From the NCBI GenBank assembly GCA_001798185.1, contig MGRM01000028.1, positions 62,001 to 126,000 on the forward strand: a stretch of DNA of 64,000 nucleotides, given 5' to 3'. Position 1 is the stretch's first letter, and each line of letters opens with the position of its first letter. Under the pieces are notes generated by a model. It ran no database searches and was not told the DNA's origin. It saw only the letters and a program-made list of their open reading frames with translations. Shown here one piece after another: positions 1 through 64,000 of this stretch. The position numbers were made by a program, and so were the translations under genes. This stretch comes from Deltaproteobacteria bacterium RIFCSPHIGHO2_02_FULL_44_16 (lineage in GTDB: Bacteria; UBA10199; 2-02-FULL-44-16).

Positions 1-637
1 TGACATCAGGGGGAGTCAAAAGAGCACCAAAGACAAAGGCGCCAGCGATCATAAAACGACGATTTTTTTTGAGGGTTTCGAGACTGACGATGTCAAAGTG
101 CACGAGAAAAAAGAGCCCAATGGGGAGTTCAAAGACAATTCCAAAGGCGAGGATGAAGCAGAGAACAAACGAGAGATAGAGCTTCATCTGAAGCATCAAA
201 AGGATATCGGTCTCTTGAAGAACGTCGATGAAATAACGAAATCCGTAGGGCATGACGACGTAATAACAGAACGCTCCGCCTAAAATGAAACAGAGCGCTG
301 AAGCAAGGGCCGTGAAAGTTAAAAATTTCTTTTCACGTTTGATGAGCCCTGGAGCAAGAAAAACCCACATTTGATAGAGCCAGAGAGGAGAGGTCAAAAA
401 AGCTCCGGCAATCAGCGCGACTTGAAAATAGACGATCCATCCTTCCATTAAACTGAGTGTCACAAATTCTGCATGATCAGGAAGGAGCCTCAGAAGTGGT
501 TGTTGCAGCCAATGGAAAATCGGTTTCGTAAAAAAACAGACGACACCCGTTCCAGAAATGAGAATGAGAATGATTCTTAAAATACGTTTTCGTAATTCCC
601 GAAGATGACCGAGGAGAGGTATTGGTTGAGTACTCAT
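1..637 (-). CDS. tatC: Sec-independent protein translocase TatC (3' end cut by window)
   Basis: TatC is the polytopic inner-membrane receptor for twin-arginine signal peptides. Reading down from the ATG at 637-635, 212 codons stay open to the window edge. The protein starts MSTQPIPLLGHLRELRKR, which fits the cytoplasmic N-terminus before the first TatC helix. Several hydrophobic segments follow, and it reaches the family motif FGALLTPPDV near residue 210, so only the last helix or helices are missing. It lies downstream of tatB and tatA on the same strand, the usual order. The NxrA-like protein at 13142 has a Tat signal and would be a client. The ATG lies in one arm of a palindromic element (627-760), which supplies a GGAG seven bases upstream. 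Identification is firm from motif and context. Confidence 0.93.
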   Translation of the reverse strand, partial: MSTQPIPLLGHLRELRKRILRIILILISGTGVVCFFTKPIFHWLQQPLLRLLPDHAEFVTLSLMEGWIVYFQVALIAGAFLTSPLWLYQMWVFLAPGLIKREKKFLTFTALASALCFILGGAFCYYVVMPYGFRYFIDVLQETDILLMLQMKLYLSFVLCFILAFGIVFELPIGLFFLVHFDIVSLETLKKNRRFMIAGAFVFGALLTPPDV

Positions 638-760
638 TTCAAAACTCCATTATTCGGGTGACATCGGAGGTGTTTCCGGGAGGTCTCCGCGCCAAGCGGA
701 GGGCCGGAACACCGCAGGTGGCAGGACCCGTAACAAAAAATGTTTTGAAATGAGTGCTCA
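627..760. repeat. Palindromic element, copy A (between tatB and tatC)
   Basis: Arms at 627-645 and 742-760 form a 19-bp inverted repeat with one mismatch. The inner end TTTCAAAAC is shared with copies B, C and D. The outer part (TGAGTACTCA) is private to this locus and includes the tatC start codon. The core is itself palindromic: CGGGT pairs with ACCCG, and CCGG-AACACC and CTCCGC/GCGGAG stems sit inside. It begins directly after the tatB stop codon. In mRNA the stem would pair the tatC start region. Confidence 0.85.
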
Positions 761-934
761 TCAAGAAGGTTTATCAATATCATCAAACGCATCTTTGGCA
801 GATGCCATCTCGGCGCGCAGTGTGCGCCAGAGCTTTCCGGCTTTACGAAAGAGATCAATGCACCGTTCTGGTCCAAGGACCAAAACGCCAATAGCTGCAA
901 TAATCACCATTTCGCCGAAACTGATACCGAACAT
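761..934 (-). CDS. tatB: Sec-independent translocase protein TatB (short)
   Basis: A 57-residue TatA/B-family protein: MFGISFGEMVIIAAIGVLVL, then the GPE(R) hinge and an amphipathic helix ending in DDIDKPS. The E at position 8 and the GPER hinge are TatB-like, whereas the neighbour at 937 is TatA-like. TatB helps TatC hand over folded, signal-bearing precursors to TatA. It is shorter than typical TatB and lacks the long cytoplasmic tail. It sits 2 bp after tatA and just before repeat copy A. TatA versus TatB naming in such short paralogues is tentative. Confidence 0.85.
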   Translation of the reverse strand: MFGISFGEMVIIAAIGVLVLGPERCIDLFRKAGKLWRTLRAEMASAKDAFDDIDKPS

Positions 935-936
935 GT

Positions 937-1119
937 TTATTGATGATCGCTTTCGTCTTTATCTTTATCCTGCAACGATTTTCGAAATCCTTTGATCGCT
1001 TGCCCAATCGAAGCCCCAATTTGCGGAAGACGTTTTGCTCCAAAAAGAAGAAGCACAATGAGAAAAATAATGAGTAACTCTCCAATGCCTGGTTTGATAA
1101 ATCCGATAATGGCATTCAT
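937..1119 (-). CDS. tatA: Twin-arginine translocase subunit TatA
   Basis: A 60-residue protein with an N-terminal membrane helix (GELLIIFLIVLLLFG), the FGAKRLPQIG hinge and an amphipathic helix (IGQAIKGFRKSLQD), then an acidic and basic tail. This is the classic TatA layout. TatA oligomers form the passage through the inner membrane for folded proteins. The start at 1119 is chosen because GGAGG lies just upstream and family similarity begins there; the frame stays open further upstream. First gene of the tatA-tatB-tatC run. Confidence 0.92.
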   Translation of the reverse strand: MNAIIGFIKPGIGELLIIFLIVLLLFGAKRLPQIGASIGQAIKGFRKSLQDKDKDESDHQ

Positions 1120-1314
1120 AAAGCCTCCTGTAGTAAGCAGACACGCCATAACGTTAGCGGATTGCTTCAGCGTGATATCTAGGGCGTGCGTAGCACCACA
1201 GGAAAGCGATTGCAACTGCAACAATCCCAGCTTTGAAAAACACAGCTTTGAAAAAGACATTTACCAATAACTGACTGTCAGTTATTGGTAAGAGCGAAGA
1301 AAGAAGAAGACGAT
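1120..1314. other. Intergenic region between divergent tatA and the 1315 gene
   Basis: About 195 bp that should hold promoters for both directions, though no convincing -35/-10 pair was found. It contains a tandem near-repeat of AGCTTTGAAAAA around 1231-1256 and ends with the 29-bp palindrome at 1262-1290. Confidence 0.5.
1262..1290. repeat. 29-bp perfect palindrome, copy 1
   Basis: Two 14-bp arms (TACCAATAACTGAC with its complement) around a single central base. The identical 29 bp recurs at 22938-22966. No T-tract follows, so it is not a standard terminator. It could be a protein-binding site or a small dispersed palindrome. Confidence 0.85.
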
Positions 1315-1503
1315 ATGCCAAAAAAAAGAACTCACAAAACAGAAGGATTTGCGCATAAACGAGGTGTCGACAGTCACGATGAAGCGGTCAAAGATAAACG
1401 TCATCGTCGTCGCAAACATCATGTTTCGAAAGACATTCATGAAGATCGCGGCACCGTTCAAACACGACTTGGGAGAAAGCATCATCCGGTACGACCAAAA
1501 TAA
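1315..1503 (+). CDS. Small very basic protein, unknown function
   Basis: A 62-residue, His/Lys/Arg-rich protein (MPKKRTHKTEGFAHKRGV..., then RRRKHH and LGRKHHPVRPK). There is no membrane segment or signal peptide. The composition suggests nucleic-acid binding, but no family is recognised. The start at 1315 has only a weak purine-rich upstream stretch (AGAAGAAGA); a TTG at 1285 would add ten residues and overlap the palindrome. It ends 3 bp before the beta-CASP hydrolase gene and is probably co-transcribed with it. An RNA-related role is only inferred from that neighbour. Confidence 0.55.
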   Translation: MPKKRTHKTEGFAHKRGVDSHDEAVKDKRHRRRKHHVSKDIHEDRGTVQTRLGRKHHPVRPK

Positions 1504-1506
1504 TCT

Positions 1507-2862
1507 ATGCGACTTACTTTTTTAGGTGCAACGGAGACGGTGACTGGTTCGAAATTTCTGCTTGAAACAGAAAAATCGAAGGTGTTGATCGACTGCGGTT
1601 TGTTTCAGGGACTGAAAGAGCTGCGTCTCAAAAATTGGACCGCGCTTCCTTTTGATCCTGCTTCTCTTGACGCTGTGGTTTTGACGCACGCTCATATTGA
1701 TCATACCGGTTATCTTCCCGTTCTTTTTAAACAGGGATTTCGAGGACCGGTCTATGCAACAAGAGCCACACATGATCTGTGTACGATCCTTCTTCCGGAT
1801 GCTGGATATTTGCAAGAAGAGGATGCTCGCTTTGCGAATCAAAAAGGATACAGCAAACATAAGCCCGCCGAACCTCTGTTTACAGAAGCGCTTGCGCATC
1901 GCTCTCTTTCTCTTTTCCGCAATGTTGAAATTGAAAAATCATTTCGAATCAGTGATGATGTAGAAGTTTTCATGACGCCTGCGGGTCATATTTTGGGAGC
2001 AACATCGGTTCACCTTCGTCATCAAGGTCGTCATTTTGTTTTTAGCGGTGACGTGGGAAGGCCAAATGATCCGTTGATGAAACCTCCTCAACGCCTCAAA
2101 GAAGCCGATGTCCTTGTTTTAGAATCGACGTACGGTGAACGATTGCATGATCCGTCGGATCCCAAAGAACGTATTGCAGCCATTGTCCATCGTGCGGTCA
2201 AACAAGGTGGAGTGATTGTGATTCCAGCATTTGCGGTTGGGAGATCACAGACAATTATGTATCTCCTCTCTCAACTGAAAAAAGAGAAGAAGATTCCAGA
2301 TATTCCGATTTATCTTGATAGTCCTATGGCAATCGCTGCCACAGAGATTTTTTGTGCCTATCGTGATGAACATAAAATTTCCGCTGAAGAAGTGAAGGCG
2401 ATGTGTGAGCCTGTGACCTACGTTCATACGTCAGAGGAATCCAAAATGATCAGTCACAAAAAGGGACCCATGGTGATTATCTCTGCAAGTGGTATGGCGG
2501 GGGGTGGACGGGTGCTGCATCATTTAAAAATGTTTGCGCCGGATGAAAAAAATACGGTTCTTTTTGTCGGTTATCAGCCCGCAGGTTCACGTGGTGAAGC
2601 GATGCTTGCCCATGTTCCGACGATTAAAATTCATGGCGAATATGTTCCGATGCGTGCGCGCGTGGAAAATCTCGAGAGTCTTTCAGCGCATGCCGATGCC
2701 AAAGAATTGATTGATTGGGTCCAGTCGATCAAGCGTTCTCCACAACAAATTTTTCTGGTACACGGCGAACCTTCGTCTCAAGATGCACTACGGCGTTCTT
2801 TATATGATGAACTCAAGTGGAATGCATCCATTCCTCATTACGGCGAGACTGTTAAGGTATAA
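1507..2862 (+). CDS. MBL-fold/beta-CASP RNA-processing exonuclease-like hydrolase
   Basis: A 451-residue metallo-beta-lactamase with beta-CASP and RNA-specificity domains (YsxX/CPSF73-like family). Visible metal-binding motifs are H-A-H-I-D-H at residues 61-66, the FSGDVGRPNDPL segment, and the C-terminal LSAHAD and VHGEP motifs typical of the RMMBL domain. Proteins of this type are zinc-dependent RNA endo- or exonucleases. Length and motif spacing match the family and no catalytic residue is missing. It lies 3 bp after the small basic gene and converges on the cytochrome gene ending at 2877. The exact substrate cannot be told. Confidence 0.92.
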   Translation: MRLTFLGATETVTGSKFLLETEKSKVLIDCGLFQGLKELRLKNWTALPFDPASLDAVVLTHAHIDHTGYLPVLFKQGFRGPVYATRATHDLCTILLPDAGYLQEEDARFANQKGYSKHKPAEPLFTEALAHRSLSLFRNVEIEKSFRISDDVEVFMTPAGHILGATSVHLRHQGRHFVFSGDVGRPNDPLMKPPQRLKEADVLVLESTYGERLHDPSDPKERIAAIVHRAVKQGGVIVIPAFAVGRSQTIMYLLSQLKKEKKIPDIPIYLDSPMAIAATEIFCAYRDEHKISAEEVKAMCEPVTYVHTSEESKMISHKKGPMVIISASGMAGGGRVLHHLKMFAPDEKNTVLFVGYQPAGSRGEAMLAHVPTIKIHGEYVPMRARVENLESLSAHADAKELIDWVQSIKRSPQQIFLVHGEPSSQDALRRSLYDELKWNASIPHYGETVKV

Positions 2863-2876
2863 AAACTTTTAAATCC

Positions 2877-3275
2877 TTAAAGCTGGGAATCGTGACAACG
2901 AAAACAGGTATTCGTCATCTGCTCGAGATCACGGTTAAGGAGTTTTCCATCTTCTGATCGCGTATGTTTTTTCATCTCGCCCATCTGATCAATCAGTTTT
3001 GACAGTTGTCCTTCAAATGCTGGATTATTGCTTATTCGTTTTATGCGTTGTGCAATGCGTTTCATCGAGGTCAGTGAATCACGAACAGCTTTGGTATCAA
3101 TTTTTTCGTCGGGCGAAACTAAAAGTTCAAGCGTGATCCATTCTGATGCCATTTTATTCATTTGTTCTACGAGCGCTGCGTGTTCTTCATCATCGATGTT
3201 GGAAAGATGTTGGTTCGCAAAAGCGACTGTGGTGAAACACAATGCGACAATGATAAGTATGATATGTTTTTTCAT
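2877..3275 (-). CDS. Periplasmic cytochrome c'-like protein (C-terminal CxxCH)
   Basis: A 132-residue protein with a Sec signal peptide (MKKHIILIIVALCFTTVAFA) followed by a mostly helical body and one heme-attachment motif CFRCH close to the C-terminus. An N-terminal helical bundle with a C-terminal CxxCH is the cytochrome c' / c-556 layout. Cytochromes c' bind NO or act as electron carriers, which fits its place as last gene of the NirK operon, 10 bp after the SCO gene. A GGAG six bases before the ATG supports the start. The assignment to c' rather than another helical monoheme cytochrome is inference. Confidence 0.75.
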   Translation of the reverse strand: MKKHIILIIVALCFTTVAFANQHLSNIDDEEHAALVEQMNKMASEWITLELLVSPDEKIDTKAVRDSLTSMKRIAQRIKRISNNPAFEGQLSKLIDQMGEMKKHTRSEDGKLLNRDLEQMTNTCFRCHDSQL

Positions 3276-3285
3276 CAGGAACTCC

Positions 3286-3852
3286 TTAAGGTTTTCTCAG
3301 TTCACGTATGGCACGAATGATTTCGGTCGGATCGTTGCCAAGACCATTTTGTTGATACACAATTTCTCCTTGAGCATCCAGAAGAGAAATCACATTTGAA
3401 TGAGCGAAATTCTTTTCATCAATCTGTTTATATTGAACACCAAGCACTGCTGCAAGTTCCCGAATGTCAGGTTCGTTTCCATGAAGGAGATTCCATCTCT
3501 TTTCATCAAGGCCTTGCTCTTTTGTGTATGTTTGTAGTTTTGCAGGGGTATCTCTTTTGGGATCAAACGAGACAATGACAAAAGCGACATTTTTCTCACG
3601 AACTGCAGCTTCAATGCGTTTCATATCTCCTACAATGCGAGGGCAGGAATATTCGCAACTGGTATAGGCCATCGCAAGCACGACCGGTTTTCCCCTAAAA
3701 GAGTTTAAGTTTATTTTATCTCCGCGCTGATTGGTCCAGGTCGATTCCAGAAGGTAAACGGAGTGATTACTTTCTTCAGGGGATGTTGAAATTGGAGCAT
3801 GAGTGGTACATGAAAGAGAAAGAACAAAAAAAGTGAACAACACTGATTTCAA
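3286..3852 (-). CDS. SCO1/SenC-type copper chaperone lipoprotein
   Basis: A thioredoxin-fold SCO protein. The copper motif CEYSC and a downstream His in FAHSNVISLLD provide the usual Cys-x3-Cys and His ligands. SCO proteins deliver copper to periplasmic or membrane copper sites; here NirK is the likely client. The start is disturbed. A lipoprotein signal (KSVLFTFFVLSLSC) begins directly at the arm of repeat copy B. The codon before K is TTG at 3852-3850, where an ATG would be expected. The frame is also open through the whole element to an ATG at 3975, which would add 41 residues encoded by repeat DNA. I place the start at TTG 3852. No Shine-Dalgarno is visible for that start. Confidence 0.82.
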   Translation of the reverse strand: MKSVLFTFFVLSLSCTTHAPISTSPEESNHSVYLLESTWTNQRGDKINLNSFRGKPVVLAMAYTSCEYSCPRIVGDMKRIEAAVREKNVAFVIVSFDPKRDTPAKLQTYTKEQGLDEKRWNLLHGNEPDIRELAAVLGVQYKQIDEKNFAHSNVISLLDAQGEIVYQQNGLGNDPTEIIRAIRELRKP

Positions 3853-3974
3853 AACAGGTGGGATACGGGTGACGTCGGAGGTTGTTCCGGGAGGTCTCCG
3901 CGTTAAGCGGAGGGCCGGAACACCGCAGGCGGCAGGACCCGAAACCAGAATTGTTTTGAAATCAGTGTTGTTCA
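3834..3974. repeat. Palindromic element, copy B (between nirV-like and SCO genes)
   Basis: Perfect 22-bp inverted arms at 3834-3855 and 3953-3974. The inner TTTCAAAAC is common to the family; the outer TGAACAACACTGA is private. One arm holds the end of the nirV-like gene including its stop codon (3964-3962), and the other arm holds the beginning of the SCO coding region. The core carries CGGGTCCTGCCGCCTGCGG and CGTCACCCG and nearly matches copy A. Confidence 0.88.
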
Positions 3975-4729
3975 TGAGTTCCTTGGTCTTTTGCACAGCG
4001 AAAACCGAGATTTGAAATCGTGTAGTTTGCTTTTAAACTTGCCCGGAATGCTGCGCGCATAAATGCTGCGTAGTTTTTCGGGTCTCCGGTCCCGACAGCT
4101 CCCGATCCACAAAAGAAATCCCGGTTGAGTCCGGTATCTCCACGCGACTCTCCCGTGATGAGCGCTGAATTAAAATCGAGGGTCCATTCCCAGATAAGGC
4201 CGTGGAGATCATGGACATCATAGACGTTATGAAAACCAGAACCAATCGGGCTCAAGGTTTGTGGTGTTGGTTTGCTATACCACTCAAGAATGTATTGATA
4301 AAAATTTGGATCTTTTGTTCCCACTTTTTCTGTTCCACTTGCTTGTGCCACAAATTCCCATTCATCCACGGTCGGAAGACGTTTTCCCGACGCCTCACAA
4401 TAAGCTTTAGCCGCAAACCAACTTACATTTGTCACCGGAACATTTTCGATAACAGCTTCAAGTGCGAGATGACCATTCCAATGTTTCAGATAATTGACGT
4501 CGGCAAAGAGAGATTTCCGATGTGATCGTTGCCACTTTGGATTTTTTTCTACGAAAAAAAGAAATTGTTTATTGGTGACAGGATAGGGATCGATCATGAA
4601 CGATCGCACAGTAACCTGTTTTTGATTTTTTGTATACAGTGGAATGTAGCGTCCACCGTTGATGACAACCATATCGTTCTCAGATGCATATAGTGAAGGT
4701 AATAAGAAGAGAATTGGAATAAAATACAT
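3962..4729 (-). CDS. nirV: Formylglycine-generating-enzyme-like (SUMF1 domain) protein, NirV-like
   Basis: A 255-residue exported protein: signal peptide MYFIPILFLLPSLYA, then a SUMF1/FGE-sulfatase domain. Typical pieces are VINGGRYIPLY near the start, PVTNKQFLFF, PVTNVSWFAAKAYCEASGKR, LPTVDEWEFVAQ, WEWTLDFNS and the closing NLGFRCAKD. NirV, encoded beside nirK in many denitrifiers, is a member of this fold with an unclear role in nitrite reductase maturation. The gene lies between nirK and SCO, which supports that name; sequence alone gives only the fold. The ATG at 4729 is directly preceded by an element arm and has no Shine-Dalgarno sequence. Confidence 0.78.
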   Translation of the reverse strand: MYFIPILFLLPSLYASENDMVVINGGRYIPLYTKNQKQVTVRSFMIDPYPVTNKQFLFFVEKNPKWQRSHRKSLFADVNYLKHWNGHLALEAVIENVPVTNVSWFAAKAYCEASGKRLPTVDEWEFVAQASGTEKVGTKDPNFYQYILEWYSKPTPQTLSPIGSGFHNVYDVHDLHGLIWEWTLDFNSALITGESRGDTGLNRDFFCGSGAVGTGDPKNYAAFMRAAFRASLKANYTISNLGFRCAKDQGTHEQH

Positions 4730-4883
4730 TATAAAAAACGGCCGCAGGAGGCGAGCCTTGAGCGGCGTCTTCAGACGCCGGAAACGAAGCCTCAATAAAC
4801 GGCAGGCTGAAGCGCAGCAAAAAATCCGGCGTGTGAGGATTTTTTGCGTAGTGAGAGGTCGCCTCCGAGAGGCGTTTTTTATA
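4730..4883. repeat. Palindromic element F between nirK stop and nirV-like start
   Basis: Arms TATAAAAAACG at 4730-4740 and its complement at 4873-4883 abut the nirV-like ATG and the nirK stop codon respectively. The core holds nested hairpins: GCGTCTTCAGACGC near 4764-4777, AAAAAATCC with GGATTTTTT around 4820-4850, and GGAGGCGA with TCGCCTCC. The core differs from copies A-E, but the arm architecture is the same. Confidence 0.7.
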
Positions 4884-6299
4884 TTATTTCCTATCTCGTG
4901 CCTTTCGTACGTCATCGGGGGTGACCACTCCTCCCTTGTTTTTCCAGGTGTTGAGAACATACGTTACAATATTCGCAATGTCTTCATCTGTAAGATTCAG
5001 TTTGGGCATGACACTGTTATAGGTGACACCGTTCACGATAATCTCTCCCTGCAATCCATTGGCAATGGCGCGAATCGCTTGGGCGACATTTCCGTTAAGA
5101 TAACTTGAAGCGGCAAGGGGTGGAAAGGCTCCTGGAATTCCCTGCCCTTCGGGTTGGTGGCATGAAGCACAGTTTTGTTTAAACCCAATTTCTCCTGCCT
5201 TGATGCGTTCTGCTTTGGTGAGTGCAACTGGTGGTGGCGCTGGTTTTTCATCAGGAATTGTTTGGATCGCCCCCCCTTCAGCAAGATAGACCTGCTCTTC
5301 TTCTTTTCCCGAATAGATGGTTTTGTTCTCATTGCCTGTGACTTTGAGCCAACCGATAGCTCCTTTGTTGAAGGCGCGAAAAATGGAATGATCGACAAGA
5401 ATGAAATTTCCGGGAACTTCTACTTTAAATTCGACAATCGCTGAGCCGCCTGCGGGAATAAGCGTTGTTTGCACATTGTGGTTGAGTGTGTCTCCCCCTT
5501 CGATGGAAACATTGTCAAAAATTTCGCCGATGACGTGAAATGATGAGATAAGATTTGGTCCACCATTGCCAACATAGAGACGAACTGTTTCACCAACGTT
5601 TGCGGTAAGCCCCTTGTCTCCGACAAGAGATCCGACGGATCCATTAAAAATGACATATTCCGGATGTTCATCAATGGCTTTTGCCATATCAAAAGGTTGC
5701 AGTCCCCCTTCGCCGTGTCGACCTTTGGTATAAAAATCCCCTTGCATGACATAGTATTCACGATCGACCTTGGGGAGTCCTTCTTTTGGTTCAACAAGAA
5801 TCAAGCCATACATACCGTTTGCGATATGCATTCCAACTGGCGCTGTGGCGCAGTGGTAGACGTACAATCCGGGATTAAGAACTTGAAATGAGAAAACTGT
5901 TTCATGGCCAGGAGGTGTAAATGATGAAGTTGCTCCACCGCCTGGTCCTGTCACGGCATGCAAATCGATATTGTGAGGCATTTTGTTGTCAGGATGATTG
6001 CGAAGATGGAATTCAACAAAATCTCCTTCACGCACGCGAATGAAACTTCCGGGAACAGTTCCTCCAAAAGTCCAAAAAGTATAATCAACTCCTTCCGCAA
6101 TTTTCCCAATCTGTTCTTTGACTTCAAGTTTGACCATTACCTTGGCACTCTGTTTTCGAGTGATGGGAGGAGGGACCATGGGAGGTGCGGTAAGAACTGC
6201 TTCCTCTCCTTGAGACGTTGTTTGCTCTGAATTTTTTTGGGAAGAGCAGCCGGTGACAAGAAGAAAGCAGACAGTGGAAAAGCAGAAAATTTTTTTCAT
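4884..6299 (-). CDS. nirK: Copper nitrite reductase NirK with C-terminal cytochrome c domain, lipoprotein
   Basis: Reduces nitrite to nitric oxide in the periplasm. The 471-residue protein starts with a lipobox (LLVTGC, Cys18), so it is likely membrane-anchored. Two cupredoxin domains follow. Type-1 copper ligands are His109, Cys150, His158 and Met163. Type-2 ligands are His114, His149 and His304. The catalytic pair is Asp112 and His255. After a Pro-rich linker at about 350-358, a cytochrome c domain carries CASCH at 377-381 and a later Met-Pro. This fused form lets electrons pass from the heme to type-1 copper within one chain. The start overlaps the nnrS stop by 4 bp (ATGA). The frame is open upstream but that part is nnrS in another frame. 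Confidence 0.95.
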
Positions 6300-7474
6300 A
6301 GATTCCCCTTTTGAAAGATTTTTTTTAAAAATTCTTTTTGCCATACAAGTACTCCTATAATCCACACACTCGCCGCGTATGCAAGATGTTGAAAATAATG
6401 TTGAGTCCACGGCGCTGTGAGGCGGGTCGCAAGAGCGATTATCAAGAGAAAGAACGTGAAAACGAGCGTATATGAATGTCGTTCCTGTTTTAAACCATGA
6501 TTGCCGTGAGACAGGACGACACGTGTTGCGATGGCAAAGATCATGATGGAAAGCGAGCCAACAAAAAGAAGATGAGCGGCATGTATCCGGTAGGAAGGAA
6601 AGAAAGTCATGAGCCAAGTTCCCGCGATCATGCACCAACTGGCGATCCAGAGTGCAAGGCTCACATATGTTTTTGAAACAGGGATGCGACCAAGTTGCCA
6701 CCACAAAAGAAGATAGAGAGTAATGATGACGCTTCTGATGGTGGTTGCAAAGAGAACAATTCCATAAGCTTCGAGAACAAAACTGAGAAAGAGAACAAGA
6801 GAAAAAAGAAAAAAGATTTTTCTTTCTCGCGCATCTTGAGAGGTTGGTGCAAAGGGAGATCCTGCATGTGGCGTGTTTGGTGATATGCAATTGCAACCGG
6901 TGATGTAGGGAATAAGCCGACTTCCAATTCCCAAGGCAAAATTTAGAAAAACTCCATACCAGAGAAGAAGCTGTGCAAAACGGAGCAATGTCGCAGGCAT
7001 GATGAGGAAATCGTTGGAAAGAATAAGTGCTGTTCCAAGAAGTGCAGAAACCATTCCTCCTCCGACAAAAACGAAACTTGAAGGGATTTTCATGGATGCT
7101 TTTTGCACGCGACGAAGCAGAAAGAGTGTGAGGGCGAGAATGTGAAGAAAACTTATGATATGGAATGGAATGCGTATGGGCTGAAGCGAGGCGATAATTA
7201 TCAGGGTTGTGGTGATAAGAAAAAAAATCTTTTCTTTTGTCGTTGCGGAGGATGTGGATGAAAATTTGGGAACCGCGGTTACCAGGAAACCAGTGGCAAT
7301 CACAAAGAAAAAACCTTGCATCATGATTTCAGCGTGAATGGATCCCGGATAAGAAAATTTTCCAAAGGCGAATGCAATCCAGACGCTTGTTCCAATGAGT
7401 CCGAGCAGCATGCCAAGTGGAAAGAAAATTTGATAAGGCGCCAGTGTTTCTAGGTGATGACGGTTTTTGAACAT
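6296..7474 (-). CDS. nnrS: NnrS family heme/copper membrane protein
   Basis: A 392-residue polytopic membrane protein with about twelve hydrophobic segments. NnrS-family features are the opening [43 protein letters not shown], and [11 protein letters not shown]. NnrS proteins are heme-copper membrane proteins linked to nitric oxide exposure and denitrification; their exact biochemistry is debated. It overlaps mobA by 25 bp upstream and nirK by 4 bp downstream, so it is translationally coupled within the Moco-denitrification operon. Confidence 0.9.
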
Positions 7475-8046
7475 TGTTGAAGATCCTCTCTTGTGTTGAT
7501 ATTGAGAAGTGAGCGATATTGGGGATCATAACGATACCATTCATCTCTCGGAATAAGAGATGGCGAGTCACTAGCGCGAAGAAGTGCAAGAAGACTCTCG
7601 TCTCCCTCGCGAAGAGTTTTTTCAATCGCTGGTATCAGAGATTTTGCATAAACACCTGGAAGAGGTGAGGGGCCATTCACCCCTTTAAGGAGAACGATGT
7701 CATGTTGAGAGCCCACATTCCAGAGATGATCTGCGAGTGGTGGTGTGAGAAATGGCATGTCACATGCAACGATGACGGCTTTCTCGTAAGGGAGCGCTTT
7801 CCATATCGTTCGCATGGCGCGCAATGGCCCTTGCTGGGCTTCATCGTCTTCGATGATGGGAAGATTGAATTTTTTCAGAATGTTTTTTTGTCCTGAAAGA
7901 AAAAGAAGAAAACCTGTTTGGTGCAATGTTTCCATCAGGTGGTCGATGAGAGGGCGACCTTGATAACATGCAAAAGCCTTATGACTCCCAAAGCGTGTGT
8001 TAGCGCCGCCAGCAAGAATGACAGAAATTTTTTTAGTGTGACGCAT
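7450..8046 (-). CDS. mobA: Molybdenum cofactor guanylyltransferase MobA
   Basis: Attaches GMP to molybdopterin to form the guanine dinucleotide cofactor used by DMSO-reductase-family enzymes such as the one encoded at 13142. The 198-residue protein begins with ISVILAGGANTRFGSHKAF, the nucleotide-binding LAGGxSxRxGxxK signature with Asn at the Ser position. It then shows the metal-binding ACDMPFL motif. The ATG at 8046 is chosen because family similarity starts there; the frame is open upstream but inside moaE. It overlaps moaE by 14 bp. Confidence 0.9.
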   Translation of the reverse strand: MRHTKKISVILAGGANTRFGSHKAFACYQGRPLIDHLMETLHQTGFLLFLSGQKNILKKFNLPIIEDDEAQQGPLRAMRTIWKALPYEKAVIVACDMPFLTPPLADHLWNVGSQHDIVLLKGVNGPSPLPGVYAKSLIPAIEKTLREGDESLLALLRASDSPSLIPRDEWYRYDPQYRSLLNINTREDLQQCSKTVIT

Positions 8047-8422
8047 GGTATTCTTTTTTCCAAATGGGAACTCTTTTTTTAAGTTCATCAATGATGTAGT
8101 GCATGGCTTCAAAACATTCATGACGATGAGGAGAGTTGACTCCCACGATGAGACTTGTCTCTCCCGCATCGACGTTTCCAATGCGATGAATGAGAATAAC
8201 CTCGTGAATGGGCCACTGTTTTTTTGCCTCGATGTGAATGCGTTGAAGTTCCTGAACCGCCATTTCTTCGTAGCATTCGTAGTCGATATTCGCGACTTGC
8301 CGACCAAGATGATGATTGCGCACAACACCCGCAAACCAGAGAAACGCGCCACAACTTTTATCCAGAGCAAGTTGCTTTGTTGTCTCCTCGAGCGAGATTG
8401 GCTCTTTTGTGATACGTATCAT
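8033..8422 (-). CDS. moaE: Molybdopterin synthase catalytic subunit MoaE
   Basis: The 129-residue large subunit of molybdopterin synthase, which inserts two sulfurs from MoaD thiocarboxylate into cPMP. Family motifs visible are GAFLWFAGVVRNHHLGRQV, LDYECYEEMA-like (IDYECYEEMA), the IHRIGNVDAGE stretch, HRHECFEAMHYIIDELKKRVPIWKKE with the active-site Lys residues. It starts 1 bp after the moaD stop. Complete and full length. Confidence 0.95.
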   Translation of the reverse strand: MIRITKEPISLEETTKQLALDKSCGAFLWFAGVVRNHHLGRQVANIDYECYEEMAVQELQRIHIEAKKQWPIHEVILIHRIGNVDAGETSLIVGVNSPHRHECFEAMHYIIDELKKRVPIWKKEYHASH

Positions 8423-8423
8423 A

Positions 8424-8669
8424 TCAGCCCCCCGCGGTCGGTGGAATAAGCGCTACCGTATCTCCGTCGTGCAATATTGTATTCAGGGGAACAAAATGGC
8501 AATTGACGGCGCATCGCGTGTAGCGCGTCAGGTAGTCGATGACATGCTGATCGTTTGTCAGCTTTGAGAAGAGCTCTCCTGCGTGCGTTCCTTCGGGAAC
8601 ATCAACCGTTTTCTGTTCAAAAGAGAGTCGTTCCTTGAGATGAGCGAACGTCCTGATTTCAATCTGCAT
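8424..8669 (-). CDS. moaD: Molybdopterin synthase sulfur carrier MoaD
   Basis: An 81-residue ubiquitin-like protein. It ends in PPTAGG, the C-terminal diglycine that is thiocarboxylated and feeds sulfur into MoaE. The FAHLKERLSFEQ opening and DTVALIPPTAGG ending are typical. It overlaps the end of moeA by 11 bp. No separate moeB/MoaD-activating enzyme is seen in the window. Confidence 0.93.
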   Translation of the reverse strand: MQIEIRTFAHLKERLSFEQKTVDVPEGTHAGELFSKLTNDQHVIDYLTRYTRCAVNCHFVPLNTILHDGDTVALIPPTAGG

Positions 8670-9888
8670 AGATTTCTCCTCGTGATGTCAGGGGGAGCCA
8701 GCGAATGGGAATTTCTTCCTCTGCCTTGAAGAGAGAAGTCCCTGGTGGAAGCGTGATCAGACAATTGGCGTCGATGAATGAATGCATCATGTGAGATGCT
8801 TGCGAAGGGAGAGGAGTGACCCATAATGTTTCTGATTTTTTTTGTGCATGAGCTCTCAAGAAAAGAGTACGGTCAGATGTATTTTGCAGTGAACGAGTAA
8901 GCCATGCTTTTTCTTCGTGAAGAAAAAGATTTTTGAACCCGAGAAAATATCGAATATAAGGACGAACGTATTCATAGAGGCAAAGAAGACTTGCAGCCGG
9001 ATTTCCAGGAAAACCAAAGAGGATCGTCCGGTTTTTTTTTCCAACGTAGAGCGGTTTCCCCGGTTTTTGCGCTACTTTCCAAAAAACGGTTTCAACACCG
9101 CAGGCTTGCGCCGCTTCTTTCACCACATCATAAGCGCCGTCAGAAACGCCACCGGTGATGAGAAGAATATCATGGCGAGGAAGCGCCTCTTCCAAAATGT
9201 TGCGCATTTTCTCCCGATCATCAGCGGCAGGCGCTAACACCTGCACATTGACGTTGAACTCCTGAAGCGCCGCACAAAGCGCGAATGAACTGCTTTCAAA
9301 AATTTTCCCTGGTGGTAAGGATTTCTTTTCTTGCACCAGTTCATTTCCGGTCGGAATAATCAATATGCGTGGAGGAGTGTAAACGGGAACGGTAAAAATC
9401 CCCAACGATGCAAGATGTGCAAGAACGCCTGGAAGAAGCTGCTTTCCTTGTTGCATCACAACTGTTCCCGTTTTGACTTCTTCCCCCTGAAACCGAAGAT
9501 TTTCACCCTTGCACACCGTTTGTTCGATAGCGATGGTTCGGAGATCAAGACGCCTGACTTCTTCTTGTGGAATGACAGCTGCGGCACTCTCCGGAAGCAT
9601 TGCTCCTGTCATGATGCGGATCGTCTCTCCCGGACAAAACGAAAGACTCGATGCTTCTCCTGCCGCAATGGTTCCGACAACTTTGAGTTTTCCGGGAAGC
9701 GTGCTGATATCAGCGGTATGAATGGCGTATCCATCCATGGCCGATGAAGTGAAGCGTGGGAGGTCGCAGGGAGAAACAAGATCCTGGGCAAGGACTCGAA
9801 ATGCCGCCTGCTGAAGCGGCGCTGACACTATTTGGCCACGTCGAAAATGACGCGACAAAAGTTCATGTGCCTGTGCAGGTGTCATCAT
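8659..9888 (-). CDS. moeA: Molybdopterin molybdenumtransferase MoeA
   Basis: Inserts molybdate into adenylylated molybdopterin. The 409-residue protein shows the MoeA signatures: LPRFTSSAMDGYAIH near residue 50, VGTIAAGEASSL, IRIMTGAMLPESAAAVIPQEE, the IPTGNELV and LLITGGVSDGAYD molybdopterin-binding segments, and FGFPGNPAASLL. The start at 9888 is preferred because it overlaps the stop of the upstream permease as ATGA and has GGAG six bases upstream. A second in-frame ATG follows immediately. Confidence 0.94.
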   Translation of the reverse strand: MMTPAQAHELLSRHFRRGQIVSAPLQQAAFRVLAQDLVSPCDLPRFTSSAMDGYAIHTADISTLPGKLKVVGTIAAGEASSLSFCPGETIRIMTGAMLPESAAAVIPQEEVRRLDLRTIAIEQTVCKGENLRFQGEEVKTGTVVMQQGKQLLPGVLAHLASLGIFTVPVYTPPRILIIPTGNELVQEKKSLPPGKIFESSSFALCAALQEFNVNVQVLAPAADDREKMRNILEEALPRHDILLITGGVSDGAYDVVKEAAQACGVETVFWKVAQKPGKPLYVGKKNRTILFGFPGNPAASLLCLYEYVRPYIRYFLGFKNLFLHEEKAWLTRSLQNTSDRTLFLRAHAQKKSETLWVTPLPSQASHMMHSFIDANCLITLPPGTSLFKAEEEIPIRWLPLTSRGEIYAD

Positions 9889-10646
9889 ATGAATCTCCAC
9901 AAGATTTTTCCTGCGGCAACGAGAATGAGCATTGCGGTGACATGTTGAAGATGTCGAAGTGAAAGATGAATATGACGAAAATGGTTTCCGAGATATCCTC
10001 CGAAGGAAACGGCGAGAAGAAGTGTGGTGATGAAGATTGGCGAGATTTCTTCCATGTTCGGGGGAAATAATTTCGAATATTGTCCCCATAACCCGGACAG
10101 GGAATTCACGAAGATGAAGAAACTTGCGTGTGCTGCAATTCTACGAGGAGTTCCCCAGGAAAGAAAGTAAAGAAGGGGGGAGAGAAAGATGCCGCCCCCA
10201 ATACCGACAATGCCAGAGAGAAAACCAAGGCATGCGCCGATCCCAAGACCGATCAACCAAAGTTGTTTTGTCAGAAGTGTTCGAGGCGCGAAAATTTCTC
10301 TTCCCGTCAACAAGAGGCGCGTTCCAGCGGCAAGAAGAGAAAAACTGAGGAGAACGAGAAAAAGAGATTTATCGACCACGATACGTCCTCCAAGATAGGC
10401 GCATGGAATCGAGGTGATAATAAAAGGCAATGTTCGGAGGAAGAAGGACTCCTTCTTCCACACGAAATAGCAGAGGTTTGTGCTGACGACGGCAAGATTA
10501 CAGATCAGGGCGATGATCGGAATTATCTGAAAGGGAATGTCTGTAAGGACAAGAAGAGCAAGATAGGTTGATCCTCCTCCGAACCCTGCAATGGCATAGA
10601 GAAGAGCGGTGACGAGAAAGAAAAAAGGGAGAAGCGTCAGAGTCAC
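9885..10646 (-). CDS. TauE/SafE-type membrane permease
   Basis: A 253-residue membrane protein with about eight helices and the repeated TauE/SafE pattern: GFGGGSTYLALLVLTDIPFQ in the first half and GIVGIGGGIFLSPLLYFLSWGTPRRIAAHASFF in the second. Family members are proposed exporters of sulfite or other small anions. Sitting inside a molybdenum-cofactor operon, overlapping moaCB by 4 bp and moeA by 4 bp, it might move an oxyanion such as molybdate, nitrite or sulfite; that is inference. No substrate-defining residue is known to me. Confidence 0.85.
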   Translation of the reverse strand: MTLTLLPFFFLVTALLYAIAGFGGGSTYLALLVLTDIPFQIIPIIALICNLAVVSTNLCYFVWKKESFFLRTLPFIITSIPCAYLGGRIVVDKSLFLVLLSFSLLAAGTRLLLTGREIFAPRTLLTKQLWLIGLGIGACLGFLSGIVGIGGGIFLSPLLYFLSWGTPRRIAAHASFFIFVNSLSGLWGQYSKLFPPNMEEISPIFITTLLLAVSFGGYLGNHFRHIHLSLRHLQHVTAMLILVAAGKILWRFI

Positions 10647-11554
10647 GGATGTCCTCCTCCCGCCATCATTTTATAGCTGTGCAAAATTGCCGGAAAGAGA
10701 GCGCTCATGGATTCTTCTGTGCCACGGGATGAGCCGGGAAGATTGATGATGATCGTCTTTCCTTTGAGACCGGCAACACCGCGCGAAAGCATGGCGTAGG
10801 GTGTTCGTTCCTGTCCAAAGGCGCGAGCTGCTTCCATGATGCCGGGAATTTCACGATCGATCACCTCTTTGGTTGCTTCAACCGTGACATCGCGCGGTCC
10901 AAGCCCGGTTCCTCCGGTTGTCATCACCAGATGACAACCTTGCTCTGCAAGTTTGCAAAGCGCTTCCTTGATGAGCTTTTTTTCATCGGGAAGGATTATA
11001 TATTCGCAACGTTCACCTATATAGGTTTCCAACCGTTCTTTGATGATTTGTCCTGAAGTGTCTTGACGGTGCCCGGCTGCCGTTCCGTCCGAGGTGACGA
11101 TCACTGCGGCTTTGAAATTTTCGGGGAGGTCTTCATGAAAACTCGTTTTGCCTCCCTCTTTTTCAAGCACCCTGATGTTTGTTATTTCCATCTCGGAACT
11201 GACCGGTTTGAGCATATCGAAAAGAGTTGCTGCTGCGATCTGCGCGCCAACGAGAGCTTCCATTTCAACTCCGGTTTTCCACAGTGTGGTGACCGTTGTG
11301 AAAACGGTCACCTCTCCGGAGTCATGAAGATCGAAATCAATGGTAATCTGATCAATCGGAATCGGATGACAATGGGGAATGAGTTCACTTGTCCGTTTTG
11401 CGGCGATGAGTCCCGCGGTGCGAGCAACTTCCAAAGCATCTCCCTTTGGCGTCTTTTTGCTGCGAAGAAGTTGCACCATGGCGGGAGACATGTTCACCAC
11501 AGCCTGAGCTTTTGCTCGTCGAAGCGTTGAAATTTTATGTGATGTTGAATACAT
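10643..11554 (-). CDS. moaCB: Bifunctional cyclic pyranopterin monophosphate synthase MoaC / molybdopterin adenylyltransferase MoaB (fusion)
   Basis: A 303-residue two-domain protein. Residues 1 to about 140 are MoaC, with the KTPKGDALEVARTAGLIAAK, LIPHCHPIPID and GVEMEALVGA motifs; MoaC makes cPMP from the MoaA product. From about residue 147 the MogA/MoaB domain begins (FKAAVIVTSDGTAAGHRQD), with TTGGTGLGPRDVT, ERTPYAMLSRG and INLPGSSRG motifs; this domain adenylylates molybdopterin before metal insertion. Both active-site sets look intact. It follows moaA by 2 bp. Confidence 0.95.
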   Translation of the reverse strand: MYSTSHKISTLRRAKAQAVVNMSPAMVQLLRSKKTPKGDALEVARTAGLIAAKRTSELIPHCHPIPIDQITIDFDLHDSGEVTVFTTVTTLWKTGVEMEALVGAQIAAATLFDMLKPVSSEMEITNIRVLEKEGGKTSFHEDLPENFKAAVIVTSDGTAAGHRQDTSGQIIKERLETYIGERCEYIILPDEKKLIKEALCKLAEQGCHLVMTTGGTGLGPRDVTVEATKEVIDREIPGIMEAARAFGQERTPYAMLSRGVAGLKGKTIIINLPGSSRGTEESMSALFPAILHSYKMMAGGGHP

Positions 11555-11556
11555 GG

Positions 11557-12540
11557 TTATCCTCCGAGAGCTCGAATGCGTGGCATCGTAACTCCTCTTA
11601 CGGTGACAGGATTACTTCCATGTCCTTCGGGCTTCTTGCGTGTCGCGCAACGAAACGCATTTTTGAGATGTTCATCCGAACCGCCGCACCGAAGAAGAGG
11701 GCGCAGATCGACTTCTTCGTATGAAAAGAGACAAGGACGAAGTTTTCCATCAGCCGTCAGTCGCAGTCGTGAACAACGTTTACAAAAGGGTTCCGTCATG
11801 GAGGCGATAAACCCGACGCGCCCGGAACTTCCATCAAGAGCATAGGATTCAGCAACTTCTGAACCGCGTGCAATCGGCGTCAGGTGATAGCGTTTGCGAA
11901 TAACTTCCTTGACTGTCTGAAGTGGAAGCATCCATTCCGGATGCCACCCTGTTCCGCACAGAGGCATAAATTCGATAAAGCGGACTTCAAGAGAGCGTTC
12001 GATGGCCAATGTGGCAAAGCTGACCATTTCATGTTCACTCATCCCTTGAAGAACAACGACATTGAGTTTTGTGAAGAGTTTCGCTTCACATGCCGCTTCG
12101 ATTCCCTTGTATGTTTGTTCGTAGGAGTCACTGAACGTAAGTTCGCGAAAGCGACACGGGTTCATGCTGTCAAAGCTGATATTGATGCGATCAAGTCCTG
12201 CTTCTTTGAGGGGAGCGGCAAGTTCGGGAAGAAGCGAACCATTGGTGGTCAGGGCAAGCGTTGGGCGTGGTGCGAGAAGGGAGAGTGAGTGAACAAGTTC
12301 GACAATATTTTTCCGCAGGAGAGGTTCGCCGCCGGTCAAGCGAATCCGTTTTCCTCCCATCTCCATAAAAATTTTCGCGACGCGGACGATTTCTTCAAAG
12401 GAAAGAATGCCCTCTTTTGGAATCGTCTCTATGCCTTCGGGCGGCATACAGTAGATGCATCGAAAATTACAACGATCAGTCACCGAGATGCGAAGATAAT
12501 CGAGCCTTCGCCCAAAAGTGTCGATCAGTGCATGGGTCAT
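11557..12540 (-). CDS. moaA: GTP 3',8-cyclase MoaA
   Basis: A radical SAM enzyme for the first step of molybdenum cofactor synthesis. The 327-residue protein has the N-terminal CxxxCxxC cluster at Cys24, Cys28 and Cys31 (DRCNFRCIYCMP). It has the SAM-binding RLTGGEPLLR and the second C-terminal cluster in FCKRCSRLRLTADGKLRPCL. It ends in the conserved GG tail (RALGG). All key residues are present. It appears to be the first well-supported gene of the 12-gene minus-strand operon running to 2877. A short reading frame upstream overlaps its start. Confidence 0.95.
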   Translation of the reverse strand: MTHALIDTFGRRLDYLRISVTDRCNFRCIYCMPPEGIETIPKEGILSFEEIVRVAKIFMEMGGKRIRLTGGEPLLRKNIVELVHSLSLLAPRPTLALTTNGSLLPELAAPLKEAGLDRINISFDSMNPCRFRELTFSDSYEQTYKGIEAACEAKLFTKLNVVVLQGMSEHEMVSFATLAIERSLEVRFIEFMPLCGTGWHPEWMLPLQTVKEVIRKRYHLTPIARGSEVAESYALDGSSGRVGFIASMTEPFCKRCSRLRLTADGKLRPCLFSYEEVDLRPLLRCGGSDEHLKNAFRCATRKKPEGHGSNPVTVRGVTMPRIRALGG

Positions 12541-12701
12541 CTGTATTCCCTTTCCAATTCCCCTTCACGTTTCTTCCTGAAGGTTCGGGAGGTAAAACCG
12601 TTTCCAGTTTCACCCAGAGGCGTTTTCTTCACAGAAATTTTTTCAGGAAGAGAGCGCTCGAGAACAAAACGAACGTAGAGAGAGTTGGTGCAGGAAGCCA
12701 T
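12537..12701 (-). CDS. Possible small protein upstream of moaA (weak)
   Basis: A 54-residue frame beginning MASCTNSLYVRFVLERSLPE and ending in a very charged tail (KKREGELEREYR). Its stop overlaps the moaA ATG as ATGA, the same coupling used throughout this operon, which is the main reason to list it. There is no clear Shine-Dalgarno sequence and no family is recognised. It may be only a leader reading frame or chance. Confidence 0.3.
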   Translation of the reverse strand: MASCTNSLYVRFVLERSLPEKISVKKTPLGETGNGFTSRTFRKKREGELEREYR

Positions 12702-12725
12702 GCGAAAAATCAGATACAAACATGA

Positions 12726-12748
12726 TTGAAGTCAGGTTTTCTCTTCAA
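12726..12748. promoter_or_regulatory. Dyad in the divergent moaA / cytochrome-nxr control region (tentative)
   Basis: TTGAAG (12726-12731) and CTTCAA (12743-12748) form an inverted repeat with an 11-bp spacer, 40 bp before the cytochrome c start and in the gap between the two divergent operons. It could be an operator. It does not match the FNR/NNR consensus TTGAT-N4-ATCAA. A similar hexamer pair with a 13-bp spacer occurs at 20505-20529. Confidence 0.3.
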
Positions 12749-12788
12749 GGAACATGTCAAAAAACTTTTCATATTAAGGAGGAACATT

Positions 12789-13142
12789 ATGAGGAAGAAA
12801 CTTTTTTTGATGTGGATGCCAGTCGTGATTATGATGTCATCGTCTGCGTTTGCGGCAGCGGATGCCAATGCGGGAAAAATAAAATATCAGCAACTTTGTG
12901 TCAGTTGTCACGGAGCGTCGGGCAAAGGAGATGGTCCGGCTGCTGTGGCGCTCACTCCTAAACCGCGCAATTTTTCCGACAGCAAAGGGAAAACTGATGC
13001 GCAACTTGCGAAAGTGATTAAAGAAGGGGGAGCAGCCAATAATCTCTCGCCTTTGATGCCACCTTGGGGCGCAGGTCTCACTGACCAGGATATTGCAAAT
13101 ATCATCGCCTATCTTCGCGTTCTCGGGAAAGGTGGTCAATAA
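12789..13142 (+). CDS. Periplasmic c-type cytochrome, first gene of the nxr/nar operon
   Basis: A 117-residue class I cytochrome c: signal peptide to about residue 24 ([10 protein letters not shown]), then CVSCH at 37-41 and a Met in SPLMPPWG as likely sixth heme ligand. The motif [16 protein letters not shown] and the closing [15 protein letters not shown] are typical of small electron carriers. The ATG at 12789 has GGAGG six bases upstream; an upstream ATG in frame at 12726 is rejected. Its stop overlaps the nxrA-like start by one base (TAATG), so it probably carries electrons to or from the molybdoenzyme. Confidence 0.92.
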
Positions 13143-16100
13143 TGCTACGCGATATCTCGCGACGCAGTTTTCTGAAACTGGCGCTTACCACGGGAGCGGG
13201 ATTTTCACTTGCAAGCGCAACTTCTGTTTCGGAAATGTTCACCTTTCTGATTCCGTTTGATCACGACAATCCTCTTTCGGGTTACCCCAATCGCGATTGG
13301 GAAGAGCAGTATCGGGATCTTTTTCGCTCTGATTCCACATTTCATTTTCTCTGCGCGCCAAATGATACGCACAACTGTTTGCTGACAACCTATGTGAAAA
13401 ACGGTGTTGCGACCCGCATTGGCCCATCTTTCGGATACGGCAAGGCAACCGATATCTATGGCAATCGGTCATCGCATCGATGGGATCCACGCTGCTGTCA
13501 AAAGGGGCTTGCTCTTATTCGGCGTTTTTATGGAGATCGCCGGTGTAAAGAACCGATGGTGCGAAAAGGTTTTCTCGATTGGGTGACCTCGGATTTTGAA
13601 CGCGATCCGGCAACAGGCGCCGTCCCAAAAAAATATCTCAATCGTGGATTGGATGATTGGGTGAAAGTTTCCTGGGAGAAAGCGTTTGATCTTTCTGCGC
13701 GAACGCTTCGCAATATTGCTGAAACGTATCAGGGAGAAAAAGGGAAGCAGTATCTTCTCGCTCAAGGTTATGATCCTGCGATGGTGGAGGCGACGAAAGG
13801 CATTGGAACGCAAGTGCTCAAATTTCGTGGTGGAATGGCAGCGCTTGGCGCCACACGACTTTTTGCCCAGTATCGACTTGCCAACATGATGGCGCTTCTT
13901 GATGCAAAGATTCGCGGGGTCTCTCCGGACGAAGCTGTTGGTGGACGTGGCTGGGATAACTACAGTTGGCACACCGATCTTCCTCCAGGCCATCCGATGG
14001 TGACAGGACAACAAACCGTCGAGTGGGACCTGGTCAATGCCGAACAGGCACATGTGATTGTTTGTTGGGGGATGAACTGGATTACCACAAAGATGCCCGA
14101 TGCGCACTGGTTGACGGAAGCGCGGATGAAGGGGGCAAAGGTTATTGTGATTGCTGCGGAGTATAGCGCCACATCATCAAAAGCCGATATGGTCGTTGTC
14201 GTTCGTCCGGGGACGACCCCCGCGCTTGCGTTTGGACTCTGTCATCTTCTTCTCAAGCAGAAGGCGTACAACCCTGAATATCTTCGCGAACATACGGATC
14301 TTCCCTGTCTTGTTCGTATGGATACCCTTGAAATGCTCAAGGCAACCGAGGTGTGGAAGGAATACACGAATAGTCCTCTCGATAATTATGCAACGACACT
14401 CAAAAAAGGAGAAAAACCTCCACTTCCGCCGCTTCAAAAGGAACCTCTTATTACCGATGAAGACCGCGAAACATGGGGTGATGCTGTGGTGTGGGATGAG
14501 AGAACGAAAAAACCGGTTGTGCTTTCGCGTAACGATTATGGCTCGCGTTATCGAAACAAGGGGATCACAGCGACGCTCCGGGGGCGATATCAGGTGACAC
14601 TCGCTGATGGAAAGAATATTTTTGTACGACCAGTCTTTGATCTTCTCACAGAATATGTTGACGCTAACTTCGATCCGAAAACGGTTTCTGAAATCACCTG
14701 GGCTCCGGTTGAAGCGTTGTATGCGCTTGCAAAGGAGTTGGCGCAACATCGTGGAAAAACTCTTTTCGCTTTGGGCATGGGGCCGAATCAGTTTTTTAAT
14801 AGCGACCTCAAAGATCGTGCAACATTTTTTCTGGCAGCGCTTACCGAAAATATCGGGAAAGCCGGTGGCAATATTGGAAGCTATGCGGGGAATTATCGTG
14901 CAGCGTTCTTCAGTGGTCTTGGTCAGTTTATTCAGGAAGATCCATTCAACGTCACGTTGAACCAGAATGATCCGGCGAAAGTGAAAGGCTATTTCACGAA
15001 TGAGTCTGTCCATTACTTTAATCATGGCGATACGATTCTTCGCATGGGAAAAGAAATTTTGACGGGAACGTCGCATATGCCGACTCCGACAAAATCGATT
15101 CTCGTCTCAAACAGCAACTCGCTCATTGGAAATGCCAAGGGTCATTATGACACCGTCGTTAACATTTTGCCTCGCGTCGAATTTGTTGGGGTGAATGAAT
15201 GGTGGTGGACGGCGTCGTGTGAATACGCCGACATTGTTTTTCCGGTCGACAGTTGGGCGGAATTCAAACAACCTGACATGACGATTTCGGTCACGAATCC
15301 GTTTCTTTATGTCTATCCTGCAACGCCGCTGAAACGCATTTATAATACACGCGGAGATATTGAAGTGGCCGCCGGCATTGCAAATGCCTTTGCGGATATC
15401 ATGGATGACAGACGTTATCGTGATTATTGGCGTTTTGTGCATGAAGGAAAAACAGAAATCTATCTTCAGCGTATTCTCGATTTCAGTAATGCGACAAAAG
15501 GGTATAACATTCATGAGCTTCATGAAAAAGCAAAGCAGGGGATTCCCGCACTCCTCATGTCACGCACCTATCCGAAAGTGGGAGCGTGGGAACAGGCAAA
15601 CGAAGACAAACCTTATTATACAAAGACCGGGCGGCTTGAATTCTATCGACCCGAACAAGAATTTATTCATTCAGGTGAAAATATTCCAGTTCATCGCGAA
15701 CCAATTGACTCAACGTTCTATGAACCAAATGTGATTGTGGCAAAACCACATGAAGCTATTCGTCCAAAACGCCCCGAAGATTATGGTGTCTCCTCGTCTC
15801 GCCTTGAAGCCGATGCTCGTCAAGCGCGGCATGTGGTGAAACCATGGAGTGAAGTTGCGACGACGCAGCATCCTCTTCAAAAAGATGGTTACAGTTTTAT
15901 CTTTCATACTCCCAAATATCGACACGGCGCGCACACCACTCCAGTTGATACTGATATCATCGCGGTCTGGTTTGGTCCGTATGGCGACATGCATCGCGAA
16001 GACAAACGCATGCCTTTTGTGAGCGAAGCTTATGTCGATATCAACCCTCACGATGCGAAAATGCTCGGGATTGAAGATGGTGATTATGTTCATATTGATG

Positions 16101-16612
16101 CCGATCCACATGATCGACCTTATCGCGGGTGGAAGAAGAGTGATAAGGCCTATGAGATATCGCGCTTGCTCTGCCGCGCCAGATATTATCCGGGGACACC
16201 CCGCGGTGTGACGCGCATGTGGCACAACATGTATGGCGCGACCTATGGCAGTGTGCGTGGCGCACAAACGCGCGAAGATGGTCTCGCGAAAAATCCGGAT
16301 ACCGGGTATCAAGCTCTTTTCCGCACAGGGTCGCAACAAAGTTGCACACGAGGCTGGATCAAACCGACATGGATGACCGACTCTCTCGTACGCAAGGATC
16401 TCATCGGACAAAAAATTGGAAAAGGATTTGCGCCCGATGTGCATTGTCCCACAGGCGCGCCTCGCGAGGCTTTTGTGAAAATCACCAAAGCTGAAGCCGG
16501 GGGTATGCATGGAGAGCCGTGGCGACCGCTCACGCTTGGCATTCGCCCATCATACGAGGACAAGCGGATGAAAAACTATATCAAGGGAAGAAACATTAAG
16601 GTGAAAGGATAA
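13142..16612 (+). CDS. nxrA: Nitrite oxidoreductase/nitrate reductase alpha subunit, periplasmic NxrA type (type II DMSO reductase family)
   Basis: A 1156-residue molybdoenzyme catalytic subunit. A twin-arginine signal ([12 protein letters not shown] at 7-8) predicts export with folded cofactor, unlike cytoplasmic NarG. The FS0 cluster region reads C71-x3-D75-x3-C79 with C118 in [11 protein letters not shown]; an Asp replaces the second Cys, as known for the Nitrospira/anammox Nxr type. The molybdenum-ligand Asp is Asp272 in [16 protein letters not shown]. The C-terminal MopB domain ends with [14 protein letters not shown]. The enzyme class interconverts nitrate and nitrite. Context (NirK, NnrS, Moco genes) favours nitrate reduction feeding NirK, but oxidation cannot be excluded. 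Confidence 0.88.
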
Positions 16613-16617
16613 CCATT

Positions 16618-17745
16618 ATGGCAGACGTGAACAACTGGCAGCTCGGACGAAGTATGGCTTATCCTTACGCTGAGGCACGGCCAAAGCGGCAGCTTGCGTA
16701 TGTGTTTGACACGAACAAATGCATCGCCTGCCAAACCTGTACGGTTGCGTGCAAGACGACGTGGACATCAGGAAAAGGACAGGAGAACATGTTTTGGAAT
16801 AATGTCGAAACAAAACCTTATGGCGGTTATCCCACCGCATGGGATGTGAAACTTCTGGATGAACTCGGTGGTCAGGAGTGGGAAGGGAAAACCTATAAAG
16901 GAAAAACCGTTTTTGAAGATGCTCCTCCGGGAGAACGGGTGAAAGGTTATTTGCCGGAGCATGAAGACTATGCGCATCCGAATTTAGGCGAAGATGAAAT
17001 TTCCGGTACGTTGAACAAAGGGACTTTTTTTTCAGGCATGCATCAGGCCTGGATGTTTTATCTCGCACGCATTTGCAATCATTGTACCTATCCCGCGTGC
17101 CTTGCGGCTTGTCCACGCAAGGCGATTTACAAACGCGAGGAAGACGGTGTCGTGCTGATCGATCAGGTGAGGTGTCGTGGATATAAAGAATGTGTGAAAG
17201 CGTGTCCTTACAAGAAAACTTTTTTTAATATGATCACGCGCACATCGGAAAAATGCATTGGCTGTTATCCGCTCCTGGAAAAAGGAGAACAACCGCGATG
17301 CGTGCAAACCTGCATCGGCAAGATTCGCATTCAAGGATGGCTTTCAAAGCCAGGTGAAGAGCGTGAAGACAACCCGCTCGATTATATCGTGAGAATCAAA
17401 AAAGTGGCACTCCCTCTTTATCCACAATATGGACTGGAACCAAATGTGTATTACATTCCGCCGGTCAATGTGCCGAGGGAGTTTCTTCTCCAGATGTTTG
17501 GTCCCTTTGTGGATGATGCGATTGCTACCTATCGACATGTGAAAACCGATAAAAAACTTCTCGCGGCATTTCTTCTTTTTGGGAACACGCCAAAAATTAT
17601 TACCAAATACGATGCAAATGATCATGAGGCCATTGGTTATAATGAACAGGGCGAAGAGGTGGTTCGGGTTCCATTGACGGAACCTTTTTTTGAGCGCGAT
17701 CTCTTTGATCCTCAACATAATGTTTACCGCCATAACACGCCATAG
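16618..17745 (+). CDS. nxrB: Nitrite oxidoreductase/nitrate reductase beta subunit, NxrB type
   Basis: A 375-residue ferredoxin-like subunit carrying four iron-sulfur clusters between the Mo subunit and the gamma subunit. Cys clusters are seen in order: CIACQTCTVAC near residue 36, CNHCTYPACLAACPRKAIY, CRGYKECVKACPYKK, and CIGCYPLLEKGEQPRCVQTCIGK. The last set has the spacing of NarH-type proteins. It has no signal peptide of its own and is expected to ride out with NxrA by hitch-hiking on the Tat signal. It starts 5 bp after nxrA, with AAGG eight bases upstream. Shorter than NarH (about 500), as in the Nxr group. Confidence 0.9.
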   Translation: MADVNNWQLGRSMAYPYAEARPKRQLAYVFDTNKCIACQTCTVACKTTWTSGKGQENMFWNNVETKPYGGYPTAWDVKLLDELGGQEWEGKTYKGKTVFEDAPPGERVKGYLPEHEDYAHPNLGEDEISGTLNKGTFFSGMHQAWMFYLARICNHCTYPACLAACPRKAIYKREEDGVVLIDQVRCRGYKECVKACPYKKTFFNMITRTSEKCIGCYPLLEKGEQPRCVQTCIGKIRIQGWLSKPGEEREDNPLDYIVRIKKVALPLYPQYGLEPNVYYIPPVNVPREFLLQMFGPFVDDAIATYRHVKTDKKLLAAFLLFGNTPKIITKYDANDHEAIGYNEQGEEVVRVPLTEPFFERDLFDPQHNVYRHNTP

Positions 17746-17754
17746 GAGGTTCGT

Positions 17755-18570
17755 ATGAAGTGGTTGGGGTTTCTGGTTGTCTCTTTTTTTACTCTCATGT
17801 CGGCGCATGCGGAAGAAATTCGTTCGGTTTATGTTGAACAAGATGATCAATTTTTTCAAACTTCTGATCCTCTTTCGCAGGTTTGGAGCGATGTCCACGA
17901 AACAAAGGTGATGCTTTTCCCGCAGAATATTGCAACCCCGGGAATGATGACAGGAAGTGTGATGCATGCTCACGTGAAAACAGTGCACAATGACACATGG
18001 TTTGCGGTGAGGCTTGAGTGGAAGGATGCGACGCGCGATGTTCACCTTGAAACCGATCTTTCTTCTGATGCCTGCGCTGTGCAACTGCCGCTCAAGAGTG
18101 TTGAAAAAACCTCGCCGTTTATGGGAAATAAAAATCAACAGGTGGCAATTTTACACTGGAAAGCTCTTTGGCAAGAAGACATTGAAAAGGGATATCAAGA
18201 GGTCAAGGATCTCTACCCCAACACATGGACCGATACCGATCGATTTGGAAAATCTGTTGCTATTGACGCAAAGAATCCCGTTGCGCTGCAGAAGAGAAAA
18301 GTGCCGGTCGAAGAACTTCTTGCCGAAGGTTTTGGAACATTAACAACACAGAAAAAACAAAATGCCCTTGGGCGAGGCGTGTGGAAAGATGGCGCCTGGC
18401 ATGTTGTTTTTGTTCGCAAATTGAAAACGGGTGACAAACAGGATCCGATACTTAAAAGCGGAATTCCGACATCACTCGGGTTTGCTGTTTGGGATGGATC
18501 ACATGATGATCGGGGAGGACGTAAAAACTATGCTCCATGGATTGCTCTTACACTCGAGGGGAAAAAATGA
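17755..18570 (+). CDS. Heme-b gamma subunit of type II molybdoenzyme (ethylbenzene dehydrogenase-like, NxrC/DdhC type)
   Basis: A 271-residue exported protein with a Sec signal peptide (MKWLGFLVVSFFTLMSAHA) and the beta-rich fold of the EBDH-related heme-b-binding family. Recognisable parts are QVWSDVHETKVMLFPQ, DTWFAVRLEWKDATRD near residue 85, GRGVWKDGAWHVVFVRKL, and LGFAVWDGSHDDRGGRK at the end. In this family a Met and a Lys bind one heme b that passes electrons to or from the beta subunit; I cannot fix those residues by eye. An AGGAGG precedes the start. The position after nxrB and before the chaperone is the usual order. Confidence 0.85.
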   Translation: MKWLGFLVVSFFTLMSAHAEEIRSVYVEQDDQFFQTSDPLSQVWSDVHETKVMLFPQNIATPGMMTGSVMHAHVKTVHNDTWFAVRLEWKDATRDVHLETDLSSDACAVQLPLKSVEKTSPFMGNKNQQVAILHWKALWQEDIEKGYQEVKDLYPNTWTDTDRFGKSVAIDAKNPVALQKRKVPVEELLAEGFGTLTTQKKQNALGRGVWKDGAWHVVFVRKLKTGDKQDPILKSGIPTSLGFAVWDGSHDDRGGRKNYAPWIALTLEGKK

Positions 18571-19247
18571 ACCACCAAAAAGATATCTATCACTTGTATC
18601 TTGCATCTGATCTTTATCGACTCCTTGCGCTTGCCTTTGATGCGCCATCCAAGCAACAGTTCGAGACGATTGAGACTCTTCTTGATGATATCGGACACGA
18701 GGTCCATCAGCCAGACATTGCTCAATGTTTACAGGACCTTCAACGTGCAGCAAAAGCAGAATCTGCAACTGTAGAAGCTGAATACAACCGGCTCTTTGTC
18801 AATCAGGTGCTTTGTCCGCCGTGCGAAGGGAGTTATCATCTCGCGGAACGAGGACCAATTCTTGGAGATATCACCGCATTCTATCGCGCTTTTTCTCTCG
18901 AGACTGTAGAGCAGCAGGGACCTCCCGATTCCATACGCATGGAGCTTGGGTATATGAGTTTCATGGCGCTCAAAAGAATAAGCGCTCTTGAGGGTCGTGA
19001 TGATGACGCTGCTGACATTACCAAGGTTGCAACGATGCGTTTTCTGATGGATCATCTCGGACGCTGGGGATTTCTTTTTGCTGATCGTCTCTTGGCGTCG
19101 ACCACGCATATGTTTTATCAAACATCTGCAAAACTTTTAAAAGTATGGTTTGAATGCGAAATGAAATTCTATGATCTTTCACCACATCCTTTGCCCCTAA
19201 AACTTTTGTCGTTTGAAGATGAGGAAAGTGTTCAATGTCATTTGTAA
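18567..19247 (+). CDS. NarJ/TorD-type molybdoenzyme chaperone
   Basis: A 226-residue all-helical protein of the TorD/DmsD/NarJ superfamily. Such proteins bind the Tat signal or apo-enzyme and hold it until cofactor loading. Visible are YHLYLASDLYRLLALAFDAP at the start, VEAEYNRLFVNQVLCPPCEGSY, and the D-H-L-G-R-W-G-F-L-F-A-D segment near residue 165, which resembles the family E(Q)PxDH and helix motifs. The start overlaps the gamma-subunit stop (ATGA). It ends within the porin gene start (13-bp overlap). Confidence 0.87.
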   Translation: MNHQKDIYHLYLASDLYRLLALAFDAPSKQQFETIETLLDDIGHEVHQPDIAQCLQDLQRAAKAESATVEAEYNRLFVNQVLCPPCEGSYHLAERGPILGDITAFYRAFSLETVEQQGPPDSIRMELGYMSFMALKRISALEGRDDDAADITKVATMRFLMDHLGRWGFLFADRLLASTTHMFYQTSAKLLKVWFECEMKFYDLSPHPLPLKLLSFEDEESVQCHL

Positions 19248-20497
19248 AACGATTTTTTTTCGCGCAGCTTTTTTGTGCAGTTTTTTTTGCCTCACCATTT
19301 CTTTTTGCTGAAGTTGAAGTGAAAGAAGAAAAACTCTTTGTGGGGGGCGAGCTTCGCTTGCGCAATGAAAACCAGATCAATTTTGCTTCCTTTGTGCCGA
19401 GTCGTGCAAGTGTCGATGACGATGCTTTTGTGTTACTCCGCGCCCGGATGAGTCTCCGCGCAAAGCCGGTCGATGCCGTGCAATTATTTCTGCAACCGCA
19501 ATTTTCACGAACTTTTGCTCAGGAAGAGTCAACGGTCGCAAATGGGACCGCCATTGATGATCTTGATTTGCATCAAGCATACGTTGATCTCAACATCAAA
19601 GAGACTCCTCTTTTGTTTCGACTTGGCCGACAAGAACTTTTGTATGGTGATGAGCGCCTGATCGGAAATTTTGACTGGTCTAATGTCGGCCGCTCTTTCG
19701 ATGCGATCAAGATGCGGCTCCAATGGAAAAAATACTGGATCGATACGTTTGCAAGCTGGATTCAGCGTGCTGGAGGCAATCAATATTTTGGTGGAGTCTA
19801 TGGTCATATCGATTTGCACGACGCGCTTTCAGCGGAAACGTTTGCGCTTTTACTTCGCGACAATGATGGAGGTCTCGGCGGGGGAGCATTGACGCTTTAC
19901 ACGCTTGGAACCCATTTTTTTGGGCATGTTTCGTCGTGGGATTATGCCTTACAACATGCATTTCAAGTGGGGACATCGGGAAATAGTTCAGTATTTGCCT
20001 ATGCCGGCCATCTTCACGGTGGTTATACTTTTGATGTTCGAGTGAAACCACGTGTTGGTGTCGAATACAATATTGCCTCTGGCGATGACGATCCTGCAAA
20101 CGGGAAAGTCAAAACCTTCAACAATCTTTTTCCGACGAATCACAATAAATATGGCTATGTGGATCTTGTTGGCTGGCGTAATATCCACAATCCTCGTCTT
20201 TCATTTGGGATCAAACCACTTGCGTCGCTTCAGCTCTTGCTCGATTACCATCTTTTTTTCCTGATGGAACCGGCCGACGGTCTCTATCAGGCAAGCGGCG
20301 CGCAGCTTCGGGCCGGAAATGCAAATGCTTCCCGATTTGTTGGCCACGAAATTGATTTTTTAGCGAAATATGCGTGGAATGAATATGCCGATTTTTTGGT
20401 TGGGTACTCTCTTTTTAAAACCGAACAGTTTTTCAGTGATACCGGCCTTGGGAAGACTGCCCATTTTTTCTCTCTTCAAACAACGGCGCGCTTCTAA
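19235..20497 (+). CDS. Outer-membrane porin, alginate-export/OprD-like beta-barrel
   Basis: A 420-residue protein with a signal peptide (VKRFFFAQLFCAVFFASPFLFA) and alternating beta-strand pattern ending in Phe (TTARF), the outer-membrane barrel signal. Alginate_exp-type motifs are seen: GELRLRNENQ, RARMSLRAKPVDAVQLFLQPQFSR, DLHQAYVDLN, LFRLGRQELLYGDERLIGNFDWSNVGRSFDA. As last gene of the nxr operon it may let nitrate or nitrite through the outer membrane; this is inferred from position only. Confidence 0.85.
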   Translation: MSFVKRFFFAQLFCAVFFASPFLFAEVEVKEEKLFVGGELRLRNENQINFASFVPSRASVDDDAFVLLRARMSLRAKPVDAVQLFLQPQFSRTFAQEESTVANGTAIDDLDLHQAYVDLNIKETPLLFRLGRQELLYGDERLIGNFDWSNVGRSFDAIKMRLQWKKYWIDTFASWIQRAGGNQYFGGVYGHIDLHDALSAETFALLLRDNDGGLGGGALTLYTLGTHFFGHVSSWDYALQHAFQVGTSGNSSVFAYAGHLHGGYTFDVRVKPRVGVEYNIASGDDDPANGKVKTFNNLFPTNHNKYGYVDLVGWRNIHNPRLSFGIKPLASLQLLLDYHLFFLMEPADGLYQASGAQLRAGNANASRFVGHEIDFLAKYAWNEYADFLVGYSLFKTEQFFSDTGLGKTAHFFSLQTTARF

Positions 20498-20504
20498 AAA
20501 TATT

Positions 20505-20529
20505 TTGAAGTGTTGCCCTCTGTCTTCAA
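20505..20529. promoter_or_regulatory. TTGAAG-N13-CTTCAA dyad upstream of the 20566 gene (tentative)
   Basis: Inverted hexamers TTGAAG and CTTCAA in the short gap after the porin gene. The same hexamers precede the nxr operon, but with a different spacer, so a shared regulator is doubtful. Confidence 0.2.
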
Positions 20530-20565
20530 ATAAGATAAAAGAGATGAAACTTCAAAGGAGGAAGC

Positions 20566-20865
20566 ATGATCGGATTACTCGCAGGGTGTGGTGGGTTTGG
20601 TTTTGGATACGGTGCTTATATTGCAGTTGCGTTACTGCTGATGGCGCTTGCAGGAGGAATGTGTGTTTGCGCAAAAGCCAATTGTCAGGAAAATGCATCG
20701 TGCAAAAAGTGCGGAAAGTTTATGGGCTGGTTTATCGTCATTGTTGCGTTTCTTTCCCTTGCTTGTCTTGCCTACCGTTGCGTTTCGCAATGTGGAAAAG
20801 GGAGCGCTGGCGATTTCTGTCCACGTTCACACATGCAATCCGAAACTCCAGCACCAACGAATTAA
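20566..20865 (+). CDS. Small Cys-rich membrane protein, unknown
   Basis: A 99-residue protein with two membrane helices (about 15-33 and 52-69) and eight or more cysteines, including CVCAKANCQENASCKKCGK between the helices. The CKKC/CVC spacing hints at metal binding, but no family is recognised. An excellent AGGAGG precedes the ATG. It has its own terminator at 20896-20932. A role with the nxr operon 70 bp upstream is possible but unproven. Confidence 0.7.
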   Translation: MIGLLAGCGGFGFGYGAYIAVALLLMALAGGMCVCAKANCQENASCKKCGKFMGWFIVIVAFLSLACLAYRCVSQCGKGSAGDFCPRSHMQSETPAPTN

Positions 20866-20895
20866 GTATTTTTACGGATATCATCGCATGAAATG

Positions 20896-20932
20896 CCGGC
20901 ATTGGTTGACAACTGATCAATGCCGGTTTTTT
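20896..20932 (+). terminator. Rho-independent terminator
   Basis: Stem CCGGCATTG (20896-20904) pairs with CAATGCCGG (20918-20926), followed by six T. It ends the 20566 transcript, yet the next gene starts only eight bases after the T-tract. Confidence 0.85.
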
Positions 20933-20940
20933 ATGCTCTC

Positions 20941-22950
20941 ATGAATCGTCTCGCCCATGAAAAAAGTCCCTATCTTCTTCAACACAAAGACAATCCGGTC
21001 GATTGGTATCCTTGGGGCGATGAAGCGTTTGAAACATCACGACGCGAAAACAGACCGATTTTTTTGAGCATCGGATATTCTACGTGTCACTGGTGTCATG
21101 TGATGGAGAAGGATTCGTTTGAGACCAAAGAAGTTGCCGATGTTTTGAATCGATATTTTGTCAGCATCAAAGTCGATCGGGAAGAGCGTCCTGATGTTGA
21201 TCAGATCTATATGGATGCAGTCGTCGGAATGCTCGGACATGGAGGATGGCCGCTTTCAGTCTTTCTTACTCCCGATTTGAAACCTTTTTATGGCGGGACC
21301 TTTTATTGGAAAACACAATTCCTCCAGCTCCTGCAGGCTCTTCATGAAGTATGGAAAGGCGACGAGCCACGTATTCGTGCATCAGCAGAAAGTATGCTTG
21401 CGCATTTTCAACAAAAATTAACGTCGAAAAACGGAAATATTCCCAACGAAAAAATTTTTGCGCATCTTCTCAAACAATATGAACAGTCTTTTGATGCTAA
21501 TCATGGCGGTTTTGGAAGGGCTCCAAAGTTTCCTCAAAGCATGGCGTTGTCACTTCTCTTGCGAATTGATCGCTCTCCAGGAAAGGGCGAAGCCCCTCTT
21601 CAGATGGTAGAGACGACACTCAAAAAAATGGCGTATGGTGGAATGTACGATCATCTCGGTGGAGGATTCCATCGTTATTCCACTGATGATCAGTGGCTTG
21701 TTCCGCATTTTGAAAAAATGCTGTATGACAATGCACTTCTCGTTGTTTCCTATCTTGAAGCATATCAACTCACGAAAAATGAAATGTACGCTTCTGTTGC
21801 GCGTGAAACGCTGGATTATATTTTGCGCGACATGACCTCTTCGCAGGGAGGCTTCTTTTCTGCAGAAGATGCGGATAGTGAGGGAGAAGAGGGGAAGTTT
21901 TATGTCTGGACAAAACAAGAACTCAAAAATATTCTTTCTCCCGAAGAGTTTCGTTTGGTGGAAAAAGTTTATGAGATTACAGAACAAGGAAATTTTGAAC
22001 ATCACACGAACATCCTGAGCATGTCGAAGGATGTCAATTGGTCGATCAAACAGGATCCCTTTCTCCAGAGTGCACATCAAAAACTTTTTGCCGTTCGTAA
22101 AAAACGTATTCATCCTTCCAAAGACGATAAAATTCTAACGAGCTGGAATGGCCTCATGATTTCAGCAATGGCAAAAGGGTATCAGGTGTTGGAAGATGAG
22201 CGATATTTGAAAGCAGCGCAGCAGGCCGCTTTGTTTCTAAGGAATACATTATATGTAGGGGCGAGCGGTGCTCGCCCGGGCGACTGCCAGTCGCCCCTAC
22301 GACGTCGTTATCGTGATGGAGAAGCAAAATTTAGCGCGACACTCGAAGACTATGCGTATCTTATTTCCGGACTCATTGATCTCTACGAATCTGATTTTAA
22401 TGCTCAATGGATTGAGTGGGCACTTCTTTTACAAAAAGAGGCGGAAGCCTTTTGGGATGAAGAAGAAAAAGTTTTCTTCTCTGCTGATCCACGCGCAACA
22501 GATTTAATTGTTCGTAAAAAAGATCTGCACGATGGTGCAATGCCATCGGCAAATTCGATCAGTATTCTCAATCTTCAACGTCTTTATGCTTTGACCTTCA
22601 AAGAAAACTATCGAGAAAAAGCGGAGCAGATGCTTCAAGCGCTGGGTGAGGTGATGATCCGTCATTTGCGAGGTTTTGAATCAGCTTTTATTGCGCTCGA
22701 TTTTTTCTTGGCTCGACCCAAAGCAATCGCGATTGTGGGAGAGAAAGAGAGCTCTTCCACCAAAGATTTTCTTCGTTACCTTCGCACCCATTTTCTTCCG
22801 AACAAAGTGGTAGCGTTAGGAGAAGGAGTTGAGCTTACAAAGGCTCGTCCCATGCTCGATGGCAAAACAGCATTTTATATTTGTGAAGGAAATGTTTGCA
22901 AAAAACCAACTACTGATCTCGAAGAGGCAAGGAAGCTTACCAATAACTGA
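20941..22950 (+). CDS. Thioredoxin-domain protein, DUF255/YyaL (spermatogenesis-associated protein 20) family
   Basis: A 669-residue protein: N-terminal thioredoxin-like domain with STCHWCHVM (CxxC) and [15 protein letters not shown], then an (alpha/alpha)6-barrel related to N-acylglucosamine 2-epimerases and thymidylate kinase-like C-terminal motifs. Family hallmarks include [30 protein letters not shown]-type segment, [22 protein letters not shown] and [13 protein letters not shown]. Function is not established. A 46-bp palindrome (22255-22300) lies inside the coding region and adds about 15 residues ([15 protein letters not shown]) before [11 protein letters not shown] while keeping the frame. 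No Shine-Dalgarno; the start lies just after a terminator. Confidence 0.9.
22255..22300. repeat. 46-bp palindromic element inserted in frame within the DUF255 gene
   Basis: Ends GTAGGGGCGA and TCGCCCCTAC are inverted, with inner stems CGAGCGGTGCTCG and CGACTGCCAGTCG. A second 46-bp copy lies at 49139-49184. Here it is translated, replacing a loop in the barrel domain from about residue 439. Confidence 0.85.
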
Positions 22951-22966
22951 CTGTCAGTTATTGGTA
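22938..22966. repeat. 29-bp perfect palindrome, copy 2 (contains stop codon of DUF255 gene)
   Basis: Identical to 1262-1290. The first half encodes the last residues (TNN) and the TGA of the DUF255 protein, so the palindrome has become part of that gene's end. Confidence 0.85.
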
Positions 22967-22995
22967 TTCAGCGATTGCTGACTCTAAAAATAAAG

Positions 22996-23024
22996 TTGCT
23001 TCTTTGCTTAGCGCTAAGTAATAT
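22996..23024 (+). promoter_or_regulatory. Promoter with palindromic operator for the 23031-23817 gene pair, leaderless
   Basis: TTGCTT (22996-23001), 17-bp spacer, TAATAT (23019-23024). The spacer contains the perfect palindrome CTTAGCGCTAAG (23007-23018), well placed for repressor binding. A start six to seven bases after the -10 would fall on the A of the ATG at 23031, so the mRNA would be leaderless. Confidence 0.65.
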
Positions 23025-23030
23025 AGGTTC

Positions 23031-23282
23031 ATGAATACACGTCAACTTGCTAAAATTTTAGGTCGTCGAGGAGGGAGGGCTCGTGCCAAGAGCTTGTCTG
23101 GAGAGGAGAAAAGGAAAATAGCTTCTCTTGGTGGGAAATCTCGGGCTAAGTCACTTCAAGCAGCAAGGCATGTGAGGGAAAACTTTCGTTATCTCGAAAC
23201 CATACAGGTGTTGGGAGCACGTAATCGCAAAATAAAACGTCTCAAAAATTTTAAGGGACGTCTTCCTGGAATTTATGTCTGA
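23031..23282 (+). CDS. Small basic protein, possible antitoxin/regulator paired with nucleotidyltransferase
   Basis: An 83-residue Arg/Lys-rich protein (about pI above 11). It contains two copies of a short motif: GRRGGRARAKSLSGEEKRK and GGKSRAKSLQAARHV, with Gly-Gly and R/K-A-K-S-L repeated about 18 residues apart. This resembles small DNA-binding or KGG-like proteins, but no named family is certain. It overlaps the next gene by 8 bp, the coupling typical of toxin-antitoxin pairs, and its promoter carries a palindrome in the spacer. An antitoxin or autorepressor role is inference. Confidence 0.65.
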   Translation: MNTRQLAKILGRRGGRARAKSLSGEEKRKIASLGGKSRAKSLQAARHVRENFRYLETIQVLGARNRKIKRLKNFKGRLPGIYV

Positions 23283-23817
23283 TGCATCAAATTATCTTGA
23301 GGATGTAGGAATTATTCTCGATAAACTTGAAGATGTGGGATTCAGGCCGATTCTCGTTGGCGGAATGGCTCTAGCTCTTCTTGGATCTCGACGTGTGACA
23401 CGCGATTTTGATTTTTTGATTTCCAACCCAGAAGATCGTCTTCAAGCACTGGTCGATATTTTTTATCAAAACGGATTGGAATTAGCGGCTCGAGTAGACA
23501 AAAATGGAGAGATTACAGCAACGATTGAGAATCGTCGAGTTGCCGTACTTCGGCTTCGTATGGATAAACCTTCAAGTATTTATTTTTTCAATCCCACGAC
23601 AGGACTTCGCATCGATCTCCTCTTCGATTTTCCTCTGGCTGCGTCTGAACTGGCAAAACGTGCTCAAAAGATAAAAGTTCAATCATATATCTTTTATGTG
23701 GCATCTGAAAAAGATCTCCTGAGATTAAAAGAAATTGCAAAGTTAGATCGCAATTCTCCCTTTGATGCTCAAGACATCGCTTTTCTGAAAGCGCGGAGAA
23801 AAAAACCAAAACTGTAA
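23275..23817 (+). CDS. Nucleotidyltransferase (MNT/AbiEii-like fold), putative toxin or DUF6036-type protein
   Basis: A 180-residue protein with the minimal nucleotidyltransferase signature: LVGGMALALLGSRRVTRDFDFLI at about residues 24-46, with Gly-Gly, thirteen residues, then Asp-Phe-Asp. A third acidic residue probably sits in RIDLLFDFP. This arrangement occurs in AbiEii-type toxins and in nucleotidyltransferases that modify tRNA or partner proteins. Its partner is the overlapping basic gene upstream. No HEPN partner is present. Catalytic residues look intact. Confidence 0.78.
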   Translation: MSDASNYLEDVGIILDKLEDVGFRPILVGGMALALLGSRRVTRDFDFLISNPEDRLQALVDIFYQNGLELAARVDKNGEITATIENRRVAVLRLRMDKPSSIYFFNPTTGLRIDLLFDFPLAASELAKRAQKIKVQSYIFYVASEKDLLRLKEIAKLDRNSPFDAQDIAFLKARRKKPKL

Positions 23818-23818
23818 A

Positions 23819-24283
23819 TTATATTTGAGGAATACCTTGTTCTTCTGCAGAAGAAGTCTGTGCTTGAGATGGTAAACGTATTCCATACAATTTTTCAGCG
23901 CATTGAATGACTTCACGATAACGATGAGGAAAAATATTTTCCGCGTCATTTGTCATGAGAATCGGAATGGGAAAAAATGAATTGAACATTGCAGCAGCAG
24001 CATTTGACGATACTAACATGCGCAGTCCTCGCTGCGCATCCCACGCATAATCAAAGGTGCCATCATCATCAATATCAAATTCAAAACGATCGCCATGGAT
24101 TCGAAGAGTGATGTAATCATCAGGAGAGAGAGTGTCTTTCCCTTCGCAACCGCTTCCAAAGAGTGTTCCAACATCGATCAAGAAGGAGGGTAATCCGAGA
24201 AGTTCAAACGAGGAGAGGTACACAGACCAGTCGGCCAGATCAAAGGGGACACGAACCGTCGAGATCGACGAAGGATTCGTCAT
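23819..24283 (-). CDS. Hypothetical protein, acidic, with EF-hand-like Asp cluster
   Basis: A 154-residue protein of unknown family. It has an Asp-rich stretch (FEFDIDDDGTFDYAWD) that resembles a calcium-binding loop and is otherwise of mixed alpha/beta character. There is no signal peptide. It ends 2 bp from the convergent nucleotidyltransferase gene. The start at 24283 is the only good ATG. Composition is similar to neighbours. Confidence 0.6.
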   Translation of the reverse strand: MTNPSSISTVRVPFDLADWSVYLSSFELLGLPSFLIDVGTLFGSGCEGKDTLSPDDYITLRIHGDRFEFDIDDDGTFDYAWDAQRGLRMLVSSNAAAAMFNSFFPIPILMTNDAENIFPHRYREVIQCAEKLYGIRLPSQAQTSSAEEQGIPQI

Positions 24284-24380
24284 ACTTCTTCTATCGGCAC
24301 GGCCTCAAAAAGGTTTCTCGGTTTTTAGTGTTTTAAATTGCAGATTGCAAAGAAAAGTTTCCTCACGATACGGTGCATTT

Positions 24381-24707
24381 ATGGTTTCCCTTGCCGAAAA
24401 AAACTGTATCTCCTGTAAAGGAGGCGTGGCTCCTCTCAAGGGCGAAGCCCTTCGGCTACTTCAGTGCGATCTGGGAAATAACTGGAACATTGTTGAAGAT
24501 CATCATCTTGAAAAAGAGTTTTCTTTCAAGAATTTTAAAGAGGCACTCGCCTTTACTAATAAGATTGGTGCTCTTGCAGAAGAGCAAGGTCATCATCCCG
24601 ATGTTTTTCTGTCATGGGGAAAAGTGAAAATTCACATCTGGACGCATAAAATTGATGGTTTAACTGAAAACGATTTTATTCTGGCAGCCAAGATTGATCA
24701 GCTTTGA
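24381..24707 (+). CDS. phhB: Pterin-4a-carbinolamine dehydratase
   Basis: A 108-residue protein with the full PCD pattern: FKNFKEALAFTNKIGALAEEQGHHPDVFLSWGKVKIHIWTHKIDGLTENDFILAAKID. The catalytic HH pair is in GHHPD and the third His in WTH. It recycles 4a-hydroxytetrahydropterin, or in bacteria lacking aromatic hydroxylases may act in other pterin chemistry such as near Moco. An N-terminal CISCKGG precedes. No hydroxylase is in the window. The ATG at 24381 is chosen by homology; no Shine-Dalgarno is visible. Confidence 0.92.
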   Translation: MVSLAEKNCISCKGGVAPLKGEALRLLQCDLGNNWNIVEDHHLEKEFSFKNFKEALAFTNKIGALAEEQGHHPDVFLSWGKVKIHIWTHKIDGLTENDFILAAKIDQL

Positions 24708-24722
24708 CCAGTCTTCTTCTGC

Positions 24723-24983
24723 TTATTCGTAATGTGTCCACATTCTGATGATTTTGATAATTTTTTCTTCTTTGTAAACCTGATAGACAAGTCGATATTG
24801 AATATTGATGCGACGGGAGTAAGCACCGGTTAAATCACCAAGAAGTTTTTCGTACGGTGGCGGAGTTTGAAATGGATTTTTTTCCAGTAGTTGAAGAAGT
24901 TTTTCTGCTTGTGATTTAAGCACGGCGTATTTGATTTTGAGAGCGTCTTTTTGAGACTGTTTTGTATAGACCAGTTTCCACAT
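24723..24983 (-). CDS. yoeB: Txe/YoeB-family mRNA interferase toxin
   Basis: An 86-residue RelE-superfamily toxin of the YoeB type: MWKLVYTKQSQKDALKI at the start, the FQTPPPYEKLLGDLTGAYSRRINIQYRLVYQV core and the C-terminal IIRMWTHYE. Catalytic residues of YoeB (Glu/Arg in the core, the C-terminal His-Tyr) are in place. It cleaves mRNA in the ribosomal A site when free of antitoxin. It starts 1 bp after the antitoxin stop. Chromosomal type II pair. Confidence 0.92.
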   Translation of the reverse strand: MWKLVYTKQSQKDALKIKYAVLKSQAEKLLQLLEKNPFQTPPPYEKLLGDLTGAYSRRINIQYRLVYQVYKEEKIIKIIRMWTHYE

Positions 24984-25226
24984 CTACCATTTCAACTTTC
25001 GCGAACATTTGCTGAGAGGAGTTGCGAGCCCCTTTTTGATCGATTCTCGCATTTGAGGCATAGAAGTCAGATAAAGCGTTTCCTGAATCGATTTCCAATC
25101 TTCCTCTGAAACCAACACGCCATTATTTCTCTTTCCCGTGATGAGTACGGGCTCGTGCGATTCTGCAACGTCGTCAAGGAGACGATAGAGATCACTTCTC
25201 GCTTGGCTGGCTGTTCTGCTACCCAT
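24984..25226 (-). CDS. yefM: YefM/Phd-type antitoxin
   Basis: An 80-residue antitoxin. The N-terminal half (ASQARSDLYRLLDDVAESHEPVLITGKRNNGVLVSEEDW) is the Phd/YefM DNA-binding fold; the C-terminal tail (MPQMRESIKKGLATPLS) wraps the toxin. It neutralises YoeB and represses the operon. A palindrome lies 23 bp upstream of its start (25249-25266). Confidence 0.92.
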   Translation of the reverse strand: MGSRTASQARSDLYRLLDDVAESHEPVLITGKRNNGVLVSEEDWKSIQETLYLTSMPQMRESIKKGLATPLSKCSRKLKW

Positions 25227-25248
25227 AAAATCTCCTCTCGGAAGAGAT

Positions 25249-25266
25249 CGTACGTTATTACGTACG
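25249..25266 (-). promoter_or_regulatory. Operator palindrome of the yefM-yoeB operon
   Basis: CGTACGTTATTACGTACG is a near-perfect dyad of repeated ACGT/GTAC units just upstream of yefM, where YefM-type repressors bind. Binding is inferred from position and symmetry. Confidence 0.6.
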
Positions 25267-25337
25267 TCATGTCAATGAGGATTTTTGATGATAGGCAACC
25301 TTTTTCATCTTCATCCGATAATCCTTATGGAGGATGT

Positions 25338-25766
25338 ATGGGATTACTCAATATTGATACCGCATTCCTTGCAGGTTTTCGGGGCAAAGCTTTTGCAGAA
25401 ACGCTCCGAGTCACATTTCGTCCGCTTCAGTCTCAGAAGGATCCTGTAGTCGTCGAGCTCGGAGCGCAGGGGACGGTATGGACCGAGGCAGATAAAGGTG
25501 GAATGGCCGTTCAGTTTCTTGCGGGTCTTCGAATTCAACCCTTTTCATTTGGCTATCTTGCTTTCTGGTTGGGCGTTGGCGGTGGAGCCAATGAAAGAGA
25601 TACAGGACATGCCCTCTCTTTCGCGGGGCGAGTTGGCTTTGATATATTTCACGACATTCTTTCTGGTGAAATTGCTCTCAGTCACGAAGTTTTTAATCAC
25701 GGTCCAAATACTATGGTGAGTAACACTCAAGCTCTTACCGGCTTTGCCTTTCATATCGATCTGTAA
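25338..25766 (+). CDS. Hypothetical protein, beta-rich
   Basis: A 142-residue protein with alternating hydrophobic residues (VVVELGAQGTVWTEA, MAVQFLAGLRIQPFSFGYLAFWLGVGGG) and ending FAFHIDL, suggesting a small beta-barrel or beta-sandwich, though without a signal peptide from this start. GGAGG four bases before the ATG at 25338 supports the start; the frame is open upstream into the TA operator region. No family recognised. Confidence 0.6.
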   Translation: MGLLNIDTAFLAGFRGKAFAETLRVTFRPLQSQKDPVVVELGAQGTVWTEADKGGMAVQFLAGLRIQPFSFGYLAFWLGVGGGANERDTGHALSFAGRVGFDIFHDILSGEIALSHEVFNHGPNTMVSNTQALTGFAFHIDL

Positions 25767-25829
25767 TCTTTTCATTTCTTGAAGAGAAGTACTTGCAATT
25801 CCCCACAACATCTTTAAAGAACTCTTCTT

Positions 25830-27350
25830 ATGAACGACCCAAAAATCAAAAAACTTTATCGCCAATGCTATGAGCAGATGCGGACCATTGCGATCCTTGG
25901 TGACACACAACAACTTCTCGGCTGGGATCGTGAAACCATGATGCCCAAAAAAGGGGCTGCCAATCGTGCCGAACAAATGGCGGTCATGACAGCTCTTCTT
26001 CATGAACGCGCCACCGCGCCAGAGATTGGAGAAACGCTTCAGACTTTAAATGCAGCGACGAATACACTTTCAAGTGGAGAGCGTGCCAACGTGCGCGAAT
26101 GGTTGCGCGACTATGAAAAAATAGTAAAAATTCCAAAAGCATTAGCCACTGAAATTTCACGTACGACATCTCGTGCACACGATGTTTGGATTGAAGCGCG
26201 GCAGAAAAAAGATTTTTCTCTCTTTGCTCCATGGCTCTCTAAAATTATCAAACTCTCGACAGAAAGAGCAGAAGCTATTGGATACACTGGCTCACGTTAT
26301 AATGCTCTTCTCGATGGATTCGAACCATACATGACAGTGGATGAGCTCGATCCGATTTTGGATGATGTTCGTCGTCACACTCTTTCTTTTCTCGAAGCTA
26401 TTTGTCATTCCACGATAAAAGCGAAGACTTCATTTCTACATAAACGTTATCCTATTCCACAGCAGGAAGCTGTCAGTCGCATGATTATGGAGCGAATTGG
26501 ACTGACATCAGATGGGACTCGTCTTGATCGAGCTGTCCATCCATTTTGCAGCGGAGCACATCCTGATGATGTTCGTATGACGACACGGTATTCTGAAATA
26601 AACTTCCCACAGTCGATATCGACGGTCATGCACGAAGGGGGACATGCGATCTATCAACAGCAGCTCGATATTCAGCATTTTGGAACCCCCCTTGCTGATC
26701 CTATCTCGCTTGGTATTCACGAATCGCAATCCCGCACATGGGAACATTTAGTTGGGAGCAGTTGGGCTTTCACTTCGTTTCTGTTTCCGAAATTGAAAAA
26801 ACTTTTCCCGCAGCAACTTCAATATGTGAAGGCGCGTGATTATTATAAAGCTGTCAATTCAGTACAGCCGAGTTTCATTCGTGTTGATTCCGATGAAGTG
26901 ACGTACAATCTCCACATTGTGCTTCGTTATGAACTTGAACGAGGATTATTTGAAGGAAAGATAAAGGTGAAAGATTTGCCAGCGCTCTGGAATGAAAAGA
27001 TGAAAAAATATTTAGGTATTATTCCTCACAATGATGCTCTTGGGGTTCTTCAAGATACGCACTGGTCCTGGGGAGCTTTTGGATATTTCCCAACCTATAC
27101 GCTTGGGAATCTGTATGCTGCACAATTTTGGACAAAAATTCAGAAGGATCTTCCAGATATTGAAGATCAGATACGCAAAGGAAAGTTTCAACCTTTGCGC
27201 GAATGGCTTCGTAAAAACATTCACACGCACGGGCGTCGTTATAGTGCAAGTGAACTGGTGAAGCGTGTGACGGGGAAGCCGTTGTCATCGCAATATTTTG
27301 TTGATTACATCAAAAAGAAGTACGGTGAGATTTATGACATCTCTTTGTAG
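25830..27350 (+). CDS. Carboxypeptidase Taq-type metallopeptidase (M32)
   Basis: A 506-residue zinc carboxypeptidase of family M32. The HEGGH motif (VMHEGGHAIYQQQL) gives the two zinc His and catalytic Glu, followed by GIHESQSRTWEH with the third ligand Glu. Other family segments are LGWDRETMMPKKGAANRAEQ, VHPFCSGAHPDDVRMTTRY and DEVTYNLHIVLRYELE. Full length, cytoplasmic. Its TAG stop is the first triplet of the left arm of repeat copy C. Confidence 0.95.
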   Translation: MNDPKIKKLYRQCYEQMRTIAILGDTQQLLGWDRETMMPKKGAANRAEQMAVMTALLHERATAPEIGETLQTLNAATNTLSSGERANVREWLRDYEKIVKIPKALATEISRTTSRAHDVWIEARQKKDFSLFAPWLSKIIKLSTERAEAIGYTGSRYNALLDGFEPYMTVDELDPILDDVRRHTLSFLEAICHSTIKAKTSFLHKRYPIPQQEAVSRMIMERIGLTSDGTRLDRAVHPFCSGAHPDDVRMTTRYSEINFPQSISTVMHEGGHAIYQQQLDIQHFGTPLADPISLGIHESQSRTWEHLVGSSWAFTSFLFPKLKKLFPQQLQYVKARDYYKAVNSVQPSFIRVDSDEVTYNLHIVLRYELERGLFEGKIKVKDLPALWNEKMKKYLGIIPHNDALGVLQDTHWSWGAFGYFPTYTLGNLYAAQFWTKIQKDLPDIEDQIRKGKFQPLREWLRKNIHTHGRRYSASELVKRVTGKPLSSQYFVDYIKKKYGEIYDISL

Positions 27351-27483
27351 AGTTCATTTCAAAACATTACTCTTTGTAACGGGTCCTGCCGCTTGCGGTG
27401 TTCTGGTCTCCCGCATAACACGGGAACCCTCCAGAACAACCTCCAGCGTCACCCGTATCTCATCAGTTTTGAAATGAACTCTA
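27348..27483. repeat. Palindromic element, copy C (between M32 peptidase and transketolase)
   Basis: Perfect 18-bp inverted arms at 27348-27365 and 27466-27483 with inner TTTCAAAAC and private outer TAGAGTTCA. The left arm contains the peptidase stop codon. The core runs in the opposite sense to copies A and B: CGGGTCCTGCCGCTTGCGG first, GCGTCACCCG last. Confidence 0.88.
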
Positions 27484-27499
27484 CTGAAGGGCTTTCACG

Positions 27500-29494
27500 A
27501 TGAATGTTGATCAATTAGCAATAAATACAATACGCACCCTTTCGATGGACGCTGTCCAAAAGGCGAACTCGGGCCATCCAGGAACACCAATGGCGCTCGC
27601 ACCTCTGTCGCATCTTCTCTGGAGCCGTTTTCTTCGTTTTAATCCTGAAAATCCCCATTGGTATAATCGCGATCGCTTTGTTCTTTCCTGCGGGCATGCA
27701 TCAATGTTGCTCTATGCGCAGCTTCATCTCGCGGGTTTTGATCTTCCATTGGAAGAGATCAAAAATTTTCGCCAGTGGAAAAGTAAAACTCCAGGCCATC
27801 CTGAATATGGCCATACTCCTGGTGTAGAAACAACCACCGGACCTCTTGGACAAGGGTTTGGAAATGCAGTCGGGATGGCGATTGCAGAAGCGCATTTGGC
27901 TGCAAAGTTTAATCGAAAAGATTTTCGTATCGTTGATCACGAAACCTATGTTCTCTGCAGTGACGGCGATCTCATGGAGGGAGTGGCTTCTGAAGCGGCC
28001 TCACTTGCGGGTTTCCTCAAACTCGGAAGACTGATTGCCTTTTATGATGACAATAAAATTACGATCGATGGTTCCACGGATCTTGCCTTTGGAGAAAATG
28101 TGGGGAAACGATTTGAAGCATACGGATGGCATGTGGAACATGCGGATGATGCGAATGATTTGGGCAAATTAGAGAGAGCTCTTCAGAGTGCAAAAGAAGA
28201 AGGGGCGAAGCCCTCGCTGATTATTGTTCGATCTCACATTGCCTATGGCAGTCCTAACAAACAGGATACATCTGCGGCGCATGGCGCAGCGCTTGGAGAA
28301 GAAGAGGTAAAACTCACAAAGCAAGCGTACGGTTGGCCAGATGAGACGTTTGTTGTTCCAGAAGAAGTGAAAAGTTTTTACGAAAAAGTTGCTGCTGAAG
28401 GAATGAGAAAAGAAGAGAAGTGGAAAGCTCTTTTTGATCGGTATCGAAATGAATATCCTGAACTTGCTGCTGAATGTGAACGTGTGATGCAAGGGAAGCT
28501 TCCGGCGAATGCAGAAAAAGAATGGCCTCAAATCGATACGACAAAAAATCCAGCGACACGAAGTGTGTCGCATTCCCTTCTTCAACACGCTGCGAAAATT
28601 TTTCCTGAACTCATTGGAGGTTCGGCTGATCTTGCCGTTTCTAATTTAACGTTCGTCAAAGAGGAAAAAGATTTTTCATCGCAGTCACGTGAAGGACGCA
28701 ATCTTCATTTTGGCATTCGCGAACATGGAATGGCAGCTATCGTGAATGGAATCGCACTGCATGGTGGACTTCTTCCGTATGCGGCGACATTTCTTGTTTT
28801 TACTGACTATATGCGTCCCTCCATTCGGCTTGCCGCTCTGATGAATATTCCGACACGCTATATTTTTACGCACGATTCCATTGGTCTCGGAGAAGATGGG
28901 CCTACCCATCAGCCAATCGAGCATCTTATGTCGTTGAGGATGATTCCCAACATGACGGTTATTCGCCCCGCTGATGCAGCAGAGACGCTTGGCGCTTGGA
29001 AGTATATGACGATGTATCGAAAGGGACCGGTGGCGCTTGTGCTGACGCGCCAGGGAGTGCAGCATCTTTCAACGACTTCAGCAGAGAATGTGGAAAAAGG
29101 AGCCTATGTCGTTGCAGAAACAAAAGGAAAAGAGCTTACGCTCATTCTTGTTGCCACAGGTTCTGAAGTATCACTTGCGCACGAAGCTTTTTTACAATTA
29201 GAGCAAGATGGCATTGGAGTTCGTCTCGTCAGCATGCCGTCGTGGGAACTTTTCTTTCAGCAATCAGAGTTTTATCAACAAGAGATTTTCCCAGATCATG
29301 TGCCGCTTCGTCTCTCCATTGAAGCAGGGACAACCTTTGGATGGGAAAAAGTTGTTGGTGAACGAGGTGATTCCATTGGCCTTGATCACTTTGGAGCAAG
29401 CGCTCCCGCCAATATTCTTTTCGAGCAATTTGGATTTACAGTTAGCAATATTGTCACCCGTGCAAAAAAGCTCTTGAGTTCGTCTTTTTCCTGA
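27500..29494 (+). CDS. tkt: Transketolase
   Basis: A 664-residue thiamine-diphosphate enzyme of the pentose phosphate pathway. Seen are the N-terminal [30 protein letters not shown], the ThDP/Mg motif [18 protein letters not shown] (as SDGDLMEG), [16 protein letters not shown], and the pyrimidine-domain [19 protein letters not shown]. All domains are complete. An oddity is a small perfect hairpin GGGCGAAGCCC within the gene at 28203-28213. Confidence 0.96.
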
Positions 29495-29540
29495 AGATAA
29501 TACCTCCACTATTTATTCCACATCATCAAAAGGGGGAAAT

Positions 29541-30059
29541 ATGCACAAATGTCCAAGTGTGAAGTGTTTTTTTACCGAGTGTGACTGCTGGTGCAAAATG
29601 TCATGCGTGCTCGGAAGTTTTGTTCTTTTGTTGTTGCGTCTCTATTTTGGTTGGCATTTCTTGATGGCAGGGAAAGGGAAGTTTATGAATACAGAACAAG
29701 TGACGGGATTTTTTACCAATCTCGCCATTCCTTTTCCTCACATTATGGTCTACGTCGTTGCTGCCATTGAAATGATTGGCGGAGCTTTTTTATTGATCGG
29801 TTTAGCTGCCCGTTTCGTTTCAATTCCTTTATCAGTGACGATGATTGTCGCATTTTTTACGGCACATCTGGAAGCCGTGAAAAATATCTTCAAAGATCCT
29901 GAAACTTTTTTTGCGCAGGATCCATTTCTCTTTTTACTGACGACACTTTTGGTTCTCTCTTTTGGGCCGGGAATGTTTTCCATCGATTATGTGATCAAAA
30001 AGAAATGTTGCCAGAGTGATGTCGGTTCTTCAGGAACAAAAACAAGTTGTTGTTCATAA
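29541..30059 (+). CDS. DoxX-family membrane protein, HvfX/BufD-like, linked to bufferin locus
   Basis: A 172-residue membrane protein with four helices and the DoxX pattern LLLRLYFGWHFLMAGKGKF, NLAIPFPHIMVYVVAAIEMIGGAFLLIGLAARFVSIPLS. It has Cys clusters at both ends (CPSVKCFFTECDCWCKMSC at the N-terminus and KKKCCQ...TSCCS at the C-terminus), unusual for plain DoxX and suggestive of metal or thiol chemistry. A GGGGG purine tract precedes the ATG. It lies 65 bp before the precursor gene, as DoxX proteins do in several DUF692 RiPP clusters. Confidence 0.83.
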   Translation: MHKCPSVKCFFTECDCWCKMSCVLGSFVLLLLRLYFGWHFLMAGKGKFMNTEQVTGFFTNLAIPFPHIMVYVVAAIEMIGGAFLLIGLAARFVSIPLSVTMIVAFFTAHLEAVKNIFKDPETFFAQDPFLFLLTTLLVLSFGPGMFSIDYVIKKKCCQSDVGSSGTKTSCCS

Positions 30060-30124
30060 CAGTTCGTTTCTGTTTGTGTCATGGTGATGCAGGGAAGCAG
30101 AACTGATGTGCTTGTGGGGGATTC

Positions 30125-30397
30125 ATGAAGCGATCATATAAAGGTGCAGTAGTTGCAGCAGCAGTGGCAGGTTTTTTCTTCGCGGGAAAAGCAATTGCGG
30201 ATAACACCCAACCAACGACAACAGCAAAAACAGAAACCACCGCAAAGGTAAAATGTTTCGGGGTCAATGAATGTAAAGGTCATAGCGAATGCGCAGGCGC
30301 AAAAAATGGATGTCATGGACAAAATGGATGCAAAGGGCAGGGTTGGGAAATGATGAAAAAAGAAGATTGTGTAAAAAAGGGTGGAACAGTTAAGTAA
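30125..30397 (+). CDS. bufA: BufA2-like bufferin precursor peptide (periplasmic Cys-rich metallophore)
   Basis: A 90-residue exported peptide: basic start, hydrophobic core and AIA cleavage site at about residue 25. A Thr-rich spacer follows, then six Cys at positions 44, 50, 56, 63, 69 and 82. They lie in repeated C-x-G-type units (NECKG, GCHGQNGCKGQGW). Bufferins are ribosomal peptides whose cysteines are turned into thiooxazoles by DUF692 MNIO enzymes, giving copper-binding metallophores. The neighbouring DUF692 and DUF2063 genes support this. The Cys pattern and the closing W-x4-K-x2-C-x3-GG fit the BufA2 group. Confidence 0.85.
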   Translation: MKRSYKGAVVAAAVAGFFFAGKAIADNTQPTTTAKTETTAKVKCFGVNECKGHSECAGAKNGCHGQNGCKGQGWEMMKKEDCVKKGGTVK

Positions 30398-30404
30398 GGA
30401 ACAA

Positions 30405-31265
30405 ATGGAATTTCCTTTTTTAGGTTTTGGCGTCGGCCTCCGGACCACGCATTATAGTCATATCTTGGAACACTGGCCTCAAATCGATTGGTTTGAGATC
30501 ATTTCCGAAAACTATATGGTGGACGGAGGCCGACCTCTTTATATCCTCGAACAAGTTCAAGAACGCTATCCGCTGGTCATGCATGGAGTTTCACTTTCGA
30601 TCGGCTCAACAGATCCGCTGAATAAAGATTATCTGAAACGTCTCAAAAAACTGGCAGATGTGGTGAAACCAAAATGGATTTCAGATCATCTCTGTTTTGC
30701 GTGCACTGGCGGGCATAATTCTCATGATCTCTTGCCACTGCCTTATACCGAAGAAGCAATTACGCATGTGGCAAAACGGATTCAACAAGTCCAAGATCAT
30801 CTGGGGTGTCAGATGCTTCTCGAAAATGTTTCGAGCTATATGGAATACAAGCATTCCACGATGAGTGAGTGGGAATTTTTAAAAGCGATTGTGGAAGAAG
30901 CAGATTGTAAAACGCTTCTGGATATTAATAATATTTATGTGAGTTCTGTGAATCATTCTTTTGATCCGATGAAGTTTATCTCTGCGATTCCACCAGATCG
31001 CGTCAAACAGTTTCATTTAGCAGGACATACGGAATATGAAACGCACTTGCTCGATACCCATGATCACGAAATTAAATCTGAAGTGTGGAAGCTCTACACC
31101 AAAGCGCTTGAACGTTTTGGAAATATTTCAACGCTCATTGAGTGGGATGATCATATTCCTCCCTTTGAAGAGTTGAAATCGTCCGCAGATAAAGCAAAAA
31201 AACTTTATGAAGCCTATGCACACGCTCGAACAAACACAGAAACTGGTGTGGCAGCTCATCTCTGA
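30405..31265 (+). CDS. bufB: MNIO-family bufferin maturase (DUF692, BufB)
   Basis: A 286-residue TIM-barrel multinuclear non-heme iron oxygenase. Family motifs are GFGVGLRTTHYSHILE, DWFEIISENYM, the HGVSLSIGS segment with a metal His, WISDHLCFA, LLPLPYTEEA, MLLENVSSYMEY, LLDINNIYVSSVNHSFDP, FHLAGH and LLDTHDHEI, and IEWDDHIPPFEEL. These supply the His, Asp and Glu iron ligands of DUF692. It should modify the Cys of the peptide encoded 7 bp upstream. The ATG at 30405 has AAGGA four bases upstream and is preferred over an in-frame GTG at 30381. Confidence 0.92.
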   Translation: MEFPFLGFGVGLRTTHYSHILEHWPQIDWFEIISENYMVDGGRPLYILEQVQERYPLVMHGVSLSIGSTDPLNKDYLKRLKKLADVVKPKWISDHLCFACTGGHNSHDLLPLPYTEEAITHVAKRIQQVQDHLGCQMLLENVSSYMEYKHSTMSEWEFLKAIVEEADCKTLLDINNIYVSSVNHSFDPMKFISAIPPDRVKQFHLAGHTEYETHLLDTHDHEIKSEVWKLYTKALERFGNISTLIEWDDHIPPFEELKSSADKAKKLYEAYAHARTNTETGVAAHL

Positions 31266-32058
31266 TCCTCATGGCGTTCAAGCTGCAATACGAAAGCTTG
31301 CTTTATGCGAGCTTCCCATTCAGGGTGATCACCGTTTAAGCGCTGAGGAGCGGCTCGATATTTATGCGCAGATGTATTTTTTTCGTCTGCTCAATTGCCT
31401 TCAAGAAGATTTTCCAGCTGTGAGAGCATTTCTTGGCTCTGAATCTTTTGCGCATGTGGTGGCGAATTATGTTGGAAGCTTTCCATCAGAACACTGGTCG
31501 CTTCGTTATGCAGGTGCAAGACTTCCCGATTTTTTGAAGAGTACGGAATATCATCAGATATCGCCTTTTCTTTCTGATCTTGCTCGTTTTGAATGGCAAC
31601 TTTTAGATGTGATCGATGCTCCTGATGCAAAACTTCTTTCGCAAAATCGCTTGGCAGAAATTTCTCCTGAGATGTGGGAGAAAATAAAATTTTCTCTTCT
31701 TCCTTCATGTCGTCTTCTTTCTCTTTCATGGGAGACGGCGCCTCTTTACGAAGGGCTGCGCCCCTCTCTGGGGAGTACAGTAGAAAAAGAAGAAATCATG
31801 ACTCCAGTAAAACAAGAAGTGACGTATCTCATATGGCGTCCTCAGTTTGACGTGAAATATCGTGTGGTTGACGGTCTTGAGCATGAACTCCTCGCGCTCC
31901 TTCACAATGGGGTGACGTTTGGGGAACTCTGTGAAAAAGCATATGACGCTCTTGGGAATGTTGGAGTGACCAACACTGCGCAACTATTGCAAGGCTGGAT
32001 TAAAGATGGTTTGTTAACGAACCTTGATGAAGCGTTCTATTTCAAAACTGACAAATGA
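31207..32058 (+). CDS. bufC: DUF2063 peptide-modification partner (HvfC/BufC family)
   Basis: A 283-residue protein: N-terminal DUF2063 domain (ALCELPIQGDHRLSAEERLDIYAQMYFFRLLNCLQEDFPAVRAFLG, then HVVANYVGSFPSEHWSLRYAG) and a C-terminal region that resembles a RiPP recognition-type domain. It works with the DUF692 oxygenase to bind the precursor. It overlaps bufB by 59 bp; the second ATG at 31216 is an equally likely start. Its last codons (FYFK) form the left arm of repeat copy D. Confidence 0.88.
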   Translation: MKPMHTLEQTQKLVWQLISDPHGVQAAIRKLALCELPIQGDHRLSAEERLDIYAQMYFFRLLNCLQEDFPAVRAFLGSESFAHVVANYVGSFPSEHWSLRYAGARLPDFLKSTEYHQISPFLSDLARFEWQLLDVIDAPDAKLLSQNRLAEISPEMWEKIKFSLLPSCRLLSLSWETAPLYEGLRPSLGSTVEKEEIMTPVKQEVTYLIWRPQFDVKYRVVDGLEHELLALLHNGVTFGELCEKAYDALGNVGVTNTAQLLQGWIKDGLLTNLDEAFYFKTDK

Positions 32059-32162
32059 TTGGGGTGGCACCGACGACGGATCCCAGGGGTGCCCCGCGTT
32101 AGCGGGGAGGTGGAACGTCGGAGGTGACAGGACCCGTATCAGAAAATGTTTTGAAATAGAAC
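32034..32162. repeat. Palindromic element, copy D (end of bufC)
   Basis: Perfect 15-bp arms at 32034-32048 and 32148-32162; inner TTTCAAAAC, outer private GTTCTA lying in the bufC coding end. Right half of the core matches copies A and B (GTGACAGGACCCGTA), while the left half has diverged. Confidence 0.8.
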
Positions 32163-32178
32163 TCTTATAACAAGTTTA

Positions 32179-32208
32179 TTGACAATCGTCCCTGTTCTCT
32201 CTTATGCA
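32179..32208 (+). promoter_or_regulatory. Probable sigma-70 promoter of the Fe-S carrier gene
   Basis: TTGACA at 32179-32184, 18-bp spacer, TATGCA at 32203-32208, placed 27 bp before the start codon at 32235. Confidence 0.5.
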
Positions 32209-32234
32209 TCCCCTGTATCTGAAAGGAGTCCATT

Positions 32235-32654
32235 ATGTTTGCAGCTTCAGGTTGTGGTTCGTGTGGTTGTCACTCTGCGGAGGAGACACCAAAAGTAGAG
32301 CAAAAAGAGACAGCACCTCTTGAGGGCGGAACGCTTACGATTACCGCAAAAGCGGGTGAAAAGGTGAAAGGCTTCATGGATCAAATGCCAGGAGCCCAGG
32401 GAAAATTGTTGCGCATTGCGATTCGTGCAGGTGGCTGTTCAGGCTATTCCTATGATTTTGTTTTTGATGCGAAACGCGAAGGGGATCAAGAATTCCCAGC
32501 TGGCGATGTTTCTGTCATTGTTGATTCCATGAGCATGAAGCTTTTAAATGGAAGCACCATTGATTATCTTGAAACCATGCAGGGTGCTGGTTTTGTGGTC
32601 GAAAATCCAAACTCGAGCGGTGGCTGTGGTTGCGGTTCATCTTTTTCAGCTTAA
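32235..32654 (+). CDS. A-type iron-sulfur carrier (IscA/ErpA/HesB family) with extra N-terminal Cys cluster
   Basis: A 139-residue protein. Residues from about 33 form the HesB-like domain, with the three conserved Cys in GGCSGYSYDF and the C-terminal GGCGCGSSF. It binds and delivers Fe-S clusters. The N-terminus carries an extra GCGSCGCHSAEE segment not usual in IscA. A GGAG six bases before the ATG, a promoter and a terminator make it a single-gene unit. It may serve the many cluster proteins here, such as NxrB and MoaA; that link is inference. Confidence 0.9.
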   Translation: MFAASGCGSCGCHSAEETPKVEQKETAPLEGGTLTITAKAGEKVKGFMDQMPGAQGKLLRIAIRAGGCSGYSYDFVFDAKREGDQEFPAGDVSVIVDSMSMKLLNGSTIDYLETMQGAGFVVENPNSSGGCGCGSSFSA

Positions 32655-32678
32655 CAAATGTGAAAGATGTTTATTCAA

Positions 32679-32703
32679 GAGCCGACATTTTGTCGGCTCT
32701 TTG
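32679..32703 (+). terminator. Rho-independent-like terminator after the Fe-S carrier gene
   Basis: AGAGCCGAC (32679-32687) pairs with GTCGGCTCT (32692-32700), followed by a short T run. Confidence 0.65.
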
Positions 32704-32715
32704 TCATTCATACGA

Positions 32716-32763
32716 TGTCATTCCTGCGAAAGCTTCTGGATCCCCGCTTTCGCGAGGATGACA
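32716..32763. repeat. REP-like palindrome (TGTCATTCCTGCG type), copy 1
   Basis: Starts TGTCATTCCTGCGAAAGC and ends GCTTTCGCGAGGATGACA, an imperfect inverted repeat. Related copies at 37189-37259, 37378-37446 and 59125-59188. It lies just before pabA. Confidence 0.8.
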
Positions 32764-32783
32764 TCCTAAAAGTTAATTATTCT

Positions 32784-33341
32784 ATGATCCTCATTCTCGA
32801 TAATCTCGATTCGTTTACCTTCAATATTTCTCAAGAGACGCGAAAGTGTGGGTATGAATGTGTGGTGAAGCGAGCTTCTGAAACTTCGCTCGCTGATATT
32901 GAAAAACTTTCACCTCAAAAAATTATTTTTTCTCCAGGTCCTGGTCGACCATCAGATCATCCTTTTATGTATCAGGTGATGGAATATTTTTCGGATCGCA
33001 TTCCCATCTTAGGGATTTGTTTAGGAATGCAGGCGATGAATGAATTCTTTGGCGGAACCATTTGTAAAGATGATCGACCCATGCATGGAAAAACAAGTTC
33101 CATTTTTCATAATGACTCCATGCTTTTTCACGGTATTCCTTCTTCCTGCGAAGTCGCTCGTTACCACTCTTTAAAAATCGATCAATTGGCCACGTCTTTT
33201 ATTTTAACGGCGTGGACGGCAGATCGCATTCCTATGGCGATGTCCCATCACACAAAAAATCTTTATGGCGTCCAATTTCATCCTGAATCTTTTCTGACGC
33301 CTTATGGAAACCAGATGCTCCTGAATTTTTATCGATCATGA
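32784..33341 (+). CDS. pabA: Aminodeoxychorismate/anthranilate synthase glutamine amidotransferase subunit
   Basis: A 185-residue class I glutamine amidotransferase that supplies ammonia to PabB. It has LDNLDSFTFNI at the start, the SPGPGRPSDH oxyanion region, the nucleophile GICLGMQAMNEFFGG (Cys in ICLGMQ) and the HPES segment with the catalytic His and Glu (FHPESFLTPYG). The frame stays open upstream, but that part is REP DNA; the ATG at 32784 is where similarity begins. The gene overlaps pabB by 4 bp. Pairing with PabB and PabC indicates folate synthesis rather than tryptophan. Confidence 0.92.
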   Translation: MILILDNLDSFTFNISQETRKCGYECVVKRASETSLADIEKLSPQKIIFSPGPGRPSDHPFMYQVMEYFSDRIPILGICLGMQAMNEFFGGTICKDDRPMHGKTSSIFHNDSMLFHGIPSSCEVARYHSLKIDQLATSFILTAWTADRIPMAMSHHTKNLYGVQFHPESFLTPYGNQMLLNFYRS

Positions 33342-34795
33342 AGATTCCGCAAATTCACGATATTCAGATAACTCCTCTTTCGTTGAACTCGATTTTTGAA
33401 TGTATTCCTCAGCGAGATGAAATCTTTGCGCTTTTGAAAACATCAGGGAAAATTTCCGGACATGGTTTTTCGCTTTTGGGAATGCATCCTTATCTTATTG
33501 CTCGCGCCAAAGGTCGACGTTGCTCTCTTGAAACAGCACATGGAATTGAATGGTGTGATGAAGATCCATTTCAATTTCTCCAAAAAATTTTTGATGCTTC
33601 TCATTTTGACCTCGATGAATATCTTCATTTTTGTGGCGGTGCCATCGGAGCCTTTTCGTATGACCTCAAAGAGATGATCGAAGAGATGCCATCATATGCA
33701 CGTGAGGATGTGAACCTTCCAGATCTCATCTTCGTCTTTTTTCGAAATTATGTATTGTTTGATGAAGTAGAGCGCAAAGCATGGAAGATTGAAGTTATTG
33801 TAAAGGACCATGAACCATGCACCATGAACCATAAAATATGGAAGAAGACTGATGCAGATTCTTTGCGAAACGAGAGATTCTTTCGCAATGCATCCCGGGA
33901 TCTCTCAAGCTTCAGAGAGACGGAGTCTCAGAGGGTAAGTGAGAAAGAATGTCGAGTTGAGCATAAAGAACTCTCTTCAAACTTCACCGAAATTGAGTAC
34001 CTTCATGCCGTAAAAAAAATCATTCACCACATTCACGAAGGGGACATCTACCAAGCCAATATCTCTCAACGTTTCGGGGCTGCCCCCTTTTCTGCAGATT
34101 CCTTTTTGCTTTTTCGAGTTCTTGAAGAAATAAATCCAGCACCCATGATGGCGTATCTGCAGTTTCCAGAAGCGACGCTTATCAGCACGTCGCCGGAACG
34201 GTTTTTAAAGCGAGAGGGAACGCGGGTGATAACCTCTCCAATTAAAGGGACGCGTCCACGAGGGAAAACTGATGATGAAGATGAAAAATTACAAAGTGTT
34301 CTCTGGAACAGCAGTAAGGATGGAGCTGAGCTCGCAATGATTGTCGATCTGATGCGCAATGATCTCGGAAAATTGGCGATCCCTGGCAGTGTGAAGGTCA
34401 CTGATCCAAAAAGAATTGAAGCTTATACGAATGTCTTTCATCTCGTGGCAACGATTGAAGCTCAACTCGATCCTTCGATTTCATCTTTTGATGTTATTCG
34501 CTCCTGTTTTCCCGCCGGATCGATTACAGGTTGTCCAAAGTTACGTGCCATGGAGATGATTGAAGGCATAGAACCGGTAAAACGAGGCTTTGCCTATGGC
34601 AGTCTCGGTTATGTGGCATTCAATGGCGATTTTGATCTTAACGTCGCGATTCGTACAATCATTATGAAAGAGCGAAAGCTCTTTTTTCATCTCGGAGGGG
34701 GGATTGTTGCTGATTCGGATCCAAAACAGGAGTATGAAGAGACCCTTCAAAAGGGAAAATCGATGTTTGAAATTCTAAAAAGGATAAATATATGA
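33338..34795 (+). CDS. pabB: Aminodeoxychorismate synthase component I (PabB)
   Basis: A 485-residue chorismate-binding enzyme. The C-terminal half carries IHEGDIYQANISQRF, the PIKGTRPRG motif (Lys instead of the Ala of TrpE, typical of PabB), ELAMIVDLMRNDLGK, and SFDVIRSCFPAGSITGCPKLRAMEMIEGIEP. It makes 4-amino-4-deoxychorismate. The linker between domains (about residues 157-205) is unusually long, hydrophilic and encoded by repeat-rich DNA with a four-unit 7-bp tandem (ACCATGA-like, 33807-33833). It overlaps pabA and pabC by 4 bp each. Confidence 0.92.
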   Translation: MKIPQIHDIQITPLSLNSIFECIPQRDEIFALLKTSGKISGHGFSLLGMHPYLIARAKGRRCSLETAHGIEWCDEDPFQFLQKIFDASHFDLDEYLHFCGGAIGAFSYDLKEMIEEMPSYAREDVNLPDLIFVFFRNYVLFDEVERKAWKIEVIVKDHEPCTMNHKIWKKTDADSLRNERFFRNASRDLSSFRETESQRVSEKECRVEHKELSSNFTEIEYLHAVKKIIHHIHEGDIYQANISQRFGAAPFSADSFLLFRVLEEINPAPMMAYLQFPEATLISTSPERFLKREGTRVITSPIKGTRPRGKTDDEDEKLQSVLWNSSKDGAELAMIVDLMRNDLGKLAIPGSVKVTDPKRIEAYTNVFHLVATIEAQLDPSISSFDVIRSCFPAGSITGCPKLRAMEMIEGIEPVKRGFAYGSLGYVAFNGDFDLNVAIRTIIMKERKLFFHLGGGIVADSDPKQEYEETLQKGKSMFEILKRINI

Positions 34796-35499
34796 CTTCC
34801 TTACCAGGTTTTTTTGAAACCCTTCGATATAAAGAGGGTAAGATCGAATACTTCAAGGAACACATGAAGCGCCTTGAAGGCGGAATAAAACCATTAGAAA
34901 TAGAAGCGAAACCTGCTGATGTTGAAAAAGAAATTCGAGATCAACTTCAAAAGAAGGGTTTAGAGCGAGAATTATGTCGCATTCTTCTTGTGGTCACCAA
35001 AGAGAAGGCCGAAGTTTTGGTCGAAAAGTATGTTCCCTTTCCCCGTGAGCTTTACGTGAAAGGGGTTACGCTTACCCAAACTTCTCACCCAGATCCGAGC
35101 GGATCGGCCCATCTGAAACGGTATGATCGGCAGGGCTATAATGAAGCCATGCAATTGGCGGAGCAGAAAGGATGTGTCGAGTGTTTGTGTCATGCTCAGG
35201 GACGTGTTCTTGAATGTAGTAAAGCGAATGTCATTGCTCTGTACGATGGGCAGATCGTGATTCCTTCTCGAAAAGACTTTCGACTTCCCGGAATTATGGA
35301 ACAGAAAGTTCTTGAGCGATACAAAGGAAAAGTAATGGAAGGAAGGATCGCTTGGCCCCTTGTTCCAAACATGCAGCTCTATATTACGAGTTCCCTCAAA
35401 GGGCTGATGCCCGTGAAACAGGTTGATGAGAAAATATTGACCATCAATAAAACTTCTTCTCTTTATAAATTGATTCCAGAGTTTTGGCCATTTTCTTAA
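34792..35499 (+). CDS. pabC: Aminodeoxychorismate lyase (class IV aminotransferase, PabC)
   Basis: A 235-residue PLP enzyme of fold-type IV that releases pyruvate to give p-aminobenzoate. Features are FFETLRYKEGKI at the start, the PLP-Lys in HLKRYDRQGYNEA, the CSKANVIALYDGQIVIP segment and the GIMEQKVLE stretch. Slightly short for the family. It is the last gene of pabABC, and its TAA stop lies at the edge of a perfect 21-bp inverted repeat. Confidence 0.85.
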   Translation: MTSLPGFFETLRYKEGKIEYFKEHMKRLEGGIKPLEIEAKPADVEKEIRDQLQKKGLERELCRILLVVTKEKAEVLVEKYVPFPRELYVKGVTLTQTSHPDPSGSAHLKRYDRQGYNEAMQLAEQKGCVECLCHAQGRVLECSKANVIALYDGQIVIPSRKDFRLPGIMEQKVLERYKGKVMEGRIAWPLVPNMQLYITSSLKGLMPVKQVDEKILTINKTSSLYKLIPEFWPFS

Positions 35500-35577
35500 A
35501 TAAGTGCCGTGCACTTAAATGAAAAAATTCTCTCTTTAAATGCATTTTTCTCTCAATTAAGTGCACGGCACTTATTT
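35498..35577. repeat. Palindrome J: perfect 21-bp inverted repeat with 38-nt loop
   Basis: AAATAAGTGCCGTGCACTTAA at 35498-35518 is repeated inverted at 35557-35577; each arm also contains the self-complementary GTGCAC. It starts on the pabC stop codon. The loop is AT-rich. It could be a terminator-like or mobile palindrome. Confidence 0.85.
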
Positions 35578-35617
35578 CAAAATTGACATTCATCGACTCC
35601 TTCGTTCTAGTCTTTCT

Positions 35618-36538
35618 ATGCACCGCATTGTTTCTCTCATCGCCAGCAGTACTGAAATCATCTGCGCCTTAGGGTGTCGTGATCAGATGGTCGGTCGATC
35701 GCATGAATGCGATTACCCGGAATCAGTCAAAGCTCTTCCGTGTTGTACCGAAGTCAAATTTGGAACGCATGGAACAAGTTACGAAATTGACCAACGCGTC
35801 AAAGCGATTGTCCAGGAAGGGCTCTCTGTTTATCGCGTCAAAGGAGAGATGCTGAAACATTTACGCCCTGATGTGATTGTGACCCAAACGCAGTGTGAAG
35901 TGTGTGCGGTGAGTCTCAAAGATGTCGAAGCAGCGACCTGTGAACTCATGGGCGCTGATCTAAAAGTTGTCTCATTAGAGACCAACTGTCTCGCCGATTT
36001 ATGGCGCGATATCAAAAAAGTCGGAGCTGCGCTCGATGTTGAGGAGAGAGCTGAGAAACTTATTGAATCCCTTCAGCAGCGCATTCGAAATATTGAAACC
36101 CGTGTTGCTGATGTCAGCCGAAAACCAACTGTCGCGTGTATCGAGTGGATTGATCCTTTAATGAGTGCTGGCAACTGGATGCCGGAACTCGTAGAGCTTG
36201 CTGGTGGTGTGAATCTTTTTGGCATTGCCGGAAAACATTCTCCCTGGATGACATGGGAAGAACTGGTTCAAAAAAATCCCGATATCATTATAGTGCTTCC
36301 GTGTGGTTTTGATATTCCCCGCACGCTTGAAGAGATGCATCTTTTACGCGATCGCAAAGAGTGGAAAGCGCTGCGCGCTGTTCAGGTAGGACAAGTCATC
36401 ATCGCGGATGGCAATCAATATTTCAATCGCCCCGGCCCACGACTTGTTGAGTCGCTCGAGATCCTTGCCGAAATTTTTCATCCCGATATGTTCGCTTTCG
36501 GACATGAAGGAACTGGCTGGAAGCGTTTTCTTTTTTAG
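35618..36538 (+). CDS. BtuF-like periplasmic-binding-fold protein without signal peptide
   Basis: A 306-residue class III binding-protein fold: MHRIVSLIASSTEIICALGC at the start, VGRSHECDYPE, RPDVIVTQTQCEVCAVS, and the second lobe CIEWIDPLMSAGNWMPELVELAGG and KNPDIIIVLPCGFD. These motifs match cobalamin-binding BtuF relatives. There is no signal peptide from the ATG at 35618, so it may act in the cytoplasm or be misannotated at the start; the upstream extension to 35561 is repeat arm and not a signal. No BtuCD is nearby. Confidence 0.8.
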   Translation: MHRIVSLIASSTEIICALGCRDQMVGRSHECDYPESVKALPCCTEVKFGTHGTSYEIDQRVKAIVQEGLSVYRVKGEMLKHLRPDVIVTQTQCEVCAVSLKDVEAATCELMGADLKVVSLETNCLADLWRDIKKVGAALDVEERAEKLIESLQQRIRNIETRVADVSRKPTVACIEWIDPLMSAGNWMPELVELAGGVNLFGIAGKHSPWMTWEELVQKNPDIIIVLPCGFDIPRTLEEMHLLRDRKEWKALRAVQVGQVIIADGNQYFNRPGPRLVESLEILAEIFHPDMFAFGHEGTGWKRFLF

Positions 36539-36610
36539 CGCAACTTTTAATGGTTTTCTTTCGATAATGACGGAAACCATCATGGTGAGGGATGTATTAA
36601 GGAGGTCTTT

Positions 36611-37129
36611 ATGTTCAGTGCAGGAGATAAGTTTCTTATTCAATGTCGCAGTGTTCAAGTAAAAGTAGGTGAAACTGGCTATGTCGAAGCGATGTTCACG
36701 CCAAGAGGAGATGAAAAAGTTGAAGGAGCGAAGTTATCTGAAATTCGAAAAGACCTTATTGGGAAAAGCGTGGAAGCTGTATGGAAGAGTGGAAAATATG
36801 CAAGAACGAATAACATTAAACATGGAAACGCAGGAATCTTTGATCCAAACGTGAAAAAAGCAGCAGAGGTTGCTCTGAGATCGCTTGAAACTGCCGTGGT
36901 TACAGCATGCGAAGTCGGGAACGATTTTGTGTTTCGAGGTTTTGAACCATCAGGAAGTGTGCAAACTTTTGCTGCAAATTTTGGAGATTATGACGATTCT
37001 CCACAAAAAGTTCGTTTCTACATTCCTTATCAAGAAGGAATGACACCAGCTCAAATTTCAGCAGAACTTATGCTTGCGGCGAAGAAGGCTGAAAGTGAAT
37101 ATGGAAAACTCGTTGGTGAAACTGATTAA
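36611..37129 (+). CDS. Hypothetical protein
   Basis: A 172-residue soluble protein of unknown family, balanced charge, with IKHGNAGIFDPNVKKAAEVALRSLE and RFYIPYQEGMTPAQISAELMLAAKKAE. It has a strong AAGGAGG before the ATG. An imperfect ATGGTTTTC/GGAAACCAT dyad lies at 36550-36582 upstream and could be regulatory. It appears to be a single-gene unit. Confidence 0.65.
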   Translation: MFSAGDKFLIQCRSVQVKVGETGYVEAMFTPRGDEKVEGAKLSEIRKDLIGKSVEAVWKSGKYARTNNIKHGNAGIFDPNVKKAAEVALRSLETAVVTACEVGNDFVFRGFEPSGSVQTFAANFGDYDDSPQKVRFYIPYQEGMTPAQISAELMLAAKKAESEYGKLVGETD

Positions 37130-37188
37130 TCAACTCTTGCAAGAAGCAGAAAACATTCTCGCCCTATAGTGCTTTAACTTTTTAAATA

Positions 37189-37259
37189 TGTCATCCTCGC
37201 GTAGGCGGGGATCCAGTGTTTTCAATATTTTCTGGATTCCTGCTTTCGCAGGAATGACA
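37189..37259. repeat. REP-like palindrome (TGTCATCCTCGCG type), copy 2
   Basis: TGTCATCCTCGCGTAGGC at the left pairs with the TTCGCAGGAATGACA right end; a GGATCCAG/CTGGATTCC inner dyad is shared with copy 3. Confidence 0.85.
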
Positions 37260-37377
37260 CCATACTCACGCAAAGTTAATTTGGTAAAAAAGACACAAAA
37301 TGACTTGCATCTTTTCAGTAATCCAGCTCTTTTCTCGACATGATTCTTTATAAGGGAGTGTTGAAAAATACCATCTT

Positions 37378-37446
37378 TGTCATCCCCGCGCAGGCGGGGA
37401 TCCAGAAAGGTTAAACATCTGGATTCCTGCTTTCGCAGGAATGACA
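37378..37446. repeat. REP-like palindrome, copy 3
   Basis: TGTCATCCCCGCGCAGGC at the left and TTTCGCAGGAATGACA at the right with GGATCCAG and CTGGATTCC inside. Same orientation as copy 2, 190 bp away. Confidence 0.85.
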
Positions 37447-37555
37447 TAGATTCTAAAAAGATCTTTTTGATGTGAAGATGCTAAAAAAGAGCAAAGATGA
37501 TGAACAAAGATAAAGAAAAAAAGCGTGGGAAAAATGGAATCGTGAGAACCCGCCG

Positions 37556-37675
37556 ATGAAGTTAACACCGGAGCAAGTATTGACTTGGCTCGATCAAGTT
37601 CGTGCTTTTATGTTTGAGGTCTGGGAAAAAAATCCGGAACTTCGAAAAAAATACGAAAATCTAAGAAAAGGATAG
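37556..37675 (+). CDS. Possible 39-residue protein or gene remnant
   Basis: Frame MKLTPEQVLTWLDQVRAFMF followed by EVWEKNPELRKKYENLRKG. It is amphipathic and reads like a helical small protein. Coupled to a 20-codon frame upstream by ATGA. No Shine-Dalgarno and no known family, so it may be the end of a decayed gene. Confidence 0.35.
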   Translation: MKLTPEQVLTWLDQVRAFMFEVWEKNPELRKKYENLRKG

Positions 37676-37694
37676 TTCTTTAAAGAGCATCAGA

Positions 37695-38145
37695 ATGTTG
37701 AATATATTGTTCAAGCGAATTGATTGGCTCATTGCGCATGATGGTGAACGAGACAGTCTCCTCCAAAGCATTTGTGATCTCTTGAAAGAGAAAATTTCAC
37801 ACTACCATTGGGTCGGGTTTTATCTGGTTGATCCCCAAAAATCAGATGAACTTGTGCTTGGTCCTTATGCAGGAGAGCCGACGGATCATACGTGCATTCG
37901 CTTTGGACAGGGGATCTGCGGTCAGGCGGCTCAAACCAAAAAGACCTTTGTGGTGGCAGATGTGTCAAAAGAGACGAACTATCTCTCTTGTAGTGTGAAA
38001 GTAAAATCAGAAATCGTCGTTCCCATCATGAAAGATGGAACTATCGTGAGGACTCGATATTGACTCCCATCAACTTTCGGCATTTACTTCAAAAGATCGA
38101 GAATTTTTAGAAAAGATTTGCGCCAAAATAAGCAGTTTTTTTTAA
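37695..38145 (+). pseudogene. Frameshifted GAF-domain protein, free methionine-(R)-sulfoxide reductase-like
   Basis: The first frame encodes 122 residues of an fRMsr-type GAF domain: HYHWVGFYLVD, LVLGPYAGEPTDHTCIRFGQGICGQAAQTKKTFVVADVSKETNYLSCSVKVKSEIVVPI. It then runs into RTRY and a stop at 38063. The missing C-terminus is encoded in another frame from about 38050 (LDIDSHQLSAFTSKDREFLE) to a TAA at 38145. Two codons expected between IV and LDIDS are replaced by four bases, so a small deletion broke the frame. It may be a true pseudogene or an assembly error. Confidence 0.8.
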
Positions 38146-38169
38146 GAACACGTTTGAAAATGCCGCAGA

Positions 38170-38205
38170 CCAAAAGGTGCCAGAAATCTGCCAGACACCT
38201 TTTGG
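38170..38205. repeat. Perfect hairpin upstream of the NHL gene
   Basis: CCAAAAGGTG (38170-38179) pairs with CACCTTTTGG (38196-38205), loop GCCAGAAATC-like with a further GCCAGA repeat. It lies 10 bp before the ATG at 38216. No T-tract. Confidence 0.6.
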
Positions 38206-38215
38206 CTCATAAACC

Positions 38216-39832
38216 ATGAAACGATTTTTAATCTATCTACTTGGTGTTTGCATTGGAGCAGTCTTTGTATGGAAATATCCCCTTATGAGGAGAAATGTGA
38301 TGTCATTCTCAGAAACTTCATTGCATCGTGTGTTAGAGCAAGATTACGGCTGGCTCAATACCTCTCGACCGCTCAAAGCCGAGGATTTCAAAGGTCGCAT
38401 TCTTCTTCTCGATTTTTGGACCTACTGTTGCATCAACTGTCTTCACGTGATTCCCGATCTGAAAAAACTCGAAGCAGAATTTGGCGAGCATCTCACCGTG
38501 ATCGGAGTTCACTCTGGAAAATTTTTCAATGAACGCGATGAAGACAATATTCGCGCTGCTGTGCTTCGACATCATATCGAACATCCAGTTGTGAATGACG
38601 CACCATTTCGCATTTGGAAAAGTTTTGGCGTACGCGCGTGGCCAACGCTTGTGCTTTTAAATCCCGAAGGAAGAATCGATCGCATCTATTCTGGCGAGGG
38701 ACATCTCAACGAACTTCGTGACGATATTGGGCGACTTCAGAAAGCATATACCGGAGGTTACAATATCGAACCTTTGCCTTTGAATCTCGAGGCAAATAAA
38801 AAATCTCCCTCGTTCCTGAAATTTCCAGGAAAACTTGCGTATGCTCCAGATCGAAAACTTCTTTTTGTTTCTGACTCAAGTCATCATCGAATTTTGGGAA
38901 TGACGCTTCAGGGAGAGATTCAACTGGTTATCGGAGAAAAAGAGAGCGCGGGATGGAAAGAGGGGAGTTTTTCTGAAGCACGTTTCAATGGACCTCAAGG
39001 ACTTTTGTATGTGCAGAATATTCTCTATGTTGCGGACACGGAAAATCATCTGCTTCGAAAAATTAATTTGAATACACAAAAAGTAACGACGATTGCTGGT
39101 CTTGGAAAACAGGGATTTGAACGAGAGGTCGAAGGAAATGATGCCCTTAAAACTCCACTGAGTTCCCCGTGGGATCTCGAGCTTTCACCTGATGAAAAAG
39201 AAATAATAATCGCGATGGCTGGCACACATCAACTCTGGGGATATCACCGAGAAAGAGCGCAGCTCCGTGTGATTGCTGGAAATGGAATCGAATCGATGGA
39301 TGACGGTCGTTATCCTCACAATTCTCTCTCTCAACCGAGCGGCATTTCGAGATTAGGAAAGAAATTCTATTTCGTCGATTCTGAAACGAGTTCTCTTCGT
39401 GTTTTGGAAGATGGTCGCATTACGACTCTTATCGGTACTGGCCTTTTTGATTTTGGTTTCAAAGATGGGAAAGGGAAAGAGGGGCAGCTCCAACATCCTC
39501 TCGGAGTTTTTGCCGATGAGAGTGGAGTGTATATTGCCGATAGCTATAATCATGCGATTCGACGTTATGATCCAGCAACACAGAAAGTTGTCAACATCAC
39601 CGGGAAAGGTGTTTCCGGTTTTTTTGATGGTGGTTGGGGGTATGCTCTTTTTCAAGAGCCAAACGATGTGATCAAAATTGGTGATCAGCTCTTTGTGACG
39701 GATACCAACAATCATCTTATTCGCGTTATTGATCTTCAGAAAAAAACTGTTCGGACCCTTGAGCTTTCGTTGCCGCAAACAACAAGTATTTTGTGCACTG
39801 AAGCGGAATGTATACCAAGAGATCAATCTTAA
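38216..39832 (+). CDS. Thioredoxin/NHL-repeat protein (NHLRC2-like), membrane-anchored
   Basis: A 538-residue protein with one N-terminal membrane anchor (LIYLLGVCIGAVFVWKYPL). A thioredoxin-like domain follows, with LLDFWTYCCINCLHVIPDL (CCINC, the NHLRC2 active-site variant) and the cis-Pro segment VRAWPTLVLLNPEG. From about residue 205 a six-bladed NHL beta-propeller follows with repeated blades (FNGPQGLLYVQNILYVADTENHLLRKI and similar). The role is probably thiol redox or scaffold in the periplasm; substrate unknown. The stop TAA opens repeat element I. Confidence 0.88.
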   Translation: MKRFLIYLLGVCIGAVFVWKYPLMRRNVMSFSETSLHRVLEQDYGWLNTSRPLKAEDFKGRILLLDFWTYCCINCLHVIPDLKKLEAEFGEHLTVIGVHSGKFFNERDEDNIRAAVLRHHIEHPVVNDAPFRIWKSFGVRAWPTLVLLNPEGRIDRIYSGEGHLNELRDDIGRLQKAYTGGYNIEPLPLNLEANKKSPSFLKFPGKLAYAPDRKLLFVSDSSHHRILGMTLQGEIQLVIGEKESAGWKEGSFSEARFNGPQGLLYVQNILYVADTENHLLRKINLNTQKVTTIAGLGKQGFEREVEGNDALKTPLSSPWDLELSPDEKEIIIAMAGTHQLWGYHRERAQLRVIAGNGIESMDDGRYPHNSLSQPSGISRLGKKFYFVDSETSSLRVLEDGRITTLIGTGLFDFGFKDGKGKEGQLQHPLGVFADESGVYIADSYNHAIRRYDPATQKVVNITGKGVSGFFDGGWGYALFQEPNDVIKIGDQLFVTDTNNHLIRVIDLQKKTVRTLELSLPQTTSILCTEAECIPRDQS

Positions 39833-39966
39833 GGAACCTCTGAAAAAGTAACCGCTCATGCTGAGCCTGTCGGAGCGTAAGCACGGAACTCCCTGATTTT
39901 TCATGTCGTCCTTCGACAGGCTCAGGACGAGCGGAGGATTATCCGGCTTTTTTCAGAGGGTCCTTT
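39831..39966. repeat. Palindromic element I (after the NHL gene)
   Basis: Outer arms AAGGAACCTCTGAAAAAG (39831-39848) and CTTTTTTCAGAGGGTCCTTT (39947-39966) are inverted with few mismatches. Inner stems CCGCTC and GAGCGG, and GCTGAGCCTGTCGG with CGACAGGCTCAG. It starts inside the NHL stop codon. Confidence 0.85.
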
Positions 39967-40031
39967 AAGAAAAATAATCATCTTTCAAAAAGTCCTTATC
40001 TTTTTTCTCAATCTGAGAAAAATTTTCGGAT

Positions 40032-40060
40032 TTGTTTCCACTCTTTGAGAGGCGTACAAT
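40032..40060 (+). promoter_or_regulatory. Probable promoter of the minor pilin operon
   Basis: TTGTTT at 40032-40037, 17-bp spacer, TACAAT at 40055-40060; a GGGGGG tract eight bases before the ATG at 40087 serves as ribosome-binding site. Confidence 0.55.
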
Positions 40061-40086
40061 AAAGGCCGAGAGAGGGGGGTTCGGTC

Positions 40087-40575
40087 ATGCGAGGTTTTAC
40101 ACTCCTAGAGGTGATTGGGGTTCTCTCGCTCTTTTCGATTTTGGCTCTCACGCTGGTGACTTCATTTCAATTCGATCCAACTCGATTGGAGCTTGCAGAA
40201 GAACGACTCATCAATGACCTGCAGTACGCAAAATCTCTTGCCATGAGCCGTGGCGGAAGATTTGGTATTTTTTTTGAACCTGCTTTTGAGCGCTACACCG
40301 TTTTTCAAACATCGATCGCAACGCCTGTTCTCGATCCTGCAAATCGTGCGCAAAATCTTGTCGTGAATTATTCCACTGACATCCATTTCTCGGGTTTAAA
40401 TTTAGTCAGTGCGACTTTTGGTGGAAGCGCCACTCTTCTTTTTGATGCGCAAGGAACTCCGCGGAGTGGAAATGGAAATGCTCTGACCACTACGGGAACA
40501 ATTGTGATTTCAAATAGTGCAGGGACCGCCAGTATTACGGTAAGTCCTGAAGTCGGGAGGATTGTCGGTTTATGA
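40087..40575 (+). CDS. Type II secretion/type IV pilus minor pseudopilin (GspH/FimT-like)
   Basis: A 162-residue prepilin: short basic leader MRG, then FTLLEVIGVLSLFSILALTLV with the prepilin peptidase site and Glu at +5. The C-terminal part is a beta domain with VGRIVGL at the end. GspH/FimT pilins cap or initiate fibres. First of four coupled pilin-like genes; overlaps the next by 4 bp. Confidence 0.85.
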   Translation: MRGFTLLEVIGVLSLFSILALTLVTSFQFDPTRLELAEERLINDLQYAKSLAMSRGGRFGIFFEPAFERYTVFQTSIATPVLDPANRAQNLVVNYSTDIHFSGLNLVSATFGGSATLLFDAQGTPRSGNGNALTTTGTIVISNSAGTASITVSPEVGRIVGL

Positions 40576-40976
40576 AATGCGTCAAAGGGTTTACCCTTAT
40601 CGAAATGATTTTGATCATTCTCATTCTTGGAGTGAGTATTCCTCCAATGCTGGTTGCCTTTGCGAGCCTTCAAGAAAGACAAGCGGATCAAAATCCTGTT
40701 TTAATTGCAACGTACTTAACGCAACAACAACTCGAACAAGCAGTGATTCGAAAAACTTTTGCACAAGTTGCATCCCAAGGCCTGACTGCGTTTGCCGCTC
40801 CCTTTGATACCTATCGATATCAGACAAATGTTTCGTATGTCGCACAAAATAATTTAGATGTTTCAGTTGATCCAACCGTCACCAACTTTAAACGAGTGGA
40901 GGTCATTGTCACGAATACGACGATTCCCACTCTCAATGTTCGATTAGTAACGCTGGTCACCAATGTGGGGAGTTAA
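40572..40976 (+). CDS. Prepilin-type protein (PilV/GspI-like)
   Basis: A 134-residue prepilin with leader MKCVKG and FTLIEMILIILILGVSIPPML helix. The small globular part (about 100 residues) fits PilV or GspI minor pilins. It starts as ATGA over the previous stop and ends directly before the next ATG. Confidence 0.82.
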   Translation: MKCVKGFTLIEMILIILILGVSIPPMLVAFASLQERQADQNPVLIATYLTQQQLEQAVIRKTFAQVASQGLTAFAAPFDTYRYQTNVSYVAQNNLDVSVDPTVTNFKRVEVIVTNTTIPTLNVRLVTLVTNVGS

Positions 40977-41474
40977 ATGAAAAACCGACGAGAACAAGGT
41001 TTTACGATTATTGAAATGGTGGCGTTGTTGGTGATGACGACGACGGCGCTTTTATTTCTCTATCACATTACTTCATTAACGCTCGAATCAAAACGTTTGC
41101 AAATCGTTGCGCGTGAACTTGGACGCGATACTTCTGAGACTTGTTTTCGTTTTTCTCAGGAAAGTCGCACGGTCAGAAGTAATATCGATTTGCTTATAGC
41201 GACAAATAATGAAGTTCGTTTTATCAATACAACGGGAACGACGATTCGATATTGGCTCAGTGGAAATAATTTAATGCGAAACAATCAGATTTTACTCGAT
41301 CAGATGAATGCTCTGAATTTTACCTACTACGATGAGAACGGAACTCAAATTGCGAATCCGACCATCAATCCTGCTTCCACCAATGTTCGATCAGTTCGCA
41401 TGAATTTGACCGTTCAACGTGAAGGAAAAAATTTGAGCATGATGTCAGAAGCGCAGTTACGAAATGTGAAATAA
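40977..41474 (+). CDS. Prepilin-type protein (PilW/GspJ-like)
   Basis: A 165-residue prepilin with leader MKNRREQG followed by FTIIEMVALLVMTTTALLFLY. The later part includes INTTGTTIRYWLSGNNLMRN and NPASTNVRSVRMNLTVQRE, which resemble PilW/GspJ. It starts right at the end of the previous gene, so it is co-translated with it. Confidence 0.82.
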   Translation: MKNRREQGFTIIEMVALLVMTTTALLFLYHITSLTLESKRLQIVARELGRDTSETCFRFSQESRTVRSNIDLLIATNNEVRFINTTGTTIRYWLSGNNLMRNNQILLDQMNALNFTYYDENGTQIANPTINPASTNVRSVRMNLTVQREGKNLSMMSEAQLRNVK

Positions 41475-41487
41475 GAAGGGAGTGACC

Positions 41488-42456
41488 GTGTTTTCTTTCG
41501 GCGATCAAAAAGGGATGTCGACCGTGGTGGTTATCACCATGTTGATGCTTTTGTCGCTTTTTACTTCTGTTGGAACTCAACTTGTTTCCAAAGATTCAGA
41601 GAAAACGAGTGGGCTTCTTCAGTCGGAACGTGCGCTCTATGCTGCGGAAGGCGGACTTCGTATGGCGCAGTATACCCTCAAAAATAGTTGGACCTCTTGG
41701 AATAATGCGGCGTCATTTCCTCAAACAAGTTTTGCAGGAGGATCTTTTGATGCCACCGTTACCGATGATAGTGATGGTGATTGGAATAATAATCTGGACA
41801 GCAATAATAAAGTCATCGTTACGGTTCAAGGAAGCATGGGGAATGCGACTCGATATATTCAAGCGACTGTCAGTCGCTATAGTTCTGCGTTTGGCAATGC
41901 TGTTTATACAGAGCAGACATTGAATGTGGATGGCAGCGCTCATGTGTATGGACCGGTAACACAAAATGGAAGCGCGATTCCAGTTCTGGACGTTGCTGCT
42001 GCCATCGCTGCTGCTCGCGCGAATACCTCAAATGGATTTGCTGCGCGTCCCGATGGAAACTATTTTCAAGGTGATTTTTCTGCCAATCCTTCTTCACTCA
42101 ATGGTGTTATCTTTATTGATGCTCATGCTGATGGTTCTCCTGCAGACGTCAATTTAAGCGGAAATGTAGATACTACCAGTGGATCGGCTATTTTCATTGT
42201 CATGGGAGATGTGCATGTCTCCGGCAATGTCACGTATGATGGTCTCATTTATACGACAGGAGCTGTCGGTCTCGACGTGACCCTTACGGGAAATGTGGGG
42301 ATAGCAGGCGGTGTTATTAGTTCAAATGACGTGAATCTTTCCGGAAGCGTAGTGCTGGAGTATAGTCAAGGTCACATGGTGAATTCATTGACGACAAGTC
42401 TTTTTTTGTCGGGGGTGAATCCTTCCACGCAGTCTTGGGCTGAAATTTTTCCTTAA
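41488..42456 (+). CDS. PilX-like minor pilin / pilus-associated protein
   Basis: A 322-residue protein with a PilX-type N-terminus: GMSTVVVITMLMLLSLFTSVGTQLVS, then SEKTSGLLQSERALYAAEGGLRMAQYTL, as in PilX proteins. A long beta-rich C-terminal part with many Gly, Ser and Asn (VNLSGNVDTTSGSAIFIVMGDVHVSGNVTYDG) looks like a repetitive beta-solenoid or surface domain. The GTG at 41488 is chosen for its GGGAG five bases upstream; GTG at 41482 is the longer alternative. No PilA, PilB or PilQ gene is nearby. Confidence 0.8.
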   Translation: MFSFGDQKGMSTVVVITMLMLLSLFTSVGTQLVSKDSEKTSGLLQSERALYAAEGGLRMAQYTLKNSWTSWNNAASFPQTSFAGGSFDATVTDDSDGDWNNNLDSNNKVIVTVQGSMGNATRYIQATVSRYSSAFGNAVYTEQTLNVDGSAHVYGPVTQNGSAIPVLDVAAAIAAARANTSNGFAARPDGNYFQGDFSANPSSLNGVIFIDAHADGSPADVNLSGNVDTTSGSAIFIVMGDVHVSGNVTYDGLIYTTGAVGLDVTLTGNVGIAGGVISSNDVNLSGSVVLEYSQGHMVNSLTTSLFLSGVNPSTQSWAEIFP

Positions 42457-42457
42457 A

Positions 42458-42583
42458 ATAAGTTGTTGAAAAAGTCCTATCTGCTTCGTTGCCTTCCTCA
42501 GCGCTCCTTGCGACGTACTTTTCAGTACGTCTCAGTCGGCTTCGTCTGGCTGCCTTGCATCTGGTCCTTTTTGAACAACTTAT
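42458..42583. repeat. Palindromic element H (upstream of dnaX)
   Basis: Arms ATAAGTTGTTGAAAAAG (42458-42474) and CTTTTTGAACAACTTAT (42567-42583), 17 bp with one mismatch. The core has GACGTACTTTTCAGTACGTC in its middle and a long CTTCGTTGCC/CGGCTTCGTC pattern. Begins directly after the PilX-like stop. Confidence 0.85.
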
Positions 42584-42639
42584 AAAAAGATTTGAGTTAT
42601 TGATTTTTCCATGTCTCTTATCTACCTAGAGGAGCATCT

Positions 42640-44193
42640 ATGACATATCAAGTCTTAGCACGAAAATATCGGCCTCAGACGTTTTCAGAAGTGATTGGTC
42701 AGGAACATATTACCTCGACACTTCAAAATGCCTTAACTTCCAAGCGCATTCATCATGCCTATCTTTTCACAGGCGCGCGTGGAATTGGAAAAACAACGGT
42801 AGCTCGTCTGTTAGCAAAAGCTCTCAATTGTGAAGTCTCTTCTGCGATTGAACCCTGCAATCAATGCCGTTCCTGCCAAGATATCACCTCTGGTTCTTCT
42901 CTTGATGTTCAGGAAATTGATGGAGCTTCGAATACGGGTGTGGATGATGTACGCGAAATTCGCGATCGTGTTCAGTATCTCCCCTCTTCAGGAAAATATA
43001 AAATTTATATTATTGATGAAGTGCACATGCTTTCGACCAATGCTTTTAATGCGCTTCTGAAAACATTAGAAGAACCACCGGCCCATGTCGTATTTGTTTT
43101 TGCAACGACTGAAGTTCATAAAATTCCGGCAACGATTCTTTCCCGTTGTCAGCGTTATGATTTTCGCCGCATTTCTGTCAGTAAAATTGTTCAAGCTCTG
43201 CAGATGATCGCTTCTCGTGAAAAGATAAACGTCCAAGAAGATGCTCTTCAACTTCTGGCTCGCGAAGCTTCAGGAAGTATGCGCGATGCGGAATCTCTGT
43301 TTGACCAGGCCATTGCTTTTTCAGAGGGCGATATTTCAACGTCCCGTATTCAATCAATGTTGGGATTTCTCGATCGTAAGCGACTTTTTGAAATGATTGA
43401 AGCGGTCATTGATCGAGAGCCTCAGCGAGGTCTTCTTTTTCTCGAAGAGATGTTTAACGAAGGACTCGATCTTTCACGACTGACGTTTGATTTTCTGGAA
43501 ATGTTTCGACATCTCCTTGTTCTCAAAAGTTGCGGAGGAGAAGTAACGCTTTTAGATTTACCTTCTGAAGAAATTGAACGTCTCCGTTTTCTTGCTTCAA
43601 AAAGAGATGTTGATGAACTTCAGCAACTTTTTACGTATGTCTATCGCGCCAGTGATGATATCGCGCGTTCTTCTTTTCCAAAACTTCTTTTAGAAATTCT
43701 CCTTCTTCGTCTCTGTCGTGTTGAGCCGGTGCGACCGATTGGAGAATTAATGGAAAAAATAGAACAGTTTATGGAAAGTCGCGAACCAGCACCTTCACCA
43801 AAAAAAATTGAAGAGGCTGCCCGCAATTGGCCAGAATTTCAACGTTGGCTTGTGGCGAATGAACCTCGGATGGCTTCATTGCTGCAACATGCGGTCGATG
43901 TGGTGAGAGAAGGAGAGAATGTAAAACTTTCATTTGAGAACTCACTCTATGCTGATATGCTTTTGGAAGAAGAGAGAAAAAAACATTTAGCACAATTATT
44001 GGAACGTTTTTTCCATCAAAAATTTTCCTTGGTGATTGATTGTCGAAAAGGAGAACAGGGAAAAAAGGGGAAAGAAGAAAAAATACGTTCTCAGGCTGTG
44101 ACCAAGGAAGCTCTTGAGAGCAATGCTGTTCGCGAAGCGGCAAATATTTTAGGGGGAAGGGTGCATGATGTCAAAATCCTTTCCAAAGAATAA
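42640..44193 (+). CDS. dnaX: DNA polymerase III subunit gamma/tau
   Basis: A 517-residue clamp-loader ATPase. It has YRPQTFSEVIGQEHI at the start, the Walker A TGARGIGKTTVAR, the four-Cys zinc site (CEVSSAIEPCNQCRSC), Walker B YIIDEVHML, and sensor motif SRCQRYDFRRIS. It drives loading of the beta clamp. Its C-terminal tau part is short. Its neighbours ybaB and recR form the classic dnaX-ybaB-recR unit. AGAGGAG precedes the ATG. Confidence 0.95.
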   Translation: MTYQVLARKYRPQTFSEVIGQEHITSTLQNALTSKRIHHAYLFTGARGIGKTTVARLLAKALNCEVSSAIEPCNQCRSCQDITSGSSLDVQEIDGASNTGVDDVREIRDRVQYLPSSGKYKIYIIDEVHMLSTNAFNALLKTLEEPPAHVVFVFATTEVHKIPATILSRCQRYDFRRISVSKIVQALQMIASREKINVQEDALQLLAREASGSMRDAESLFDQAIAFSEGDISTSRIQSMLGFLDRKRLFEMIEAVIDREPQRGLLFLEEMFNEGLDLSRLTFDFLEMFRHLLVLKSCGGEVTLLDLPSEEIERLRFLASKRDVDELQQLFTYVYRASDDIARSSFPKLLLEILLLRLCRVEPVRPIGELMEKIEQFMESREPAPSPKKIEEAARNWPEFQRWLVANEPRMASLLQHAVDVVREGENVKLSFENSLYADMLLEEERKKHLAQLLERFFHQKFSLVIDCRKGEQGKKGKEEKIRSQAVTKEALESNAVREAANILGGRVHDVKILSKE

Positions 44194-44194
44194 A

Positions 44195-44219
44195 TGTCAT
44201 CCTGAGCTTGTCGAAGGAT
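44195..44219. repeat. Partial REP-like half (TGTCATCCTGAGCTTGTCG type)
   Basis: TGTCATCCTGAGCTTGTCGAAGGA directly after the dnaX stop. It resembles half of the inner stem of element I (CGACAGGCTCAG) and has no second arm here. Confidence 0.5.
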
Positions 44220-44239
44220 AAACGAAACAGGAGAGTTCT

Positions 44240-44572
44240 ATGGGATTGTTTGAAATGAAAGATTTAGTGCAGCAAGCGCGATCAATGCAAAAAGAGATGA
44301 AGAAAAAGCAAAAGGAACTTGCCAAGATGAAATTTGAAGGTTCAGCCGGTGGGGGAATGGTGACGATTATCATGACCGGAGAACATGAAGTTCTCTCCGT
44401 CAAGATTGATCCGAGCATTGTCTCTTCTCAGAATACAGGAATGCTTGAAGACCTTATTCGCTCTGCGATCAGCGATGCGTTTCGAAAAGCGCAGAAAGAG
44501 ACAGAGCAACTCTTCTCAGGCATGATGGGAGGAATGGGTGGGCTTGGAAAACTTGGGGGATTATTTGGATAA
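44240..44572 (+). CDS. ybaB: YbaB/EbfC family nucleoid-associated protein
   Basis: A 110-residue DNA-binding protein with KDLVQQARSMQKEMKKKQKELAKMKFEGSAGGGMVTIIMTGEHEVLSVKIDPSIV, typical of the family, and a Gly-Met-rich tail. It binds DNA as a dimer. Placed between dnaX and recR, overlapping recR by 1 bp. Confidence 0.95.
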   Translation: MGLFEMKDLVQQARSMQKEMKKKQKELAKMKFEGSAGGGMVTIIMTGEHEVLSVKIDPSIVSSQNTGMLEDLIRSAISDAFRKAQKETEQLFSGMMGGMGGLGKLGGLFG

Positions 44573-45162
44573 TGGTGAACTCCATTCAAAAATTGATTCA
44601 TGAATTTTCGAAACTCCCTGGCATTGGTGAGAAGACCGCGCTCCGTTTTGCTTTTCATCTTCTGCGCCAACAACCGCAATATGCGGAAGATCTCGCGCGC
44701 GCTATTTTAGAGGTAAAAGAGCGCGTGCGTCTCTGTTCCATTTGTTGCGCGTTAACCGATGTTGATCCCTGTCCCATTTGTCATGATCCAAAACGTGATG
44801 AAATGCTTCTGTGTGTTGTGGAAGATCCTTCTGACATGTTGGCGATTGAAAAAACGCGCGTGTTTCGTGGACGATATCATGTGCTGCACGGCGCGCTCTC
44901 TCCGCTTGAAGGGATTGGTCCTGATGATTTGCGTATTCGCGAACTCTTAGCTCGGCTTGAGAGGAGAACCATGTCAGAGGTGGTGATCGCGACCAATATT
45001 AATCTTGAAGGAGAAGCCACAGCTCTTTATTTAACTCGCCTCTTACGCCCTACGGGCATTAAGCTTACCCGTCTTGCCAGCGGTGTTCCTGTTGGCGGCG
45101 ATCTCGAATATATTGATGCCACCACCCTCACCAGAGCCTTCGAAGAACGCAACGAAGTATAG
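44572..45162 (+). CDS. recR: Recombination mediator protein RecR
   Basis: A 196-residue protein of the RecFOR pathway. It has the HhH segment (LPGIGEKTALRFAFHLL), a zinc finger CSICCALTDVDPCPIC, and the TOPRIM motif CVVEDPSDMLAIEKT with the later ATNINLEGEATALYL. It aids RecA loading at gaps. Complete. Confidence 0.96.
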   Translation: MVNSIQKLIHEFSKLPGIGEKTALRFAFHLLRQQPQYAEDLARAILEVKERVRLCSICCALTDVDPCPICHDPKRDEMLLCVVEDPSDMLAIEKTRVFRGRYHVLHGALSPLEGIGPDDLRIRELLARLERRTMSEVVIATNINLEGEATALYLTRLLRPTGIKLTRLASGVPVGGDLEYIDATTLTRAFEERNEV

Positions 45163-45214
45163 CAACTTTTTTTGAAACAGACCGATATCTTTATCACTTG
45201 AAGAGGGGCTTCTT

Positions 45215-46249
45215 ATGTTTGCAAGTGGTGAAGAAAAACAATCTGTAAAGTATAAGATTTCATTGAGTAACGGGGAGAGGGTGGCGTTTCAGCTTCTGGT
45301 TGCCAGTCAAGGTGAAAAGGTTGCTGCCTATAAGGCTCTTGCCATCCCGGGGTATACTTTTGGCGTCTCGGCATATACTGACAGTCTTTCCTATCCTTTG
45401 GGTCTTCAAAAACGTTTCGCGACGGTTTCGATCCTTGGCGAAGGGGTGCGAATTCCAAAAAAAATTTCATTAACTCTTCGAAATATTACTCTTCTCCATC
45501 TTCCTCTTGCGCGAGCGATGTATGCAACAAGTTTAGATTTTAATCTTGGTGGAAATTCTATGGGAGCTCCTCTTGCCCTTACGATGGCGCTCTTTCTTGA
45601 ACGAGAACACCCAGGAGCAACAATTGATGTTGCCTTTGATGATCCGATGTCACCAGAAGTGTTGAATGATAAGAAAAACTGGATGTTTGGACTCCTCGCA
45701 GCAGAAGCTCAAATACTATCTGCGTGTGGGGAGGGCCTTTGCGAACTTCCCCTGTGGCTCAGCTTAAACCTTTCTGTCACGATTCCACCTCTCCGTGATC
45801 AACTTCTTTCGCGGTTTTATGGATACGAAAATTTTTTTACAGGGGAAACGGTTGATGCCCCCAAAGATTTAAGTGAAGCCTATGCTGATATTTATCGCGC
45901 TCGCGTTGTATCACGCAATGATTATACTGCTGCGGAAACAATCTATCATATAGCGCGTGTTTTTGATCAGTGGGACGAGCTTTGGATTCGAGAGTTTCCA
46001 GCCCAGGTAAGAACAAATGAGCAAGGAGAAATTGTGGCTATTTGTCTTCGTGGAGCTGCTCTTTTGACACACATGGTTGGGGATCATGCTTTTTATGATG
46101 AAGCTCCTGTAGAGTGGTATCGAATTCGCCTTGCGAATGCCAACTGCGGGGAGGTAACGCGTATTGATGTCAATGGACCACATGTGGAAACAAGTCCTCG
46201 TATGCGTGCGCTGATGGAGCGGCTCTGGCCGAATGATATGAATCCTTGA
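45215..46249 (+). CDS. Hypothetical protein with possible hydrolase elbow
   Basis: A 344-residue soluble protein. A GNSMGAPLALTMALFLERE stretch near residues 113-131 looks like an alpha/beta-hydrolase nucleophile elbow (G-x-S-x-G like), but the rest does not match a family I know and a full catalytic triad is not traced. There is a GAGGGG tract ten bases before the ATG. The next gene overlaps only in an upstream open part. No signal peptide. Confidence 0.55.
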   Translation: MFASGEEKQSVKYKISLSNGERVAFQLLVASQGEKVAAYKALAIPGYTFGVSAYTDSLSYPLGLQKRFATVSILGEGVRIPKKISLTLRNITLLHLPLARAMYATSLDFNLGGNSMGAPLALTMALFLEREHPGATIDVAFDDPMSPEVLNDKKNWMFGLLAAEAQILSACGEGLCELPLWLSLNLSVTIPPLRDQLLSRFYGYENFFTGETVDAPKDLSEAYADIYRARVVSRNDYTAAETIYHIARVFDQWDELWIREFPAQVRTNEQGEIVAICLRGAALLTHMVGDHAFYDEAPVEWYRIRLANANCGEVTRIDVNGPHVETSPRMRALMERLWPNDMNP

Positions 46250-46284
46250 GTTCTCAGGTGGCTTATGGAATAAATTTCCTCCCT

Positions 46285-46941
46285 ATGCCGAAGCGCCAGA
46301 AAAAGAAAACAACACAAAAGACCACACCAGCTCCCGCGAAGAAAAAAACAACGAAGAAAAAATCTTCTCTTCAACCACATCTGAAACGAGTTTCTTGGAA
46401 TTCTTTTAATGTACGGCAAGCTGCTGCCTATCTTTCTGAAACTCTCCGCCAAAAGGGTCATGATCCAGTCCTTGTCGGCGCTGCGTGTGCGGCGATTTAT
46501 GCTCCTGCCATTCAACCCAAGACGCTCGATTTCGTTATTACGGAATATCATATTGAAGAGATGGAAAAGCTTATGCGAGGTTTTGGGTTTCAACCTCGCG
46601 AACTCCGTTCTTTTTGGAATCCAAAAGTTTCATTTGAAATTCATTTTTCTCCTCCGCCTCTTTCAGCGGGAGATGAGACGATTGAAGAAACTGTGGTGGT
46701 TCGAAGTCAAAAGGGAGTCGTGAAACTTTTAAATGTCACTGATTGTGTGCGACAGAGACTTGGAATCTGGTATCGCTGGGGTGATGAAGAGGGGCTCGAA
46801 CAAGCCGTTAAAATTTGTCTTCAACATGATGTCGATATGCAACACATTAAACGATGGTCTGAATGGGAATGGGCGGTCGATAAGTTTCAAGAATTTTTTT
46901 CGCGCGTGACGACGGAAAAACAGAAGAAGGAAAAAAGATGA
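46285..46941 (+). CDS. Degenerate nucleotidyltransferase-like protein
   Basis: A 218-residue protein with a Lys-rich N-terminal tail (about residues 1-30). A segment DPVLVGAACAAIYAPAIQPKTLDFVI then resembles the nucleotidyltransferase signature, but the second Gly is Ala and the D-x-D is D-F-V. It is probably catalytically dead if related. Overlaps the M20 peptidase start as ATGA. Function unknown. Confidence 0.5.
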   Translation: MPKRQKKKTTQKTTPAPAKKKTTKKKSSLQPHLKRVSWNSFNVRQAAAYLSETLRQKGHDPVLVGAACAAIYAPAIQPKTLDFVITEYHIEEMEKLMRGFGFQPRELRSFWNPKVSFEIHFSPPPLSAGDETIEETVVVRSQKGVVKLLNVTDCVRQRLGIWYRWGDEEGLEQAVKICLQHDVDMQHIKRWSEWEWAVDKFQEFFSRVTTEKQKKEKR

Positions 46942-48314
46942 ACGACATCATGCAATATCTGGAAAGCAATAAGCAACGTTATCTTCAAACACTTATTGAT
47001 TTTATAAAAATTCCGAGTGTTTCGGCCGATCCCAAGCGGAAGCCGGAAGTTTATCGGGCAGCGAACTTTTGTGCTGATCATTTAAAACGAATCGGATTCG
47101 AACATGTTCGTGTCTACGACACGGCAGGTCAACCCTGTGTGTATGGGGATTGGTTGCATGCCGGTCCTGAAAAACCGACGATTCTTTGTTATGGCCATAC
47201 AGATGTGCAACCCGAAGATCCGCTTGAGAAGTGGGATCATCCCCCATTTGACGCTGTGGTCAAAGAGGGGAGGATCTATGCTCGAGGCGCCAATGATAAT
47301 AAGGGACAATATTTAACGCAATTTTTTGCTCTTGAAGCCATGCTTGCGAAAAGAAAAATACTTCCGGTGAATGTGAAAGTTTTTTTGGAAGGAGAAGAAG
47401 AGGTCGGAGGAGAAGCGACAGAAGCCTTTGTGAGAAAAAATCCAGAGCTTCTTTCCTGCGATGCGGTTGCTCTGTCTGATACCGCATGGCATGCGGAAGA
47501 CCTTCCTTCAATTTGTTACTCTCTTCGCGGCATTTGCTATTTAGAAGTAAAAGTAAAAGGTCCGAATCGAGATCTTCATTCTGGAGTGTATGGGGGAAAG
47601 ATTCAAAATCCTCTCAATGCTCTTGCGAATATCATTGCCAAACTTCAAGACGACCATGGAGTGATTCAAATTCCAGGTTTTTATGATGATGTGGCTCCTT
47701 TGAGTGATGAAGAACGAAAAGCTTTCAAAGCCATTGGCGATGATGATGCGGCGTTAAAAAAGGATTTGGGAATTACAGCGCTTTGGGGAGAGCAAGGTTA
47801 TACCTCTGCAGAGCGCAATTGGGGACGGCCTTCGCTCGATATTCATGGAATCTGGGGAGGCTATGCGGGACCTGGTGCAAAAACGGTGATTGCCAGTGAA
47901 GGGGGATTTAAAGTGAGTTCCCGTCTTGTGGCGAATCAAGATCCTCATAAAATTTTTCGTCTTTACGAAGAATATCTGCAAAAAATAACGCCACCTGGAG
48001 TGGAAATTGAAGTAAAACTTATTCATGGTGGTTCACCGATGATGGTCCCCTTTGACAGCCCTTACCTTCACGCAGGGATCCTTGCATTTGAGAAAGGATT
48101 CGGAAAAAAACCGATTTTAGTTCGCGAAGGGGCTTCGATTCCGATTACCGCGGTTTTCGCCTCTGTTTTAAAAGCTCCGTCGATTCTTATGGGATATGGT
48201 CTGCATAGTGATCGGATTCATTCGCCCAATGAATCGTTTCGTCTCGATCATTTTTATAAAGGAATGCTGACCAACGTTTATCTGTATGACGAACTTGCAA
48301 AGATTAAAAAATGA
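46938..48314 (+). CDS. M20 family dipeptidase
   Basis: A 458-residue zinc dipeptidase of the CNDP/DapE-like M20 group. It has YGHTDVQPEDPLEKWDHPPFDA with zinc His and Asp, GANDNKGQYLTQFFALEA, the catalytic EGEEEVGGEATEAF, and ALSDTAWHAEDLPSICYSLRG. The dimer-type lid domain follows. All metal ligands look present. Cytoplasmic. Confidence 0.93.
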   Translation: MNDIMQYLESNKQRYLQTLIDFIKIPSVSADPKRKPEVYRAANFCADHLKRIGFEHVRVYDTAGQPCVYGDWLHAGPEKPTILCYGHTDVQPEDPLEKWDHPPFDAVVKEGRIYARGANDNKGQYLTQFFALEAMLAKRKILPVNVKVFLEGEEEVGGEATEAFVRKNPELLSCDAVALSDTAWHAEDLPSICYSLRGICYLEVKVKGPNRDLHSGVYGGKIQNPLNALANIIAKLQDDHGVIQIPGFYDDVAPLSDEERKAFKAIGDDDAALKKDLGITALWGEQGYTSAERNWGRPSLDIHGIWGGYAGPGAKTVIASEGGFKVSSRLVANQDPHKIFRLYEEYLQKITPPGVEIEVKLIHGGSPMMVPFDSPYLHAGILAFEKGFGKKPILVREGASIPITAVFASVLKAPSILMGYGLHSDRIHSPNESFRLDHFYKGMLTNVYLYDELAKIKK

Positions 48315-48342
48315 TAAGAAGTGATCTCAGTAATCAAAAATT

Positions 48343-48496
48343 AACTACCAAACTGGTGAAGATTTTTTCGCAGGGGGCCTTTGACTGAGGCGCGTCGATG
48401 CAAATCTAAAAGATCGCGCCGATGGAAACAGAAGACGCGAGGAGCGTAACCGCAGCGTCTGTCCCCCGAGAGAAAATGTGAACCAGTTTGGTAGTT
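48343..48496. repeat. Palindromic element G (between M20 dipeptidase and mglA-like gene)
   Basis: Perfect 15-bp arms AACTACCAAACTGGT (48343-48357) and its complement (48482-48496). The arm match weakens further in, with TTTTTTCGC/CTCTC and GGGGG/CCCCC pairs. Inner stems include GGCGCG/CGCGCC around 48390-48425. Core unlike the A-E family. Confidence 0.82.
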
Positions 48497-48546
48497 TTTG
48501 AGATGGCTTCTTGACTTTCGATGAGTTCATACCATAGGATTTTCCA

Positions 48547-49137
48547 ATGTCTTTCATCAATGACAAAACAAAAGAGATTAACTGCAAGGTTGTTTATTAT
48601 GGTCCGCCTCAGTGTGGCAAATCGACGACCCTCAAAAAAATCTATGAACAGGTGACAACGCAAAAAAAAGGTGAGCTGATTTCACTCAATCAAGAGAACG
48701 ATCGCACCCTCTATTTCGATTTTGTCCCTTTACATCTGGGAAAGCTGAATGGTTATACCATTCGTCTTCATCTCTACACTGTTCCCGGTGAAATTGGCTA
48801 TCAAGCAGCGCGCTCGCTGACATCGAAAGGCGTTGATGGCGCTGTTTTTATCGCTGATTCATCGCTTGAAAAAACAGAAGCCAATCTCGAAAGTCTTCGG
48901 AGTTTAAAGGAAGTGTTGAGCCAAGCTGGTGATGACCCTGAAAAAATTCCTTTTGTCTTTCAATACAACAAACGAGATCTTCCACGAGCAGTCCCTGTTG
49001 CAGAACTTTCACGTCTTCTCAATAAACAAAAAGCGCCGGAGTTTGAAACGATTGCAACACAAAACAAAGGTGTGTTTGAAGCGCTCACGTCTATTGGATC
49101 TCAAGTCCTTCTCGATTTGAAACAAGAATCAACGTGA
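48547..49137 (+). CDS. mglA: MglA-like small GTPase
   Basis: A 196-residue Ras-like GTPase of the MglA group, which in myxobacteria sets cell polarity and motility. P-loop is GPPQCGKST (19-27), the G3 region reads LYTVPGEIGYQAARS, and NKRD is the base-recognition motif. Other MglA features are NQENDRTLYFDFVPL and GVDGAVFIADSS. The catalytic Gln that usually follows PG is replaced by Glu at position 82. No mglB (its GAP) lies next to it. There is no convincing Shine-Dalgarno. Confidence 0.88.
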   Translation: MSFINDKTKEINCKVVYYGPPQCGKSTTLKKIYEQVTTQKKGELISLNQENDRTLYFDFVPLHLGKLNGYTIRLHLYTVPGEIGYQAARSLTSKGVDGAVFIADSSLEKTEANLESLRSLKEVLSQAGDDPEKIPFVFQYNKRDLPRAVPVAELSRLLNKQKAPEFETIATQNKGVFEALTSIGSQVLLDLKQEST

Positions 49138-49138
49138 T

Positions 49139-49184
49139 GTAGGGGCGTGCGGCGCATGCCCTGGCGACTTCCAGTCGTCCCTAC
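49139..49184. repeat. 46-bp palindromic element, second copy, between convergent genes
   Basis: Begins GTAGGGGCGTGCGGCGC and ends CAGTCGTCCCTAC; same length and layout as the copy in the DUF255 gene. It fills the gap between the mglA-like and transaldolase stops and supplies the TAG of transaldolase (49183-49181). Confidence 0.85.
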
Positions 49185-49828
49185 CTTGGAACTTTTTCCC
49201 AATCCTTTAAGAAACGTTCGATACCACTCTCGGTAAGAGGATGCTGCATAAGTTGTTGCACCACGTTGAAAGGAATGGTGCAGACATCAGCTCCCAAAAG
49301 TGCAGCTTTCTGGATATGAATCGGATTTCGGATGCTTGCCACTAAGATATTTGTTTCAAAATCGTAGTTGTTATAAATTTGAACGATATCAGCGATAAGG
49401 CTCATTCCATCTTCGCTGATGTCATCCAGGCGACCGACAAAGGGACTCACATACGTCGCACCTGCTTTTGCCACGAGCATGGCTTGATTTGAAGAGAAGC
49501 AGAGTGTGCAATTTGTTTTCAGCCCTAACTCTGTCAAAGCTTTACATGCTTTGAGCCCCTCGACCGTCGAAGGAATTTTGACCACAACGTTTTCTCCAAA
49601 TTCAGCAAGCTTACGTCCCTCTTCGACCATCCCTTTAGCATCGAGACTTGTGGTTTCAAGGCTCACCGGGCGATCTGGAATTTCACGCAAAATTTCTTTC
49701 ATCACGGTGAGAAAATTTTTCCCTGTTTTGGAAACTAAAGTGGGATTGGTCGTAACACCGTCAAGAACCCCCATGGCATTTGCTTCTTTGATTTCGTTGA
49801 TATTCGCTGTATCGATAAAAAGTTTCAT
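49181..49828 (-). CDS. tal: Transaldolase (short, MipB/TalC type)
   Basis: A 215-residue class I aldolase of the pentose phosphate pathway. [20 protein letters not shown] and [14 protein letters not shown] open it. The Schiff-base Lys is in [14 protein letters not shown], and [20 protein letters not shown] follows. The ATG at 49828 has GGAGG upstream. It complements the transketolase at 27500. Its stop codon lies inside the 46-bp palindrome. Confidence 0.95.
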
Positions 49829-50040
49829 TGTTCCTCCGAAGCGCACGAAGCACCGCAATAAAGTTTATTTTGTTTTTCGTGTGCGCTTGATTTCAAAATA
49901 TAGGTTCCACACCGAGTACAGGCAATCATTTCACCAGGAAGATTCTTTTTTCGATCAGCAGTCGTTTTCCCTGCGCTCGCTTTGATCCAGAGTCGGTAGA
50001 AAAAATAGAGCAAACATCCCAGTAAGATCCAACGAATCAT
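49825..50040 (-). CDS. Small membrane-anchored zinc-ribbon protein (PP0621-like)
   Basis: A 71-residue protein with one N-terminal helix ([18 protein letters not shown]) and a Cys pattern [10 protein letters not shown]...[12 protein letters not shown] that could bind zinc. This layout matches the PP0621 family, function unknown. It overlaps folK and transaldolase by 4 bp each. Confidence 0.78.
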
Positions 50041-50546
50041 GACTCATCCCACGGTTGTAATTCATCGGTTGCAGAAGCTTTTTTCAAGAAGAGAAGAAGT
50101 TTGCGAACCGCTTGCTTTTGCAACGGATGAATAATGTCAGGGGCTATATCACAGAGAGGTTGCAAGACAAATATTCTTTTTATCATCTCCGGATGCGGAA
50201 CCATCAATTCTTTTTCTTTGAGGATCTGCTCTCCATAGAAGAGAAGGTCCAAGTCGAGTGTTCGTGGACGCCATCTTTCGTTTTCTTTTTTTCGACCTAA
50301 TTTTTTTTCGATCTCTTGAAGATAATGTAAAAGTGAGTGTGCAGAAAGAGTTGTGGTGAGTTCAATCACTCCATTGCAATAATCTGGTTGTGGCTGTTGA
50401 TCCAGTGTGAAAGCCTTTGATCGATACCAAGGAGAAACGGACAAGACCTTGATGTCCGGGTGTAAAGAGAAAGCAGCGAGAGCTGCTTCACAATTTTTTT
50501 TTCGATTGCCGAGATTAGAACCGATGGCAACGTAAGCCTTTTCCAT
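50037..50546 (-). CDS. folK: 2-amino-4-hydroxy-6-hydroxymethyldihydropteridine pyrophosphokinase
   Basis: A 169-residue HPPK of folate synthesis: AYVAIGSNLGNRKKNCEAAL, FTLDQQPQPDYCNGVIELTT, the ENERWRPRTLDLDLLFYGE segment with catalytic Arg and Asp pair, and VPHPEMIKRIFVLQPLCDIAPD. Complete. It overlaps the dapF-like stop by one base. Confidence 0.94.
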   Translation of the reverse strand: MEKAYVAIGSNLGNRKKNCEAALAAFSLHPDIKVLSVSPWYRSKAFTLDQQPQPDYCNGVIELTTTLSAHSLLHYLQEIEKKLGRKKENERWRPRTLDLDLLFYGEQILKEKELMVPHPEMIKRIFVLQPLCDIAPDIIHPLQKQAVRKLLLFLKKASATDELQPWDES

Positions 50547-51388
50547 TAGGGGAGCAAAAATTCACCTGTAAAGATTTTTTCAGCAGGACCACGCAGAATA
50601 ATGTGATTGTCTTTCGCATTCCAGTCCACTTCAATTTTTCCTCCAGGCATATGAACGGTCACGCTTCGATCTGCAAATCCATTTAAGACACTTGCGACAA
50701 GCGCTGCAGAAGCTGCTGAGCTGCATCCCGCAGTTTCTCCAACACCACGTTCCCATACCCGTGTGTGGATTTCTTTTTTTCCGATGACATTGACGAAACT
50801 GATATTGACGCGTTGGGGAAAGACAGAATGGTTTTCAAAGAGAGGTCCGAAGCGAGTTACCGGAAACGTATCAATCGCTTCTTGAAAGACGACACAATGA
50901 GGTGTTCCCAGAGAAAGACACGTGATGCGAAAATCTTTCGTGTCAATTTTCAAAGGACGATTCACAATTCTTCCTGAAAGATTGACAGGGATTTCTTTTC
51001 CTTTCATCCGAGGTTCATCCATATCGACTTCAATCAGTTTGCTTGAAATTTTCACCTGACGAGGTCCAGCTCCAGTTTCAAGAAGAAGTTCTTTTTTGGG
51101 AGTCAGTTTTTCTTCTCGAACATAACGAGCAATGCAACGAAGAGCGTTGCCGCACACTTGAGCTTCGCTCCCATCAGCATTATAAACTTTGACTCCAAAA
51201 TCACAATTTTTCGATTTGAGCAGAAGAAGGAGTTGATTGCCTCCAATCCCCGTATTTCGATGACAGAGCTTGCGCGCCAAATGTTGGGGATTTTGAGGTA
51301 TTTTTTTCAGGCAATTCAGGACGATAGCGTCACTGCCGGTGGCATGCATTTTCGTAAATGGAAGAAGTTTTGAAGATCCCGATGTCAT
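50546..51388 (-). CDS. dapF: Diaminopimelate epimerase-like protein (divergent DapF)
   Basis: A 280-residue protein of the DapF fold. The first catalytic Cys lies in NADGSEAQVCGNALRCIARYV and the second in ERGVGETAGCSSAASAALVAS, so both active Cys are kept. Three usually constant sites differ: GNDF is GSDA, GIGADG is GIGGNQ, and ACGTGA is GCSSAA. It may still be DapF of the lysine/peptidoglycan pathway, or a related epimerase. The ATG at 51388 is chosen by homology with GAGG eight bases upstream; an upstream extension to 51481 is rejected. Confidence 0.78.
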   Translation of the reverse strand: MTSGSSKLLPFTKMHATGSDAIVLNCLKKIPQNPQHLARKLCHRNTGIGGNQLLLLLKSKNCDFGVKVYNADGSEAQVCGNALRCIARYVREEKLTPKKELLLETGAGPRQVKISSKLIEVDMDEPRMKGKEIPVNLSGRIVNRPLKIDTKDFRITCLSLGTPHCVVFQEAIDTFPVTRFGPLFENHSVFPQRVNISFVNVIGKKEIHTRVWERGVGETAGCSSAASAALVASVLNGFADRSVTVHMPGGKIEVDWNAKDNHIILRGPAEKIFTGEFLLP

Positions 51389-51501
51389 ATGCTTATCCTC
51401 TATGTGGCTCAAAATGTTTGTAACCAATTGATTTTTAAAAAGATTATTCAAGACGCTACCAGTCACCCCCCTCTTTGTCAAGCGCTACTCCTTGAAACTC
51501 C

Positions 51502-51531
51502 TTGACTTCGTCGGAACGGTTCGCTCATAAT
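51502..51531 (+). promoter_or_regulatory. Probable rho promoter
   Basis: TTGACT at 51502-51507, 18-bp spacer, CATAAT at 51526-51531, giving a leader of roughly 210 nt before the rho ATG. Confidence 0.6.
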
Positions 51532-51681
51532 GAACTCATTCAAAAAACCGAAAGGCCCTGTTTTTTATTAAGAATACAATTGCAAAAACGTCCACCAGAT
51601 TCATTTCATATCTATAAAAACAATACAGAAATAAAAAACTCATAACAAAAAACCAATACCTTACATCATGAATGATTTTGT

Positions 51682-51701
51682 AACCCTCTTTCAGGGTTTT
51701 T
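51682..51701 (+). terminator. Terminator-like hairpin in rho leader (possible attenuator)
   Basis: AACCCT pairs with AGGGTT, a five-base loop and T5 follow, 46 bp before the rho start. Rho genes are often self-regulated through the leader, so attenuation is plausible. Confidence 0.5.
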
Positions 51702-51746
51702 CCACACAACGCTCTCCCACCTCTTTTATCTTGAAAGGATACGTGT

Positions 51747-52994
51747 ATGCATTTGAATGAATTGAAAGTGAAAAAGATCGCAGATCTCATCGATATGGGG
51801 AATGAATATAATATCGAAGGGGCTGCAAACATGCGGAAGCAAGAATTGATTTTTGCTCTTCTGCAATCTCAATCAGAGAAAAAGCTCGCCATTTTTGGTG
51901 AAGGAGTTTTGGAAATCCTTCCTGACGGTTTTGGATTTTTACGTTCCCCTGATTATAATTACCTGCCAGGTCCCGATGATATTTATGTCTCTCCTTCGCA
52001 GATACGTCGTTTCGGATTGCGAACAGGCGATACGATTGCGGGAGAAATTCGTCCACCAAAAGAGACAGAACGTTATTTTGCCCTTTTGAAAGTAGAAAAA
52101 ATTAATCATGAATCACCCGACAAAGCGAAGCAGAAAATTCTTTTTGATAATTTAACACCTCTTTATCCGAATAAACGTATTACGCTCGAAGCTGATGCAA
52201 AAAATTATTCGATGCGCGTCATGGATCTCTTTACTCCTATCGGCCTTGGACAGCGCTCCCTTATTGTTTCTCCTCCGCGTGCCGGAAAAACAGTCTTACT
52301 TCAAAACATTGCCAATGCGATTACGGTAAATCATCCAGATGTGGTAAAAATTGTGCTCTTGATTGACGAACGTCCTGAAGAAGTGACCGACATGCAACGT
52401 TCCGTCAGCGCTGAAGTAGTTTCTTCAACTTTTGATGAGCCGGCGACACGACATGTCCAAGTGGCGGAGATGGTGCTTGAGAAAGCGAAGCGTTTGGTGG
52501 AGCACGGCAAAGATGTGGTGATCTTACTCGATTCTATTACTCGTCTTGCTCGTGCGTATAATGCGGTGGTTCCTCCATCAGGAAAAATTCTTTCTGGCGG
52601 TGTGGATGCCAATGCGCTTCATAAGCCAAAACGTTTCTTTGGCGCTGCGCGCAATGTGGAAGAGGGTGGGAGTCTGACGATTATCGGAACAGCGCTGATC
52701 GATACCGGAAGTCGAATGGACGAAGTCATTTTCGAAGAATTTAAAGGAACTGGAAATATGGAAATCCATTTGGATCGTAAACTGATGGAGAAACGTATCT
52801 TCCCATGTTTGGATATGAATAAATCCGGAACACGTAAGGAAGAATTGCTCATGAGTCAGGAAGAACTCAACAAAGTTTGGATTCTTCGCAAAATGCTTCA
52901 ACCTCTCAATACGATCGATGCAATGGAATTTTTGTTGGATAAAATTAAGCCGACCAAAACGAATAAAGAATTTTTAATGTCGATGAATTCGTAA
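51747..52994 (+). CDS. rho: Transcription termination factor Rho
   Basis: A 415-residue RNA-dependent ATPase hexamer. It has the N-terminal [18 protein letters not shown] domain, the RNA-binding [35 protein letters not shown], Walker [26 protein letters not shown], and Q-loop and R-loop regions. Full length. GAAAGGA lies upstream of the ATG. Confidence 0.97.
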
Positions 52995-52996
52995 CA

Positions 52997-53746
52997 TTAC
53001 TTTGCAAATACAGCGATGCCGTTGGGAATACGCGAACGACCAGGAATCGAGAGTTTGAATTTTCCGATTTCGGCAAACAGTTGAGATGAACTTCCTCCAT
53101 CGAGATTCATCGCATCTTCGCATTCAAATCCACCTTTCCAACGACTCAAAACAAAAGCTTCGGCAAATGTTCGCATGGTGATTTCAGCTCCTTCGGTAAT
53201 GGCGATAATCACTTTTCCTTCTTTCGTTATCCCAATACCCGAACGAGCGGCTCTCTCTTCTTTCAGTTTTGGAATGATTCCTTTGATGACAAGACGAGGT
53301 CCTGCTTGAAGCGCCATGATTGTGGTGGACAAAGGGATGTACTTCGACGGTTCTGTAATGCGAGGAGTGTCTCCCTCCATCGAAAAAATACTCCACCAAC
53401 TTGTTTTATGCAGACGGTTTCGTTCTTTTCCGCTTTGAATGAGGAGTCCGATAGAAGCATGTTGTTGTGTAAAAAAACCTCCATTGATGGCAAGCAGAGC
53501 ATTGGAACGCTTTTTAAGGATTTCAATTGTGGTTCCCATTTTTTCTGCGTCACTTGCGGTGATGACATCCAAACGAACACGTGTCGGATCAATTTCAAAA
53601 GCATGGAGATTTGTTTGATCAAAGAAAAAACTTGTATATCGAATGCCATCGCTCACGACATTCCATACGTATGCAGGTTTTGGGGACGAAAATGCGATCT
53701 GAGGAGAGAAAAAGAAAAAGCAGAGAAGAGAAATTTTTTTGATCAC
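52997..53746 (-). CDS. Phosphodiester glycosidase family protein (NAGPA/DUF2233), exported
   Basis: A 249-residue protein with a signal peptide (KKISLLCFFFFSPQIAFSS). The NAGPA-type domain shows ALLAINGGFFTQQ, MALQAGPRLV, RSGIGITKEGKVIIAI and the EDAMNLDGGSSSQLF active-site stretch. Members hydrolyse sugar-phosphodiester bonds or bind cell-wall polymers. It follows the membrane-fusion gene by 2 bp and converges on rho. Confidence 0.88.
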   Translation of the reverse strand: MIKKISLLCFFFFSPQIAFSSPKPAYVWNVVSDGIRYTSFFFDQTNLHAFEIDPTRVRLDVITASDAEKMGTTIEILKKRSNALLAINGGFFTQQHASIGLLIQSGKERNRLHKTSWWSIFSMEGDTPRITEPSKYIPLSTTIMALQAGPRLVIKGIIPKLKEERAARSGIGITKEGKVIIAITEGAEITMRTFAEAFVLSRWKGGFECEDAMNLDGGSSSQLFAEIGKFKLSIPGRSRIPNGIAVFAK

Positions 53747-53748
53747 GA

Positions 53749-54861
53749 TTAACGTCCCCAGATATCAACCGTTGTTCCCTCTTCAAGCTTTTCATGTCCT
53801 TTGACAATGATCAAGTCATCTTCACGAAGTCCTTCGACCACTTCGGTGAATCCATCTTGTGTCTGTTTTGGGATAATGCGCGTGCGATGGGCTGCTCCTT
53901 GAACAACCACAAAGACGTAATGCTGTCGCTGATCAATGAGAATGGCATTGTTCGGAACGAGAAAATAGCGCTGTCGTTTTACTCCTGTAAATTTTACTTC
54001 GGCTTGCATGCCGACTTTGAAAAGAGCGGTGGGATTGGCGAAAACCGCTTTTACCGGAAATGTGGATCCCTGTTCGAGTACTGCTCCAATAGAGATGACA
54101 TTTGCTTCGATCAGTTCTGTGGGGAGTTCTGCGAATCGCACGGTAATTTTTTGTCCCGATTGAATCGCCGTTGCTTCATGTCCTGCAAGTTCAAATTCGA
54201 CAATCATCGGATCTACTTTGGAAATTTTCATGAGTGTTGTGTTTGTGGGAATGGTGAGTCCAGAAGCCACGTTGATTTCTGTTATCACCCCGGATGTGGG
54301 ACTTGTAATCGTCAGTTGGGTAAGACGCGATTCGAGGGATTGAATGTCGGATCGCTTTTGTTCAACTGCGGCTTCGTTTCTTTCTACTTGAGTTTCTAAA
54401 GTTTCATAGTGATGCTGATTGATACTTCCTTCCTCTAAAAGACGATCGCGGTTTCGATGCAGATATCGATTTTTCTGCAGTTCATTGTCAGCATCTTTCA
54501 GTTCTGTTCGAAGTTGAGTCAATTTCAGTTGCAGTTCTTCTTCTGCAAGACGAACAAGAGCAGTGTTTACTGCGATGGTATCTCCCGAAGTGATAAAGAC
54601 TTGTTCAATTCTCGCTTCGAAAGGGAGTTTGATTTCAACGGTTTCACTTGGAGAAAGTTTGGCGGGAACCGCTAAATCCAACGCCCGCTCTCGCAAGAGA
54701 GCATTGGCAACGGTGACGGGAACCGCTCGATTTGAACTTTTAAAGAGTTTGTCGAGAAAGCCGCTTTTATGCTTTGGCGCCTCTTCGTCATTGCTACAGC
54801 CAACGAGAAGAGAAAATGCCATGAAAAGAACAAAAGCTTTTATATTTTTTAAACCCCCCAT
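53749..54861 (-). CDS. RND-type periplasmic adaptor (membrane fusion protein), lipoprotein
   Basis: A 370-residue HlyD/AcrA-like adaptor. Lipobox FSLLVGC after an N-terminal helix, then the lipoyl-type half PAKLSPSETVEIKLPFEARIEQVFITSGDTI, a coiled-coil hairpin of about residues 120-185 (QLKLTQLRTELKDADNELQ and ETLETQVERNEAAVEQKRSDI), and the other lipoyl half LTITSPTSGVITEINVASG. No inner-membrane pump or TolC gene lies beside it. The ATG at 54861 fits the lipoprotein signal; an upstream extension is rejected. Confidence 0.88.
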   Translation of the reverse strand: MGGLKNIKAFVLFMAFSLLVGCSNDEEAPKHKSGFLDKLFKSSNRAVPVTVANALLRERALDLAVPAKLSPSETVEIKLPFEARIEQVFITSGDTIAVNTALVRLAEEELQLKLTQLRTELKDADNELQKNRYLHRNRDRLLEEGSINQHHYETLETQVERNEAAVEQKRSDIQSLESRLTQLTITSPTSGVITEINVASGLTIPTNTTLMKISKVDPMIVEFELAGHEATAIQSGQKITVRFAELPTELIEANVISIGAVLEQGSTFPVKAVFANPTALFKVGMQAEVKFTGVKRQRYFLVPNNAILIDQRQHYVFVVVQGAAHRTRIIPKQTQDGFTEVVEGLREDDLIIVKGHEKLEEGTTVDIWGR

Positions 54862-54979
54862 ATTTTTCTTATAGCGGATTACACAGACAGAGCAATGGGG
54901 AATTGTCCTCATTTTGGCGGAACGCTTTCTTTATCCCGCTTGACCCATTTTTGGCCTCATGGTACCCGCCATAAATCTT

Positions 54980-56302
54980 ATGGCAGACGTTTCAACAGCA
55001 TCTTCTCTTATGGAAACGCTCACGTCGCTGTGCAAGCGGCGCGGATTCATTTTTCAAAATAGTGAAATTTATGGTGGCATTAACGGCTTTTGGGATTTTG
55101 GACCACTCGGCGTCGAACTCAAACGCCGTGTGAAAGAGTCGTGGTGGCAGCGTATGGTTCGTGATCGCGATGATGTCGTTGGAATCGATACCACGATCAT
55201 CGCGCATCCTCAAACATGGATCGCTTCGGGACACGTGAAGAGTTTTAGCGATCCGATGGTCGATTGCAAAAAATGTAAAAGGAGATTTCGCACTGACGAG
55301 ACCCAGAAAAGCACGCAGTGTCCGGAGTGTGGGGGAGAGTTCACCGAAGCAAGTCAGTTTAACTTAATGTTTGAAACCTTTGTGGGAGCAAAGAGCGATT
55401 CAGCGTCAAAAGCTTATCTGCGACCTGAAACGTGTCAGTCGATTTTTACGCAATTTAAAAATGTGCAAACGGTTTCCCGTCAAAAAATTCCCTTTGGCAT
55501 TGCTCAAATTGGAAAAGCGTTTCGCAATGAAATTACCCCACGCAATTTTATTTTTCGTTCGCGCGAATTTGAACAGATGGAGATGGAATTTTTCTGTCAC
55601 GAAAAAGAAGCCATAAAATGGTATGAATATTGGGTTGAGGATCGTTTCAATTGGTTCACTTCGATCGGTATCATCCGAAAGCACCTTCGGCTGCGCCAGC
55701 ATGAAAAGAGCGAACTTGCACATTATGCCAAAGGTTGCACGGATGTGGAGTTCGAAATGCCCTTTGGGTGGTCGGAGATGGAAGGGATTGCGAATCGAAC
55801 TGATTACGATTTGAAAAATCATCAAGAAATTTCAGGAAAAGATCTTTCGTATTTTGATGAGCAGACGAAAGAACGATTTATTCCCCATGTCATCGAAACA
55901 TCGGTGGGCGTTGATCGTACCTGTCTTGCAATTCTGGTGGATGCTTATCGTGAAGAAGAGGTAAAAGGTGAGAAGCGCGTTGTCCTTCAGTTCGCGCCTC
56001 ATATTGCTCCAGTGCAAGTGGCTCTCTTTCCTCTTTCGGGAAAGTTGAGTGATAAGGTGAAACCCATTCATGATCGCCTGAAAAGGCAATTTGCAGCAGA
56101 GTTTGATGATGCCGGTTCGATCGGAAAACGTTATCGTCGGCATGATGAAATCGGAACACCGTTTTGCGTGACGTACGATTTTGACTCTGAGACCGATCAT
56201 GCCGTCACAATTCGTCATCGCGATACGATGCAACAAGATCGCATTGCGATTGAACAGCTGGAACAGTATTTGTTAAAACATTTGCATGAAAAGCGATCAT
56301 AA
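54980..56302 (+). CDS. glyS: Glycyl-tRNA synthetase, alpha2 type
   Basis: A class II aminoacyl-tRNA synthetase of the homodimeric form (shared with archaea, eukaryotes and some bacteria), 440 residues from this start. It has LCKRRGFIFQNSEIYGGINGFWDFGPLG, a zinc-like CKKC...CPEC pair, LRPETCQSIFTQFKN, FGIAQIGKAFRNEITPRNFIFRSREFEQMEMEFF and the anticodon-binding end. The ATG at 54980 is nearer to where family similarity starts; 54959 is an alternative. No strong Shine-Dalgarno is seen for either. Its last codons form an arm of repeat copy E. Confidence 0.94.
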   Translation: MADVSTASSLMETLTSLCKRRGFIFQNSEIYGGINGFWDFGPLGVELKRRVKESWWQRMVRDRDDVVGIDTTIIAHPQTWIASGHVKSFSDPMVDCKKCKRRFRTDETQKSTQCPECGGEFTEASQFNLMFETFVGAKSDSASKAYLRPETCQSIFTQFKNVQTVSRQKIPFGIAQIGKAFRNEITPRNFIFRSREFEQMEMEFFCHEKEAIKWYEYWVEDRFNWFTSIGIIRKHLRLRQHEKSELAHYAKGCTDVEFEMPFGWSEMEGIANRTDYDLKNHQEISGKDLSYFDEQTKERFIPHVIETSVGVDRTCLAILVDAYREEEVKGEKRVVLQFAPHIAPVQVALFPLSGKLSDKVKPIHDRLKRQFAAEFDDAGSIGKRYRRHDEIGTPFCVTYDFDSETDHAVTIRHRDTMQQDRIAIEQLEQYLLKHLHEKRS

Positions 56303-56424
56303 ACATTTTAATGTGTGCGGGTCCTGCCGCCTGCGGCATTCCGGAAGTTTTGCTGATACGCAATAACTTCCGAAATAGCCTCCGGCGTCACCCGCAGTTA
56401 ATTATCTGTTTGCGATCGCTTTTC
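56288..56424. repeat. Palindromic element, copy E (between glyS and ppdK)
   Basis: Perfect 11-bp outer arms GAAAAGCGATC (56288-56298) and its complement (56414-56424); pairing continues with AAACA/TGTTT and TTAA/TTAA. The left arm is the glyS coding end (EKRS). The core has GCGGGTCCTGCCGCCTGCGG and CCTCCGGCGTCACCCGC as in copies A-C, with a different middle. The shared TTTCAAAAC edge is absent. Confidence 0.8.
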
Positions 56425-56440
56425 CTGAGGAGTGTCTTCA

Positions 56441-59104
56441 ATGACCAAAAAATATGTCTATACTTTCGGTAACGGTAAAGCCGAAGGGAAAGCAGACATG
56501 AAAAATATTTTAGGCGGCAAAGGAGCTAATCTCGCTGAGATGAATCTCCTTGGTTTTCCGGTTCCAGCTGGTTTCACGATTTCAACGGAAGTGTGCACTT
56601 ACTTTTACGAACATCAAAAAAAATATCCTCCTGAACTCAAAGATCAAGTGCTGAAGGCTTTGAGTGCCGTTGAAAAAGTGATGGGTGCGAGCTTTGGTGA
56701 TCCAAAAAATCCTCTCCTTGTCTCTGTTCGATCTGGCGCACGTGCTTCGATGCCAGGGATGATGGACACGATTTTAAACTTGGGACTCAATGAAGCGACA
56801 CTTCAAGGATTAATCCAGAAAACGCGGAACGCGCGGTTTGCGTATGATAGCTATCGCCGTTTTATTCAGATGTATGGCGATGTGGTGCTCGGTGTGAGTT
56901 CCGCTCTTTTCGAAGAGAGTATTGATGCGCTGAAGAAAAAAAGAGGGATTAAGCTCGATACAGAATTTACGGCTGAAGATTTAAAAGCTTTAGCAGAGGA
57001 ATTTAAAAGACTCGTGGTTCAAGAAACGGCGCAACCTTTTCCAGAAAATCCGCAAGACCAGCTTTGGGGTGGCATTGGAGCTGTCTTTAGTTCGTGGCAA
57101 ACACCGCGAGCGATTGAATACCGTCGATTGAGTCAAATTCCCGAAGAGTGGGGGACAGCGGTAAATGTGCAAGCCATGGTCTATGGAAATATGGGCGATG
57201 ATTCAGCAACCGGTGTCGCATTTACACGCGATCCTTCAACAGGCGAAAAAAAGTTTTACGGTGAATATCTGATCAATGCACAAGGTGAAGATGTTGTTGC
57301 AGGTGTGCGAACACCACAACCTCTGACAAAGGAAGCCAAAAAAGAAAAAGACGAAGTATCTTTGGAAGAGGCGATGTCAAAAATTTATCAAGAGCTGGTG
57401 AGTATTTATCAAAGATTAGAAAAACATTATCGCGACATGCAAGATATCGAATTTACGATTCAACAGGGAAAGCTGTGGATGTTGCAGACGCGCAACGGCA
57501 AACGTACGGCTGCTGCGGCCATTAAGATCGCGGTCGAAATGACGAATGAAAAATTGATTACAAAAAAAGAATCGATCATGCGCGTGCAACCTTCGCAACT
57601 TGATCAACTTCTTCATCCTCGTATTGATCCGAAGGTAAAGCGAGAAGTGCTCGCAAAAGGTCTTCCCGCTTCTCCTGGAGCTGCGACGGGAAAAGTTGTT
57701 TTTTCAGCGGAAGAGGCAGAAAAATGGGATCATCGCGGTGAAAAAGTTCTGCTTGTGCGTATTGAAACGTCGCCAGACGACATTAAAGGAATGGCGATTG
57801 CAAAAGGGATTCTCACTTCTCGTGGCGGCATGACCTCTCATGCGGCAGTTGTAGCGCGAGGCATGGGAAAAACCTGTGTTGCGGGATGTGGCGCGCTCGC
57901 GATTGATTATGCAAAAAAACAATTCATGGTTGGAAATGTAACTGTGAAAGAGGGAGATTTTTTAACGATTGATGGTTCTACCGGAGAAGTGATGCTCGGA
58001 GCGCTTCCGACGGTGGAACCGGAGTTATCTTCGGAGTTTGAAGTTTTCATGAAGTGGGTCGATGAATATCGAAAGCTTGGTGTTCGCGCCAATGCAGATA
58101 CGCCGCACGACGCTGAAGTCGCACGTCGTTTTGGTGCAGCAGGGATTGGACTTTGTCGCACGGAGCATATGTTTTTTGAAGGCGACCGTATCGATGCGGT
58201 TCGGGAAATGATTCTCGCAAACGATCTTGAAGGACGTCAGAGAGCGCTGATGAAAATTCTTCCGATGCAGCGCGAAGATTTCAAAGGGATCTTTCAGGAA
58301 ATGGATGGATTTCCAGTAACGATTCGTCTTCTCGATCCCCCTTTGCATGAATTTTTACCGCATACGGATCAAGAAATTGAAGAACTTTCACGTGCGATCG
58401 ATATTCCAGCCGAAAAGTTAAAAAGAAAATCCGAAGAACTGAGAGAGTTTAATCCCATGCTCGGTCATCGCGGATGCAGACTCGGTGTGACGTTCCCGGA
58501 AATTTATGCCATGCAAGTACAAGCGATTATAGAAGCAGCATGTGATGTCACCAAAAAAGGGATCAAAGCTATTTCTGAAATTGAAATTCCACTGGTAAGC
58601 CACCCCAATGAAATGAGAGTGTTGCGCACGATCTGCGAAGAGAAAGCAAAAGAGGTCATTGCCAAAACAAAACAAAAGGTCCCCTATACGATCGGCACGA
58701 TGATCGAGCTTCCACGTGCTTGTCTTTGTGCGGATGAACTTGCGTATCACGCCGATTTTTTTAGTTTCGGGACGAACGATTTAACGCAGACCACCTTTGG
58801 TTTTTCACGCGATGATTCCGCAAAATTTTTGGAAGAATATGTCAATCGTCATATTCTTCCCCATGATCCCTTTGTTTCGATTGATCAGGAAGGTGTCGGA
58901 CGACTGATGAAGTTGGCAGTTGATTTAGGTCGAAAAACAAAATCAAACCTCGAAATCGGAATTTGTGGAGAACATGGCGGAGATCCTGACTCTATTGCTT
59001 TTTGCGCTCGACTGGGACTGAACTATGTCAGTTGTTCTCCGTATCGAGTTCCCATTGCGCGACTTGCAGCTGCACAAGCAGCGTTGAAAGTAAAAGAGAG
59101 TTGA
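56441..59104 (+). CDS. ppdK: Pyruvate, phosphate dikinase
   Basis: An 887-residue PPDK that interconverts pyruvate, ATP and Pi with PEP, AMP and PPi. The N-terminal nucleotide-binding domain begins [31 protein letters not shown]. The phosphohistidine motif [21 protein letters not shown] is in the middle. The C-terminal PEP/pyruvate barrel has [40 protein letters not shown] and [12 protein letters not shown]. The ATG at 56441 is chosen for its GAGGAG nine bases upstream; GTG 56432 is the alternative. Full length. Confidence 0.96.
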
Positions 59105-59124
59105 TATTATGCTCAAAAATTATT

Positions 59125-59188
59125 TGTCATTCCCGCGTAGGCGGGAATCCCCTGCAATACTTGAGATCCCCGCTTTCGCGAGGATGAC
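59125..59188. repeat. REP-like palindrome, copy 4
   Basis: TGTCATTCCCGCGTAGGCGG at the left and CGCTTTCGCGAGGATGAC at the right. It lies directly before the lipoprotein gene and its GAGGATGA may act as ribosome-binding site. Confidence 0.85.
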
Positions 59189-59195
59189 TTATATT

Positions 59196-60338
59196 ATGAA
59201 GAAGATTTTCTTTTCTCTTTTCTTTTTATTTGTTGGTTGCGCAACCGATGCCGATATTTTCAATGATCTTGGCAACAACATCGCTTCTCCCACGGCGATG
59301 GCGGTCGATTCCACGAATCGTCGACTTTATCTGGTCAATTCCAACAATGAAGTGCTCTATGACTGGAAGCAGGGTTCTGTGCATGTGATCGATATTACCA
59401 ATCCCACATCTCCTGTGCGTTTGAATACGCTTCCGACAAAAAGTTTTTCAGGAGATATTTCACTTGATCTCACCAACCGCAAAGCATTTGTCTCCAATCG
59501 TTTTAGCGAAAACCCTCATGCGTCCAACGATCAGATGTTGACTATTGATATTGACGAATCTTCTACGAATTTTCTCTCTGTTACGGAAACTTCGGTTGCG
59601 CTCAACCCCTTTGGGATTGCCTGTTGCTTTCCAAATGATCGCCTGTTTATCGGTTCCTCCGAAGGTGTGCTGCAGTTTACAGATCGAACGACCTCGCCCT
59701 TAACGGTCACCTCCGTGAATCTCAAAAGAACCCTCACCACAGGCGAAACTTTTAGCGAATTGAAAGCCACCAATATTGCGATCATCAACAATCAAGCTTT
59801 TCTCTCGCGCGAAGAGGGGGGAGTTGTTGTGGTGAATCTCGATGAAGTGTCCGACACCACCGTCAATCCCGTCGATTATTTTATTTTTGATATCGGTTCG
59901 CCAAGGGGGATTGCAACAGATGGAACACGTCTCTATGTTGTCGATGAAAGCTTTGAAAACAGCGCTCTTATTTCACGTGTTTTAGTTTTGGATGTCAGTT
60001 CGCTGACACCTGTGACGGAGAATACAACGGTTGCAGTGAAGGATAAAAATACCGATAGTCTTTTCGTCACCGGGATCGATGTGGGAAGAAATCCTCAACA
60101 GATATTAATTGCTTCCGGAAAAGCCTATGTGACGAGTAGCGATGCGAAAACAGTTTCGGTTTTGGATCTCACCTTAAATGCGGTAGAGAAAACGATTGGT
60201 GTCGGGAAAAAACCGTTCTCCCTTGGACTGGATAGCCCCGCTGGCGTGCCGACAACACTCTATGTTGGTAATCTTGAAGACAATACGATCTCTATTATTG
60301 ATATTCCGACCTTGTCTGTTGTTGCAACGTATCCTTAA
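59196..60338 (+). CDS. YVTN-type beta-propeller lipoprotein
   Basis: A 380-residue lipoprotein (lipobox FLFVGC, Cys14) with repeated propeller blades: AMAVDSTNRRLYLVNSNN, GSVHVIDITNPTSP, SLDLTNRKAFVSNRFSE, GIATDGTRLYVVDES, KAYVTSSDAKTVSVLDLTL and TTLYVGNLEDNTISIIDI. This is the YVTN/40-bladed type propeller. Function unknown; probably surface or periplasmic. The open frame upstream is REP DNA. Confidence 0.85.
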   Translation: MKKIFFSLFFLFVGCATDADIFNDLGNNIASPTAMAVDSTNRRLYLVNSNNEVLYDWKQGSVHVIDITNPTSPVRLNTLPTKSFSGDISLDLTNRKAFVSNRFSENPHASNDQMLTIDIDESSTNFLSVTETSVALNPFGIACCFPNDRLFIGSSEGVLQFTDRTTSPLTVTSVNLKRTLTTGETFSELKATNIAIINNQAFLSREEGGVVVVNLDEVSDTTVNPVDYFIFDIGSPRGIATDGTRLYVVDESFENSALISRVLVLDVSSLTPVTENTTVAVKDKNTDSLFVTGIDVGRNPQQILIASGKAYVTSSDAKTVSVLDLTLNAVEKTIGVGKKPFSLGLDSPAGVPTTLYVGNLEDNTISIIDIPTLSVVATYP

Positions 60339-60424
60339 AACTCTACTTTTTCATTGCGCTTTTGCGGGAGCTTATGCTAAAAAAGGCGCAATTTTAAAGG
60401 GTTAGCGGTCACTACTATTTTTCT

Positions 60425-63400
60425 ATGCGCTTGAAATCACTTGAAATTGTCGGTTTTAAATCTTTCGTCGATCGAACCATCGTCCATTTTGAAGATGGCA
60501 TCACCGGTGTGGTGGGTCCCAATGGTTGTGGCAAAAGTAATATTGTCGATGCGATCCGCTGGGTCATGGGTGAGATGTCGGCGAAGCATCTGCGTGGTTC
60601 GCAGATGGAAGATGTCATTTTTAATGGATGTGAGTCGCGAGCTGCGATGGGAATGGCTCAAGTCTTTCTTACTTTTGATAACGCTGATGGCCGTGCTCCT
60701 GCTGAATATGCACACTACAACGAAATTCAAATTGGCCGCAGACTCTATCGCTCCGGCGAGAGCGAATATTTCATCAATAAAACACCATGTCGTTTGAAAG
60801 ATGTTATCGATCTTTTTCTCGGAACTGGTGTTGGCACCAAAGCCTATTCGGTTGTGGAACAGGGGATGATTGGAAGTATTGTCTCTTCCAAACCTGAAGA
60901 TCGCCGTATCTTTTTTGAAGAAGCCGCTGGCATTTCCAAATTTAAATCACGCAAAGAAGCGGCGCTTCGAAAAATGGAATCGACGAAAGCAAATCTTGCA
61001 CGACTCACCGATATTATCGGCGAGTTGTCGCGTCAGATGAACTCGCTCGATCGTCAAGTAAAGAAAGCAGAACGCTATCAACGTCTCAGTGACGATTTGA
61101 AACATTGTGATCTTGAAGTCATGGCGACTCGTTTTCGTCATTATCGAACAGAGTTAGAAAAACTGACGAACGAAAATGAAACGTTGAATGAAGTCGAAAT
61201 TTCCTCTTCATCAGGACTTGCCAGTGTTGAGTCAGAAATTGAAATCAAAAAGTTGGAACTTGTCGAAGTGGAACGTGAACTCGATAGTGTTCAACAAGTG
61301 GTCTATACAACACGCAATAACATTAAACTTTCTGAAGCGAATATTGTCCATAAAACAAATGAAATTGAAACGATTCTGAAGCGAAGTACTGATGGGGCGC
61401 AGGAACTCAAAGAATTTGAAGAACGTTTACGCTCTCTCACAGAGCAAAACATTTTCATTGCTGCAGAAAAAGAAAAGGCTGAACAAGAGCGAATACATTC
61501 CTTTGAAGCCGTGAGTGTTTTGGAAGAAGAGGTTGATGCTCTTCGTCATGATCGTGATCAGATTGGTCGTGATGTCGAAGTCTATCGAGAAAAAATATTT
61601 TCAACTTCAACCGCTATTTTAAAACGACAGAGTCATCTGGAACATATTGATCGTCGTGTTCAAGAAATCACAAGTCGAAGATCTCACAATCGAACTACTC
61701 TTGAAACTTTGGGGACTCGTAAAGAGGCGCTTGAACATGAAATCCTAACGCGCACAGAAGATCTCAAGCGTGTTCAACAATTAAAACTTTCTTTGGAAGA
61801 AGAGACGGCATCTCTTCGCACAACGCTTGAAATGCAGCGCACGACGTTGTTGGAGACTGAACAACAATTGCAGGAAATTAAAGGTCATCTTCAAGATCGT
61901 CGTTCACGACACGATTCTCTTGTGGAGCTTCATCGAAATCTTGATGGCTATCGCGATGGCGTGCGAAGTATTCTCAAACGTCAGGAACAAAGCGATGCAT
62001 TTGAAGGTATCTTAGGAACTGTTGGAGATATCATTGATACAGAGGCGCAGCACGAACGTGCCGTCGGTGCTGTGCTTGGTGAAAAACTTCAATATGTCAT
62101 TGTGTCATCACAAGAACATGGACTTCCTGCTCTTGAATATCTGAAAACGAATTCACAGGGTCGTAGTAGTTTTGTCCCCTTGAACCTTCGTTTTTTTGAA
62201 AAGAAAGAAACATGGCCTGCAGGAGAAGGAGTGGTGGGGCCGCTTCTCAACTATGTTCACTTCAAACAGGAACATCGAGCTTTGGGAGAATATCTTTTAA
62301 GTGATGTTCTCTTAGTGCGCGATTTTGCTTCAGCTCTTCGCCTCTGGAAGGATCATCCACTTCACGTAACATACGTGACGCTTGATGGCGATATTGTTGA
62401 TGCGCATGGAATGACAAGTGGTGGAGTTGGTGGTGATGCCTCAGAAAGACTGATTGCTCAAAAACGAAAAATAACAGAGCTCTCCGAAGAGATCACGAAG
62501 CTTCGTGGTGAGGTTTCCGCTGCGGCTGGTGAAGTGACTCGTTTTCGAGAGCGAGTCCAATCTTTGGAAGAGACGCTCGAAGAGAGGACACGTCATATCC
62601 ATGGGGAAGAGCTCAAAGGGGTGAACCTTGATCGCGATCTCAAACAGATAAAATCAGAACTTCTTCGTTTTTCTGAAGAACACGATCGTTTGACACAAGA
62701 GCTTACGCTTCTTGATGATGAAGAGAAAAAATTGCAGAAAGAGAAAGAAGAAGCAACTGCACATATCGAAGCGCTGACCGCTGAAAAAGGAGAAGGCGAA
62801 TCTGCTATTGAGCAACTTGAAAAAGATCTTGATCTCTCTCGCGAGCGAGTTTCTAAAAAAGAAGAAGAATTAATTGCACTCAAAGTAACATTAGCTCAAT
62901 CCGAAGAACGCAAAGCCGTCACCGACCGCGAATCAGAACGGATTATGACGTTGAAAACCGAAGCGGAAGTGGGGATTGAACGACGGACGAATGATATTTC
63001 GCGTGGTCAAGAGAGAGTCGGAGTTCTTCAACGTGAGATTGAACTTTTGAAACAAGAATTAACTACTTCCATTATCGAAGTGGAAAAAGGGGAAGAGCAT
63101 CAACGGGCTCTTCAAGGAAAGTATGATGCTCAGCATACTCTTTTGCAGGAAAAAGAACTTTCCATCCGTGATATTCGAAAGCAACACGAAGAAGCGCGAG
63201 AAGCTGCACATCACGTGGCGCTCCAGTTAACAGAACAGAAGGCATTTTTAGAACGTCTTATTGATACGGCACGTGAGCGTTATCGTGTTGAGTTGTCACT
63301 TGTGGAAGATGAGTATGCTCAGGAACATGAAACATTTGATCTCGAAGCTCGTGCGCAGGAAGCAAGTGAGCTTCGAGAGAAGTTGGAGAAGTTAGGTTCA

Positions 63401-64000
63401 GTGAACATCGATGCGGTAAAAGAGTTTGAAGAACTTTCTTCTCGTTATCAATTTTTGACGAAGCAAGAGGTTGACCTTCGTAATTCTCTCGATTCTCTCT
63501 CAAAAGCGATTGTGAAGATTAATCGTACGAGTCGTCTTCGATTTAAAGAAACTTTTGATGCCGTGAACAAACAATTTCAAACTCTTTTTCCGAAACTTTT
63601 CCGTGGTGGACGCGCTCGATTGGTGCTTACGAACGAAGAAGATATTTTGGAAAGCGGTGTCGATATTATTGCAAGTCCTCCAGGGAAAAAACTGCAATCG
63701 ATTACACTTCTCTCTGGCGGTGAGAAAGCTCTTACAGCAGTAGCACTTCTTTTTTCCATCTTCCTTATTAAACCATCACCCTTTTGTCTGCTCGATGAAG
63801 TCGATGCTCCGCTTGATGATGCGAATATCGATCGGTTCAATGACCTCATTCGTAGCATGATTCCGCATTCACAATTTATTCTGATTACGCACAATAAACG
63901 GACCATGGAACTTGCCGATCTTCTCTACGGGGTGACGATGGAAGAAGCCGGTGTCTCCAAGATGGTCTCCGTCAAGCTCAATCAAGACCTGCAACAGCCA
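60425..64000 (+). CDS. smc: Chromosome segregation protein SMC (3' end cut by window)
   Basis: 1192 codons are open to the window end. The N-terminus has the SMC head: MRLKSLEIVGFKSFVDRTIV, Walker A GPNGCGKSNIVDAIRWVMGE, and EEAAGISKFKSRKEAALRKM. A long coiled coil follows. The hinge lies around residues 519-680 (EGILGTVGDIIDTEAQHERAVGAVLGEKL and later VTYVTLDGDIVDAHGMTSGGVGG). A second coiled coil leads to the C-terminal signature LLSGGEKALTAVALLFS and Walker B FCLLDEVDAPLDDANIDRF. Only the last few residues and stop are missing. It organises chromosome arms. No scpA/scpB in the window. Confidence 0.95.
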   Translation, partial: MRLKSLEIVGFKSFVDRTIVHFEDGITGVVGPNGCGKSNIVDAIRWVMGEMSAKHLRGSQMEDVIFNGCESRAAMGMAQVFLTFDNADGRAPAEYAHYNEIQIGRRLYRSGESEYFINKTPCRLKDVIDLFLGTGVGTKAYSVVEQGMIGSIVSSKPEDRRIFFEEAAGISKFKSRKEAALRKMESTKANLARLTDIIGELSRQMNSLDRQVKKAERYQRLSDDLKHCDLEVMATRFRHYRTELEKLTNENETLNEVEISSSSGLASVESEIEIKKLELVEVERELDSVQQVVYTTRNNIKLSEANIVHKTNEIETILKRSTDGAQELKEFEERLRSLTEQNIFIAAEKEKAEQERIHSFEAVSVLEEEVDALRHDRDQIGRDVEVYREKIFSTSTAILKRQSHLEHIDRRVQEITSRRSHNRTTLETLGTRKEALEHEILTRTEDLKRVQQLKLSLEEETASLRTTLEMQRTTLLETEQQLQEIKGHLQDRRSRHDSLVELHRNLDGYRDGVRSILKRQEQSDAFEGILGTVGDIIDTEAQHERAVGAVLGEKLQYVIVSSQEHGLPALEYLKTNSQGRSSFVPLNLRFFEKKETWPAGEGVVGPLLNYVHFKQEHRALGEYLLSDVLLVRDFASALRLWKDHPLHVTYVTLDGDIVDAHGMTSGGVGGDASERLIAQKRKITELSEEITKLRGEVSAAAGEVTRFRERVQSLEETLEERTRHIHGEELKGVNLDRDLKQIKSELLRFSEEHDRLTQELTLLDDEEKKLQKEKEEATAHIEALTAEKGEGESAIEQLEKDLDLSRERVSKKEEELIALKVTLAQSEERKAVTDRESERIMTLKTEAEVGIERRTNDISRGQERVGVLQREIELLKQELTTSIIEVEKGEEHQRALQGKYDAQHTLLQEKELSIRDIRKQHEEAREAAHHVALQLTEQKAFLERLIDTARERYRVELSLVEDEYAQEHETFDLEARAQEASELREKLEKLGSVNIDAVKEFEELSSRYQFLTKQEVDLRNSLDSLSKAIVKINRTSRLRFKETFDAVNKQFQTLFPKLFRGGRARLVLTNEEDILESGVDIIASPPGKKLQSITLLSGGEKALTAVALLFSIFLIKPSPFCLLDEVDAPLDDANIDRFNDLIRSMIPHSQFILITHNKRTMELADLLYGVTMEEAGVSKMVSVKLNQDLQQP

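Follow-up and report, generated by a model that had tools for sequence, protein, structure and literature searches.

A canonical Buf2-type bufferin cassette and a separable DoxX gene with cysteine-rich tails in a poorly known uncultured phylum

Introduction

Thousands of bufferins have been published, and their clusters share the gene order bufABC, a Sec signal and six conserved cysteines (PMC12452194). In characterised bufferins and in oxazolin, cysteines are converted into 5-thiooxazoles by a mixed-valent diiron MNIO enzyme with O2 (PMC12452194, PMC13097082, PMC13419390), a group common to MNIO-PME1 products (PMC13097082). The outer cysteines of Buf1 are held in a disulphide, its central cysteines are modified, and the thiooxazoles chelate copper; for Buf2 bufferins, whose published members have 6 or 12 cysteines, only a mass loss per cysteine, as in Buf1, and a band at 305 nm have been reported (PMC12452194). 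The doxX gene is listed among the bufferin core genes, and HvfX has been called uncharacterised (PMC12452194, PMC13419390).

Here we describe a bufABC locus in the genome (1.98 Mb, 29 contigs) of an uncultured 'Deltaproteobacteria'-type bacterium. The locus is of a known kind and constitutes a new Buf2 member in a sparsely sampled lineage. It shares with the Buf2 bufferins of Caulobacter vibrioides and Legionella (BufA2, Buf_6/12Cys) the gene order, the Sec signal, the six-cysteine spacing and the pairing of BufB with a PME-type 1 partner, and its proteins score above the cut-offs of the curated models for BufA2 and BufB. It differs from them in its host, a member of a poorly known uncultured phylum, and in the position of doxX, which lies 5' of bufA and can be separated from the cassette; some relatives, moreover, carry 7-8 cysteines through extra six-residue units.

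The locus also resembles HvfABCX (oxazolin, Haemophilus) and other captophorins in combining an MNIO enzyme, an RRE partner and a DoxX-like protein, and 5-thiooxazole chemistry is likely. Identity with the HvfABC oxazolin cluster was nevertheless rejected, because the HvfB (275 of 360) and HvfC (51 of 142) models stay under their cut-offs and EGKCG repeats are absent from the BufA2 precursor, and an HvfX-type DoxX was rejected on a near miss (NF050144, 77.8 bits against a cut-off of 80, with only positions 3-92 of 165 matched). With methanobactin MbnABC and pearlin TglAHI the locus has in common the MNIO family and its metal-site residues, and the BufC model resembles TglI; unlike MbnABC, it has a Sec-type precursor and a DUF2063 partner in place of MbnC, and a methanobactin cluster was rejected on the MbnB model (71.9 bits, cut-off 325). 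BufB is likewise below the cut-offs of the ApyH and ChrH models. With this locus, the known range of bufferins comes to include a little-known lineage of uncultured bacteria carrying copper nitrite reductase. The informative findings are a cassette indel, a separable DoxX with cysteine tails and, as a side observation, the repeat precursors found behind a sister MNIO clade.

Results and Discussion

The bufABC cassette

Coordinates are positions in the window, the whole 64,000-nt stretch of DNA that was analysed. A sequence-only reading had placed four plus-strand open reading frames at 29541-32058, and all four were located there, followed by a fifth gene of relevance here:

29541-30059, plus strand: doxX, 172 aa, four-TM DoxX protein with 10 Cys; resident neighbour of bufABC and possible accessory (HvfX-like)
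30125-30397, plus strand: bufA2, 90 aa, bufferin precursor (NF050166, 81.7 bits)
30405-31265, plus strand: bufB, 286 aa, MNIO (DUF692) bufferin maturase (NF050167, 384 bits)
31207-32058, plus strand: bufC, 283 aa, DUF2063 + RRE partner protein of PME-type 1 (PF09836, 61.3 bits)
32235-32654, plus strand: ErpA-like A-type Fe-S carrier (TIGR00049, 105 bits)

The bufABC genes (30125-32058) lie on one strand in the canonical Buf2 order, with 7 bases between bufA2 and bufB and an overlap of 59 bases between bufB and bufC; gaps of 46 and 65 bases separate doxX from tkt and from bufA2, respectively, and all reading frames of bufABC and doxX are intact. A profile search for DUF692, DUF2063 and BufA, which the same reading had proposed, returned the families far above chance (PF05114 376, PF09836 61 and NF050166 81.7 bits). 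Its identification of a bufferin-type locus is borne out by the BufA2 and BufB models, the intact metal site, the fold of the RRE partner, the signal peptide and the shared six-cysteine spacing. Gene identity, gene order, metal-site conservation, the partner fold (as a model) and the cassette indel are established directly by the analysis. Between 29300 and 32700 there were 0 matches to Rfam families, and a scan around the locus for sigma-70 promoters (copper-responsive or other) and terminators remained at chance level.

The precursor exceeds the cut-off of 60 bits of the NF050166 model ('BufA2 family periplasmic bufferin-type metallophore') and carries its six core cysteines exactly where they had been read (C44, C50, C56, C63, C69 and C82), in a spacing of 6, 6, 7, 6 and 13. 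Its signal peptide, MKRSYKGAVVAAAVAGFFFAGKAIA-DN, judged by eye on the translation, comprises KR, a hydrophobic stretch and an AIA cut site, and both the signal peptide and the cysteine spacing are common to its homologues. Variants of the precursor occur in the phylum: one in genome G029 (L033:4703-4978) has seven cysteines all spaced by 6 (CKAKDKCKGKDGC...) and falls under the BufA2 cut-off (19.8 of 60 bits), and another in G013 (L006:2334-2651) reaches eight cysteines via two extra six-residue units.

BufB, encoded by the sole MNIO gene of the genome, passes NF050167 ('MNIO family bufferin maturase', cut-off 310 bits). Missing DUF692 iron ligands would have told against the bufferin reading, but all nine metal-site positions (H60, H95, E140, D173, N175, H204, D217, H219 and E246) are invariant across 36 aligned MNIO homologues and sit within the matched motifs of 3bww (E 2.6e-53) and TglH. 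In our own reading of the alignment, N175, D217 and H219 correspond to N175, D242 and H244 of HvfB, residues essential in HvfB, with inactive alanine variants (PMC13419390).

The gene directly 3' of the MNIO gene encodes, as had been proposed, a DUF2063 protein (PF09836, cut-off 27.2 bits). The BufC sequence gave no meaningful match among solved structures, and fold comparison was therefore needed. An AlphaFold model built with 16 homologues (mean pLDDT 90.2, confident to about residue 270) matches TglI in the TglHI complex (8hci, E 6e-7) and NGO1945 of Neisseria (3dee, E 1.7e-6), which serves as type example of a DUF2063 + RRE partner, and its C-terminal part shows a weak likeness to RREs that bind leaders, 5v1u among them (prob. 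0.54). On the modelled fold, BufC is a predicted RRE-bearing DUF2063 partner.

A dispersed repeat element at 32030-32166 overlaps the 3' end of bufC by 29 bases, and the final codons of the gene come from it, an overlap that might be read as a cassette in decay, or one whose precursor stays unmodified. Given that the reading frames are intact, that the metal site is kept, and that the BufC model is confident to about residue 270, the tail beyond residue 277 being of low confidence anyway, either is very improbable. The element has a second copy in the window at 27347-27484; each copy spans about 137 bp and bears inverted-repeat arms of 19 nt, whose sequence varies from one copy to the other and yet remains complementary within each. 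The 78-nt core of the 32030-32166 copy has 24 matches in the genome, and the two copies overlap the stop codons of bufC and of a peptidase M32 gene. The element looks MITE- or REP-like.

A cassette indel and the spread of bufABC in the phylum

In a sample of 46 genomes of the phylum, BufB passes the cut-off in 10, and an eleventh (G035) has a BufB fragment where a contig ends. Nine further genomes keep the order bufA-bufB-bufC, one of them with a divergent precursor; a BufA2 above cut-off precedes BufB in 9 of the 10, the precursor of G029 being the repeat variant under cut-off. The closest named BufB records, at 58-66% identity, come from metagenome-assembled genomes of uncultured 'Deltaproteobacteria'.

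Genome G002, from another genus of the same family, carries at locus L072 the arrangement tkt-doxX-erpA-pabA-pabB-pabC-btuF-like, which matches the window gene by gene (34-76% identity) and lacks bufABC between doxX and erpA. Neither BufA2 nor BufB was found elsewhere in this genome, which is 81% complete. Since the erpA gene directly follows doxX there (69% identical to the window's 32235-32654), the ErpA-like gene marks the right edge of the cassette; and since the same stretch exists without bufABC, doxX is to be regarded as resident and bufABC as a separate cassette, in a clean indel. The suggestion of one compact four-gene unit holds for bufABC, in canonical order, and is unsupported for the membership of doxX. 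On these comparisons, bufABC was gained or lost beside an older resident doxX. A horizontal origin by composition was rejected for want of a signal (GC 0.42-0.45 against 0.447 for the window); gain and loss are indistinguishable, because composition is uniform and the BufB tree places the window's gene within the phylum without resolution at the relevant nodes. That one stretch of chromosome occurs both with bufABC and without it, doxX being present in either case, amounts to a natural experiment that separates the question of DoxX/HvfX-type proteins from the bufferin cassette itself. As a separate observation, the ErpA-like carrier has an extra cysteine-rich N-terminus (CGSCGCH), which in the G002 orthologue reads CGSCCGGGHSHSH.

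DoxX proteins with cysteine tails

The DoxX protein (PF07681, 70.3 bits) does have the cysteine-rich ends that had been noticed, with ten cysteines, six in an N-terminal tail (4, 9, 14, 16, 18 and 22) and four in a C-terminal tail (156, 157, 170 and 171). Both tails should face the cytoplasm, judging from hydropathy and from the positive-inside rule, with KKK at the C-terminal end and Arg between helices 2 and 3. The tails had been thought unusual, but they are a trait of the clade and nothing special to this locus. The DoxX of G002, sister to that of the window (98/94 support), has the same two tails and 10 cysteines. No close plasmid copy of the cysteine-tailed DoxX was found. In G003, likewise from this family, bufABC stands among pur genes and a cysteine-tailed doxX (13 Cys) on another contig, where it adjoins a DCC1-like thiol-disulphide oxidoreductase (L073:4841-5891), a pairing that hints at a thiol redox role.

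It could be argued that doxX and bufABC form a four-gene functional unit, in which DoxX is essential, for instance with its cytoplasmic cysteine tails binding Cu(I) or trading electrons or disulphides with BufA2 prior to its export or in the course of it. The literature counts DoxX as a core gene of bufferin clusters (PMC12452194), doxX lies directly 5' of bufA in the window and in G029, and the doxX type (defined by E below 1e-34) is found in 10 of the 11 BufB genomes, the G035 fragment included, against 6 of 35 others of the phylum (Fisher p 1.8e-5, kinship ignored). Yet the two genes abut in these two genomes only and are apart in the other eight that have both, the DoxX of G029 is not sister to that of the window in the tree, and G002 keeps the same cysteine-tailed doxX at the same place without bufABC, all of which makes an essential DoxX rather unlikely. 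Because the doxX type and BufB co-occur even when unlinked, a functional link is still plausible, and one without physical linkage is possible, in agreement with the listing of doxX as a core gene. A more specific version, in which the cysteine-tailed DoxX acts as a location-independent bufferin partner whose cytoplasmic tails would hand BufA2 either Cu(I) or redox equivalents during its modification and export, is a long shot; if true, a metal- or thiol-handling DoxX would provide a function for DoxX/HvfX proteins, so far unexplained members of bufferin clusters.

Copper setting and proposed function

The host had been described as a cell using NirK and SCO, and both are indeed encoded in the window, SCO as a SCO1/SenC protein and NirK as follows:

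4884-6896, minus strand: NirK, fused at its C-terminus to a cytochrome c domain (TIGR02376, 352 bits, cut-off 296); the listed reading frame is too long at the N-terminus

Together with this NirK-cytochrome c and SCO, the genome encodes a single COX1-family oxidase and a single Cu P-type ATPase, and envelope copper must therefore be handled. Of the 6 genomes with a strict NirK, 4 have BufB, as do 7 of the other 40 (p 0.02, kinship ignored), an association that is suggestive at best. Strict NirK is missing from 7 of the 11 BufB genomes, and NirK was thus rejected as the reason for the locus, being neither necessary nor sufficient for it in the phylum. Elsewhere in the window (13142-19247, plus strand) lies a Tat-signal molybdopterin oxidoreductase with an Fe-S subunit, an EB_dh-type haem subunit and a TorD-like chaperone. 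Type II DMSO reductases are its closest group, but it reaches 293 of a curated score of 985, less than one third, and so counts as a divergent member.

A copper role for the window's bufferin is suggested by its homology to characterised bufferins. The bufferin might instead serve another thiophilic metal, or oxidative or sulphur stress: bufferin fusions to MerC and gold-induced gig operons point to other metals, DoxX homologues have been tied to oxidative or sulphur stress (PMC12452194), and no copper-responsive promoter or regulator was identified at or beside bufABC. Against this, the bufferins and captophorins whose characterisation is described in PMC13097082 and PMC12452194 bind copper, and NirK, SCO and a haem-copper oxidase are all encoded by the host, so that we regard a role other than copper as improbable.

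The reading that we favour, and hold to be very probably correct as a whole, is that of a canonical Buf2 cassette in which BufA2 is oxidised by BufB and chelates periplasmic copper, with a DoxX that is not obligate; we infer its chemistry, export, metal and physiological role by analogy. BufA2 would be made as a Sec precursor, its Sec signal doubling as leader, and BufC, through its DUF2063 and RRE parts, would hold the signal/leader part and present the precursor to BufB. Using O2 and a diiron centre of mixed valence, BufB would turn some BufA2 cysteines into 5-thiooxazole or an isomeric group, most likely, by analogy with Buf1, the central C50, C56, C63 and C69, and C44 and C82 may pair as a disulphide like the outer cysteines of Buf1. 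Leaving via Sec, the modified peptide would then chelate periplasmic copper and, under copper excess, shield both the cell and its copper enzymes (NirK, haem-copper oxidase) as these mature. The adjacent cysteine-tailed DoxX may help through a membrane redox or a cytoplasmic thiol/metal role.

Probable precursors with repeats, beside a sister MNIO clade

In the phylum, a sister clade of MNIO enzymes scores 280-304 with the BufB model, just below the cut-off of 310, and is represented by seven loci (L012 in G044, L013 in G018, L014 in G022, L015 in G014, L016 in G032, L017 in G037 and L018 in G041). The reading frame just 5' of the MNIO gene in these loci encodes a protein of 128-198 aa whose start is Lys-rich and signal-like. 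The proteins contain repeats, (KKCSGD)n for example, with a unit of about six residues, and 6-12 cysteines in total, and most of them also have an FFQTAELxVGYRxA-like motif and a CGAGSCG-like end. None of the NCBIfam and Pfam models tested gave them a convincing match. The gene after the MNIO gene encodes a DUF2063 + NGO1945_C partner (domain test on L016), and two of the loci continue with a gene for an ECF-like sigma factor. The (KKCSGD)n proteins are probably an undescribed family of captophorin-like precursors, and they are of more interest than the bufferin set of the window itself.
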